From the NCBI RefSeq assembly GCF_964340395.1, contig NC_135569.1:339501-403500 (forward strand): a stretch of DNA of 64,000 bases, in the 5' to 3' direction. Below the pieces are notes generated by a model. That model made no database searches. It saw only the letters and a list, made by a program, of their open reading frames with translations, and was not told where the DNA came from. The position numbers and the translations under genes were made by a program. Shown here piece after piece: positions 1 to 64,000 of the stretch (position 1 is its first letter; every line of letters begins with the position of its first letter). Origin of the DNA: Glandiceps talaboti. Its lineage: Eukaryota; Hemichordata; Enteropneusta; Spengelidae.

Positions 1-1125
1 TCTTTGTTTATACTATAAAACCCCTTAGGGTGTGTACAGATCTTTCTCTGTTTATACCATAAAATTTAATACATATTAACAATTTCTCCAAAATCCAATT
101 TTGTCTCAAATTTTATATTTTCACATAAACTGACTTGAGATACTTTGATACAATCTTTTCGCAGATTATGTAGTAAATTGTGCAATGATCTCTGTCAAAT
201 GTTATTATATTGACCCAAACTTTAATGCTTTGGAAAATGTGAAGACTTACAAAAATGTGAAGACTTACTGCGATCTTAAACATCAGAACCATAAAATGAT
301 ATTAAGTTTACTCAGAGTGATAAGAAGTAGGTGAAATTTAACAGAGTTCCCCAGAGTTTCAAACCAAAATTATGGTACAGTTTAACAATTCCTCTGTGAT
401 CTGTTTATTACCACCTTTTTAGCAGAATGACTAAAGATATCACTGAAACGAATAGAGCCCTCTCCCCCACAAGAATTCATTCAAAACTGTTTCAATTAAA
501 TTAGTAAAGAATTAATATGGCTTTAAAATATATATATCAAAATATTAGAATTATGATCAAAATTATCCTAAATACATATTTGAAAAATTATAATTTCATC
601 TTGCTGTGGTATTCTGCAGCTGTTGAATGTTATTTACATTATGTTTTTTTTCACGGAATATAATCGAGGTCACAGCTGGCCCTGAACATTTACAAGGAAA
701 TTACACAGTATGTTATATTTAAAATATTAATGTTTCATGTACATGTATTTCCAAATATAGATTTTTACTCTACTACCCTTATAATTACACAACGCCAATT
801 ATGTAAATACAGGTGTTATTTAGTTCATATGCAAATACTTATGTAAATATGCAAATCAATTCACTGTTACTTTTATAGTTTGCTAGGAAATGATTTTGTT
901 TACATTTGTATTGATATTATAGATATATATATTTGTATGGTATAATTTCAAAACAAAGTTAAATGGGTGCCTGAAGCATAAGCTGAATTTATATATATAA
1001 ATTTTTACTGCTATCAATGGAGGTTTGGTTTTCATACACTCTTATGAAAATGTTTTCAAAATTACCACAATTTCGCAAATTTCTTATTTTATAGCCGTCA
1101 GCTAGTCTCAATTTGACAAAGACAA

Positions 1126-1300
1126 ATTTTTACTAATTACCAGGCTGGTAAATTGTATTCATGTATAAGGCATTTTAGTCACTATTTATTTTTACTAATT
1201 ACCAGGCTGGTAAATTGTATTCATGTATAAGGCATTTTACTAATTACCAGGCTGGTAAATTGTATTCATGTATAAGGCATTTTAGTCACTATTTATTTTC
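1126..1300. repeat. Short tandem repeat, about 3 irregular copies
   Basis: A unit containing accaggctggtaaattgta and a following atgtataaggcattt occurs three times with uneven spacing. The core accaggctggt is itself nearly palindromic. Confidence 0.7.
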
Positions 1301-2963
1301 ATGTTTTGTTGTCAAGCAAATTTTAATTATTAATTATTATTTTAAAATATTCTTTAGCAAAAATTTGAGGTTTACAGCAACACAGTGTGACCTTTTGTCC
1401 TACAAAAAGGGGAACTGTTCTGACTTTTGAGATATTTATAGTTACACAATTTAAATTGATATATAATAACACTGGTAGTTCTGTAACTAAGCTTAGGCAG
1501 AGTACAATAGGTATGTTATTTGCTCACTTGTTCCTGGTGCACACTGTTGAATATAGTTTATCTCATAAACAAACACTTATAGCCTATAGAATGTATACGT
1601 AACAACCAACAAATATGGCAAAAGTTTACCAGATAGGGTGACAATTCTGCATATATTATTGAATTTTTTAAATACTCTTTATGTATTTAATTTTATTACT
1701 TTCAGCTGTAAGTAATGTGACTTTCTGTTGGTTGTTTGTAACATGTAAAGTTTAATCATGTATCTACGTAACTGTACTGTTTCCCTGTCTTGGCAATGTT
1801 CTTTTTTTAAGAAGAATTCGTCATGAATATGGATATGAATATGAATATGGATATGAATATATTATATATATTAGTATGTTTGTTCAAACAATTCACATAT
1901 TGGTAAGTGTCTCTTGCCATGTAATACCATACTTTAATGTTGTTTTCTGGCATAAACATTTTAAAATAAATTTACTACTATGATCTGTAATTTTTCTCAA
2001 GTGTATATTCTAAAATATAAACAAATGGACATGTTCTTACTTGAGGGATATTTCTGTAAGTTGACGTAATCACCTATTTTTAAACTGTAAAATTCAAAAC
2101 TAAATATAATTTGATAATTGTCATACTTTTTAATACCTACCTAATTAGTTACTAAGTTCCATTTTCTACATACTGATATAAAAAAGAAATTTCATCACAT
2201 ACGACGTGATATTTTTTTCTTTTGGTAAGTGTAATTCATAAATTGAGTATTACTATTGAGAAATTAAATAAATATGAAGGCATTATAATATATATAATTA
2301 AATATAATATCAGATATGAAATTCTACTCTGAAACTGAATTATTGAAATTTTATTATCTACAACATTTTATAAGTGATTCCCTTGAGTTCTCTCATAACC
2401 TGAAATAGAGTTTTACCTAGGTTAGTAGGTACGTCACAGAAATTCCAATCATTCAAGTTCTTGGTCGACATTATGACTTAATTCTGCTACACATGCAGTA
2501 CTAGACTCTAAGATATGCCATGTTGTTGGATATATATCTTGTATCATACAAATTAATACATTACTATAGGTTTGCATGAGAATATGTCAACCTTAATCTA
2601 TTTTGGCCATCTTGCAATGGGTAATTATGTTACTGCAGTACCAAGAATTAAATCACCTTTGGACATACATTATCCACGGTAACCACTATCATAAAGATAT
2701 GTTTGAAAAGAGTAGCTGGCAAAATGTAGAACAGTGGACTGACTGTACACTGAATACATGTTTTATTTGTATCAAACAAGGGAGTTTGGAGAATGTAGAA
2801 CAGTGGACTGACTGACCGTACAATAGATGTTATTTCATACTAGAAAGTGGCAGGTTAGAATTACAGCATATAACATAGTTTAAAATTGACAAGAATGCTA
2901 TGGTTGACACCAACTGACGTTGTAACTGTCCTGAACACACACCCAGTAGCCTTACATATTGCA

Positions 2964-3002
2964 TTAGACCATAGACCCTCCACCCACGTCTGTGATTAGA
3001 CT
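2964..3002. mobile_element. Short hairpin element, truncated copy, with 7-bp direct repeats
   Basis: The segment 2971-2995 begins with CATAGACCCTCCACCCACG, the same left arm as the complete hairpin at 23758-23793. It is bounded on both sides by the 7-mer ATTAGAC, which looks like a target-site duplication. The right arm is mostly missing, leaving only TCTGTG. Confidence 0.5.
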
Positions 3003-3952
3003 ATGCTTTACAATTGTAAATGATCACACATCTGATCTACGGTATACAATACACCTTTGCAAAGTTTAACACTATACCAAACAGATAATTGTTCGTTTTA
3101 TGTGACAGGTTATATTTCTATAATGGTCAAGGCCAAGTCAAAATTGATTACTGAATAATTTTCTTTTGGAACAATTCTAAAAATAGATTGTTTTAAAACA
3201 AACATAAATTATTGAACACTACAGTTGAAGCTTCTATAGCCATTTCACTGTGACTCACTTTACTTCTGAAATTCAGTTAATTAATTTGTCACTTGTTCTG
3301 GTAATATATCTACTTTAAAATACAAACATTATAGTATGGGAAGTTTTTAATTCAATTAACTCTAAAAAGGACAACAAATATTTCATTAATTTTGAATGCC
3401 TTTCAACTCAATGGTAATATCCTAATCAACTCTTCATAGTTTGTCAAGTTTTTAAGTAACTCATATTCAGTCGTTGTCATATTCACTCATATTCTGTTGC
3501 TGTCATATTCACTCATATTATGTCGTTGTCATATTAACTCTTGGTAGATAATTGTTTAAGGTTGAAATAACAGTCTTTTCAATTTCTGCCAAGTATAAGC
3601 ACTTTAAACATCAAACTTTATGGGCTTATTCACTTTAGCAAGTATAAGGTATAATGACTATATGTTTATCTTTCCAATTAAATTATTTGCACAAATCAGT
3701 CTCTGGATTACTGCAATCAATCATTTTACTGGTACAGTATTGTGTGTAATTACAGACCCAGTGTGTGATGCATTGAGAGCCAATGTGGCATACTCATGTT
3801 GTTTGCACAAGTTCTTACGATATTCTCTGTGAGAAAAATGAACTGAAAATATAGCTAGAAAAGCATCAATATGTGTACAAAAACCCTGTGTACAAACCAC
3901 TCACCACAGTTTTATTACTATTGCATGAATTTATCCCAATCAGAATATTTTG

Positions 3953-4092
3953 TGAATGAATGAATGAATGAATGAATAAATAAATAAATAAATAAATAAA
4001 TAAATTTAATTAATTACATTGTAATTTAATGAATGAATGAATGAATGAATGAATGAATGAATGAATGAATGAATGAATGAATGAATGAATGA
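3953..4092. repeat. Tetranucleotide microsatellite (AATG)n/(AAAT)n
   Basis: Two long runs of gaat and aaat units are separated by a short AT-rich spacer at about 4004-4029. Confidence 0.95.
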
Positions 4093-5551
4093 TCAATTAA
4101 TTAACTAACAACAGGAAATTGTACAAAAACATAACCCTTCATTCATGTGATTTTGTGTGTATGCAATACTTATAACTTATATAAGTGCATTCATTTGCAT
4201 ACATTTCTGCAATTTTTCGTACCTGAAATAGAATACTGATCAGGCACATCATAAAAGTAACGACTATTCCATTTCTTAGTCGACACTATAACTTCCACTC
4301 CATGTGCTTCACATGCATTACTATAGGTGCACATGCGAATTACTTAACCTTGTTCTATTTTGACTCTCTAGTAAAATGCTATTGCAGGTACCGAGAATTA
4401 CACTGTTTCAGTATTGCACTGCAGTGTAAATATGTATGCACAAATGCATATATATATATTACTAATTACCTTACACTATTATATTTGTCACTGTATTAAT
4501 TAAGTACATGCTTGATAAAAGAGGTCAACAAGTCCTTTAATATAGTTAAAACTTTATTTTACCAACATTTGTTGTAACAACAAACTCATCTATAAATTAC
4601 TATAATGTAGACATCATTAACTCCCTATGCATATTCATTAAGAAAAATGACAGATACAAATATTGGTATTCCTTAATTTTCAGTGTTTAGGTTTGAAACA
4701 TTTTAAAAATTCATCTGTGGCTTATAGTATACATTCCTAAAATTAAAGTCCTCTGGACTGAAACTGTATATCTTCAAAACTTTTTCACTGACTGACACTG
4801 GCAGTAGTAAATGCTACCACAATTTTGTTTTCTGCTACTGGGTTATGTCAAAACTGTCAAGAAATGGTTGTCATGGTAACTAACAAGCCTTGTTTTGGAA
4901 GTCTGTTTCACACAGTATGCTCAATGCCAAATGTGGTCTATTTTACTCATGATGTGCAATATTTTACTAAACACTGACACTGTTTCTGTTTGAAATTAAC
5001 AAGACAAGATTAGATAAACTGTCTATCAATTGATGATACCTTACATTGCCTGTCTGCCACTATAAGACACACCTATCTTGACCTTTGACCTTATAACCCT
5101 GACCTTTCACCTGGTACTTTGACAACAACTATCAATCAATCTTAGTTTTAAACTTCAACAAAAGATTTTATATATTAAACTGCAAGAGCTCAGTCTTTTT
5201 AATACCTTTCTCCTTTCCTAAACTTTAAACTCATCTTTCTTAACCTAGAAAATTAGTAGGTTATACAATTTAGGTATACCTTTTCTCATTGTCATGCCGA
5301 CAAAACAACCTTTCAACATTTGTAATTTACATAACAATGAATTTACTTGTTTAATAAGTAAATACAATTATTCCTTTTGTGGGAACCCATGGTAGGAACC
5401 AGTGTTCTACAAAAACATGGTGGTGACTAAATTTCTCAGATATTTCTGATACTAAAGAATTTGATCAGATTCAGAATCATTTTACTTGTCTATCAGTAGT
5501 AGCATTGAAGCTTCATTCATTAAAATTATAACAACATCCTTATGTTGAAGT

Positions 5552-5725
5552 GTAAATATGTGGAACAGTTTGCCACAGTCAGTGGTCTCTGCACCAAGTG
5601 TCCAGTCGTTTGAGCGACAACTGTGGAAAAACTTAACGTACAAATTTGACATTGACTCTCAACCATCAACTTTAGACATTAATACACACTCAGTGCTGTA
5701 TATGGCTGACAACGATCTGATTTAG
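5552..5725 (+). pseudogene. Fossil of a LINE reverse-transcriptase C-terminus
   Basis: An open stretch of 57 codons without a start codon begins VNMWNSLPQSVVSAPS and continues with SFERQLWK before a TAG. The pattern WNSLPxxVVxAPSxxSF(xx)L is the well-known tail of non-LTR (LINE) reverse transcriptases. Only the extreme C-terminus is present, as expected of a 5'-truncated insertion. The family cannot be named from this piece. Confidence 0.6.
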
Positions 5726-5770
5726 AGGCTGAAAAACCTAGTATCAGAATTGTTCCTGTATATTCCTGTA

Positions 5771-6040
5771 CAGGGGTGAACAAATCATTTTGTGAACTGG
5801 TGGTCCCCGGACCAGTGCCTTAAAAAATCCAGTGGTCCTGCTGAAAGAATTAGTCGTCCCAGGTCCCACTTATGTGAAACATTAAATCTTACCTATGAAT
5901 CTGTATATTCAGATGACTTTTTAACATAGTTATTAACAGTAAGGTACTGGTCCAACAGACCAGACAAGGTCAAATTTGTGTGGTCCACCCAAAAAAATTG
6001 CTAGTCCCGGACCCAGGACCAGTGGATTTGTTCACCCCTG
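5771..6040. mobile_element. hAT-like foldback MITE, about 270 bp
   Basis: The ends are inverted repeats: CAGGGGTGAACAAATC at 5771 and its exact complement ending at 6040. Inner parts (gtccccggaccag and gtcccggacccaggaccag) are also inverted. Both flanks carry CTGTA, a possible target duplication. CAGGG-type termini are typical of hAT elements, but the flanking repeat looks 5 bp rather than 8, so the superfamily is uncertain. Confidence 0.65.
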
Positions 6041-6045
6041 CTGTA

Positions 6046-6210
6046 TATAGCTTATACCAGATTACTCTATCTAGCTGGATCTGTGGCTCTGCCATACTGG
6101 TTAGCCATATAGCTTATACCAGATTACTCTATCTAGCTGGATCTGTGGCTCTGCCATACTGGTTAGCCATATAGCTTATACCAGATTAGTCTATCCAGCT
6201 GGATCTGTGA
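6046..6210. repeat. 63-bp tandem repeat, about 2.6 copies
   Basis: The unit starts at atagcttataccagatta and includes ctagctggatctgtggctct. It lies directly beside the foldback element at 5771-6040. Confidence 0.85.
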
Positions 6211-7442
6211 GGATGTGGGGATTTCTCTTCTCACCAGTGGTAGGGGAAAGGTGAGAGCAAAGGTAACCCCACATGACTGCATTCTAGGCTCATTAACAAA
6301 ATAAATTGATGTGAACTCCGGCTACACTTATAAAACTTAACAATTTGCTTGTGAGTGGAAGTTATAATTTACTAGAGTTAATGACACAGATTAGTTTAGA
6401 AGCATCAAAAATGATAAACTGTAACCGGATACAAGAACACGGATTTGAACTAAATTGCTCTGAGTTATGAATTCTGAGTGGTTGACCTGATTTCTATTGT
6501 CAAAATGAAACCTAGTAGGTAGTAACTGTCTGTCCAAAAAGTGACAACAATGGTATTGTTCTGTGTCAGCCTGTACAACTCACAGACAATTGTTTCCCTG
6601 AGATATGTTTCAGAATATGATAAAATCGACAATATTGATATATTTGGCCGATAATATGTAAAAGATTTCTAGAATTGCACAAGTACACACACCACAAAGA
6701 TATCTTTGCAGTGTGTGGAAAACTGGTGTAAATTCCTAATATATCACAGTATAATATGCTTTATCCAACTTACATGTTTTGCTAAGGTTTAAAAATCCCA
6801 ATAATAGGAGAGGGAAATCTGATAAAACCTTACATCAAATTTCAGGGATAAAAATAACAAAACTATTCTGCAATGTTTTTGCCAGCCATTTTTTCTGGAA
6901 TTTGTTTTAAATGTTCTGTAACCATCAACATATTTTAATCAGTGGGCAGATTTATGGGTCTCGTTCATACTGTCTACTTTTTTAAATTTGACCAGAAATC
7001 CCTGATGTTTCCAAACATTATACTAAAGTTTTAGTTAGGAACTTGTTATCAGTGGAGAGGGACATTTTACCTACTTCCAATTCTTTAAACAGAAGCTGTC
7101 ACCCTTCATAACTACAAGCTTACAATTACAAGAGTGTATCCTAGTAGTTTGTAAGCTAAGTATCAGTAACAAGAACAGGCTTCAAAGCATTATAAACACA
7201 CTTGTAGCTAAATTACAAGCCTGTCTATCAGGTGTCAACATGGATAATGTTCTCACAAGTCTAGCCCTTCCAACTGTTTAGTAGTCTGTCTACTTTGTTG
7301 GAGCTATAACTGCACTCATTCAATATGGAGTGAGCAGTGTAGTAGTCTGTAATATATGACATTCATGCCACACTATCAGCTACAACTAGAAGCCTGATTG
7401 GGTTGAATAACAAAACACATCTTACAGTCTTAGTGCAGTAGA

Positions 7443-7786
7443 CATATCCAAACAGTAGACAGGCTAAATGTTCACAGACTGACTACACATTCATATCCAA
7501 TCAGTAGACGGGCTAAATGTTTACAGATTAACTACAAATTCATATCCAATCAGTAGACTGGCTAAATGTTCACAGACTGACTACAAATTCATATCCAATC
7601 AGTAGACTGGCTAAATGTTCACAGACTGACTACAAATTCATATCCAATCAGTAGACAGGCTAAATGTTCACAGACTGACTACAAATTCATATCCAATCAG
7701 TAGACAGGCTAAATGTTTACAGACTAACTACAAATTCATATCCAATCAGTAGACAGGCTAAATGTTCACAGACTGACTGCAAATTC
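7443..7786. repeat. 49-bp minisatellite, 7 copies
   Basis: The unit contains catatccaatcagtagacag, then ggctaaatgttcacagactg. Copies start at 7443, 7492, 7541 and so on every 49 bases with few differences. Confidence 0.9.
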
Positions 7787-8093
7787 ACTCGCAATTATAA
7801 AGAACATGTTTTCTTTTAATTATTAGGTACATGTTTTTTTCAATTATTAGGTCTTCACCAAAGCATTTAGGAATTTCAAAATGATGGATTTGTGACATGT
7901 TATTTAAAGGTTCAAACAGCAATTCAGAAACTCTGTTGCCATAACAACTATCTGGCAGTAATACCTGTTTATTAGGTGATTTATATTCTTTTGTATTATG
8001 TAGGTGTATGGCATTTTAAAATATTCAACACACTAATGACAAATAAAAGTTACAGATGTATTGTAGTGTATCAACTAGTATAGTGTAACCAAT

Positions 8094-8168
8094 ACAGGAC
8101 AGTACAGGACAGGACAGGACAGCGACAGGACAGTACAGGACAGTACAGGGCAGGACAGCATAATACAG
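8094..8168. repeat. ACAGG/ACAGT simple repeat
   Basis: Irregular run of tacaggacag and aggacaggac words. Confidence 0.85.
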
Positions 8169-8769
8169 GTCATTCTTGTAAAACTGAAATATTTTGAATA
8201 TTGAGTTGCTAATAAATGACCGATTTATAGACAATGATCAATAAAGTCAAATTGTCACCTTGTCATGTCATTCTCTAGGTGAACTGGTCATTTGATCTGA
8301 TAATGCAGAGCTTAAATGATAACAATATTACAGATATATCCATCATTGTGAAACGTCCTATTAATATTAAATGTTGTGTGACACCCATACAGAGTATCTG
8401 TCAGGTGTTTTATTAATATTTTAAATGTTATCTTGAATTCTTAATTATGTGCATGATTATGTGGTAGTTCTACAAAAGCTTTCAGTTTTGTTGTGTTCCT
8501 CTTTACAGGCATGTGTACAGATCTAACTGTATCATAATTAATTATCAATTTTGAATTAGTTTGACTTATTGTGTGGGTGCATGGGTGGGTGAGCAGTACG
8601 TTGGTTCGGACAGTATAAGCAATGTAAAAAATACTTCTATCACCATGGAAACAGCAGGAAACAGGTGATGATCAAGGACAACAGAATAATAACCAGTGGG
8701 TGATAATGTCATTATTAACAAGTGTTGTTTTTTTAATATAACGGTGTGTGTAAATCAGTGACTACCTAC

Positions 8770-9263
8770 CCTGGTGCTTTCTGAAGTACATAAATTAGGC
8801 AGCTTTTATCTCCCTTAGAAGCCGCAAAGTGAATGCAACTAATACCGTTGTTGGCTTTCTTATCGACCTCCATTGCTTGGTCTTCAACTAGCCAATTTAA
8901 GACGCTGAGGTGGCCAAAACGGGCGGCTAAGTGCAGGACATTACAACCGCTGTTATCTGTATCATTGAGCCAGCAACCACCTGCACTATCCTGTAACAGC
9001 CATTGAAGGCATTTTAACTTCCCGGCCGCCGCTGCATCATGAGCGGAGGAAGCTCCATTTCTCGCTGCTCTGTTTCCACTTAATCCTGCACTTAAAATAA
9101 GCCATTTCAACGTTTCCAACTGTCCTGTTCGCGCCGCGTAATGACAACACGTTGCTCCGAACTGATCAGAAACTCTGTCTGAAAGTTGTCTACGCAGTAA
9201 CAGATATTTTAGCGTTTCAGTATCGCCTTGTTTGGCGGCTTGCAGCGCTCTTTCAAGAGTCAT
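8770..9263 (-). CDS. ESPN: Espin/espin-like protein, first coding exon (partial gene)
   Basis: This exon encodes the N-terminal ankyrin repeats of an espin family protein, an actin-bundling protein of microvilli and stereocilia in vertebrates. The ATG at 9261-9263 gives MTLERALQAAKQGD, which matches the usual espin start (M-x-LE-x-ALQAA-x-QG). Ankyrin repeats follow, with characteristic pieces CHYAARTGQLETLKWL, ARNGASSAHDAAAAGKLKCL and DNSGCNVLHLAARFGH. The frame stays open for 20 codons upstream of this ATG but has no earlier ATG. The exon ends at 8770 before a strong donor GTAGGT, leaving two bases of a split codon. The remaining ankyrin repeats, proline-rich part and WH2/actin-bundling part are not in the window, so espin cannot be told from ESPNL. 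It is divergent from NADK and shares its upstream region. Confidence 0.85.
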
Positions 9264-9855
9264 AGCTAAAGAATTAAACAATAACGGTTTATCGAAGACT
9301 TCCCGAGAGATTATCTGACTCAAATGGCCGATCGTGTTTAAATTCCAGAAGCTTAGCGCGATTATCCGGACAGGCTACAACTGTTTACCACTGATACCCA
9401 GCCATACTTATTTCTCTGGGCGTGATGATGACCTCAAAGTTGAGTTACCTCTGTCTGGATCATAATACTTGTGTACACAAAAATAGGGCCCAGGGTTTCT
9501 TGAGGGAAACATTTCGTTTACATTTAAATACTCTTAAAATCCTGAAACTCCTCCCAGAATATTCAAATCTTTCATAGAATAGTATAAAGAAAGTACATCA
9601 TAACTAGTAGAATTATTTCACCAGAATTAAAATTGCCCCCATTGTTCCCACCAAATGACATAATATTAACCTTTTTTGTAGTAGTTCAAACCACATAGTT
9701 TCCGGTCTATTAACTCGCATGCGCAAATGTAGTCTCTCGTCAAGCTTCAGAAGGTAAAAGTTGAGGCGAGGGCACATATCCCTTGTGTAAATTGTAAACC
9801 AAATCTGTTGGATGGAAGTCGTTAACTTCCATACACTTTCAGAACAAATTTGAAG
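9264..9855. promoter_or_regulatory. Head-to-head promoter region of the espin-like gene and NADK
   Basis: Only 592 bases separate the two divergent start codons. The interval is richer in CpG than its surroundings. It holds CGCATGCGCA at 9716-9725, the palindromic core of the NRF1 site, and TTTCCGGT at about 9700, which reads as an ETS-type site on the other strand. No TATA box is evident near either start. This suggests a TATA-less bidirectional promoter, with the NRF1-like site nearer to NADK. Transcription start sites were not determined. Confidence 0.5.
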
Positions 9856-9953
9856 ATGTCGGAACCAAGAAGACCTATTTCACGAGGTCCTCCAGCTTCT
9901 TTGAGGGCCGAAGGAGCATATGGGATCACTCCATTACGAAGAGGGGGTCGCGG
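9856..9953 (+). CDS. NADK: NADK exon 1 (N-terminus A)
   Basis: ATG at 9856 opens [16 protein letters not shown], a basic, Pro/Gly-rich leader unlike the catalytic core. It ends in GG before a strong donor GTAAGT at 9954. The two leftover bases join the first A of exon 2 to give Gly followed by RTRS. Assignment rests on the shared promoter position, the donor and the phase match, since N-termini of this family are not conserved. Confidence 0.75.
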
Positions 9954-12900
9954 GTAAGTGTACACAAACTTGAACGAAGCACGGCAACAGTTGACGTTTT
10001 TATTTTTATACGACTGTGGAAAAATGTTTTTGTTTTTTTTAAATAGCTTGTAGCGTCAATGACTAAAGATGAGCCATACTGACAGATTTTCAGTTGATTT
10101 ATTACACTGATGTATCCTGTCTCGAAAATAACTTTTTTCTCTCGGCGCTGGAAACCCTTGCTGTGTGATGTGATATTTTGACGTTTATTGAAAGTTTGTG
10201 AGTCTATCGATAGAGGGCGACATGCATAAAGTTCGTCGGTCTGCCAGCGTTGGCTCAAACTCAAGACAATTTTATCGTTCAAGTTTTAATAGTTTTGTTT
10301 TTTATCAGTAATACTAGCAATCAATAGCTATGTGTAACTTAAATTTCCCTGTGAATGTAACTTATTTGCTCGAAAACTGTTACACTTCAAATGTGATCAA
10401 ATGGTAAACTTTGGTTGAGTGGAGAAAGCTGTGATGAGAACATTTCTCCTTCACTTGTATTTTGCTTTAAATATTGACCATCTTGTTTGCCCAGCAACCA
10501 CAAAACACAATAAATGCAATAACTTACATGTTCCGGGTTCATGCCATTACTCTCTGTGAACTGTGCATATTTTCTATTGATCCAAGGTATATGTACAATA
10601 GTATGTATTGTCCACAGACTGTGTCCCTCTATCACTGTCTATTGTCCTAGATACATGAGAGGCTCAGCCTCTAGATAAAGATCTATTTTCTGCTTTCAGT
10701 TTTATGCATGTTTTTGACAGATAAGGAAAAATAAAGTCATTGTCTTGTTATTTAAAATATATATATACAATTGCTTCAAGTTACTCTTCTGTTCTGAAGA
10801 GTTTGTGCAGTTTTACACTTTTAAAGTGAAAACCCTACTCAACAAAGCCAGCCAAGTTTACAACTGATTAATATTTTGTATACAAAAAGCTGATGTACTT
10901 TATGTCTATATAATAGTTTAAGACTAACTTTGTCAACATATCCTGTTTTTGGCAAAATGTATACCTAGGGTTATTTTGACACAAGGAATTAGAAACAACA
11001 GATCATCTTTTTTTTACCATGTTGTGAATTTTCCCCGTCTATTTTTTACTTCTTTCCAAAATGTATTTAGGAATGTAATCATCCTGAGATTCATTGTCGT
11101 CAACAGGTAATTCTAGGTTGTACAAAATTTTCATGATTAGCTAATTATTTACTGCTCCTTGGAAAGCAATTTCTTTACACTTGCAAGCTTCAGGAGATTC
11201 TTCCGAATATTAAATGTTTTTGTTGTACTGTGAATTTGAAATATGCTTAAAATGTCAAAAAGACTAATAGCCAGTAAAAATAATAGAAGTGCATCTCCAA
11301 AAGTTGTCATGCATGGAACAAGTTAAATTGTAATTGAGAGCTATGTACATTACTTGTATAATTTCCTTTCCAATTCCAGAGCCACACCCCCTCCCCCTCG
11401 CCCGTCTTTTCCATCTTTTCCTTTTTGTGTGGTTTGTGGTTTGTATGCTTTATTCTTTGACAAAATTTGAATAAGATTTGTTAAAAAGAAAAAAAAAACA
11501 TATCCTGTTTTTGTAGATATTATAGAAGGAAGTAGCCTGTAATTTTCCAACAGAAACTGACATAATATTCCACAAATATATCCCATACAAAAAGTTGATG
11601 TACTTCCTCCTCTAATTATTAATAGTTTCAAACTAATTTCCTCAACATATCATGTTTTCTTAGAACTTAGAAGGAAGCAGTATTCAACATTCTCAAAGTA
11701 AAAGTGCAAATTGTGATATTACTGCTTATATATACTAGGCCAACCAATTTACAACTTATATATTTTGTATACACAAGTAGGTGTACTTTGTGACCAAATG
11801 AAATCAGGTTTCATGGAAATCCTACATACTCCTTAATTTCTTAATTAACCTGCTTCAAAAGGTCATAGGTCATATACGGGTCATTTCCTAGATTCCTAAA
11901 TCTGAGTTTATCCTGTAAGAATGAAATACAAAAATGTTGTGATTCCCAACCACACCTAGTTTCAGATTTAAACTTTAGTTCTATAATTCCAGAGTATATA
12001 CAGACTATTCTGGTACATGTACCCCGTATTGCCCCCAGTATTGCCTATACCATACAACAAATGTCCTAACAGTCTGGTAATGCTCAAATTTATCGTGCCC
12101 ATTTAACAGTTAGATCTAACCAAGTGAACTTGTTCAGCTACAGTTAAATAGATTTCTTTTGGTCTGACTTATACCGTATTTATAAATTTGATGGTCCTGA
12201 TATGATGTATAGAAGTGAATGTATATGTTCCCTGGACTACTGCTAATATTGAACCCTGCATATGCATGTGTGTTGTCAAAAAAGTTGTGTTTTTGTCACA
12301 AGTCCTGTACAATGTGCTTCAAATCAAATTTTGGATTTGGGCTGCTAGTAAGATGTGATAGATTTTGTTCAAAGAATTTCATGCTCCAGTTGACACTTAC
12401 AATACCTGACTGAAATCAATTTCAAAAGAGTTCACTTGATGTCATTGTGTTCCTCTCAACTAATAGGTGATTATCATGTGAGTATTTACCTTCAGAGGCT
12501 TCCTACTTATATAGTATACATTTTATGGTTCAGTCAGTGTCTTAATGTAATGTAGATGTACACTATGAGTTACTAGATACCAGATACCTATAGTTGATAG
12601 TAAAGATTTAGGAGTTGAATTGTTAGAGGTTGTAATAAAAGTTTATGACTTGGTTTAGGGAAGATCAGTCAATGTCACACAAGGTTGTTGAAGTAAACAA
12701 CTTTGTTCATTTAGACAAGAAACCCCTCCTTCCCCTCCTTCCCCTCCCCTTAACAAACATTCTCAAGTGTGGCATCAATCCCTATGATCGATACAATGTA
12801 AAAATATGGACCAATGTGAAATCCATCACTGTATATCGCATTAGCAATATTAATTAACTTATCACAATATCAGTATCTCAGTATTAAATACTGAACCTGT

Positions 12901-15900
12901 TATTACTGAAGGCATGAGAGTTTTCAAAATTTGGTTCAAAGTGAAGCACAAATAAATGAAGGTCATCAATTGCATTGACACCAGACTCTCTACCCACAAA
13001 TTAACAAAGTTGGTTCCTTGAGTATGTGTGAGACTGCGATCATCCCTTACTAAAAACTTGAAATAGGATACTGCAATGATGACACTTACCTATTAATGTC
13101 TATGAATGTTTTTTATATGATACAGCTTTTGTAGAAATAACTCAGATGTCGTCAGTGTATTGATATGTCACCTGATCCATGAGTTAGTTTAGTAGCAAGT
13201 TTAATTGCCATATAATAGAGAAAGTAGATGATTTTTTTGTTTGTTACCAGCTCTTTATCTATCCCTGTGTGTTATTTATTGAGCTAGACACTTGTAAAAT
13301 ACATTGTTCAGTACAGTCATTTCTTTTTCTTTTCTTGAAGCTTTGTTCAACTGATAAGATTTTTTTTTCTCGATGACAGTCCAATAAAAATACCCTTTCA
13401 GCTCATTTGAACATATGAAAAATGACTTTATTAGGTATTAGAGTCAAGTCCACCTATGAAATATTTTATTTTCAGGTGTTACAATTTATTTTTCATTGAT
13501 GACTATTTTCAGTCTAAAATAAATGAAGTCCATAGTGAAAGTACTTTTGATGTTTGTCCATGTTTTTCACTGACATCTCAAAAATATCACATAAATTTGT
13601 TGTCCCTGGGTTGATTTCATGGCCCGTATGTGTATACAATGTGTCATTTCATGTAATGTCAAGAATCAATTAATAAGCCTTTACTGCAATATTGACAAGA
13701 ATCTGGAGGTTAGAGGTTATTTTTCAAACATAGTATGTATATCAGCATATGCGCATACATGTACTTGTTTTGCCTACTGGGATGTGTGGAGCCTTCTATC
13801 TATTCATACGATATTATACTCCTTGTTCATTGGCTATTCTGATGCAAATGAGTGTTTATGCAAATGAGGTGTATAGGCGTATGACCTCATTCTGATCAGG
13901 TGATCACTGTCTGTGCTAGGGGTCAAATTTCACTCATGCAGAGCCAGCCAGCACAGACCAAAGCCATTATATTAGTCTTCTAAATTTACATGGAATTTGT
14001 GTTGTCATGCTACATAATGGTACTAGCCATGTGATCACAGACTGTGAGATGTTTGGGTATGAGAGTGGTGGCTTCAAGGGAAGGACTTACAGGTCACGTT
14101 CTATGTACCAAGATAATACTACCTATGAAGATTACAGGTAGGATGAATCACTATCTATGGGATACGTAAACTAGACAGTGACTGTCGGGAAGCAATTTTA
14201 ACTTTGATCCCTCATAAGTCACATACTGTATTAGCTCACTTCACTATTGATATTCAAGGCTGTTTTATATAATACCTATTCTTATCTGGGTATTAGTATA
14301 ACAAAAAAAGGTTGTTTTCAAAATAGCAGTTCACACCCATTAGTGTGCAATTTGCCTATGAATGAAAAGTACACTGTAAGTGTAACAGTACATTTCGGTC
14401 ATATTTTGATCCCCAAGTCTGTGTCCGTACATCGTGTAGGATCTATGCAAAAGGTAGATTTTGTTCTATTCCAGCATGATACATCAAAGCATTTAAACCC
14501 TGCTGTTGTGGCTTGACCAGTAGGATACATTATAGGTGTACAAGTATACCTGGTTAAAGGAAGTAATGATCAATATGATTAATAGCAGGTAGCCATGACT
14601 ATTTTGATCAACTTATCGTGTATGAATTTTGATTGATGTATTAAACACTTGCATTGGACATTTCTAGAGTTGGACCACTGACCTGGAGTTCATTCCAAGG
14701 TCTATGTTGGCCTGGCAAATAAATATGATATGCAATAAGTGCAAGGAACAACCACTTGATGTGACTTATAGTGTAGTGAGATACGTATTGTAGCTCAATC
14801 AGAGATATCTCCTTAGTACATCCATGTAGAGATGCCTTGACAAGAACAGATAATTATATGTAAAATAATAACAAGGTCAGGAAAGACTGTGTGGCACTCA
14901 ATGATTTAGCGAAAGCTAAATGAGGAACCCCAGTAATAGAAAAGGGGAAAAAAGGATAAAAATTGTCACACTAAGTAGTTTGCCATAGAATCTGCCATGA
15001 CTCTGTTTAGGGACCCTAGTATAATGATAGGGGAACTCTTGTAGATTTTACCTACTCACCACCTGTAGGAAAACGCTGACCACTTCAGGAATTCTTATAG
15101 TACATATTATTTTCTATACATCTTCTGGCAGGTGTGTACTGTGTAGAAAAGTGGACTGACTGTACAATACACAATCATATTTTATATTCAAACTAGTGAG
15201 TTAGGGCAAAGACCCTCCACCCACAGTACTTATTGTCTAAATTGGTGGAGGGTCTATGGTTTAGGTTTAGATATAGGAATACAATGTAGGGTTAGCCTCA
15301 CTAGTGTTAACTTGATTTACAAATTGATATAGTCTGCAGCAATGTAAAATGTAGTTAATCACTGCAATAACACAAAACTAAACAACCCTTTGAGATCCTG
15401 ATAGTGCTAGGATCCTAGGATCCGGGTATAAGTACAATTGTGATTGATTTACAAGACATATAACACATTTAGGTGTGACTCAGAAAATCAATAAATTAAG
15501 TGACAATCCTCAATATTGAAATTCGTGGCATTTGATACATTACAGCTGATTTAATGGCCTTTGTTCAAATTTTTTTTGTAAAAGTATGAAACATTAACTC
15601 AATAATGTATTTTTTTGAACCTATTAACATTACTGTGTATTATGACCATCCGTGGATAGAATATTAGTTCACAAGTAGTGTAGTCCCTATACAGTATTGT
15701 TATGATTTATACCTTTACCACAGTTGGCATCCAGACAAGTTCACAAGTGACTGTGATTGACTGCAGTGTAGTGTTCAAGTGTCATCAGGCCTCTTAGTAA
15801 GAATAATGTATAGATAAGGTAGATAAGGCCCATGTATGTTGTTACTTAGAGGTAGGATAGTCCTTTGGTTTCATACCCTCTATCAATTTGTATTGCCTAC

Positions 15901-18900
15901 TTACTGAATGAATGTACCACCCTCCTATAGTCTGGATGTCAATGTGGTGAATGGAGGTGTAAATTGTATACTGTACAGGGACTAGACTAACCCTCCTACA
16001 GGACTGCCCCAAGATAAGGTTAGTTTTAGAAACTGACAGGCTCTGTGATTAATGTACATGAATTATGGGAACATATCAGATGTAGCTAAGACTAGAAACA
16101 ACGATGTGTATATTACTCAGTAGTAATTTCTAGATAAAAATGACTTGAACCTTCCACTACATGTTTCACACCATGAGTGAGATTTTACTACTGTACATTA
16201 GTACTGACTTGATTCAGAATTTCTGAATAGGACCACTTACAAGAAATATAGAAAAATATTCACATGTAGCAGTAACATAACGATGTCAGTTTAATGATTG
16301 TATACTGGTGAGACACAATTTGGAATATCTGAATAAAACCACCAGAATAAAGAAATTTACAAGATATCAAGAAAAATATTGAGACACACATGTACAAAAA
16401 TGTAACTGTGACTAGGAAACATAACAATGTGTTATAGTTAATGACTGTATATCAGGGGGACATGATCGATTCACTACTTCTCAAAAGGATCAACCACCAA
16501 CATATAGGAATGTACAAGAAATATGGAAACAATATTGAGACATTGCCATGACTAGTTAACATAACAATGCTATAACTTATAGTCAATGAGACATGATTCA
16601 GTACTTCTGAGTAAAAATCATCAAAATAATGAAATGACTCATTCTGAGACTAGTCTTACTACAATTGTATATATCTCATGCTGTTGTGGTTTGGATAGCT
16701 AGAGAGACATGTAACTGTAGTAAGACCATAACAAGTCTGGAGACTTACTAAGAAATGACTAGTCCTGATCAAAGTGTTACATTACAGTGTTCTCCCTATT
16801 ATAAAGAAAGCATGGCCATCCTTGGCAACCAGGCTGCCATGCTTGCCATTATCATGTCCTCACAATATGACAGACTTGGGTTCAGTTTCTCAAAGAAGTA
16901 ACTAATCACAACTACCTGTCAGTGTGTGACAAGGGCTATTCACCCATTCCCTAGTCTAGCTGCTAGACCTTGGATGTTCTTCCGATACAACATGACACAT
17001 GAACGAACATTGGACAAGCCTTCACTGCAAACTTCGTTCGCTTATCATATCGGAAGAAAGCCTGAATGTCTAGCAACAAGACTACCCATTCCCCAGCAGG
17101 AGATTTAGCTAGATTTTCACTAGATTATGTTCATTTGACTATACATGGAGAGAGAGATTATAGAAAATCAAGCCAATAGTATAGCAACTACACAGAGGCC
17201 AGGAAGGGAGAATCCTGAGTCGTGTGGCCATTATATCATTCTTGTATAAAATTATAATTGGTTTGGTGTTGGTGTACAATTTTCAAATATCAAGATGAGG
17301 GGCTTGGTACCCTTGATAATTATTCAGGAAGACTGAGCCACCATTAAGAATAGAATAGAAACTTTATTGCATCCGTTAAGAAAACTACATTTCTTCATTG
17401 GATTTTCTGCAATTAGTGTTTGGTACTAAAACAAACTAGTAAATATATAAACTACAGTAATAATAGTTAACAAAATAAATAAGGTTTACATGAAAGTTTA
17501 AACTTTAGGTTAGATAAATGTAATATATAATATCTTTTAACTCTGCAGAATGTCTTTAGTTGTCGGTGCCATAAGTATGTGTATTTGGTTGATCAGAGTT
17601 AAAAAGAGTAATACATTTTGTTTCATTGTCTAGTTCTTTGAAATTGCCTAGACCACTGATTGCACTTAGTCTGGTATACATTACATGTACATGTATGTCC
17701 TAAAGTAAAAACCACTTGGCAATTTTTCAGCAAAGGTAGAAATGTTCTCACTTGCAAGAACGGAATCAATTACTCTGGTTTATAAGAATGTGACTTTCAG
17801 CATTCCAAACTTCCAACTTTGTATCTATGACAACTTTTTGTGTAATGTAAACAAAAATGAGTCACCAAACAACGCATACATACAACTAAATAAATAATAT
17901 GTCACAGACTCTCCTGGGTTAGTGAAGGATATCCTGATACATTTTGTAATTATACAAGATTTCAAAATTGTAACATTTCTCCTTCACTTAGTTTATATAA
18001 AATACTTCTAAAGCCACATATAATTCAAACTAAGCATGCTCAGATGCAAAGGACTGTGGGATTGGTTGTAGTTGTGATAGAGTACAAATGTACTATACTC
18101 TGGGAAGATCCTCAGGTTTGCTTTGGGTAATAATAAAAGACCAAATTATTTATGATTACAAACATTATTACAGGTTATTTACAACATTAATTGAGGCATG
18201 GTTATTATTGAATGATACCACATTTCCCATAATGCAGCATTCAAGATGGTAGGTTTGCAAATTCCCTATTGGTTGACATACAAAGATTTATTTACAAATG
18301 ATACATCACTACATGTACATGTACATACAATATCAATAATTAGTAAAGAGATAATGCCTGAGGCTAAAACCTATCAAAAGATATAATTTAGACAATAAGT
18401 AATTGTGAAAATCAATTTTCACTAATATTTTTTGATTAACTGTCAATTTAGAATAATGTTCATTATTAAGTTTGTGATTACATGTACTTACACATTGGTG
18501 CAGGTTCATACAAGTGGTATTTACACTCGTGTATTTACCCTAATCCTAAAAATATATGTTTTCTGAATTGTAGCTGCCACAATTTACTCTCTTTTCTCAT
18601 GAAACTACATGTAAGTCTACAGAGAACAAGTGTAAGCACTCACACCACTCTAAGATTCATGCATCATTGGGTTCTCACCTAATAATCATGTGATTGAAAT
18701 GCAAAGTCATGTTACATAATTGAGATACAAATGTTACTGGTACATTGTATAACTTAAAATTTGGAAGATATTACATTCTGTTATAAATGACTGCGTTGAT
18801 AGTACAACCAAATACTTACAATGTAATGAGAATGAGGCGTGGATGTACTTTTTGATATTTCCCCTCTGTGATTCAAGGTACATGTGTAAGTACAACATGC

Positions 18901-19835
18901 TATGAAACATTTACATTTATAGTATACAAAAAATGTATGTACATTGTACTTAGATGTATTTTAGTGTCTCACTATGTATGATGGTTGAAACAAAGATTTT
19001 AAAACAAATTTCTGAAAAAGTAGCTAGCAAAACATGGCAGAGTAGTTGGTTGCTTTTGGCCCATATCTACATGTACATCATGATGATATTGCTTACATGT
19101 AAAATTACCATGTTTATTATATATTGCAATTACTGTAAGACACAGTGAACAGAATTATCTACATCCCTGTATAAACATTTGCATGTACATTGTATGGTGA
19201 TGTTAGTTAAAACCACTGTGTACATTATACATTGTACATTGCAATTAATTACTGACACTGCACAGTACTGTAAGACACTGTGAACAGAATTATCTACATC
19301 CCTGTATAAACAATACATGTATATAAAGTGCATAGAAAAGTTATCATGTTAACATTAGTTTTGAAATATGACACCATTTTCATTAAAATTTCTAATTTCC
19401 AATGTGACATTTGTCAATGCTTAAATGTTTAAGACAAATTATAGTAAAGCACACCATATTAATGACTGTTAGTGGTTCCTGTACAAAATATGAGTGTAAT
19501 ATTTCAAATTTCCTGTTTACTGAGAAAGTACCAATTATAATATTATAAGCTGGTACTTAGAAACAATTACAATTAAGTTATTATTTATCAACCTGTTATT
19601 TACTGTCTGTCATTTTAATTTGAGGCTAACATTCATCATGTTGATATGTATCATAGTTTTTCTCATTTCTGCTTTTGTGTACATTTTACATGTCTTTTTA
19701 TCTTGTCCTCTGTATATCGTTTTTCAGTCATATTCATTTGTATGTGCAATTTGATTTTTGTTCTATTGTGGAGGGTCACTTTCTATAGGTGTTAGTCACC
19801 TGTGTGACTCATCCTGACTTTATGTCAAAGCTGAA

Positions 19836-19870
<35 letters not shown>

Positions 19871-22800
19871 ACAATCTTTTACTTTCCCATACATGTAGAG
19901 TTGACAGAGTATTTGGCAGCCATATTGGATTCTAAATTGGGTTAATTCTGATTGCTTTGATCGCTATTACAAAAATTTGTACGGTGACCCCTGAATTTTT
20001 TTTCTTGAATTTCACTGAGAGTGGGTTGAGTGTTCTTGAACAAAGTAAAAGCAAAAGTTTAAAATCTTTATTTCTTAGGTGTACACAACATAGTCTGCAA
20101 GATACTGTAAACATAGACATTTTTGCTAAAGACTTCCAAATGTATTTTCACTTTTGCCAGAAAAGAACGGGATGAAGACTGCAGAATTTTCCACTGGAGA
20201 AAATATCTAGGTTAACAGTACCACTTATCATGCCATGCATGTCAGCAAAGCATAAGGGTGCTCTGTCACAGTCTGAGTGCACCTTTATAGCGACTACACT
20301 ATCAAAAAACTTGTCAAATGTTGTCATCTGCTCTACATGTAGCAAAGGAGAATTCTCATATTTTTTAAAGTAAATACATTTTATTACTTACATTTGTATG
20401 TCAGTTTAAATGTTGGGTGTGTAAGTTGACGTCTTCATGGTAAAGTACAAAAATGTACATGTAGAAAAAATAAATAATTTTAACAAATAAAGCCTTCAAA
20501 AGTAAGTTTTAAAAAATTTGCTGTCTATAGTAAGAACCAAAATTGTCAAGTATTCAGATGGGTAGGAGCATTTAAATTATTGCATCATAAGGCTTAAAGC
20601 TGACCAGGGTTGCTACATGTAAGTGTGGTGATGTCACACTACATAGTGAATAAATCAATCCTGACCGGGATGTAGGCACTCTGTTTGGCATAACATGATA
20701 TTGTATTTCCTAGTTTTATGACAACAGGTTTATTGTTGTTTCTCTTTCACAAAGCACGACTTTACTTCATTAGTCACATCTGTTGTGACTTTTAATGTAA
20801 ACAGCTGAATGGCTAAACGATGTCGGTTGAAAACTTTGATAATCGGAAACAACATACATGTCAGTGCTGCCGATAGTACATTAACTGGAAATATACATGG
20901 AAAGGTGCTGATAGTACATTAACTGGAAATATACATGGAAAGGTTAGCAGAAAATATTGATTGATAATGTCAGTATTATTTGACTTATTTATGAGTTATG
21001 CTAAAATGAAATTTTAATAATTATAAAGTGGTCAGTTTTTTAAAAAATGACAGCAAAACAGTATACATGTAGATTTATACAATTTACCATTATCACAAGT
21101 ATGGTGGCCAACCTCACAGCCTTAAACAAGAACTTTTGAAAGCTCAGTTAAAAGGAAGTTGTAAACACAGTCCCACTTGTTGGGGACTGTGTTCGAAATG
21201 ATTTATGAGGACTGGCGTTAGTTTGTGAATTAGAGCAAAACAACACAGTGACTGTATACATATATCATGTATATATACATGTACCTACGATTTATCATTA
21301 TCTCAAGTATAATAGAATGCATAGTGGCCATCCTCTCACAGTGAGTTCCCTGTAAACAAGAACTTTGAAAAATGTTGATAAAGCTAAAGTTGTAGTTCAA
21401 AATGTACAACATGTATTTCTTCATAGACAAACATGAACCTATGAGGGATGGCCGTCAGCTAAAGTTGTAGTTCAAAATGTACAGCATGTATTTCTACATA
21501 GACAAACATGAACCCATGAGATATGGCCCTCAGCTAAAGTTGTAGTTCAAAATATACAGCATGTATTTCTACATAGACAAACATGAACCCATGAGGGATG
21601 GCCCTCAGCTAAAGTTGTAGTTCAAAATGTACAGCATGTATTTCTTCATAGACAAACATGAACCTATGAGGGATGGCCCTCACTGGACTTTATGGGAGAT
21701 AAGTTTTTATAATATACTGAAACAACTATCCAGTATAATATGAATAACATCAATATCAAGGGATAATAATAATAATAATGTTTATTTACCAGGATATAGT
21801 CAGTTTACAAACTACATTGCAGTCTGTGGTTTTACTTTGCTTTCTGGCAGTGTACATGTATAAACAAGCTCACCAGGATATGGTGTAGTACCTTTTGAAA
21901 TTAAATACAACTAATAGCTTTGTTTGTGTTAATATAATCACAAACAAAACATTCTTGAGAGCCAGCACTAATGTGCTATAATTATGATGATATGATGATA
22001 TAGTACCTGGAGAGTGTTAGCCAGTGAGATGCAGGCATTGTTTCCACATAGCTACACATAAAGTGGACCAATGGCTGGACCTTGCAGACTAGGAGAGTTT
22101 AGGCTCTCAAGTACATTTGTACATTGTATGTTGTTTATGAATTGGGAATAGTAGTATGAGAAATTCCGTCAATTCTAGTTTATAAATGGAATAATTACAC
22201 AGGGATTCTCACAATGTACATTTTTGAATTTTTACAATGTACATTTTTGAATTTTTAACTGAGGCATAATAAAAAAAATTGTGGTTCCGATTACACTCAA
22301 TTTTGGAATAGGTGGGGTAGGGAGATTTTTTACTTTATTTTTTTTTCTGTGTGAGTGTCTAGTTCAGGTTTTTCATTGTTTTCCAAATGATCTCCGTGTT
22401 GTTTATTTCTTCCTATCAGATGTAAAGCCATTACAGATTGGAAGAACAGTTTTAGAGTATCTTTTGATAGCAGTTTTCTGCATCCACTATTTCTTGTGAG
22501 ACTTCACAATTTTTGCTATTTTATTATTTTTTTCTCAAATACATTAAAAAAAAACCTTTAGGGTTGGCAGTCTAGGTGTCGGGTAATCGGAACGAACAAT
22601 TATTTTTTTCAGGCCTTAATTAACTTGTTATGTAATTTCCATCTCATGTAGTCTAGTTCCTTTACAGTACTGTTAAGATTAAACCTTCACTCACAGTTGG
22701 CGTCCAGACTAAATCTCATGATACATACATTGTGCAATGTTTTGCAATACCTTTAAACATAGCAAATTTGGTCAGAAGCAAAACTAGTCCCCATTTGTTT

Positions 22801-25800
22801 TAAATCTGGAGATCTTGCCACTCACGTCTACACTGAAAGGTGTTACGTATTCTGGTTAAGGGTCAGTGTTCAAGGAAGTAAAATTTATATCTTGAATTTA
22901 TAACTTGTACATATGTTTGCATGGCTTTAATGTGTTTGTATGAGTAGAATTTTACCATAATAATAGTCACTACTTACATTCTTGTGTGTAATATAGATAG
23001 GTGTGGTGTGTGTACATGTAGTATCCTGGTCATGAATCAACAATAGAGCATGTTTAAGGAAATAAGTTGAATTTAGTTACCAATATTCTTACAAAGAGAG
23101 TCTGACTGCCAAGCTATTGGTTGAGAGTAGTTATATAATTTACCAATATTCTACAAAGAGAGTCTGACTGCCAAGCTATTGGTTGAGAGTAGTTATATAA
23201 TTTACCAATATTCTACAAAGTGAGGTTGACTGCCAAGCTATTGGTTGAGAGTAGTTATATAATTTACCAATATTCTACAAAGAGAGTCTGACTGCCAAGC
23301 TATTGGTTGAGAGTAGTTATATAATTTACCAATATTCTACAAAGAGAGGTTGACTGCCAAGCTATTGGTTGAGACTATTTGTATAATTTACCAATATTCT
23401 ACAAAGAGAGGTTGACTACCAAGCTATTGGTTGAGACTATTTGTATTATTGTTAGCTCATAGAAGTTGGCTATGTAAATGATTTCCACCCATACATCTTG
23501 GAACCAGAAAACTTGACTACTGGTATTTGTATCTAACAGAAGCCATACATGTAACTCCCCAGTATCAATTTGGTGTACTCAGGGTATTGCATGAATGCTA
23601 TAGTTTGGTGTACTCAGGGTATTGCACGAATGCTATAGTTTGCAACTTGTTCTTTGTGGCTTACTTTCAAGAGTGAAGTCAGTAAAAGTATTAAGGAGAA
23701 AAATTTACACCTGAAGTAGGAGTTTATATTTTGGTCAGAAAGAATAGTGAATTTGACCATAGACCCTCCACCCACGTTGGTGGAGGGTCTATGATTTGAC
23801 AGACAGTGAAAAGGCTTGTAGTCCCAACATTGTCATTGCCATGATCATATGATGTACAATAACTTATAAATCATCATTGCCATGATCATACGATGTACAA
23901 TAACTTATAAATCATGGGATGGGAATACATTGAGTAAATACTACTAGTCTAGTATATCATTCAAACACAGTAAGTTTGTGACAGCTGGCCCATTATTTTA
24001 TCCAGTTCACCGTAAAAGTGGGATTTATGAGGTTCACAGTCTTTGGGTGTTGTTGAAAAAGTTCTACAACAAAACTTATTGGAGCATACCATGCCATCAA
24101 ATCATTGAAGTGTAAGATAGAAGGCCATAAAAAAGTACATGTACATTGTACATTGATTCAGAACTTTCTTGGGGTGGGTTTATTTCAGAACTTTCATGGG
24201 GTGGGTTTATTTCAGAACTTTCATGGGGTGGGTTTATTTCAGAACTTTCATGGGGTGGGTTTATTTCAGAACTTTCATGGGGTGGGTTTATTTCAGAACT
24301 TTCGCGGGATAGGTTTATTTCAGAATTTTCATGGGATGGGATTATTTCGGGACTTTCATTGGATGGGTTTATTTTTTTACTTGAATTATGATTCAGACAA
24401 AGAAAAAATATTTGAAATTTTGATAATGATGAATGTTTGACTGAAAGTGTCACAGGGTGAGTTTATAAGTGTTTTACTTACTGCAGTGAAAATACTTACA
24501 TTAAATCTTAATTAAACTCTTCAAGTATGTATATGTTAATGTCAATTCATGATTTCTATGACATTAACATTATCTTAAAGCATTGTTGATGATCATGTAT
24601 GATATGGTAGGATTTCCTCTACATTTTTTATTCGTATGACCTGGCCTTTACATGTACCAACCTTTCTATTATAGCACTACGGCTATTCTCAGGGACCAAT
24701 GAATATATCTGAGCTCTATTGTAAGCAAGTGTGTATTATAAAAGCCTGTTGTCTAATTTAGTATTTAAATGAGATAGGATGAATCTCATGAATAGGTCAA
24801 AGCATAATGAGTAGAGGATCTAAGGTTGAACAATAACCAGTGTCTTGTGATGGTATTAGTATATGTAGACTTGACTAGGTGTTGGCATGTAGTGTCAGTC
24901 ATGGATTGGTGATTGAATCTCAGTGTTGGTTGTATGAGATTGATCATTGCTACTTTAGCTTACACTGTCAAGTAATGGAAAAACTCTGTTTTGACAACTC
25001 TGGTAAGTCATGTTATGCAGTACATGTATAGATATGTGTTGGTTACCTATATAACCGTAACATTGTAGTTTCAGTCACGTCTGTAACCTCACTGATTGAT
25101 TGAATCTCACTGTGTTGCGTATCTGAGATTGTATCATTGCTACTTTGGCCATATCGTCAAGTAATAACAGAAAATAATGGAAAAACTCTGTTTTGCCATC
25201 AATGGTATGTGGTACATGAATGTTATATCATTCACATTAAAGCTGTGAAAGATATGATGTTTACAACAGTTGCATTGAATATGGCAGGCTGACTGGATGA
25301 GTACATTTAGAGTGTACATTTTATACTTTCTCTTGCACCATCCACTAAATTAAAGTGTACCTGACACATCCTAAATTGCCATTCTGTCAAATGTTCATGT
25401 GCCAAAGTAAAATGCTTACACTATCATTGATTGAAAGTCATTATCCACATCAAAATGTCACTCATTGAAGTAATAAATGTGCAAAGTACACGGTGTATTG
25501 TCAGTAGACAGACAGTATTTTGTATGGTGTAAACTAACAATGACTGAAATAACAATCACTGCGTTATAGCTTGAAGTCATATTAAAAATACAGTAGCAGT
25601 GTGTCCTCTTATGATAGCCAAATTTTGATGTTGTGAGTCAATGTGTGAAAAACTGGGATTTCTTGTGGGTCACCATGATGAAGTAAGATATAGGAACATG
25701 AAATTTTGGTGCGTCACTAGAATTTGTGTGTGTTGGTGGTGCATCAAATTGGCTTAGAAGTTAGAGGGCACACCACACTGTAGAGTGTACATGCACAATG

Positions 25801-27907
25801 TAATAGTTGCCTTCAGACTATTTATACAATGTACAATAACACCCAACTTGTTGATGAGATTCAATTTATGTACAACACATGGCATAAAACTAGAAGTCCC
25901 TACCTTTACCAAGTTACAATAACTTCCATTCACAAGGTACATATGTACCTACTGTGTATGCAAAGATATATTTGGTGTAAAAACAACAACTCGGGTCAAC
26001 CACTCATTAGTTTACCACTTCTGAATGCAATCACACTTATTCACAGTACATGTAGGTACATGTAGTCATATAGAGTTTGCACTTAGGCTAATAATTTTGG
26101 AGGTAGCCCTAAAATGAAGGACACTGAAGGACACCAATATGAAAGGATATAATGTAAACTAATCCACCTTGGACAACAAACCCAATTTAGCTGATTTATT
26201 CAGGAGGTGCATTTTCAAAGTGAAATGTGTCGCTCACATCATCACTGATTTATATTTTTCAAAATTCCTTCCTATTTTAATAGATCTTACATGTATTTAC
26301 CATAGATTCTAAAACTGTAAGTCTTACTGTCCATGTTTTAAAAAAGCTGAATTTAGTTTGTGTTTTAGCCCAAGGTTGTATCATACCACATTATTAGCCA
26401 GTAAAGTAACAAAGTTTGTAATAACAAGTGCATGTTATCATCACACCCTCATGTCACTGATAATTGTGGACTGTTCATTATATCCAGATTAGTACAGTTA
26501 ATCCAAAGCATTTAAGAAGATTATGTACTATGTTGATTTGTTCCTACTGTCTGTAAAACAGTCCATGTTAAAATTTGTTATATAACTTTGACTTTAATTC
26601 TTGAAGATATCTTTATGCTCACATCAGTAATACTTAGTTAAATTGTTTAATAATAATAGGAATCTCCACAGACAGTCCCCTTCACAACAATGCATAGAAG
26701 CCAGTTCTATAATAGTCTAAAAGCTATAAACCTTGGCTTCCATCGTCTTCAAGCTGTCTGTCATGTCTAGCCAAATGGATCTAAAAACATGTACATGTAA
26801 AACTGAAATGTAGCATATTGACAGTCAATATTTTAAATGGATAATTTATTCAAGAAAAACACATCCTGATTTGCAAATTATGTTTACATCATAACATCTT
26901 GGTTTGACCATAACGCCACCTTTAAGTTTGACAACAACACCACCTTTAAGTTTGACCACAACACCACCTTTAAGTTTGACCATAACACCACCTGTAAGTT
27001 TGACCATAACGCCACCATGTTGAATGCAAGTCATGTGTGGATGTGACACTGATAATGTCATTTGGCTCCAATTGGATTAAATACAGCTGTTGTTGTTGAT
27101 GGTAGTGGTGATGGTGGTGGTGGTGGTGGTGGTGGTGGTGGTGGCGGTAATTTAAAATTCAGCACAGAATGTTGTTCTACATACACCCATTTTACTAGGA
27201 GATATCAAAGAGGATCTACACTATTTCTGCACACAAATACAAGTTCAAGACATTTGAGGAGATTCATTGGAAACCACCTGTTGATGTCTAAAGTCAGAAG
27301 AGGTTGGAAATAACAACAGATCTGTCACTGTAGTCTGTCAACTGTCCAGCTAACATATACTAAGAATAGCACATATGAAGGACTGTCTGTTTATGTCATT
27401 GAAGTTCAATGTTGTATATTCATATTCAGCAATATACCAAGGCCATACAAAAATGTACATGTACATTTGTATTTATGAATCATAGTGAACTTTTCAAGGC
27501 AAAGTTCAATATGTTTGGAATGGTTTCAGAACCCATGTATATGTAACAGATAGAAATCAAGTAAATCCTGCATAGATTTCTATACTTTGTGCCAGTGGGG
27601 AACTGTAGTAAAAGTACCCCACGAACTCAGGTAGATTTTACCTACTTACTACACATCACAAAAACACTTGAATGGTTGTAATTTGATGATCATGATTTTG
27701 TAATAAATGTAACATAATCCGTAAATTGTAATATAGTGCTCCTGGAAAGTCCTGGAATTTCAAACCACTCCGGGAAAGTTCTTGGAAAAATTTTCTCTAA
27801 GAAAGTCATGGAATGTGTGTAGTTTGCTGTTGATAAAAAAATAGTGTGAAACATAGAAATGTTAACAGTGACAAATGAATTGTAACGTATGTAAATTAAA
27901 TAAATGA

Positions 27908-27939
<32 letters not shown>

Positions 27940-30900
27940 ATGTATTTAAATACTACATGAGGTACATATGTTGAAATTTAACAAGAGTGACGTTGAAGCT
28001 CTTATCCACTTCATTCTATGGAGTTGCTCATCAGTCTGCTGGTATGGTTTGGTCACATGACTCAGTACTGGAATCATGTGACAACAAAATGGAATCTCAG
28101 ACTGACCTTGATTATAGCAGGTACCAGGAAAGTCTTCCTTTACGTAATTGTGTTGTAGGAGTACCAATCAACCAGAGACCTCAGGTTATAAATAATATAT
28201 TCATGACTAGACAAGTTTTACTGTGGAAGCATCTTAACAATGTGTTGTCTATGTTTTAACTCTACTGGTATGTTTCTCTTCTTTTTAGACGCACAAGATC
28301 CATCTATGCTCCTAGTCCAGTTTCTTCGTTCGGACCAAAAGGTCGCTTGGTGAAGGTGCCCAAGTCCCAAATCATGTAAGTAACTAATATGTTATTACAG
28401 TAATGATAACATTGTAAACTATATTATCATGTCTTTGGGTATGATTTGAACTCGCCAACCCAGCTGTATACATGTACATGTAGTCATGATGGTCAAATGG
28501 TTAGAGTGTCTGAATTGAAATCTGTAAATGGCTGGGTCAAGCCTCACTGCTACTGTTTGTTTCTGTATTGCTAAAGTCCTTGGGTAAGATTTGAAACATG
28601 ATTGTGCCTTAGTCAACCCAGCTGTATAATTGAGGACCTGGTAGGATAGAGGTTGCAATGTGAATGCTTTAATCTTATGTGCTTATAGAGACTGCAATGG
28701 ATTGTATGCTCTATAAAGAAATCGACTTTAATTAATGATGATAGAGGACCTTTGATATTGGTAGTACTTTTCTCTCAAACTTGTTTGTATATGTCCTTTT
28801 TATTTTCAATGTCAAGTAAACAAAAGTAACGAACTGAAACATTTATACAGTAGTATGGAAAATACAAAATGTATATAATAGTACTAGTCACATGAATAAA
28901 AAATTACACTATTTTTAGCTTTTGGATTAATTTGCATTGTGGTAAAAATGTGAGTAGACAAATATCACACTGGTGGAAAAAATGTTATATAATAAAATGC
29001 TGATTTATACAACATTTTGAGGTAATCCCCACCAATGCTTTTGTTTGGATGAACATAGCGGTATTTATGATAAAAGTATATAGTGTTTTCATTGTGGGCA
29101 AGAATAACACAGTACTACCAAATCAGATTGATGACAGAGTTTCAATTATTTTTATTCTGACATCTCACACATGGTTTTTGTTACGAATTACACAGACTCT
29201 GTTACCTCAGATACAATGATACATTTGATCTCACTGTAATGTGAACACAAATCAACATAACTGTCTGATGAAACATGGAAAATTTAAATACACAACAGTT
29301 TATTTGTGTTCACAGTGAGATAAAATATAACACTTACAGTAATTTATACAAGTACTATTGTATTCATAACAACAAAAACACTGTGAGATGTAAAAAAACA
29401 CCATATGTTGTTGAATTGAAACTCCATAGTCTTACTGGTTTGGTAGTTAGTCTAAAAATCCCATTTGATTTCACAAGGCATTTTAAGAAAATTATATCAA
29501 AACATATATTGATGTAGGTGTTATTAACACCCATTTGTTTTCAATACACAATGAATCTAAAGGCAACAAAGTAATTTGGAAAAAAAAACATAAATCTAAA
29601 AGCAATAATGTAATTCGAAAGCTACATCATCGTAACATGTGCGTATCTAAAAGTATGTGAAATTATATTCTGAAATGTTTATTTGAATTTCAGGCACGTT
29701 ACAGACCCAGCAGGACAAAAGTTAACTTGGGAAAAAGATCCACTGTCTGTTCTAGTGATTAAAAAACTATATGATGACCAAATACTAGAGCATTTCAAAA
29801 ACCTGGCAACATGGCTGTGTAAGGTAAGATGTATGTTAGTGGCTGAGTAGTTAACTTGTGTGCCTCTAACCACTAAAGTCGGGATTCAAACCTTCAAAAC
29901 CTGGCAACATGGCTGTGTAAGGTAAGATGTATGTTAGTGGCTGAGCAGTTAACTTGTGTGCCTCTAACCACTAAAGTCTAGGTTCAAACCTTCAAAACCT
30001 GGCAACATGGCTGTGTAAGGTAAGATATATGGTAGTGGCTGAGTAGTTAACTTGCGTGCCTCTAACCACTAAAGTCGGGGTTCAAACCTTCAAAACCTGG
30101 CAACATGGCTGTGTAAGGTAAGATGTATGTTAGTGGTTGAGGAAGTATACAGGGCCGTTGTGTCGTTCTGATCCGAGCCAGGGGTAATAATTGTAAAGAA
30201 CTTTGAGCACTGTGTGAGAAAACAATATATAAGAACCCAACATTATTATTTAAATTTGATTTTGAGTAATACCATATATATTATTGTTATTATTATTATT
30301 ATTTCTGTATCAATATATTTGTCGACAAAATACTGGGACATTATATGTATTTAGTTTATTTTATGCAACTTAGGAGAATGGTTGTTCAAGGACTTTGAAT
30401 TCATAGTTACAGATGAAATTTTTTAATTTGTTTGTTGTGTTTCTACTTTCATGAAAGATAATAATCTGTTAGCTTCTGTTTTACACACTAGGAGAAAAAG
30501 ATGATAGTGTATGTTGAGACTTCAGTGCTAAATGACCCAGGAATTATACAAGATACAAACTTTGCTGAAGTAAAAGGCAAACTTAATTCTTTCAGGGAAG
30601 GTATGTAGTTATTTACATTTATTGATCTCTGACCTTGAGTTTCTGAGGCCAGATTCACCCAGGGTACATCAGTAGTAATGTACTAACCTCCTTATACAGT
30701 AAATGGGTTTCCAATTTCACAATTTAGTGAGACATGGATGTGCCACCATCTCGTTTATATATAACCAATCAGAAATGAAATATGGCCACCACAGATGGCA
30801 GCAATGCTTACCAACTTCCAATATCTCTGGCCACCACAGATGGAAGCAATGCCAACCAATTTCCAATATCTCAGGCCACCATAGATGGCAGCAATGCTTA

Positions 30901-33900
30901 CCAACTTCTAATATCTCTGGCCACCACAGATGGCAGCAATGCTTACCAACTTCCAATATCTCAGGCCACCACAGATGGCAGCAATGCCAACCAACTTCCA
31001 ATATCTCTGGCCACCATAGATGGCAGCAATGCTTACCAACTTCCAATATCTCTGGCCACCAGAGATGGCAGCAATGCCAACCAACTTCCAATATCTCTGG
31101 CCACCACAGATGGCAGCAATGCCTACCAACTTCCAATATCTCTGGCCACCACAGATGGCAGCAATGCCTACCAACTTCCAATATCTCAGGCCACCACTGA
31201 TGGCAGCAATGCCTACCAACTTCCAATATCTCTGCTATTTTATGCTCCTATTAAACCTAGATTATTCACAATTAATGATGCAGAAACATATTTTTATTAT
31301 CTGTAGGTGACGATTTATCAGAAAAAGTTGATTTCATTATCTGTCTAGGAGGAGACGGTACATTATTGTATGCATCTTCATTATTCCAAGAGGTAAGAAT
31401 GTGACAGATTTAAGTGTTTTATATCTGTTGTATTCATGTACAAAAATAAACTGGTTGGTATGGCTTAATGTCAGAGTTACTTCATCTCACTTAAGAAATA
31501 ACAATTTTAGTTCATACAAGAAACAGTTAAAATGTGATGAAATTATTTGAACCTTTATCACCTACTAGAAATATGAAATATTACTGAGAAGTAAAAAAAC
31601 AAAAAAATTTAAAATGTAAATTGTACCAAAATGAAATAATTCCACTGATATAAAAAAAAAAACACACAAAAGACTAATTGTGGTTACCATTGAGCACACA
31701 GATTGGATGGGGAGTTGTTAGAGTTTAGGTACTGATGGCCAGCAATTAACACTCTAATGATGGGAATTGTCCTTTAGAAAACTAGAAGCCTTTAGTACAA
31801 ACTGTTTCAAGTTAACATCAGCAGCTCTGTTTGATACCACCATGCAGAAACAAATAAGAAACTGTGTATTCTACACTGAAATAGCAAGATCACAATTACT
31901 TGTTACATTATGAACCAAACCACTTAAAAATACTGCAACTAGATGCAGTCATGTGGGCGTCAATGTTTAATGCTTGCATTTGATGTTTGCGTGCTTGGTA
32001 GCATTTCAGTTCATTTCAAATTTCACAAGAAACTTCATTCAATCGTGCTATCTTAAAATGTAGCATGTGCAATTTCTTAGTGGTTTCTGCATGGTTGTAT
32101 CAAACAGAGCCAGTGAACAGTAACTTCAAATAGGCTGTAAATTGAATCTGTATTGTCACCATGTACACTAATTTCTGTCAATCTCTGGAAAATACCAGGC
32201 AAGTAATAATTCATAGCCCATGAATTTGTTCATATTGTGTTGAATTTGAATTGAATACTTTAAACTCTCACTCTGTGTTTAACAGGGCAGTGTACCTCCA
32301 GTCATGGCATTCCATCTCGGATCATTAGGATTTCTGACACCATTTGATTTTAGTGAATTTAAAGAATCAATAACTCAAGTTCTTCAAGGTAAGTCTCATA
32401 AGGAATGCATCTATTAAAGATGAAATAACCCTCATTTATATCAGCAGCTATACTGGGTATATGATAATAGTTATTGTTGCATACATGCTATTACTGTACC
32501 TGCAGTGCCATACTGGGTATATGATAATAGTTATTGTTACATACATGCTATTACCTGCAGTGCCATACTGGGTATATGATAATAGTTATTGTTACATACA
32601 TGCTATTACCTGCATTGCCATACTGGGTATATGATAATAGTTATTGTTACATACATGCTATTACCTGCATTGCCATACTGGGTATATGATAATAGTTATT
32701 GTTGCATACATGCTATTACCTGCAGTGCCATACTGGGTATATGATAATAGTTATTGTTACATACATGCTATTACCTGCATTGCCATACTGGGTATATGAT
32801 AATAGTTATTGTTACATACATGCTATTACCTGCAGTGCCATACTGGGTATATGATAATAGTTATTGTTACATACATGCTATTACCTGCAGTGCCATACTG
32901 GGTATATGATAATAGTTATTGTTACATACATGCTATTACCTGCAGTGCCATACTGGGTATATGATAATAGTTATTGTTACATACATGCTATTACCTGCAG
33001 TGCCATACTGGGTATATGATAATAGTTATTGTTACATACATGCTATTACCTGCAGTGCCATACTGGGTATATGATAATAGTTATTGTTACATACATGCTA
33101 TTACCTGCAGTGCCATACTGGGTATATGATAATAGTTATTGTTACATACATGCTATTACCTGCAGTGCCATACTGGGTATATGATAATAGTTATTGTTAC
33201 ATACATGCTATTACCTGCAGTGCCATACTGGGTATATGATAATAGTTATTGTTACATACATGCTATTACCTGCAGTGCCATACTGGGTATATGATAATAG
33301 TTATTGTTACATACATGCTATTACCTGCAGTGCCATACTGGGTATATGATAATAGTTATTGTTACATACATGCTATTACCTGCAGTGCCATACTGGGTAT
33401 ATGATAATAGTTATTGTTGCATACATGCTATTACCTGCAGTGCCATACTGGGTATATGATAATAGTTATTGTTACATACATGCTATTACCTGCAGTGCCA
33501 TACTGGGTATATGATAATATTTATTGTTACATACATGCTATTACCTGCAGTGCCATATTGAAGATACCATTTCATCCCATTTTGTGAAAAGCATGCGGGA
33601 AGTTCATATACATGAAACCATATAAACAGAGGTGGATTTTTACAAAGCTTGTCCTTTTCATATGTACTGGTAATATTAATAGAACCCTCTTACAGAAAAC
33701 CCCATGACACACATATGAGTGACTCTTTGAATAATTTTCTCATCAGGAGAAGTACCAATCACTCTGAGGAGTCGGTTAAAATGTATGGTAATGAAAGATG
33801 AGGTCAGTAGCTCACCAGATGAATCTGATGACAATGACAGTGGAGTTTCTATCACATCTAGGAAAGATAGTTCCAATAATTCAGCATTTACAGTCTGTGA

Positions 33901-36900
33901 AAGACAGGCAAGTAGATTTCCTTTTCTTTTGATTTATGACCCAAAGAGTGGCAATGATAATGATTTGACCCAAAGAGTGGCAATGATAATGATTTGACCC
34001 AAAGAGTGGCAATGATAATGATTTGACCCAAAGAGTGGCAATGATAATGATTTCACCCAAAGAGTGGCAATGATAATGATTTGACCCAAAGAGTGGCAAT
34101 GATAATGATTTCACCCAAAGAGTGGCAATGATAATGATTTGACCCAAAGAGTGGCAATGATAATGATTTTTAGATTTATATTATCACTTCCAATGTTATT
34201 CTAACTATACAGTGATTAGTCATCAAGAGGTCCAGTCCATTTTAGAACTTATTGTGTGTGATGACTAGCTTAGAACTCTTAAGCATCAAATACTTTCCTG
34301 CAAAAAGAATGTCAAATGTGAAATTTTTTTGTTATATTTCAACATTATTTTAGACAGGAATAATAGAAATAATACTTATTTGTGAATTGATGATAGAAAT
34401 TATATTACCTGCCTGCAAAAGTTGTTTGACAAAAATTCTTGTTATTCTGTAAATTCTTGACACATTAATGTTATTTTAGACTGGAATCATACACATAATA
34501 CTTTCATGTGAATTGATGATAAAATTGTGTTACCTTCTCACCAAATTTTTTTGGACAAAAAATTCTTGTTTATGTTTAAATTTTTGTCACATCTCAACTT
34601 TATTTTGAAGTGGAATTGTAGAAATAACAGTCATTCCAAAATTGCTAGCAATATTTTGTATTTGAAAGTTGTCATATTTAGTGAAAACTTAGTTCAGTAA
34701 ATCGTTGTTTTGTGTACATACATCAATAACTGAAGATGATAAAATAGTCATACCAACATCGCCCTCAGTGCCCAGCTCAATCAAGTGATTTGTGCAGTGT
34801 GCTCATTTACAGGTCTTAAACGAGGTTGTTATTGACAGAGGACCAGCTCCGTATATCTCAAATTTAGATTTGTATTTAGATGGAAGACACATTACATCAG
34901 TACAGGGTGATGGTGAGTTGATGACAGGTTCTAGAAAATAACAATAAAAAAGTAGTAGTGACAATAGCCCATTGTAGTACCCTGACAAAGCTGATATGTC
35001 AGCAAACATTTGGGACTCGCTTCCAAAAAATGCTTTGACTCTGTGAGTAGACATCTTCATTACTAAATTTAAAAAGTGATTGTTGATTTGTGGGTACTAA
35101 CTAAATTGGAATGTAAGAAATAATGAGAATCAACTGAATGTAGAGTATTTTTGGTAATACAGCATCCTGCTCTTGGAGGATCATAGCTCTGGAAACATAA
35201 ACTTTGTTCACTGTGACACATCTTCCATTCAACTCCTTTATATTTCCTCCCTATCTTTGGCCCCAACACTGTGCATCAATTTTCTGTGCACAGATTTTCC
35301 GCCAACAACCTTTCTAATGACTATAAAAAAACATTTATAGTCATTAGCAAGGTTGTGGGTGGAAAATCTGTGCACAGGAAATCGATTGACAGTGTTGGGA
35401 TTCTAGATAGGGAGGAACTATAAAGGAGTTGAAATGAAGATATGTTGTAGTGAACGAAGCACGTTTCCAGAGCTACCAGTATGAGGATCATGACAACTTC
35501 TTTGATCAGCAAGCTACATGTAATCTCAGGCTCTGTAACTGTCTGTCATTTTGAATGTTGTAAATTATGACCATTTATTTCTACCCATAGTTGAATCACT
35601 TGCTTAGATACAGCCATCATAAATATGATGTGTAACTGAAAAATATCATCAATATTTTTTGACCTGAATATCATCCAAGTTGAAAATAATAACGTGTACA
35701 TTTCACAATGTTTCAAATAACCAAACATCACACAAGTGATCAGGAGCAAGATATTGTTTGAAAATAACAAGCCAATTGGAAGAGCAAATAAACTTATGCA
35801 AGTGATTTGTGCATGGAGATTCATTGAAACAATATTTTGATTTGAAATTTTGATTTTTGATGAGAAATGTCAAAAAATACCTTCAATCAGATTTAATTAT
35901 CTCCCATGTTATTGCCTTCTACTATGCAAATTACATTCTTAAACATAGACTTTCATACTTGCACAGAGAATGATGTTACATTAACTATCATACCTCCCTC
36001 TGTGTATAGGCTTGATAATCTCAACACCAACGGGTAGTACAGCATATGCAGCAGCAGCAGGAGCTGCTATGTGTCATCCCAATGTTCCTGCAATTCTTAT
36101 CACTCCAATTTGTCCACACTCCTTATCATTTCGACCAATAGTAGTGCCAGCCGGTGTTGAACTCAAGGTATGTTTTATAAAGTATGTGGGGAGAGGGGGT
36201 CTAGGAAAGGGGAGAGCAAGCAAGTAAGTATGGTATGGTGTATATCTAAATCAGTTATAATGGTATTTAGTTTGAGAACTTGAAAAAGGCAGTTTTAGAG
36301 GAAATACTCATGAGTGCTCAGCAATCCTGCTATCTTAATAATGATAATAATGGTTTATTTTACAATACTGGCGTGACCCAAATGACAGAGTTGAAATAAA
36401 ACAAGAACACCACCACTCATTCTTGTAAGACTGTAGACAACCAGACTAATGAGAGATAACATAGATATGATAGTTTTACTGTACTTAGATACACGTTGTG
36501 TAGAGTGTGTGTATATTGATGTAAATGTCGTAAATTGAGCAGCCATTTCCAACAAGTGTATATCCTTGACATTGTTGTAGAGGTTATGGTACAGATGTAC
36601 TATTTCTGATAACTTTACATCTGTTTAGTCATTGTAGAGGTTATGGTACACATGTACTATTTCTGATAATTTTATATCTGTTTTGTGGTTGTTTAGGTTA
36701 TGGTACCTACTGACTCACGTAGTACTGCCTGGGCATCCTTTGATGGTAGGAATAGACAGGAAATACATCAGGGTTGGCGGTAAGTTAAGAGACATAGTGA
36801 CTACAGATTGGTTGTCAGGTTTGGCTGTAAGTTGACAAGACATAGTTACTACAAAATGATTGTCACCTTTAATATATCATAGAATATTTTGAGAATAATA

Positions 36901-37595
36901 GACAGAGTCCATCAAGATGCTCTAAAATTTCCTGCGGGAAACACAAGTTTTTTCACTATCACAAAACCAACAACTGAAATTTTGAAAGCCCAGATTTTGT
37001 TATATTTAGAGGTCCAAGGACCCAATATTGGGTGTTTCAAGCAAACACTTCCAAGTTCCAGCCAAAATCTGTCAAAGAGCGCCCTCGGTTGCCAGATTAT
37101 AAAATCTTTCATCTTTCCAAAAATCAGAACATGACATGGCAATACATTTTTAGGGGTCCAAGGACCCAACATTGACTGATTCTGACCCCACATTCCCAGC
37201 CCAAATGAGCTGTCAAATAACACCCCTAGTGGTCAAACTTGAGAATCTTTCATCTTTTTGATATCTGGAATATGGTGTATTGATACAGTATTTGGGTTAG
37301 AGGTGAAGAGTATCAGATCTACGTTGTTCCCTCTTTACAACCTATACTATGATTACCAAGTGTTATCTCTGAAATGCAAACACAACATAAAGTTATTGCT
37401 TACATTTTACTTTTCACTGGTGTTCACAGTGTGAAAATCACGACCTCAATTTATCCAGTTGCATCAATCTGCCGTGACGACCAAGTTAGTGACTGGTTTG
37501 ACAGCCTAGCAGAGTGTTTACATTGGAATGTTAGACTCAGACAGGGTAAAACAAGAGAGAGGAAGAAATCAAAAGATGTGGAAGCGGATAAGTAA
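9856..37595 (+). CDS. NADK: NAD kinase (cytosolic, vertebrate-type), 11 exons
   Basis: NADK phosphorylates NAD+ to NADP+ with ATP. The gene model joins 9856-9953, 28289-28375, 29694-29823, 30492-30600, 31307-31392, 32286-32388, 33747-33907, 34813-34912, 36010-36167, 36697-36779 and 37430-37595. These total 1281 nt, or 426 residues plus TAA, close to human NADK at 446. All phases join without a stop. Family motifs seen are: RTRS and FGPKG near residues 34-50; [11 protein letters not shown] with the catalytic GGDG at 156-159; [21 protein letters not shown] with the NE pair at 261-262; [10 protein letters not shown] at 296-305; [18 protein letters not shown] at 358-362; and [17 protein letters not shown] near the end. 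No mitochondrial leader is obvious. Exon 7 encodes a Ser/Asp-rich variable loop. All introns are GT-AG except the one after exon 7, which is GC-AG. AATAAA lies 51 bases after the stop. Confidence 0.93.
12738..12958 (+). repeat. Dispersed repeat, copy 1
   Basis: It shares actgtatatcgcattagca, then cagtatctcagta and gagttttcaaaatttggtt, in the same order with 37815-38090. About 200 bp are alignable by eye with many substitutions. No ends or target duplications could be defined. Confidence 0.6.
14007..14137 (+). CDS. NADK: Candidate alternative first exon of NADK (N-terminus B)
   Basis: An open stretch with in-frame ATGs at 14007 and 14049 ends in AG before a donor GTAGGA at 14138. The two leftover bases give the same phase as exon 1, so splicing to exon 2 reads ...TYEDYR followed by RTRSIYAP. 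From the second ATG the peptide starts [18 protein letters not shown]. The run GRTYRSRS resembles the GRAKSRS stretch that I recall just before RTRS in the long human NADK N-terminus, and both end in a short acidic or aromatic piece plus Arg. That makes a conserved upstream exon with its own promoter likely. It is unproven without transcripts, and which ATG is used is open. Confidence 0.5.
15209..15257. mobile_element. Short hairpin element, copy with longer loop
   Basis: AAGACCCTCCACCC and GGTGGAGGGTCTATG form a stem around a loop of about 20 bases. It is the same arm pair as at 23758-23793. Flanks GTTAGGG and GTTTAGG are similar but not identical, so a target duplication is not established. 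Confidence 0.5.
16950..17090. repeat. Imperfect inverted repeat
   Basis: gtctagctgctagacc with cttccgata on the left pairs imperfectly with tatcggaag and gtctagcaacaagac on the right, around a spacer of about 45 bases. It may be an old foldback element. Its open reading frame is incidental. Confidence 0.4.
19841..19872. repeat. (AAAT)n microsatellite
   Basis: A run of aaat units follows a gctgaat sequence. This may be the tail of a retroposed repeat. Confidence 0.85.
19910..20050 (+). repeat. Dispersed repeat, copy 1 of a pair
   Basis: It shares the order gcagccatattggattctaa, gttaattctgatt, aaaaatttgtac, gtgacccctg and ttcactga with 63280-63420 on the same strand. It is a diverged interspersed repeat of unknown class. 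Confidence 0.6.
21381..21685. repeat. 75-bp minisatellite, 4 copies
   Basis: The unit begins agctaaagttgtagttcaaa and includes catagacaaacatgaacc. Copies start at 21382, 21457, 21532 and 21607. Confidence 0.9.
23080..23453. repeat. 62-bp minisatellite, 6 copies
   Basis: The unit contains accaatattctacaaagaga and ccaagctattggttgagag. It repeats every 62 bases, with the last two copies more diverged. Confidence 0.9.
23751..23800. mobile_element. 36-bp hairpin element with 7-bp target-site-like duplication
   Basis: The insert 23758-23793 is CATAGACCCTCCACC, a six-base loop CACGTT, then the exact complement GGTGGAGGGTCTATG. It is a perfect 15-bp stem. The 7-mer ATTTGAC lies directly on both sides (23751-23757 and 23794-23800). 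Related copies are at 2971 and 15209. It carries no gene, so any movement would need enzymes supplied elsewhere. Confidence 0.6.
24155..24372. repeat. 27-bp minisatellite, about 8 copies
   Basis: The unit ttcagaactttcatggggtg plus ggtttat repeats every 27 bases. Because the period is nine codons, several frames on both strands stay open. Those frames are not taken as genes. Confidence 0.9.
24890..25215. repeat. Diverged tandem duplication, about 180 bp
   Basis: Both halves carry gattgaatctca, atcattgctacttt, gtcaagtaat and ggaaaaactctgttttg in the same order. Confidence 0.65.
26905..27018. repeat. 24-bp minisatellite, about 5 copies
   Basis: The unit is aagtttgaccataacaccac plus cttt, with small changes. 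The period of eight codons keeps a frame open on the minus strand. Confidence 0.85.
27088..27147. repeat. (GGT)n microsatellite
   Basis: Run of tgg/ggt triplets. The glycine run it would encode is not part of any recognised gene. Confidence 0.9.
27908..27940. repeat. (ATT)n microsatellite
   Basis: Run of att triplets. Confidence 0.9.
28044..28120 (+). CDS. NADK: Weak candidate for a second alternative NADK first exon
   Basis: In-frame ATGs at 28044 and 28089 lead to a stretch ending [10 protein letters not shown] plus AG before GTACCA. The phase again fits exon 2, which begins only 168 bases later, giving ...DYSR followed by RTRS. The upstream TCACATGACTCAG holds E-box and AP-1-like words. 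The donor is poor and the coding part is short, so chance is a serious alternative. Confidence 0.22.
28289..28375 (+). CDS. NADK: NADK exon 2
   Basis: Acceptor tctttttag precedes it. It encodes [18 protein letters not shown] and on to SQIM. RTRS and FGPK are conserved at this place in animal NADKs. It ends ATCAT before donor GTAAGT, so the Met codon is split. Confidence 0.93.
28431..28735 (+). mobile_element. tRNA-derived SINE, with a partial second copy at its left
   Basis: An A-box-like tggtcaaatggttagagtg at about 28487 and a B-box-like gctgggtcaagcctc about 45 bases later define a tRNA-like head. A body follows with ccttgggtaagatttgaa, agtcaacccagctgtataa and ggacctggtaggatagaggt. The piece at 28431-28475 repeats part of that body, suggesting two overlapping insertions. 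Confidence 0.6.
29694..29823 (+). CDS. NADK: NADK exon 3
   Basis: It encodes (M)[18 protein letters not shown] and then [16 protein letters not shown] up to ATWLCK. TDPAxQxLTW and SVLVIKK are family signatures. Donor GTAAGA at 29824 ends it in phase 0. The last 30 coding bases and the donor are repeated downstream three more times (see 29794-30142). Confidence 0.95.
29794..30142 (+). repeat. 98-bp tandem duplication carrying the exon 3 end, its donor and a tRNA-like head
   Basis: Copies start at about 29794, 29892, 29990 and 30088, the last one partial. Each has the exon 3 end (cctggcaacatggctgtgta), a GTAAG donor (29824, 29922, 30020, 30118), and in the full copies a segment with A-box-like gtggctgagtagttaac and a B box ggttcaaacc. 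So a SINE head beside the exon was duplicated together with the exon end. A SINE-tail-like stretch with cttttgagcac-type and atataagaacccaacattatt words follows to about 30260. Confidence 0.85.
30492..30600 (+). CDS. NADK: NADK exon 4
   Basis: It encodes [17 protein letters not shown] and on to [10 protein letters not shown]. The piece MIVYVE and the FRE pair match human NADK. The acceptor is cacactag and the donor is GTATGT. It ends with one base of a split Gly codon. Confidence 0.95.
30784..31233. repeat. 45-bp minisatellite, 10 copies (NADK intron 4)
   Basis: The unit starts ggccaccacagatggcagca and includes taccaacttccaatatctc. Copies start every 45 bases from 30784. With a period of 15 codons, frames of about 100 to 174 codons are open on both strands, but they encode only the repeat and are not genes. 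Confidence 0.93.
31307..31392 (+). CDS. NADK: NADK exon 5 (GGDG motif)
   Basis: It encodes [18 protein letters not shown] followed by [14 protein letters not shown] is the nucleotide-binding motif of NAD kinases. The acceptor is tatctgtag and the donor is GTAAGA. Confidence 0.97.
31800..32135. mobile_element. Foldback element in NADK intron 5
   Basis: gctctgtttgataccaccat and gcagaaac on the left pair with gtttctgc and atggttgtatcaaacagagc on the right. Similarity extends outward (gtttcaagttaac against its diverged complement). Arms are about 80 to 100 bases around a spacer of about 130. No transposase or clear target duplication is seen. Confidence 0.6.
32286..32388 (+). CDS. NADK: NADK exon 6
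   Basis: It encodes [18 protein letters not shown] and on to SITQVLQG. [17 protein letters not shown] is a near-invariant NAD kinase segment. The acceptor is gtttaacag and the donor is GTAAGT. Confidence 0.97.
32446..33557. repeat. 55-bp satellite, about 20 copies (NADK intron 6)
   Basis: The unit contains actgggtatatgataatagt, then tattgttacatacatgctat and tacctgcagtgccat. The first copy is 60 bases long; the next 19 start every 55 bases from 32512 to 33502. Copies differ at very few positions (for example gttgc or gttac, tgcag or tgcat), which means recent expansion or homogenisation. Confidence 0.95.
33747..33907 (+). CDS. NADK: NADK exon 7 with GC donor
   Basis: It encodes [18 protein letters not shown], then a Ser/Asp-rich loop ([13 protein letters not shown]) and ends FTVCERQ. 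TLRSRL matches human NADK; the loop is the variable part of the family. The exon ends CAG followed by GCAAGT, the consensus of GC-AG introns, and phase 0 then joins VLNEVV of exon 8. No GT donor nearby gives a sensible join. Confidence 0.88.
33938..34170. repeat. 29-bp minisatellite, 8 copies (NADK intron 7)
   Basis: The unit acccaaagagtggcaatgat plus aatgatttg repeats every 29 bases. It starts about 30 bases after the exon 7 donor. Confidence 0.92.
34813..34912 (+). CDS. NADK: NADK exon 8
   Basis: It encodes [18 protein letters not shown] and on to SVQGDG. The NE of LNEVVIDRG is the conserved NAD-binding pair. The acceptor is catttacag and the donor is GTGAGT. Confidence 0.97.
35155..35500. 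mobile_element. Large foldback element in NADK intron 8
   Basis: The arms mirror each other around about 35325: taatgactataaaa against tttatagtcatta, cagattttccgccaacaacc against ggttgtgggtggaaaatctg, and further out caactcctttata, ggaaacataa and ggatcat with their counterparts. Arms are about 165 bases, inexact toward the outside. No coding capacity. Confidence 0.75.
36010..36167 (+). CDS. NADK: NADK exon 9
   Basis: It encodes [18 protein letters not shown], then [18 protein letters not shown] and [20 protein letters not shown] and CPHSLSFRP are core NAD kinase motifs. The acceptor is gtgtatag and the donor is GTATGT. Confidence 0.98.
36571..36710 (+). repeat. 57-bp duplication carrying the exon 10 acceptor region
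   Basis: The string ggttatggtac occurs at 36582, 36639 and 36696, exactly 57 bases apart, with shared ctatttctgataa and atatctgttt between. The third copy is the true start of exon 10. The first two follow gtagag, so they are decoy acceptors; either would soon meet an in-frame TGA. Confidence 0.8.
36697..36779 (+). CDS. NADK: NADK exon 10
   Basis: It encodes [18 protein letters not shown] and on to EIHQGW plus a split Arg codon. AWxSFDGR and RQEI match the family. The acceptor is ggttgtttag and the donor is GTAAGT. Confidence 0.95.
36985..37255 (+). repeat. Diverged duplicated repeat in NADK intron 10
   Basis: Two halves share aggggtccaaggacccaa-type words, agcccaaa, and ttgagaatctttcatctttt-type words. 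A third relative lies near 39735-39840 (cactcctagtggccaaact). It is a dispersed repeat. Confidence 0.6.
37430..37595 (+). CDS. NADK: NADK exon 11 (C-terminus, stop)
   Basis: It encodes (R)[16 protein letters not shown], then [18 protein letters not shown] and a basic tail ending VEADK before TAA. PxxSICxxDxVSDWFxSLxxCLHWNVR closely follows human NADK. The tail here is Lys/Arg/Glu-rich, where the human one is a Glu run. A possible internal donor GTAAAA lies at 37546. Confidence 0.96.
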
Positions 37596-37645
37596 TCGCC
37601 CCTATTTACCTGAAATAGACTGATCCATGTGTTGAAAACATATGG

Positions 37646-37651
37646 AATAAA
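37646..37651 (+). terminator. NADK: Poly(A) signal of NADK
   Basis: AATAAA lies 51 bases after the stop codon, giving a very short 3' UTR if used. Confidence 0.5.
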
Positions 37652-37814
37652 CTCAACTTTGCATAAAAGAACTGATGAAATGATCCATCGCACAAAACTG
37701 TTTTTAAAACTGCAAAATATTCCATGACATCGTACTGTTGCAGGGTAAAAACAACTTTTTTTATTGAACCAGCTCAATGTGGTTTTATATTAAAAACTAA
37801 GGGGTGATCGCACA

Positions 37815-38090
37815 ACAAACGTTCACAAGTGCAACATTTTCACATATATATATGATGTAAACCATGCTGAAAATTGCAAGTCACACCACTATGATAGATG
37901 CAAGAACACATATACAAATTTAAAATACCAACTGGAAACCCAACACTGTATATCACATTAGCAGTGAATTTTAATCAACTTATCAACATCTCAGTATATC
38001 TACATCTCAGTAGTAACACAGAAACGGTTATCATTGAAGGTGTGAAAGTTTTCAAAATTTGGTTAGAAGTGCGAAAATGAAGTTCAGCAT
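37815..38090 (+). repeat. Dispersed repeat, copy 2
   Basis: Matches the repeat at 12738-12958: actgtatatcacattagca, catctcagtagtaa and gttttcaaaatttggtt are in the same order. Confidence 0.6.
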
Positions 38091-38809
38091 AATTACATAA
38101 GAACCTCGCCTCGTAAGGATTCATGTGAGTTTAAAATGTCCACATAACTTCTCTTTCATGAAATTTGAACTTTCAATACATATGCACAATCATGAACTGA
38201 TGGGAAACTATAGAGAGTCAGTGTCTCTGAGTTATTTCCATGATATACTGAACTTTTTTGCAAGTGGTCAAAGTAATTTATTCTTTTGTGGGTAACTGCA
38301 CAGGAAAAGTGTAGAATCTTGGTGAGATCAGCTGAACTTTTTATTATCTGTCAGCTGGATATCACCTTAAGTAAACATTTTATACAGAATTTTAACAACT
38401 ATACTATGGATTTTTTTTTAAAGTGAATGTCTTCCCAGGAAGCCACCTTCTGACTGATGTCAATTTTTTTAAATATCAATATAATTATACTTTGATAGAT
38501 ATGTAAATATTTAATCCAGACAGTGTAATCTATCGAAATATTGTCATTCTTGATATCACAAGCTATGCACATGTTGCCATGGTAATTGTTATGTTTTGAC
38601 AACACCATCAGCTGGTCATTTCTATGTCTCAGTTTTGTACATCACCATGGTTACTTGCGTAACTATTGCCTGTGAGAAAGTGATTACAATAGGAACCAGT
38701 TAACTTTCAATAGAATGTAGTCTGACATGATAAGAATCTGACTGTAAACTTTGCAACTTTTTTGTCTGATTCAACAAAAACCTTTTCCATCATTGCTACA
38801 TTGTATCAG

Positions 38810-38866
38810 GTGGCTCAACCCAAAGTTGTAAAATTGCTACATTTTATCATCTTGCTCAACAAGAAG
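38810..38866 (+). CDS. Candidate alternative exon downstream of NADK
   Basis: Acceptor gtatcag and donor GTAAGT bound 57 bases. Read with one incoming base they encode (G)GSTQSCKIATFYHLAQQE. Joined to 39159-39226 the frame ends in a hydrophilic, probably helical tail. The cryptic donor in NADK exon 11 (37545/37546) leaves exactly one G, so a join HWNVRLRQ to GGSTQ is possible. The exon lies in a locally duplicated sequence (attgctacat...ctcaac twice), which weakens the case. It could also belong to an unrecognised small gene. Confidence 0.3.
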
Positions 38867-39158
38867 GTAAGTATAGTTGTCACAAGGCAGATGACATCGT
38901 GTATTTGGTGAACTGGCTTTTGTTGTAGGTTAGTTTCCATGCAATGAACCTATAACTAAATGTGAAGTTAAAAGTTCCACCCTACAATTTATGTAAAAGT
39001 ATGTCTCAAATTTATAAATTGACAAAAGTCTCATTAGTAATTTCATGAATCCTATGGTATTTGTACATTAATTAAGGTTTCACTTTTTCCTTTAAAATAT
39101 ACATTTATGTAACAAAGAATTTCTGTCAAATATATTCAGAAATTAGCTTTTATTTCAG

Positions 39159-39226
39159 CCCAAGTTGATATTGAAAGAATGGAGAGAGAAAAACATCAAA
39201 ATAACTTCCAGCAAAGATTACACTGA
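39159..39226 (+). CDS. Candidate alternative terminal exon downstream of NADK
   Basis: Acceptor tttatttcag opens an exon encoding (A)QVDIERMEREKHQNNFQ, then QRLH and TGA. The Glu/Arg/Gln/Lys-rich composition looks like a genuine helical C-terminus. Phase fits the candidate exon at 38810-38866. I do not recognise the family. A second frame (starting PKLILKEW) is also open, so the reading frame is not certain. Confidence 0.35.
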
Positions 39227-40144
39227 AACCAATTTTTATTTGAATGGTTTAGCTAGATTGTAATGAAAATCATATGAAATATTGAATTACTTATTTCTTA
39301 ATTCTGTAAATATGAAACTTTTAATAACCAGTGTACAATTTTATATACTTTGTTTAAAGATTTTAGTGGGCAATGCATCAGAAAAAAGTATCGTACTTTG
39401 TTTGTCAAAGTCCTGTTTGATTCATTACTTACTAGTATGTGGCACTATTGCGTTAAGAGTGTTGCGTCATAGTGTGGTTAACCATCTTGCAGTCATTTTC
39501 CTGAAAAGTATCACAAGAGGGCAGTCTAGATGTGGAATAATGAGTACTATTGACCAGTACAATCACATGACTGTATGTAAAGCAGTCAACAAAACATCTC
39601 CACAAGATCCTGAAGATTACATGAGCAACAAAGTTTAATAGTAAAATGTTTTTTACCAATTGAGAATGTAACCTCATCATGCTATGCTATGAAATAATAA
39701 TGTATTTTCAAGGCTACAGTAATCCAGTCAACTATCACAGGCCCCACACGTCTGCTCTAAAAGCTGTGTTTTCCAAACAGCACTCCTAGTGGCCAAACTG
39801 TACAATCTTTTGTTTTTCCAATTACTGGACTACAGCATATTGAACAAATTAACACTTTGTCTGTCTCCAAAAAAAATCAACTTGATAGTCATGATATATT
39901 AATATGTTGTACACATTGCAATTATGATACTTTTTATTTTCAAGTTGATTAATTTGTAGAATGATAACTTGTAGAATTATCAGCACTAGAGTGGAATTTT
40001 GAAAGTGTTACAATGTCATCCAGTTGGAGAGCCAAGCCAGTAATGGGTCAATGTAAAACATATCAATGTGTATTGATATAGTAAACATAATTATAATTTT
40101 GTAACAGAATTATGATATCCTTCTTGGTTGATGTTGTCAGGACA

Positions 40145-40500
40145 ACCATAGGTTGTTTACTAATCTTATACTTATTAAATTCAGAAATTCAAATACAGTT
40201 GTCACGTGCATCTATGCAGCACCCTGTTAAATCAGTAGGAAACCAGCATACCTTGGGGAGACCTTGTGTTGATCAGTGTGGTCAAACTGAGTATCATCCT
40301 TCCTACATACAGACAAGGGACATTTTTAATCAAACCCAGCACTCTCTGGTCTCAAACCCAGACCACTGGTAAGATGCACACAAGATAACTGCTCAGTCAC
40401 CAACTCCAATATGACAAAATGACATGAACAACCACAGTAAGATGCACACAAGTTAACTGCTCAGCCACCACCAACTCCAATATGACAAAATGACATGAAC
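40145..40500 (-). mobile_element. tRNA-derived SINE (minus strand) with duplicated head
   Basis: On the minus strand the A-box-like gactgagcagttatcttgtg and B-box-like gtctgggtttgagacc match the head inside the 98-bp repeats at 29.8-30.1 kb. The head is present twice (about 40365-40430 and 40433-40500), followed on the minus strand by a body ending in AT-rich DNA near 40145. Confidence 0.55.
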
Positions 40501-41162
40501 AATAATGTATAACAAGGACAAACTATTCACCTATCGAGAGTCTCACTGTATGCACGTTAAGCCCATAGAAATAAATACTAACTGAAAGTGTGGAAAGTGC
40601 TGAATCAAACTTCCCATGCACATACAGTCATATTTTTCATACCTCAGACCACTAAAAGTCTGAGATAATATCGAGGTGTATTACGTCATAATATGCTATA
40701 GCTTTGCAAGACTACTCTTCCATCACTGTCCCCACTCCACCCTCCCTACTCCTAAACTAATTTTCTTCGTCGTGGATGAATCTTCAAAATAAACAAATAC
40801 ATTCCACATCTAGATGTCATTAGAACCTAACATTTCACTGATGCTTCTGTTATATAGCAAAGAATACATTAATTAAACTATGAAGAAATCTTTGTATGTT
40901 ATTTCGTATTATTACCACTGCCTTAAATATTTTGTTGTATTTCCAAAGAGGGATATTGTTAGATTTATGGCGTATGTAATGCTTAATTGTGTAAATAGAA
41001 AAGAGACTTTAGAGTCATATCAGGCCATAAAATTTGAATGTATGTTCAGAGATGTGGCTGTGATGATAAATGCATTTTCAACCATAACAGGCAAGATATT
41101 GATGCACAAGCAGTTCACTGGAAAAACAAAATATACCTCATTAAGAAAGAAAGGAACATAAC

Positions 41163-41521
41163 TTAACGTGGCCATATGGATGAGGATTGGGTATTTATTT
41201 GGGATTTTTAATTTATAAAACAATTTTATCATGACATTCTACTTAAAAAATCAATGTGAAACAACATGTGCCAAGCTCTTGTGTGTAGCTAAATACATTG
41301 TAAAAGACTGATAAATGTGTAAAATGTTTGTTATTGTGTACGTACAATAACAACATTTTTTACACATTTTTTTTAGCTTTTTGCAATGAATCGAGTTACA
41401 AACACAGACTTAGTCAATGTTGTTTCATATTGATTTTTCAAGTTGGACGGTATCATAAAATTGTTTTATAAATTAAAAATCCAAAATAAATACCCAATCC
41501 TCATCCATATGGCCACTTTAA
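41163..41521. mobile_element. TTAA-flanked foldback MITE, 359 bp
   Basis: TTAA at 41163-41166 and at 41518-41521 flank inverted ends: CGTGGCCATATGGATGAGGA on the left and its near-exact complement on the right, AGTGGCCATATGGATGAGGA. About 60 terminal bases are almost identical and the similarity runs to the centre, where ttattgtgtacgtacaataa is palindromic. A TTAA target is typical of piggyBac-type (and Kolobok-type) elements. There is no transposase. Confidence 0.82.
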
Positions 41522-41608
41522 TGTTATTGACACAACTCAGAGTGTCTTTTTTGGGGGGATTTTGCATTGTATATTTTACCAGGCACAATGAATGATATGT
41601 TTTAACAG

Positions 41609-42045
41609 CCATCTTGGATTGCACAATTAGCCAGATAGGTAGTTCACAGCCATCTTGGATTGCACATTCAGTCCTTTGACATTCATCTTGGATTGCACAT
41701 TCAGTCCTTTGACAGCCATCTTGGATTGCACATTCAGTCCTTTGACAGCCATCTTGGATTGCACATTCAGTCCTTTGACAGCCATCTTGAATTGCACATT
41801 CAGTCCTTTGACAGCCATCTTGGATTGCACATTCAGTCCTTTGACAGCCATCTTGGATTGCACATTCAGTCCTTTGACAACCATCTTGGATTGCACATTC
41901 AGTCCTTTGACAGCCATCTTGGATTGCACATTCAGTCCTTTGACAGCCATCTTGGATTGCACATTCAGTCCTTTGACAGCCATCTTGGATTGCACATTCA
42001 GTCCTTTGACAGCCATCTTGGATTGCACATTCTGCCTGTTGGCCA
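41609..42045. repeat. 33-bp minisatellite, about 13 copies
   Basis: The unit is cagccatcttggattgcaca plus ttcagtcctttga, repeating every 33 bases from about 41648. The period of 11 codons leaves frames of about 140 codons open on both strands; they encode only the repeat. Confidence 0.93.
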
Positions 42046-44130
42046 CCATTGTGTATTGGATTGGATGATTTGCACCATTTTTCTCAGATATTTCGGATAT
42101 GAAAATGATCTTAGTAGAATTTCATCCTAATACTGTCTCAGAATTGTGAAAATTTGAACAGTGCAACAATTATGTTACATGATTAAATCAGGAAAATGTG
42201 CAATTTTAGAGAAAAATAATATCACAGGAAAATTGTCAATCATTTTAGCATTGATTGTACTGTACTGTATGCACCATTCTCAATGTTGTGTAATATGCTG
42301 ACATTGATTGATATGGAACTCCTGAATTTGATCAACTAAATAATGTTGTATATACTGGCAATTATTATCTCCATATCTATGATTTTGTTTATAATCTAGT
42401 CTTTACTTGGGTCAGAATTAAAACAATTTACAGAATATGATTGTTGGTGTATTGTTTTCAATCAGATATTTCACAGTGTTTTTCCCAAGAGTAACTTGAG
42501 TAGGTAAAGTCTACCTTTGTACTCAACTCATTTTACCATAGTCCCAAAGGTCCAGTCCTTAGTCTGCTAATGTAACCCCTCGCTACTCATGCATATAAGC
42601 AGTAACAACACCTGGATCATTCAGGCTAATTTGACCATGTTCCCAACTAAATTTGAGGTAAAATATGCGAGAAAAACGTATTTGCAGTTTAAACCAAAAT
42701 TCATATTATCACTTCTACATAATTGCTCATTAATTGCTACTGACAATCAAACTAACTTAGTTTTAGACTTATGAACAAAAATATATTTACCTTTTTAAGG
42801 CAAATCTTTGGTCAGTTTGCATCGATCAGTATCCAAAATATGTGGCTGACACTCTGTAAGCTTACAATAATTTCAACGTTTTTGCCCATTACCTCATATA
42901 TGATCATTCTAGCCTGTATTGTATTAAAGGAGTTACCATCCAGAGATAACCAAGGAACATCTCTAGCAAATCTTAAATTAATCTTCCCATTAATCATAAC
43001 CAAAAACTGGCACCACTCTCCCGTGCTGTAATGATGAAGCAAAAGGAACCCTAAATACCTGGGGAAACCCCACGTTTTATTGTTTGGGTCAAACCGCGCT
43101 TGACCATTTTTACATTCTGCCCGTTTGATGTTACCATTCACTGCCTGCCGAAAACTATCAGAAACTGCACATTCTACACTTTATGAGGAAGATCGCAATA
43201 TCTTGCTACATTTCGTGTAAATGATTGAATCATACAGTGGCACCTATTTAGTTCATTCCATTTTAGACAAAATAACACCTTCAAGTGGAGCATGTTGTAC
43301 TGGTTACTGTGTGACTATCAAACACAGCTGGTGATGAAAGATAACATGAAAGATCATGAAACGTTGTTGATTTGTGACCAATACTAGTCAACGCTGGGCA
43401 GGTTCAATCCCAGACTGCAGTGGTACGAAACATGATATGATCTAATCGGCAGGCAATGCAGTGCTTTCTGTATTGAACTACAGATTTTTTGCACAGGTGA
43501 TTGTTTCTACTCGACTGATTTCCATTGTAACTTGCTACGCTTGGCCTGAAGACTTGTTTGACTGTAGGCTTCTTTAGGGTCAAGCAATATATCACCACGT
43601 GTTTCTTTTGTGTTCACTCTATATTCTTTTTTCATTCAAATTGACGCGATTCACAATAGTCGTGCAATTTTAGAAGGCGTAAAGTCCCTCTCTAAATTTA
43701 GCCATGAGTACCACTACAAGCAATTTCGATCGAATAGACCACTCAGGACAGTTTCGGGACTCTTAAGTATCGGGGCGGGTTAGAATATAATACATGCTAT
43801 TTGGAAAAGTCGCTATAACATTGTGTATTGTCGTATAACGTACGATCCTTGGTACACCAGAACAACTACTTTATATACATTTTACGAAAGTTTTACGAAA
43901 CATCCAAATATATATTTTAGTATATGTGTCTTGCAGTTCCTCATTACTCCCACTGGCATGTTCACCCCTCTCTTGATGTCTGAAATGGTATCGTACCGAT
44001 CCAGGGATCTTTATATCCAGATCTGGGCAACTTATACGACTGTACTAGCTCCGGACTAGCTGGCATATAACACGGTAGTTTACTGGATGCCTGCCTTTGG
44101 CAGTTTTTTCCAACTTCTCGTGACGATATA

Positions 44131-44286
44131 GTAAGTACAAGTATACAGAAATAGTTTCTATTTGTCATATTCTATATTTCATTTACATAGGAAACGTCTT
44201 TCTAATTGTGTGGTAAATGTCGTGTTTAGTGACCACATACACTTTTTGTGAATTAGTGTAACCGGTATTTTTATGTTGATATTCAG
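44131..44286 (+). other. Probable intron in the TLR 5' UTR
   Basis: Donor GTAAGT at 44131 and acceptor atattcag ending at 44286 bound 156 bases just before the TLR start codon at 44302. The first exon would end near 44130. TATA-like words occur at about 43868 and 44008, but no start site can be fixed. Confidence 0.45.
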
Positions 44287-44301
44287 ATTACACAATTCAC
44301 C

Positions 44302-47280
44302 ATGACAGGATTACATTTATCTATCAAGTCGCTGATTTTTCTTCTGGTTATTGACCCTGTCCTCGTACAAGCAGACGACCAGCTCTGCCATGGCGACCTC
44401 CTAGACAACACCATAATGGACTGCATGAACAAACGGTTGACTGAAATACCAACAACATTAAACCCAAGTACGTCAGAGCTGTACCTGAGTTACAACAACA
44501 TATCCACAATTGAAGAAGGTTCCCTTACCCGCTACCCTGACCTGGAGTATCTGAATTTAGGATGGAACCTATTAGACAAAATTGAAAAACATTATTTTCT
44601 TGGTATAAGACATTTAAAGACACTTAGTTTAATTAACAATCCTATAAGACATTTTGAAGACGATAGTTTTGCTGATTTGTCAGTGTTAACTAAGTTGTAT
44701 TTTGAACATTGTAATGTACAGAATCTGAACACGCACATGTTTGATCCACTTGGAAAGCTTGAAATCTTACAAATGACAAATTGTGGTATAAAAACGATTC
44801 ATTCAAATGCCTTCTGGGGTCTTTGGTCTTTAAAGTATCTAGACCTGTCCAACAACCAACTAAAATTTCTTCCACCTGATTTTCTAAAACACTTGTCCAC
44901 CCTTGAAAGTGTCGATTTGAGTGACAACCTGTTAGAAGCTCTTCCTAAGTACATGTGCGTGTTTGCATCTGGCATACGTTTTGTATCCAGCAAAGGGAAC
45001 CCAATGCGTGGTCTGAACATGGGACCTGGATGTCTGTCCCTGAAAATATTAAACGTCGCACAATGTGGATTGACCCACCTTAAAACAAGCGTTTTTGAAT
45101 CCCTGCAGTCAACCAATCTTGATCAATTGATTCTGTCTCATAATCAATTCGATACTGTAGATAAACAAGCCTTACTTCAAATCCAATCCATCGGATCAGT
45201 CGTATACCACGGTCAAGGTTATAACATGACTGACTTTTTACACTTTTTACAAGCTTTATATGGCCACAAGAATATTACTTCATTGCATGTTTCTGAATGG
45301 AATTTGATTAAATTACGCAAACAGACCTTCAGAGCACTTATTGGGGTTCCTTTGAAAGAATTGCATTTAGATTCCAACGGAATAGAGAAACTTGAGCATG
45401 GTGCGTTTTCTAAATTGCTATCTCTTAGACAGCTTTGGTTGAGCAACAACAAAATTGCTAAAATAGAAGCACGTACCTTTGCTGGTCTTCCAAGATTAGA
45501 ATTGCTCAACCTTGCAAACAACGACTTACAACGTGTTTCAGGAGGGTTTTTTGACGGCCCTTCTTCTCCAATGTCATTGAAGAATCTCGAGCTATCCCGT
45601 AACGAAATTGATTCGCTTGATGTTGAAATGTTGACAAATTTGTGGCAATTTTCCTACCTTGGTCTTTCGAGTCAACGAAGTGAACGGGTACACATTAAGG
45701 ATGATATTATCTCTCTTTTGTTACACGTGGAATACGTAGACTTGTCCAATATAGATTTAAGCTATTCTGAAACCTACATGGAAATAACTACATTACGTTC
45801 TCTACATCCCCAATATCAAAGCAACGCAACGTTTCATGAAGTGTTTCCAAAGTTGAGCAATTATAATAAATCAATCAAAATCAACTTACGAAGTTTAAAC
45901 ATCAGCTATTCAGGTATATTCCCATTCGTAGAGAATATGCTGAATTATTTGTATAACAACAACGGTGTGGTCATTATTCAGCATTTTTATGCTGATGGCG
46001 TTTTAGACAGGAGTCAACCAGGTCCCTTCCCAATACAAATTATACAACTGCTAAAATATTCTAAGTCAATTTCGCTTGGATACAATAATATTGATTCGAT
46101 ACCACAGCGTAGCTTCGTTAATTCTGGTCAGTTAACAAGGCTTGATTTAAGTTTCAATGCTATATCATCTCTGACGAAAAACACTTGGGAAGGACTGATA
46201 AATTTGCAATACCTGAGTATACAAAATAATTACTTCACTGTATTATTCCCAGATTATTTTTACAACCTGCCAGCTTTAGTGGAACTCAAGTTACAAGGTA
46301 ATCCTCTTTACTGCGATTGTCATCTCGCAGTCTTCCTTATGTCTCTCAAAGCAGTGTTGTTACCAGTTGAACCTAAACATGGAAAAAGATTACCGTATTA
46401 TTTTCAAGACTACGAGTACACGTGTAGTAACATGCATATCACGTTTTTATCTAACGATCCTTTCTGTGCCTCGGCACCTAGATCGTATATATTTCTACCA
46501 ATATCGCTATTTATCACTGGTATTATGGTAGCATGTCTCCTTGTGGCGTCATCGATGTGGGCTTCTAGAGTACGGGAAAAGTTTAAAACATCTTCATATA
46601 GCGAATTTCAAAATATAGACGGGAGAGGTGGTAAAACAAAGAAAGGCAAACAGGCTAGTATGACGCAACAAATGCAAAAATGCTATGATTACGACGTCAA
46701 TATTGTTTATACAGAAACGGATAGAGATTGGGCAGAAGCAAATATTGCTACCCCTCTTCATGACAATCACAAATTAAAAGTCTGTACCAAAGAAAGGGAA
46801 TTCATACCAGGATACAAAACAGATGCAAGTATCAAAGCAATTTCAAAGAGCAACAAAACCATTTTTGTTCTTAGTAATGAATTTATACATCAGCAAAGAT
46901 GTGAATATGAACTAAAGATGGCCTTACAAGAAAAAGAAAAGAACAGGAACGTTGTGTTACTTGTAGCTAAAGAAGACGTTCGTCAGCAAGTCAGGACAAC
47001 CATGCTTCCTAATGTTATGTTTGAAAATCATAAAGTGTACCCAAATAGTGATAATCCGAGAGATATTAAGACATTCTTTGACTGGTTAGTGAAGGAAATC
47101 AAAACTCCAAGTAAGAGGCATAGTAAAGCGAATAAGAAATGTTGTCGAAGTAAGTGTGCTAAGGACAAGGAGAAATGTTGTCCTAGTACATGCATTTCAC
47201 AGTGTGGACTAGGCTGTGGAGATTCAATAAATAGTCTTACAATCTCTGAAACAGATATTATAATGGAAAGTTCTGTCTAA
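44302..47280 (+). CDS. Toll-like receptor, single coding exon, 992 aa
   Basis: Membrane pattern-recognition receptor that signals through a TIR domain. The ATG in caccATGA is followed by a signal peptide (about 1-24), an N-terminal Cys pair (C29, C41) and a long series of leucine-rich repeats, for example LKYLDLSNNQLKFLPPDF and LRQLWLSNNKIAKIE. One C-terminal LRR cap begins GNPLYCDCHL (C671, C673). A transmembrane helix lies at about 729-754. The TIR domain at about 794-930 has box 1 (YDVNIVYTE), box 2 VCTKEREFIPG with the signalling Pro at 836, and box 3 FFDW at 925-928. A single cysteine cluster puts it in the vertebrate-like single-cluster class. The tail after the TIR has eight Cys at about 943-975 and ends ESSV. 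No introns interrupt the coding region. The ligand cannot be inferred. Confidence 0.96.
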   Translation: MTGLHLSIKSLIFLLVIDPVLVQADDQLCHGDLLDNTIMDCMNKRLTEIPTTLNPSTSELYLSYNNISTIEEGSLTRYPDLEYLNLGWNLLDKIEKHYFLGIRHLKTLSLINNPIRHFEDDSFADLSVLTKLYFEHCNVQNLNTHMFDPLGKLEILQMTNCGIKTIHSNAFWGLWSLKYLDLSNNQLKFLPPDFLKHLSTLESVDLSDNLLEALPKYMCVFASGIRFVSSKGNPMRGLNMGPGCLSLKILNVAQCGLTHLKTSVFESLQSTNLDQLILSHNQFDTVDKQALLQIQSIGSVVYHGQGYNMTDFLHFLQALYGHKNITSLHVSEWNLIKLRKQTFRALIGVPLKELHLDSNGIEKLEHGAFSKLLSLRQLWLSNNKIAKIEARTFAGLPRLELLNLANNDLQRVSGGFFDGPSSPMSLKNLELSRNEIDSLDVEMLTNLWQFSYLGLSSQRSERVHIKDDIISLLLHVEYVDLSNIDLSYSETYMEITTLRSLHPQYQSNATFHEVFPKLSNYNKSIKINLRSLNISYSGIFPFVENMLNYLYNNNGVVIIQHFYADGVLDRSQPGPFPIQIIQLLKYSKSISLGYNNIDSIPQRSFVNSGQLTRLDLSFNAISSLTKNTWEGLINLQYLSIQNNYFTVLFPDYFYNLPALVELKLQGNPLYCDCHLAVFLMSLKAVLLPVEPKHGKRLPYYFQDYEYTCSNMHITFLSNDPFCASAPRSYIFLPISLFITGIMVACLLVASSMWASRVREKFKTSSYSEFQNIDGRGGKTKKGKQASMTQQMQKCYDYDVNIVYTETDRDWAEANIATPLHDNHKLKVCTKEREFIPGYKTDASIKAISKSNKTIFVLSNEFIHQQRCEYELKMALQEKEKNRNVVLLVAKEDVRQQVRTTMLPNVMFENHKVYPNSDNPRDIKTFFDWLVKEIKTPSKRHSKANKKCCRSKCAKDKEKCCPSTCISQCGLGCGDSINSLTISETDIIMESSV

Positions 47281-49765
47281 AGCAAAGAAATATATTCGTG
47301 CCTTTTAATTTATTTCATACCCACTGACAAATCGTATGCTTTGCTAATTCATTGCTTACCCACAGATAAATCTTGGATTATGCAAGAAATCAGTTAAAGT
47401 CAAATACATTGATCTGGTCATATTTGTTCAAAATAGTTATTGAAATATGTAAACTTGTATAAGTTATAAGGTTAACAACTATGAAATGTCTGTCTCTGAT
47501 TTTCAGAGTCCCTACCAATTTCTTGTATAAAGCATCATTATTTAGTTGATGACGTATATAGACGAGTGTGAGCGAGTGCGTGTAAGGAGTAGACCGGTCA
47601 AAATCAACAAGGGTATACCATCCCAGAAGTGATTTACTGCTATTATATTATATTATACCAGTGTAGTGATATTTACGGTGAAACTTTTTGAAATGTGAAA
47701 AAAACTGGAGTTTGGAGTGGAAATCCAATGGATCGGCCCCAGTATCTGAATATTTGCTGAATTTGTTTATGATTACTTCGAATTTATACTATTAGGTCAG
47801 AGGTAAATAACATCAATAAACTTACATTTAAACAACAAATCGTTTACCACAGTGCAGACGATGTATGTAGTTTTGTTTATGTTGTACACCGTGTGGTGAG
47901 TTAACTTGTGAAAGGTTTGAAGCTAGACTCGCTTTGTGCCAGATTTACACACATCATCTGCCAGGCCATGTGTACGTTTTGAAGGAGTCAAGAACAACGG
48001 AATAGGCCTATGCTAAAACGTTCGAGCTCTCTCTGCTAATGCAGCTATCCGTGATTGTCAGCAAATAAGGGTGGGTTATCTCGTTTTACCAATACACAAA
48101 GGAAGGGGTCACAGTTTATTTGCCGAATACTATAATACTGTAATCGACTGATTTCGAGCAATGACCAACTGCTTGATGTTGGCATGCGATTAATAGAATA
48201 ATAAAACGTTTTTATTCGTCATGAAATTTCCTTTGCATTGACAGGAACCACATACTATTAACCACATAGATTAGATTACATTTACTCCATTAATAAATCC
48301 ATGAAAAGTAAAGATTACAATATATACAAATAAATATATTTAGCAGTGATTACATGTTATTAATGAGTTAAATTGATCTTGGCATGAAACTAAACTTAAA
48401 CCTGTTTGTACGTGCATGTGTTACTCTGAGGCGACGGCCATTTGTGAGATATTCATATTATGTAAGTAGTGGATGTGTTGGAGCTATGGTAATTTTTGTA
48501 GCAGTCTTAACCGCTTTGTCTTTACACACAATATAGAGTTATCAGAAGTGCCTAAGGCTCTAACACAGTTGGGTGTTATGCATTCTCCTGTTTATATGGT
48601 TAAGAGTTCACCAGGTCTCAAACTGCTAAAATGTGAACCCCCTTACCCCTTGCCCTCTCCCTTGTATTTACTGAAGGCTCCCTAAGTCTTATTAACAACA
48701 TATCTGTAACTATTATTAAACAATAAAAAATTAATCGATCCAAAGACATTCATCAGTTTGTTTTCATGATATGTATAACGATAAACATTCAGTCCACTGA
48801 AGAAGTAAATCGAGTCTAGATGAAATATTTCCTGCTCGTGATAAAATAACATATATTATATATTATTATCTTGATATTGAGTTATATGCCCGAGGTGCTA
48901 GGATATGTTATAATATACCTAGTGTTAATGCTGTGCCATGATTCGCTAGAATCAGTCACGTGATAGGAAAATAGAATGACTACTTCCCTTGGGGAAATAG
49001 TCCCATCAATTTTTACATGGTCACGTGACCACCGCGCGTTCACAGCAGGTCAAAATGGCAGCTTCTCAGTGACGATGTCGTCTGCCACCGCGAGTTCACA
49101 GCATGAGGTATATTATAAAACACATATTGCCTGGCCTATATTCGGGCTATAGCACCCGTTCATTACCCCCTCGTGACTGTGAGTTACCAGAATCACATGC
49201 TATTTCCCTCGGCCGTTGGCCTCGGGAAATAGCATGTGATTCTGGTAACTCACAGTCCCTCGGGTGTAATAAACGGGTGCTATAGCCCTCATGGCCAGGC
49301 AATATGTGTTCAATATGCACGACGGGTAGCAGAGTATGTTTTATGGCAGAATTTTCCATTTACAAACGTGTATTCATCACAAATAGATGTTGATTTTGAT
49401 GCACAGAAATTTTCGTTTTGTTTCTGCATGTCAAAATAGTTCCAGGTTGATTTCAGTCAATATGAAAAAAGAGTTCCGGGTCATTTTCGGTCAGTACCGT
49501 AATATATACTGCTAGGTCATAATCACTTTCCCCATTGAAAACAATGCATTACGGGGTGGTCCAGTGTAAGTGACATATAATAAATAGGCATCTTTATCAG
49601 TTGTGCATAATTATGACAATCTTCTTAAACATAAGGCATTGTTCTTGGGGATGTCCATACAAATGTATGCACATAGTGCAATGCATGCTCATGTCATAGT
49701 GAAGTGTATATGCACATTTAGATGTCATAGTGAAATGTGTCCATATAATAAAATGTACACTCCTG
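47281..49765. other. Intergenic region after the TLR
   Basis: AATAAA at 47815-47820 is the first good poly(A) signal after the TLR stop and may end its transcript. No further gene is evident. A GC-richer part near 48.9-49.3 kb holds a large foldback element. Confidence 0.55.
49106..49315. mobile_element. Foldback element with about 100-bp arms
   Basis: The arms are near-perfect complements: aacacatattgcctggcc, gggctatagcacccgtt and gtgactgtgagttaccagaa on the left mirror aacgggtgctatagccc and ggccaggcaatatgtgtt on the right. The turn is at about 49207-49220 (ccctcggccgttggcctcgg). Weakly related words (gaatcagtcacgtgata) lie just upstream at 48.95 kb. No coding capacity. Confidence 0.8.
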
Positions 49766-50830
49766 CTAATCAAGAGGCAATCTTCTTTCCCATAGCATGT
49801 TATAAACGGGCATGGATTCTTCAATTGCTATTTGAAATTCGCGGGGTAAAACCGAAATGTCAGCATCATTGGGTTTCCATGGTATCTCCTGTTTAAATCC
49901 ATTACTTTGTAGCATATCACCAAACCAAATTTCATAATCTTTATACGGATCGCTGACCATCATATACCCGGGCATGCTACTGCGATCCCAGTGTAACATA
50001 CTCTCGTTGAAATACAACCCAACGGCGTGGCAGTATTTCTCGAACATTTTCGCGGGATCATGTTGAATATCATCTGCGTCGACAACAACGATTTGTCTGT
50101 CTGTCACGGTCATCTTAATGACGTAATCATACAGCTCGCCAATGGATTTAAAGTTTGTAAAGTCCGACGGCCAGGGTTTGTCACAGTTGATGGAAGACTT
50201 TTTCGTGACCTTGTAGAGTGATAAAAACACCTTGACGGGATGACGTATCAGAAACGTGTGTTGATATCCAGTTGGTAGATAGTCCAGTTTGGATGTAACT
50301 TTATACGCCATGTCTTTCATTACTACATGACTTTCTGTGGGGGTCTCCTTGTCAAGTATTCGCTTGACATCTTCAAATTTACATCTAGGCTTGAATGGTA
50401 TATCCTCGTATAATTGGCTGAGTCTATCCTCACCAAAGTAGTAGGCATCATCATAGATTTCGAAGTATACTTTCACTTTCGGTGAATTTGCAATCACTCG
50501 ACAAAAAGCTGATGATAAACTACGTGGTGAAGTCCATATCATAATTTTTCTTATGTTGTCCATAATGTTCAGTTCAGAGGGGTAGGTAAGAAATCTTAGC
50601 GACGATCCAAATATCGCTAACGCTGCTAACAGACAAATTCTCTGTAGTTGCCATACTTTATTATTCAAAGCCCAATCACGCAGTGAAAATATTACGACAG
50701 ATGTTAAATCTAAATATTCATAGCGTACATACAGGTAAAAGTAGGGCAATGGAAGACACGTTGTCATTCCTCGCACAGTAAAGGGCGGGCAGTGTGGTGA
50801 GCTAATGGGCATTATAGACGTGTATAGCAT
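49766..50830 (-). CDS. Sulfotransferase-like P-loop protein, intronless, up to 354 aa
   Basis: The protein resembles the sulfotransferase-fold family often labelled branched-chain aminotransferase-like in invertebrates and plants. IMIWTSPRSLSSAFCR (96-111) fits the 5'-phosphosulfate-binding loop, and FLIRHPVKVFLSLYK with R196, H197, P198 and S204 fits the 3'-phosphate-binding motif of PAPS enzymes. The first ATG at 50830 adds an 89-residue N-terminus with a hydrophobic stretch (LLAALAIFGSSLRFL). The second candidate, ATG at 50563, starts MDNIRKIMIWTSPRS and gives 265 aa, closer to the usual start of this family. If the long form is used it could be anchored in the secretory pathway. No splice sites interrupt the frame. 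Substrate and even catalytic activity are unknown. Confidence 0.8.
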   Translation of the reverse strand: MLYTSIMPISSPHCPPFTVRGMTTCLPLPYFYLYVRYEYLDLTSVVIFSLRDWALNNKVWQLQRICLLAALAIFGSSLRFLTYPSELNIMDNIRKIMIWTSPRSLSSAFCRVIANSPKVKVYFEIYDDAYYFGEDRLSQLYEDIPFKPRCKFEDVKRILDKETPTESHVVMKDMAYKVTSKLDYLPTGYQHTFLIRHPVKVFLSLYKVTKKSSINCDKPWPSDFTNFKSIGELYDYVIKMTVTDRQIVVVDADDIQHDPAKMFEKYCHAVGLYFNESMLHWDRSSMPGYMMVSDPYKDYEIWFGDMLQSNGFKQEIPWKPNDADISVLPREFQIAIEESMPVYNMLWERRLPLD

Positions 50831-51099
50831 TCAGTTAGCTAATCCATCAAGGATGCGAAACATAAGCGACATCTCCTTAGTTTCCTTACCCACACCCGTA
50901 CAGACCGATCAGTTTCTCCGGCCTGGGAGGGGGAGGGGACGGTGGATTTTTCTATCGGGTCTACGAAAAGTCACTGACCCCCTCTCTCTGGAAAACCCAA
51001 AAACAGGCTGACCTCACCCATCACTCAATTCTAAAACATGGTGACACCCCCCCCCCCCCCAATATATCATATTTACATGACAGGTATTTGATCGTGACT

Positions 51100-51235
51100 C
51101 ATCATGGACATGGACATGTGTTAGAGTGTCATACCAAATACATGGTATGTACATGTATAGTTGTGTTAGAGTGTCATACCAAATACATGGTATGTACATG
51201 ATTGTATAGTTGTGTTAGAGTGTCATACCAGGTGA
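51100..51235. repeat. Tandem repeat, about 2.5 copies of 50-54 bp
   Basis: gtgttagagtgtcatacca and aatacatggtatgtacatg recur in the same order. Confidence 0.8.
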
Positions 51236-53269
51236 AGTAATATAATAATGAATTATAGGTAGGAAACATGGAAAAGAAAACATTCCACAGTTCAGAGAAG
51301 GTCATCCCACTGTAGGCTCATGTGTTTTTTTCTTCCATCAAAATCCAAAACACAATGAGCGCCTATCAAAAATTTCCAAAACAGGATGACCCCTACCAAT
51401 TTCAAAAACAGGGTGACCCCCCCCCCCATCCACCACCCCACACCCAAAGCCGAAACTGACCAGTCCCTTACAGTAAGATAATGAATACTTCAGAATAAAC
51501 CAAAAAAAAAGCTCGCATCCCAACCTTACAACAAAAGGCAATATTGTTGAGCGGAGTGATGAGGCTTTTGTTCTCACTTGTAACTCAAAATAGTTGGCGT
51601 GAATTTACAGACTGATTAGCATATTGGAAACCATGTTGTAACTTGTTCTCTTTGCTCCTGAAAAAGCGCTCAACATTACCGATTGGAGGTTCGTTGTAGC
51701 TCAATTTGAGCACTCATATACTTGTAAAGGTGTCTAGCATCACGTATTTCTTATTTGGAGAAGAAAATAGCCTCAATGGCATTGAAGCACAACTGTATTT
51801 GGCTGTTGCTATGGGCGTGGTCTAGTTGCTAGGCATATTTGCTTGTATTTTTTGAATCTTTACTTGCTTGCCTATTTATCCATTATCTTTACAATATAGT
51901 CCATGAATTGACTGTTACTATTAGCGTGGTCTTGTTACTAGGCATATTGCCTACATTTTTGGAATATTTATTAACTTACCTACCCATCCCTATTGTCATC
52001 TTTGTAATGTGCATCATCATTTCACTGTTGCTAAGGGCATTTTCATGGTTGCTATGGCCAGTTTTGTCAAAATGTTTTGAACGATAACTGCAGAATACCC
52101 CCAGAAATATCCCCACCAAGAGTCAGCCCATTCACCATGCAGCTTTCAAGATGTATGTTTTTGACCAAAATTGAGAGACTTTTAGACCCAATTTGCATAT
52201 CACCAACGGGATTATCATGTTGCGAATACACATTCATCTGCACGCCCCCAGACGCACCCCATTAAATTTCAACCCAATCTGATCAGTAGTAATGGAATTA
52301 TAAAGTTTTCACAGAAAGACTATTTTTAAGCCCTAATTTGCATATCACTTTTGGGGTCATTTTGTCATGAACAATTCTTAATCTAAACACCCCTAAGAAG
52401 GTTCCCACGAAATTTCAGACTGATCTCCCCAGTAGTTATTTTACCAAAAACCACACCTTTTACCCAAATCACACATCTGTGGTAAGATCATTTTGATTTG
52501 AACAATTTCCAAACTAGACATCCAAGGTAATATACTCACCAAATATTATGGCAATCGGTCCAGTGGTTTTTGACTGTAAGCTATTTTCTAATTTCAGACA
52601 ATGCTCAAAATATTGTTGCGGAAAGCTTGCGGGTGTCACGCCCCCGGGTGCCTATATTTGGTTGGTACCTTACTGGAGAAAGTCGGATTTTTCCCTGTAT
52701 TTCAGGTCTAGAAATCCCGTGTCTTAGTTGAAGCACATTTTTCATATGCCAGTCAGTTGCTGAGGGGCGGAGTCTTGGTGACATGGTCAGGTAGCTATAG
52801 CAACACTTTTGTCCCATGCTCTCGCTCTCTTGCTGGTCACGGTGTAGTCAACATTATGTCAAATACGCTCTTGACATAATCTCTTGGTTTACCGTCATTT
52901 TCACTTCTTTTCTGTTAAAACCTACTTCTTCATTTAAGTAATCGTTTTCTTGCATGCCTCTGTGAGGTTGAGTCGTTGGTTTTCACGAATTGGTCGTGAT
53001 ATTTCAGGTTTCTTGGGTTGTGCCGTAGTCTAGAGACGCTGCCGTTGGCGAATGTGTCTGTACTCAATTTTTATAGTGTATATGTTCTGTCATACACAAG
53101 GTCAATCGAACAGCTTGGTGTGACGGAGTGGGTTTTTCACTCTTATCGAAGGCTTGCTAAGACTACAACTTATTAGCTTTCGTAGGCAATCTATTCTAAT
53201 GTTTTATTAGGTGTTAAATATCAGAGTTTCTCGTGTACTTTCCACGAGTTCCTCACTATTGTTAATATC

Positions 53270-53775
53270 TGCCCAGTATCTTTCAGTGATCATTCCCCAG
53301 TTTACATTTTCCGGGTTTCCAGCGATTCCAACAGGGGACCATCCTCGATTGGATGTTTAAATGTAGTCTATTAAATGATAAAAATTACCAGGAGGAGATT
53401 AAGGGAAAAAATTAAAGAATGGATTGAAAAATATACTGATATTGAGTGTAAAAGGTTAAGTTCCTATGGGATCTTATTAAATATAAAATTCGAAAATGTA
53501 TCATTTATTATAGCAAGCAAAAGACCTTTGCTGTAAATTGAAAGACCTGGAAAAGAAATTAAATGAATTAGATATTTTATATAGCACCAACGCATCTTGT
53601 GAAAATGCTGAGCTCCTTGACACCACTACGGTCGAGTTAGATAGTCTTTACGACTATATTACACAGGGATTTATTGTCCGCTCAAAGGCACAGTGATCGA
53701 AAAAGGGAGAAAAGAGTGCTGAATATTTTCTTGGTCTTGAAAAGAGAAATCAGAGCAGATCTCATACTCAAATAG
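53270..53775 (+). pseudogene. LINE relic: endonuclease end, linker and start of reverse transcriptase
   Basis: With frameshifts and stops one reads FSDHSPVY (end of an APE-type endonuclease), then WMFKCSLLNDKNYQEEI (linker typical of L1/Tx1-like LINEs), then FIVRSKAQ and GEKSAEYFLGLEKRNQ (just before RT). The order is normal within this piece, but RT itself is missing. Confidence 0.6.
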
Positions 53776-54480
53776 TGACAGGAGATGATTTTATTTCATC
53801 TCGTTTGAAATGTATTTGTTGGAATTTAAATGGTTTAAGTAGTAAGTTTATTGATAATGATTTACTTAACTACATTTCTTCCTACGATATCATCTGTTTA
53901 ACCGAGACATTGGCTAAGACTAAAATCATTTTACATTTTCTGATTTTTTTTCCATTAATGTTGTGTACGTCAGAAAGTTTGTCATTTTGGCAGACATTCG
54001 GGTAGAATATCTTTACTTGTTAGAAATTCTATCGTAACTAACGTAGAGCACCTGCCAAGCACTGGTAATGATTTTCTAAGGATCTTATTAGAATTACAAA
54101 AGATTATATAATTAACTCATTGCTCGTCTGCGTGGTATACCTATCACCTGTAGGTTCGTCGCAATATGCAAATGATGAAGCATTTTCACTACTGGAAGAG
54201 GAACTCGAAAAGTACACAAGCTCGTTCCCTAACTGTCTGACTATCATATGTGGTGACTTTAATGCTAGGTCGGGCAATATACAGGATTATTTAGAGAATG
54301 ATAATTTACCGGTTGAATTAGACGAATTTAAACTCCCAACACGTATATCATGTGACACAACTGAGAGGGAAGACATGTAGAACCTCGTAGCATGTACATC
54401 CAGAGCTAGCTAAACTGCAACACTTTGTTCTAAACAGAATTTAATTGATACTGTTTTAATTTCTGAGATGTTTGTACCTT
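53776..54480 (+). pseudogene. LINE relic: N-terminal part of an APE-type endonuclease
   Basis: Pieces in order are LKCICWNLNGLSSKF, YDIICLTETLA, GRISLLVRNSI (frame change), LLVCVVYLSPVGSSQY, TIICGDFNARSGNIQDYL and NLIDTVLISEMF. These follow the standard endonuclease order (WN-x-NGL, TET, VY-x-P, GDFNAR). Stops and frameshifts break it. It follows directly after a piece that should lie downstream of it in an intact element. Confidence 0.65.
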
Positions 54481-57031
54481 TGTGACGTTTGTCTAAAAAT
54501 TACGACATTTTTTTGCTACCCCCCATGAGTCTTTGCGAAAATCGCCCCTGATTTCCAGTAATTCGTTCTTTTCCTGTTTGGATACACTCAGCATTGTCAA
54601 GCAACTGATCACAGCTCCCTATATCCAAGCTATCAAACCGTGCGTTACTACAAAAATCGTCAAATACTGTGTTCTATTGGATTTTGATCTTACTCTACTC
54701 ATCATGGATTATCCTTCACTTTTTCCTTCATTTTTGAAGTGACACTAGTTTTGTGTTGACGGAATTTGATCTCGGACCGATTGTTGTACTGTTGTGGAGA
54801 CAAGCGCCATGCCGCGGCCGCTGGCGGCCTGTTTCTGTCCGGAATACCTTTACTTTTTAAGTTTTCTTGTATTACTAGAAGTTTAGTCTGCCGTATTTTG
54901 TCTTCGGTTTTATTTTATTTTTGGTTTTGACGTTTTCAGTTTAATTTTATAGAACGTTTAATTTATTCTCGTCTTTTGAGTACTAACGACACGCGTGCCC
55001 AGCCTTGTAACAGGTGCCATACTTTTGATATATTCAATTCTGTAGAAAAAAATACTATAATTTTCACGTTTTTAATGTGTTTTTTTTTGTTGAATCGAAG
55101 TTTGACTAAAGGTAATTCTTTGTTGTTACACATTCATAATTTGCTTTTATTTTTGTGAACAAGTCATCGAAATTTCGTCTCTGAATTTATATTCTTACTT
55201 CTGGAATATTCATGTCTTTAAGTTGTTTATCACCTGAGCTGAGGTCAAGTGGAGCCAGCCATATTCGACGTCTTTGGTGTTCTGGAAAATCGCTTTATTT
55301 TTTCCAAAAGTTCAGTAGTAATATTTTGCCATTTTCTATTGGTCTTTACGACATTAATTTCTTTTTAAATATTCATTACCTTTTTTGTTCACTGTCTAAT
55401 GTATTTTTTTTTCTTCATTTCTGTAGAAAACACTTTGTGGATTGTAAATTATAACCAATACTTTCATTTCTGTACCACAGCGTGTGGTAAATTATATCCA
55501 ATACTTTCTTTTCTGTTAACATCTCTTCATACAAAACTTCTGTAGTGAAATATGTATCAAGGACAAAGACTTGTCATAAATTGCCTACAGTCTGATACAT
55601 ATATAATTCCAGTCAATCTCACTCTGATTTATTCCCTTCAATATCAGCTTTTTTGTTCTCTTTATTCTTCATATCATTTTACTTCTGATTACTGTATCCA
55701 TTCCTGTTACTGTACATGTGTTTATGATGCTTGCATCTATTGCTAATTTTTTCACTTTCGTCGAATAGGACAGTGAAAAGTAGACCTGCCATTAACATGT
55801 AACAAGTAACAGCTCTCGTGTTTTGTTGGGGTTGCAATTACTTTGTCTTGCAATTGGATTTTACAACTCTTGTTTTGTTTTACTTTTGAATTTCAATCTC
55901 TGAATGAGTTTTTTCCTTCTTTCTTCCCATGACTTGAATGTCTAATCTTGGAGCCAGATGTATTTTGTCATAATTTCGTTAATTGTGTTGTTGCCAAGTG
56001 ATCTTCATTTTTACTCCCACTAAAGGAAGGGACTTTATTTTTATTTGACTATGAAATGTATTGTATAAAGTTTACTTACACCAATATGATTTAATGAGGT
56101 TGCATGATAGAGTAAATGCCAAAGTGTCTACTACTTAGGTGACCAGAGTCCAACACTTTCAAGTAAGGATATGGATATATTATATATACATATATGGTTC
56201 ATTTTCAAAAAGCGATAATTTCGCTCTCTAAAAAGAAGGCCTGCTGTAGGCAAGTACATGTAGCATTTTATTCACATAATAACTGACTATCTAGTTGCTA
56301 AGTTGGTGATTTTAACACTCTATTCCATAGAGTATTAGAATGTCAGATACAACGTGGTAATAAAGAGACAAAACAAACAAATATGTAGTCTGCTAAATTG
56401 ATTTACGTTTTACGTGCTTATATGTGTATGGTATATGGACCTCAATTGTATTGGTTCATAAAGCAAGTATTCTATGGAACTATCCTGTCTTACTCTCTTT
56501 ACCTGATCAATCAACTCTTGTCTATAATTCTTCTTATCTTCAACAAGTCCAACTGATATCAATAACTTTATTTCCGAGAAATTAGACATTCCACAAACTC
56601 GTAACATCTGCGTACAAGTCTTTCATCATCCATTTTCAAAATCCTCAACCAATATTTTACAATTCTACTGATATAGATATAACACGGAGTATTGTACGAA
56701 CCACCATAATTTTCACATGCTGGTCCATGTCCATGCATTGTACTTCAACAAAACTTAGAAACAAGAGGGTTTTCAAAGTGTGTAACAATTATACAACAGG
56801 AATAATTTTGTACTTGAAAAATATACCCATTCCAAAGCACATCGTTTGTACATTTTTGATCAGAAATCTATATTCATGTATGTCAGTCTTGGCAGATGTT
56901 TTCGGAGACAAATCCCGTTAACCACACATACACACATATATATACATAATTACGCACATATACATAAGTCACCAATAAAATCCATTTTAATTCATAAATA
57001 AATTTACAGTTCTTTTAAATGATATATTGAA

Positions 57032-57037
57032 TTTATT
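57032..57037 (-). terminator. Poly(A) signal of the MFS gene
   Basis: TTTATT on the plus strand reads AATAAA on the minus strand, about 67 bases after the stop codon. Confidence 0.55.
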
Positions 57038-57103
57038 CTCTAACTGTAACATGTCTTTAAAGCTCCATGTTCATTGAATTGAAAGTAAATAAGTTGGTAA
57101 CCG

Positions 57104-57511
57104 TTACCTTTTACCGTTTGACACCAGTAAAATCACTTCGTCAGTTTGTCCTAAATGATGATGGTATGACGTCTTCCTGATCGTCCTTTTCTTAGCGAGT
57201 ACAATAGCCAATGTAAAGAGAAATAACGAACACGTATAAGCCCCTGGCCATAAAACAAGCATTGCCGTCTTCCAGTTGTATATTCTTCTCAATGTCGGTA
57301 AAAAGAGAGCGAGATTGCCACCTATTACATTGACCGTGAAACCGTAGATGGCCATGGCGGAGGTTTGGCGTCCAGGAGGAGCCTGTTCAACGATAGTTGT
57401 CACGATGATTCCACTCCACATTTCATTGATAAAATATCCAGGTATTAGCACAAAGAAACTCCATGGTGGTGGCAAAGACAACACTAGTAGGGCACAGGGA
57501 ATGGAAAACAT
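57104..57511 (-). CDS. MFS transporter, last exon
   Basis: Acceptor atcattccag opens MFSIPCALLVLSLPPPW. Helices such as FFVLIPGYFINEMWSGII and AYTCSLFLFTLAIVLA follow, then a basic, His-containing cytosolic tail ending VSNGKR before TAA. Confidence 0.85.
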   Translation of the reverse strand: MFSIPCALLVLSLPPPWSFFVLIPGYFINEMWSGIIVTTIVEQAPPGRQTSAMAIYGFTVNVIGGNLALFLPTLRRIYNWKTAMLVLWPGAYTCSLFLFTLAIVLAKKRTIRKTSYHHHLGQTDEVILLVSNGKR

Positions 57512-60500
57512 CTGGAATGATAAACAAACTTTGGGGTTAAAGTGGTCATATCATCGGTTAGAAATAGATATTTCTTTTAGAGTTTAATGATTACAGCAAC
57601 TTTATACCCATTACGTTGTTCTGTGTCAAAACAACAAGGAAACAAGAACTAAACCCACCATTGTAAGTCAATACATTGCAAACAAAATAACCTTAAAAAT
57701 ATGGGTATAAAGTTTGTTCAGAAATCACTTCCTGTACATACAATAACAAAATTCTTCATTCTTTAATTCTTTTTGCGTTTGTTGTAGTTGTTTTTATTTT
57801 ACAATTTATCGAGTAACAAACAAAGGCTTTGGCTCAGTTGTTATACAAAAATTTTCAAACAGAAAATATAGTCAAGTTCTATTACCTAAACATTCCAATT
57901 AAATCTACATGGCCACGCTAAGTTAAGATGCATCAGGCGCACACTTTAAATCGTTACCTAGAGGGTATATGGAGAGATTGACAAACGGCGTACCACTAGC
58001 GCCATAAACAGGCTATTGTAACCCCTATAATCCTGTCAACATAACTTTAACTTATTTTGTAAGAGTTCACAGGATTTCACTAGCAGTCATCAGCTAGTCT
58101 AGAAATGAAAAAAATAATATGACCAGGAGAAGTTTTCAAGTTGTTTTTAGGAAACTGAGAACTGTTACACAACTTACCACAGAAACAAGAATTACTCTTA
58201 GTCGGCCAACATATCCTTGTTGACTGTGTGTGGCTATTCTATCAGCTAATGCTCCCCCCGTCAGGGACCCCAGTAGTCCTGCGACAGCAGGTATCCAACT
58301 TAGAAAATTTTCAACCGGGAAACTGGGGTAGTAATGGTTGATGAAATTGTGAATGTTGTAATAAAATGTGTGCCCTCCTCCACAACGAATAGCGCCACCA
58401 ATGACGAGTACAAGAAACAGCGTGTTGCAGAATGGAGCTGGGTTAAGTGTTGAGTGGTGCATATCCAGAGAGGGTTTCTCGTTATGAATGGTGCCATTGT
58501 TTAACTGTTCGGCTCCAATACCTTGTGTCACCTACAACAAAGGAAACAGTTCAATTATTACAGCATTTCGTTTCGACTATTATAAACTAATTGTATGTGA
58601 TAGGGATGGGACTGGCTATATAAAACACTCAATCGTTATTCCTGTGGTATATTTTTGTGTGTGGCTTTTGTACCGAATTGCCACTCGTAAATTATTTGAT
58701 TTGTGTGTTTGTGTGAGATTGCCTATGTATATGCGAACATCCATCTATCTATCTATCTATCCATACATTCACCTATCCATCCAGCTATCAGTAGGTATGT
58801 GGGAAGGTAGATAGATAGGTCACATTTCTTACGTCACGACTTGGGTCCTTTATTGTACAGTATGTGAGTAGTCCAAGTAAGATACCAGGTAATCCCGTCA
58901 CAAAGTACGCATTCCTCCATCCAGTACTCGAGGCTATCATCTTGATGACAAATGCCATGCTGAAGCCGAAGTGTGCACCCCACATAAAGAAACTCATCGC
59001 AATCGCACGGAAGTACTGTGAGAGTTATACAGGAGAAACGAAGTTGGTGTGGCATTTAGAGTTATAACAGACACAGGCAACTTGAAACCCCAAATAAATG
59101 ATTATATTGGTGTCCCATCCATTAATTAGACATAGAAACAGACTAAGTAACCATGGTTTTTGCTTTTCAGTTGGAACATTAGAAATGCACCAGGTCTATG
59201 TGTGACGATTTCAGCAGATGCCTGCTTCAATCTCCTTTTTGCAATGTTCATAAGTTATCAATGTTATTAGATCCTGCTGTGTAGTGTCCTGCTTCTGTTA
59301 TTGTTAGTCTGTATTTGAAATGTGCCTATCTTGGTTAAAGCCATCATGTGACTCTCACCATACCAACCCCATTTATATGTATAAGACAAAGTGTCAGTCA
59401 TTACAGCCAAAATCAACATTTCGTTATTATCGTTAATCGTTTCGGTAGGTGATCCTGAGTGGATCATGGGCTTGTCTGATAATGTGAGTCGCTCAACATG
59501 GGTTGGTATTTATTTTGTATTGTTGGAGTAAATTTGTCATGTTGATTTGGCTATGTACGTTTCTAGAAAATATTGTTCAATACAACTATCTCATATCAAT
59601 GACTAGTAGTACGCCAAGATAAAAACCATGTCAGCTGAAACAGAGATTTGTCTGGTTCGACACAAATCTTAATAACATGAGTACATATTTCATTGTCTTG
59701 CTTGATAAGTATAGTGCCAACATTGCTACATTTTTAACCAAATCGATGCAAGGCACACATACAATGTAAGATTCTTCTTTTAGACGGAAATATACCAGTG
59801 TTACAATGTTTTCTGTTACAATGTAGCCAGATAATGAAATGATACTATGTTTGTAAGTTTTTGTCTAGCCAGACTACATTCTGTTTTAGGTGATATGGTT
59901 TTCATTGTAAGTCATTTTGAGTGTAAAAAGTTAAAATTTCATGGTCACGTTATCAAGGTCGTACTATAAATACTCACATGTGGAACATAACTTGATATCA
60001 AACTGACTGCAAATGCTGTAAAGGCGGCCTCGCTTTGAAAATAAAAACAGTGACAAACTCATGCTCACATGATCATGATCATTGCCTTGCAACTATTATC
60101 GAATTCAAAGATTTATTGTACTAATGAAAGCTTAGTTGGCTTTGTAAAGTTCTATGATCTCTCAGTATTATTATTCCGATGGTAGCAAAATCCTACTGTT
60201 AGGCCACGGGGTAGTCACACTCACAGGATTTCTACATATGCATGGATAATCCCTATAACATGATGGTGCGAAAATGTCATTCAACTAACCCCACCCCGCC
60301 CCGACCGAGATGCCAACAGTTGCGAAATTGTTCAAAGGGGGCACAAAACAAGTCAGAAATGCACAGAAAATAGAAAATGTAATAACGTTTCAACACTGAG
60401 TACAGTTTTAGTGATTGTGACATTTGTAGACCAAAAATTCGTCAGTGTCGACAGTAACCACTTATGAAAGAAGGAGTAGACACAGCAGCGAATCTCTACA

Positions 60501-60638
60501 AAAGGCGTGATTATCCCCGAAGAGCGTCCACTATTTATGTCTAGGATATTTAGTGATTTAACATACATGCATAGTATAAATACTCGTTTAAATAGAGAAC
60601 TTCCTTTGCGTACCTGTTGTCTTGAAGGTTACTAACCT

Positions 60639-60734
<96 letters not shown>

Positions 60735-62832
60735 TAAAACTATATTGACTGTTACATTTATTTTCATTTTTTAATTATCGCTCATCCTTCCAAGAGTATT
60801 GATGGATTTTACAACTGCCAGTATTTACCTATAAACTAATTGGTCAAATACACAATTAGACATAATTAAATCCTAATTACATATATGTAAATCACAATCA
60901 TGTCACATTATGAATCAAAGTTGGAATATGAGGTTTAATGGCAACAGATTCTCTATTCTGATGTATGTTATTTTTTTGCTGACGTCATGCGTGATGGGGC
61001 ATGACTTAAAGACTGGCAGATCTAAGGAATGTTTGTAAGCTTGGGCAATCAAAACGACAGTTAGGATACTGAGCTGAAATAGGTTTAGTCCTTCAAGACT
61101 ACATGTAGGCTACACATTCCTTGATACACTTACAATAACGCCACACCGATTCTGGTCAGTGCTAAATGCCAATATGATAAAGCCAGTGAACCATACCATA
61201 ACATTAAACTCCATGAAATAGCACACGTAGCAATTACATTCTTTCTATTATGGCGTTTCTTTTCTAAGACAATTCCTACAGGAACACCACTGAATCCAAA
61301 TATGATATTAAACAGTGGTCCAGCAAGGAGTTGATACTTCATACCAGTTCCTGTATAATGCCAAGAACACTTTGACGTGTGGATAGGAATTTCACATCTG
61401 AAATAAATTGAGAAATGGATTCACTTAGATCGAAAATAAGTATATGTTTTACTAGAATCAAGCAAAATCAAGTATGTGAATATATATAGGTAAGATTTAG
61501 TGCGATGTGTAATATTGATAGTCAGTCAGTCAGTCAGTCAGTCAGTCAGTCCTTCAATTAGTAGTTAGCTGGTTTAGGTTGTTGGTTGGTTTGTTGTAAT
61601 ATTTAATGTCAAAATTACATGCACTTACAAAGGCTACAATATAATGTATGCTACTCAAGGAGTTGAGAACGTATATAAAGGGTCATTGTGCTTCGTATCC
61701 ATGCCAGGTGTAATCACGACTATTTATAGTGCCTGGATCTCTCCGGAGTACAGGCGCATTATAAATACAATTACACTGTATTATTATCACCATTATTGGT
61801 TGATTGATTGGTTGTTTGGTTGGTTGGTTGTTGATGACTGACTGACCATAAGTCTTTCTCCATCCAGCCAACGTGTAAGTTTGTCAGTTAGTTTATTAGT
61901 TTTGTAATTAGGTATTCAGTCTGTCGATCGCGTGCCCAGTTATTCAACCTTTATTCTGATATTCAATGACCGGACTTACTGCTTCGACCAAAGATATTCT
62001 TTCTACGGGATATTTGCATAAATTCTAAATACAAACCTGCTTTATTAACCCCTGACATTTATTACGTCATAATCGCCACCAATGTGAATTAAAACGTGTG
62101 CATTACCTTCCACAGCTGTTTCGTTGTTGCCTTAGACCATATTAATAACCAATGAATAACGAATATTTGTCAAAATGGCCTTCACATCGCTTCTGTTCTA
62201 AATTGCCATGGTATCACATTACCCACCCTCATTAAAACATGCCAGTAATGTTTGATTTGTTGTAATTTGGTCCGAGTCACACTTCAGTATATAAAGTGCA
62301 TGTCATCTTTTATTAATTCGACCTAACATTGTGGTACATGTATAAAGTGGTACATATACTCATATCATTATTAAAAAATGTCTCGGCAATTGTGTAGGGT
62401 AGTAATGAAATGGGGATTATTACCGTGTTTCGAAACCTTTATGTCATTTAAAATGACAAGTGTTACCGCAGTAAATATCATTTTATTATAACCTTTAACC
62501 TTTAACCTTTAGCATTTGGGAAAAAGATAGAAAGTACAAGATATCAGCAGGGTTGTGAAACCTCTTCCGTCATGTGACCGAAATGATACCGGAAATACCA
62601 GAAGAAACTCGAAAATAAATCTGAGTGGAACTTTTATAATCACCTTTAATGTAACGGATTATTGTATGTAAGGAAATATGTACAATTTTTGTTGTTTGTT
62701 TTTACTCACAGGGTATCATTTTTTCGACAACCATCTTCTTTCCTTGGCACATGTCTTTCGATTGTTCGACACTCCTTATCTCCAAACTTGATGTCGTTCG
62801 CCATTTGTACGTTTGTAGCCACAATGACATAT
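57104..62832 (-). CDS. Spinster-like MFS transporter (six exons, 5' end incomplete)
   Basis: A multi-pass carrier of the major facilitator superfamily, closest in layout to spinster-type proteins. Exons in transcript order are 62710-62832, 61134-61397, 59978-60032, 58833-59015, 58178-58531 and 57104-57511. All phases join and give about 461 residues to a TAA. Recognisable order: an extracellular Cys-containing loop (GDKEC, DGC, TLCEIP, SKCSW); YQLLAGPLFNIIFGFSGVP; a degenerate MFS motif A (GIVLEKKRHNRKN, with Glu where Asp is usual); WHLALTRIGVALFEAAFTAF; SSYVPHYFRAIAMSFFMWG; GWRNAYFVTGLPGILLGLL; IKDPSRD; a central hydrophilic loop; AVAGLLGSLTGGALADRIA in the second half, with a regular motif; and a helical C-terminal half. 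Substrate unknown. The first exon lies upstream, possibly at 63474-63502. Confidence 0.85.
57537..57926. mobile_element. Possible diverged relative of the TTAA foldback element
   Basis: It lies in the last MFS intron. Left end TTAAAGTGGTCATAT and right end catggccacgctaagttaa resemble the ends of 41163-41521, and gtacatacaataacaaaa recalls its centre. The arms are poorly matched, so this is tentative. Confidence 0.35.
58178..58531 (-). CDS. MFS transporter, exon with the central loop
   Basis: Phase 0 at both ends (acceptor gttgtag, donor GTAAGT). It encodes VTQGIGAEQLNNGTIHNE, a hydrophilic loop, then CNTLFLVLVIGGAIRCGG and the GSLTGGALADRIA motif of the second six-helix half. Confidence 0.9.
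58743..58762. repeat. (ATCT)n microsatellite
   Basis: Short run of atct units in an MFS intron, with related tcca units after it. Confidence 0.8.
58833..59015 (-). CDS. MFS transporter, exon for helices 4-6
   Basis: Phase 0 at both ends (acceptor ctctcacag, donor GTAAGA). It encodes YFRAIAMSFFMWGAHFGF, then GWRNAYFVTGLPGILLGL and IKDPSRD, the usual end of the first half in this family. Confidence 0.92.
59978..60032 (-). CDS. MFS transporter, 55-bp exon
   Basis: A micro-exon encoding (F)EAAFTAFAVSLISSYVPH between acceptor ttttcaaag and donor GTGAGT. It fits the conserved GEA-x-x-T segment of spinster-like carriers and restores the frame between its neighbours. Confidence 0.88.
60638..60735. 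repeat. (CTA)n microsatellite
   Basis: Nearly 100 bases of uninterrupted cta units in an MFS intron. Confidence 0.97.
61134..61397 (-). CDS. MFS transporter, exon for helices 2-3
   Basis: Acceptor aatttatttcag and donor GTAAGT. It encodes CEIPIHTSKCSWHYTGTG, then MKYQLLAGPLFNIIFGFS and VIATCAISWSLMLWYG, up to RIGVAL plus a split Phe codon. Confidence 0.9.
61518..61551. repeat. (AGTC)n microsatellite
   Basis: Run of agtc units. Confidence 0.9.
62710..62832 (-). CDS. MFS transporter, exon for helix 1 and first loop
   Basis: Acceptor ttctgttatttag at 62833 and donor GTGAGT. It encodes YVIVATNVQMANDIKFGD, then KECRTIERHVPRKEDGCR and KNDT plus a split Leu codon. If transcription began inside it, the in-frame ATG giving MANDIKFGD would be the start, but then helix 1 would be lost. 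Confidence 0.75.
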
Positions 62833-63279
62833 CTAAATAACAGAAAGATAGTTGAGGTAAGACAATATGCATTTGAACACAAAGCATGAAAGGAGATACA
62901 GTACTCAGGTTAATATTTTAGTCTTATATTGCGCTAGCCGTTTTACTTTCAATGGACTGTAAAATCCTGGATTGCACATTTTTGCAATAAAAAATTACCC
63001 CAAACAAGATTGAGTATGGGTATGCTCTACTGCTTCATTTAGATACTGTTCAATTATATTTGCGAACCTTTCTCAGTCAAATTAGAGTCTTATGGTAGAA
63101 TGCGCCTCGGGTACCAATTTCCCTGAAATTCAAAGTTGTTCAAATCTTCCAAAACGTTGCCATAGCAAAACATGTTCCTGGTCCTTTTGAAATAATGAAA
63201 GAAATTTGGGGGTTCACTGTCTTGTTTTCAAGGAATGGCCTATCTTTCATTTTCTAATATTTACACAATATTAACGCAG

Positions 63280-63420
63280 TATTTGGCGGCCATATTAGAT
63301 TCTAAAATGAGTTAAAATTGGTGTCATTTCTACTTCAAAAATGTGTACAAGTGACCTCTGGTTGTCTTCCTAGCTATTCACTGAACATTAGCTGATGTTT
63401 AGTTTAGCATTTTGGAAGAG
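63280..63420 (+). repeat. Dispersed repeat, copy 2 of a pair
   Basis: Matches 19910-20050: ggcggccatattagattcta, aaaaatgtgtac, gtgacctctg and ttcactga are in the same order. Confidence 0.6.
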
Positions 63421-63473
63421 TAAAGTGTTGAAGTTCTCATATCCGAGTTGTATCAAGTTGAATTATTAATTAC

Positions 63474-63502
63474 CGTCTCCTCCAAATAAATAAGTTAATC
63501 AT
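63474..63502 (-). CDS. Possible first coding exon of the MFS transporter
   Basis: The ATG at 63502 gives MINLFIWRR and a split Arg codon before GTAATT. The two leftover bases (CG) join the A of the next exon to give WRRRYVIVATN, a basic stretch just before helix 1 as expected for a cytosolic N-terminus. The frame is open upstream for ten more codons, then a TAA. It is short with a moderate donor. Confidence 0.4.
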
Positions 63503-63738
63503 AATACAGAACAGTGAGACAGAGAAGGAAATTATCGATATATGTTATGCTGATAAAAGTGTCAGCCTTGTATAAAGCGTGACTAGTTTTACAAATGGCG
63601 TGTGTTAAACTCGTTGTGACCATTCATGCGAACAGCTCTACAAATGACGGGGTTAATGAAAACAAGAAATGAAAACAACGTTCTTTGGGTTTTAATCAAT
63701 ACATTGTTAGATTTAAGCTTCTAGAGTACATACAGCAG

Positions 63739-63741
<3 letters not shown>

Positions 63742-63794
<53 letters not shown>
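63742..63794. repeat. (CA)n microsatellite
   Basis: About 26 uninterrupted ca units. Confidence 0.97.
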
Positions 63795-63798
<4 letters not shown>

Positions 63799-64000
63799 TT
63801 ATAGCGTTTTAGGTGTAGTTTCATTCTTTTCAGTGTACATTTTATGTATTGTGTCGAGGTTATGGAATAATTCTATTCAGTTTACTGGATTCAATATTTT
63901 TGGGTGCCAATTTGATTGGTTGATGCATTGTGACACGTGATGAAATCTAATTGTCATGTGATTATGTGAGATCGAGAACGACCATTCCATAATTAACTCC

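Follow-up and report, generated by a model that had tools for sequence, protein, structure and literature searches.

Introduction

Scars left by P-element excision are already known from fly genetics. The P transposase makes a 17-nt staggered cut (PMC7776569), and the fly excision data in PMC2895639 give the donor ends as 17-nt 3' overhangs. Many of the joins described there consist of the 8-bp duplication, up to 17 nt, a microhomology or an insert, again up to 17 nt, and the duplication. These laboratory junctions include templated insertions and recurrent joins, two of which were each represented by 14 isolates. In 20 isolates of that paper's junction table, joining at long microhomologies had removed the ends entirely or mostly; scars of this type are not detectable by an arm-based search such as ours.

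We analysed a 64,000-nt stretch of the Glandiceps talaboti genome (the window, at its full length; C23:339501-403500 of a 590-Mb assembly), in which a short hairpin at 23758-23793 can be regarded as the natural counterpart of those fly junctions, except for a duplication of 7 instead of 8 bp and a kept end of 18 instead of 17 nt. We consider it very probable that the hairpin is the excision footprint of a P-superfamily cut-and-paste transposon that made 7-bp duplications and had the ends CATAGACCCTCCACC(A/C)AC.

The hairpin and its relatives in the window

The hairpin reads CATAGACCCTCCACC CACGTT GGTGGAGGGTCTATG and lies directly between two copies of ATTTGAC, as an earlier reading of the letters alone (the sequence-only reading) had noticed (Table 1). 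That reading had also placed a six-base loop between the arms. The hairpin itself was recovered by repeat finding with arms of 18 + 18 nt that are 94% complementary, but each arm takes in three further bases and the loop is absent. CATAGACCCTCCACCCAC abuts GTTGGTGGAGGGTCTATG directly, and the two ends read as CATAGACCCTCCACC followed by CAC or AAC. We infer that the hairpin is a scar of 18 + 18 nt.

Two further copies were examined in the window. The second reads CATAGACCCTCCACCCACGTCTGTG; the ATTAGAC that the sequence-only reading had seen on both sides of it is present, but the copy occupies 2970-2994 and not 2971-2995. The third, which begins with the left arm CAAAGACC..., corresponds to the longer-looped stem reported earlier at 15209-15257; its spacer measures 22 nt, its flanks (GTTAGGG/GTTTAGG) match imperfectly, and it is probably a scar with filler. 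No open reading frame of 100 aa or more overlaps any of the three copies. The 12-nt core of the arm, AGACCCTCCACC, occurs 7 times in the window at up to two mismatches (1.91 expected), a number reached in 0 of 100 shuffles. We also scanned the window for palindromes (stem of 6 or more) enclosed by 7-bp direct repeats. Four were found, whereas 10 shuffles gave a mean of 0.0; the hairpin accounts for one of the four, and two or more of the rest lie within tandem repeats. A short dispersed repeat (GTAGAACAGTGGACTGACTG...), at 2714-2831 and 15131-15179, precedes two of the three scars by differing distances.

Table 1. Coordinates of the hairpin, its relatives in the window and further 7-bp-flanked palindromes (window positions unless a locus is named)
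Feature	Position	Strand	Remark
Left target-site duplication ATTTGAC	23751..23757	+	exact match to 23794-23800
18 nt putatively kept from one transposon end, CATAGACCCTCCACCCAC	23758..23775	+	
18 nt putatively kept from the second transposon end, reading CATAGACCCTCCACCAAC in minus orientation	23776..23793	-	filler-free join
Right target-site duplication ATTTGAC	23794..23800	+	
Left target-site duplication ATTAGAC	2963..2969	+	
25-bp excision scar	2970..2994	+	18 nt of one end and 7 nt (GTCTGTG) of the other
Right target-site duplication ATTAGAC	2995..3001	+	
Possible decayed target-site duplication GTTAGGG	15200..15206	+	2 mismatches to GTTTAGG
52-bp probable excision scar	15207..15258	+	18-nt arm (one base altered), ~16-nt filler, ~17-18 nt of inverse arm
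Possible decayed target-site duplication GTTTAGG	15259..15265	+	
Palindrome CATAGACCCTACAC, 7-bp-flanked	L105:340-400		
Palindrome CATGGAAGTAGAACC, 7-bp-flanked	L060:2915-2962		
Palindrome CATGGAGGTATAAC, 7-bp-flanked	L059:1912-1957		
Palindrome CTTGGAGGAATTATAC, 7-bp-flanked	L111:315-365		
Palindrome CTCAGACC, 7-bp-flanked	L080:535-576		

Abundance and flanking duplications in the genome

The core AGACCCTCCACC was found 2,596 times (1253 + 1343) in the 590-Mb genome, against 20 (10 + 10) for a reversed control. We read the 100 arm matches listed, all on contig C1 up to 16.9 of its 35.9 Mb, and merged them into 84 sites. A duplication was counted when it directly adjoined an ATG-like tip, for which one mismatch was permitted, and enclosed an element of 15-59 bp. 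By this rule 44 of the 84 sites carried an exact 7-bp duplication, against 0.3% expected when flanks were swapped between sites. A further 8/84 had exactly one mismatch (3.3% in swapped flanks), so that 52/84 carried a duplication with at most one (3.7% expected), and the other 32/84 had no tip-flush 7-bp duplication at that tolerance. An alternative null with one arm per site gave 0.4% for exact duplications and 2.6% with up to one mismatch. A looser count over 100 oriented arms, including 5 window arms, found 56 exact duplications where 0.9 were expected. Of the 36 sites in which CACAT follows the arm, 12 more were read, and 7 of these had an exact 7-bp repeat and 2 had one mismatch. At 52 sites per 100 arms, these counts suggest about 1,350 recognisable scars with this arm, if the half of C1 that was read is typical and with later duplications of scarred segments not subtracted.

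From 45 sites with exact duplications we obtained the palindromic target motif T..GTTNAAC..A, in which the T and the A each lie three bases outside the 7-mer; the 7-mer alone averaged 1.20 self-complementary pairs of 3, compared with 0.83 in random 7-mers. Flanks beyond the duplication were near background at these sites except at the one T and the one A position, and the mean identity of the left 14 bases between sites was 5.0 against 3.8 for random 14-mers. The flanks of the window copies are more alike than this. ATTTGAC and ATTAGAC agree at 6/7 positions, in part because the preferred target is GTTNAAC-like; the contrast between the two 7-mers is less marked than the sequence-only reading suggested. 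The copies at 2970 and 23758 have 11/14 upstream bases in common and form a gapless alignment of 54 nt, flank included, with 80% identity, and the summed upstream similarity of the three copies was matched by 1 of 200,000 random triplets. This likeness exceeds the average predicted by the target preference, which explains the excess only partly.

The alignable flanks, and three left flanks more alike than random, are what would be seen if the copies were pieces of one longer dispersed repeat containing a hairpin, and some scars do lie inside later-copied repeats (L040/L055/L090; L057/L085/L099). Descent of the whole set from one repeat is nevertheless scarcely conceivable: it is contradicted by the exact duplications at 44/84 sites and by flanks that differ as soon as the duplication ends. 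The use of the window flanks as an argument against insertion was overturned by this genome-wide set of sites. The sequence-only reading had argued for insertion from the different duplicated 7-mers at two sites and had proposed a genome-wide collection of arm matches with a test of their flanks, in which long shared flanking sequence would have spoken against it; the collection upheld the argument. The 7-bp repeats are thus supported as target-site duplications from separate events.

Diversity of the junctions

The sequence-only reading suggested a mobile-like unit of 36 bp. An ultra-short MITE of about that size, transposing itself with a borrowed transposase, would explain why many sites have tips, inverted arms and 7-bp duplications. 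MITEs are recognised by one interior common to the copies. Among the 45 distinct exact-duplication sites (two from the window), we found 44 different whole-scar sequences, also when strands were merged. Their lengths ranged from 19 to 46 bp, and the second arm was trimmed to anything from ATG to 18 nt, the upper limit being the end of the alignment template and fixed by construction. At several loci the filler restarts the arm (L046, L072, L134 and L140; imperfectly at L137). Four doubtful sites were kept among the 45, namely two in the L059 tandem array, together with L082 and L096, in both of which the repeat is not tip-flush; without them, 36/41 end in ATG. An all-against-all comparison of up to 600 bp downstream of each arm revealed, beyond the arms, only later-copied repeats and segments. 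This diversity of junctions disfavours the 36-bp mobile unit, which we regard as very unlikely.

Exact two-armed palindromes with a loop of 0-30 numbered 199 genome-wide, against 0 in the control. The 50 listed had 39 distinct loops after strand merging. Their commonest loop length was 6, equivalent to 18 + 18 nt (10/50), followed by 2 (9). In the 32 listed loops of at least 6, 35 of the 64 sides retained the complete set of three further end bases, past which the sequence varied from loop to loop. The commonest loop and the diverse bases beyond it point to a limit of 18 nt in the hairpin's family, past which (~18 nt per end) nothing shared was seen. As the copies would be repair products of excision, the inserted unit was probably a longer element that has since departed.

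Some scars appear to have changed after they formed. A tandem duplication of ~2.46 kb carries one scar twice (L054:3018-3050 and L054:5476-5501), at 33 and 26 bp, and this scar appears to have changed in length after the duplication, one copy being 7 bp shorter. At L059:2640-2975, a small tandem array with a unit of ~33 bp, made of scar and duplication (CATAGACCCTCCACC..CTATGACCACAC), is apparently a minisatellite born from a scar.

P-superfamily elements and probable scars of a sister family

The P-transposase RNase H profile PF21787 had 13 matches in the genome and 0 in 14 control genomes. Two of the loci, on C14 and C19, agree at 99.5% over 6.7 kb and at 98.3% over another 2.9 kb, and their similarity starts at CATAGACAGTGGAGGGG. 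They are elements of 9,454 and 9,667 bp with perfect 36-bp inverted repeats that start with CATAGAC. An exact 7-bp duplication encloses each of them; the two read GTATAAT and GAGTAAC. The C14 copy, the one scanned, encodes PF21787, PF21788 (the GTP-binding insertion) and PF21789 in this order on one strand. A THAP domain was not detected in the open frames scanned, and a phmmer search with the 750-aa frame returned no solved structure at E 0.001. The inverted repeats start with CATAGACCC in the hairpin's family and CATAGACAG in this sister family, both with CATA. The longer element with a transposase that the sequence-only reading had proposed to look for therefore exists in the sister family; for the hairpin's own family, the search found none.

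The 18-nt tip of the sister element had 358 matches in the genome, and palindromes built from its end numbered 64 against 0 in the control. Because the sequence of this element's end is known far past the scar region, the cut-off can be measured. Among the 100 sides of the 50 palindromes listed, 31 kept exactly 20 nt, 3 kept 21-23 and 66 kept 15-19, where 15 is the floor of the search pattern and two pairs of identical adjacent rows were left unmerged. Kept length thus falls sharply after 20 nt though the real end goes on. Flanks were read for 20 sister scars; at the fixed position, 14 had an exact 7-bp duplication, 4 had one mismatch and 2 had none.

These lengths also bear on whether the copies are internal-deletion derivatives, made by interrupted synthesis-dependent gap repair and not by simple end joining. 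Gap repair would likewise leave both ends between the duplications, and some scars carry long fillers, such as that of L106 (below). Gap repair copies variable, often long, stretches of each end. In the sister family only 3/100 sides exceeded 20 nt, and the hairpin's family has no shared sequence past ~18 nt, although selection of both sets, as short palindromes or by arm, means that longer derivatives would be under-counted. We consider gap repair highly improbable as the source of these copies, and prefer excision followed by end joining.

Junctions recur more in the sister family than in the hairpin's own: the 50 listed include 26 distinct junctions, three of which account for 21, and the commonest occurs 9 times. 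Flanks were read for five copies of this commonest join, and four had exact, mutually different duplications; L159 had none. A re-mobilised tiny element could give this pattern, and it is the best opening for such an element. The sharp fall past 20 nt speaks against it. We read the recurrent junction as a preferred join, because two single joins were each recovered 14 times after laboratory P excision (PMC2895639).

Further families and other features

A third family, with the palindrome CATGGAAGTAGAAC, had 24 copies genome-wide and 0 in the control. Five of the 24 are exact 17 + 17 joins with the same 34-mer, which a tiny mobile element could again explain; some fillers in this family re-copy the arm. 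Four copies on C22 have one junction in common and may be copies of one. With the hairpin's family and its sister, scars of at least three families would be present, with limits of 20 nt (measured) and putatively 18 and 17 nt. A long staggered cut is suggested by these kept lengths, 20 nt in the sister family, 18 in the hairpin's and 17 + 17 in the third. The likely stagger varies by family (18, 20, perhaps 17 nt); that of the Drosophila P element is 17.

Palindromes outside the selected arm were also found between 7-bp repeats in the fetched DNA, and the five in Table 1 are probably scars of other P-type transposons. A scan with the family arm excluded gave 10 matches at a repeat length of 7 bp, three of them in the window, while the counts at 6, 8, 9 and 10 bp were 8, 3, 1 and 2. 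A single random set, matched in size, produced 1 match at 6 bp and none at any other length. Most of the matches at lengths other than 7 resemble tandem repeats. No 7-bp-flanked palindrome was present in two 8-kb stretches taken at random.

The window has several other features. An 8-bp repeat, CAAAAGGT, encloses 2,584 bp at 11856-14455, with the ends CATAGGTCATATACG and CATAGATCCTACACG; this candidate element (11864-14447, 2.58 kb) has no long open frame and may be an old element or chance. Large imperfect palindromes lie at 35202-35459 (126-nt arms, 84%) and 49144-49288 (71-nt arms, 90%). Minisatellites are dense at 32450-33557 and elsewhere (41 tandem-repeat rows in 64 kb) and include a 55-bp unit in 20 copies. 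An uninterrupted frame of 992 aa at 44302-47280 encodes leucine-rich repeats and a TIR domain, of the Toll-like receptor type, which fits animal DNA.

Search for the parent of the hairpin's family

An intact element with CATAGACCCTCCACC ends was not found in the DNA read inward of each C1 arm, which spanned 434-7,446 bases (median 1,000); parents could be missed because this inward DNA is limited and 32/84 sites show no recognisable duplication. A possible longer parental end, ..ACAGGATACGC, occurs in L116 and in one row of the two-armed palindromes.

One candidate parent was rejected. L106:523-636 is a 114-bp unit with 18-nt arms and an exact 7-bp duplication, CTCGAAC, and was considered as a non-autonomous parent. 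Its interior (filler of ~78 bp, mostly repeat) belongs to an abundant repeat (402 matches, often in clusters), of which a 91% copy lies ~1.8 kb away. L106 is more probably a scar whose filler is large, the repeat having possibly been captured during repair.

Outside this genome, viral_contigs (31 stretches) and genome_contigs (2) gave 35 arm matches, two of them with a 7-bp repeat (one a T-run). None of the 35 passed an inverse-arm test (8 bases, one mismatch), which misses the two genome_contigs palindromes that the search pattern had picked out, and these matches look like chance or GC-rich bacterial hairpins. BLAST against phages gave no match, Rfam and tRNA searches gave none, and a literature search with the exact arm sequence returned nothing related by title.

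Discussion

The P superfamily is marked by target-site duplications of 7-8 bp, which were found at 44/84 C1 sites, at 14/20 sister scars and around the sister elements. Its terminal inverted repeats start with CA (here CATA), its target motif is palindromic, as it is across the 45 sites, and its transposase has RNase H-like halves split by a GTP-binding insertion, here found in the sister element. As the parent was not found, the assignment of the hairpin's family to the superfamily follows from tip, duplication length, target motif and scar form. The duplications, the diverse junctions, the arm-recopying fillers and a P-superfamily element with matching tip, duplication length and scar type can be read in the DNA itself, and point to cutting, repair, an 18-nt stagger and a P-element parent of this family.

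On this evidence, a transposon would have inserted at ATTTGAC, duplicating the 7-mer, and its transposase would later have excised it with a long stagger, leaving ~18 nt of each end. These remnants would have stood on the chromosome as single-stranded 3' overhangs, and the broken ends would have been filled in, trimmed and joined, probably by (alternative) end joining. The two ends being inverted repeats, a join without trimming gives a near-perfect palindrome of 36 bp between the duplications. Trimming of one end would produce shorter, asymmetric copies such as 2970-2994, and synthesis before joining would produce longer copies with fillers, probably including 15207-15258.

We are evenly divided over a broader reading, in which a 'ghost' P-superfamily transposon, gone or nearly gone as an intact element, is recorded by more than 1,000 scars. 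Site by site, these would keep the choices of germline end joining between trimming, microhomology and templated insertion in a non-model animal; with families that differ in stagger (18, 20, perhaps 17 nt), scars alone could reveal the cutting geometry of extinct transposases. From such an archive one could count past excisions of a transposon of which few or no intact copies remain, read the cutting distance of a transposase from a genome, and measure the germline end-joining spectrum, including fillers that re-copy an end (compare the templated insertions of the fly). The scars would form a natural record of how chromosome breaks healed in Glandiceps talaboti. They also advise caution in repeat annotation, as short palindromes with duplications are not necessarily mobile elements. 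None of the titles and opening lines of abstracts listed in searches of an open-access library described a natural genome with such scars by hundreds to thousands.

Among relatives of the P element, Galileo of Drosophila, a member of the superfamily, also makes 7-bp duplications, at a palindromic GTANTAC within a 15-bp palindromic motif, compared with GTTNAAC within T..GTTNAAC..A here (PMC4168063). The inverted repeats of Galileo are long, some lengthened by internal tandem repeats, whereas those of the sister element measure 36 bp; the word 'footprint' is absent from the main text of that paper. The inverted repeat of zebrafish Pdre2/THAP9 begins with CATA and ends with CAAC (CATACCTGTCAAC), as here, but its duplication is 8 bp and an intact element is known (PMC10983969). 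Repeats start with CATACC in Pdre2 (PMC10983969) and with CATGATG in Drosophila (PMC2895639). The P-MITEs of Anopheles gambiae, as described in PMC1562414, are likewise duplication-flanked, non-autonomous relatives of P; they have a consensus with a central region and 8-bp duplications, in contrast to the copies here, which have no shared interior.

A close likeness is to the Drosophila P excision junctions of PMC2895639, in which the duplication is followed by both inverted ends, with trimming, microhomology or a templated insert, and by the duplication again. Those junctions were obtained in the laboratory at one locus with an 8-bp duplication, whereas the scars here are natural, dispersed, more than 1,000 by extrapolation, and flanked by 7 bp. 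The arm limits would be 18 and 20 nt, and perhaps 17 in the third family, compared with 17 in Drosophila P (PMC2895639). The hairpin is ordinary in mechanism and unusual in form and amount, one of about a thousand or more by extrapolation.
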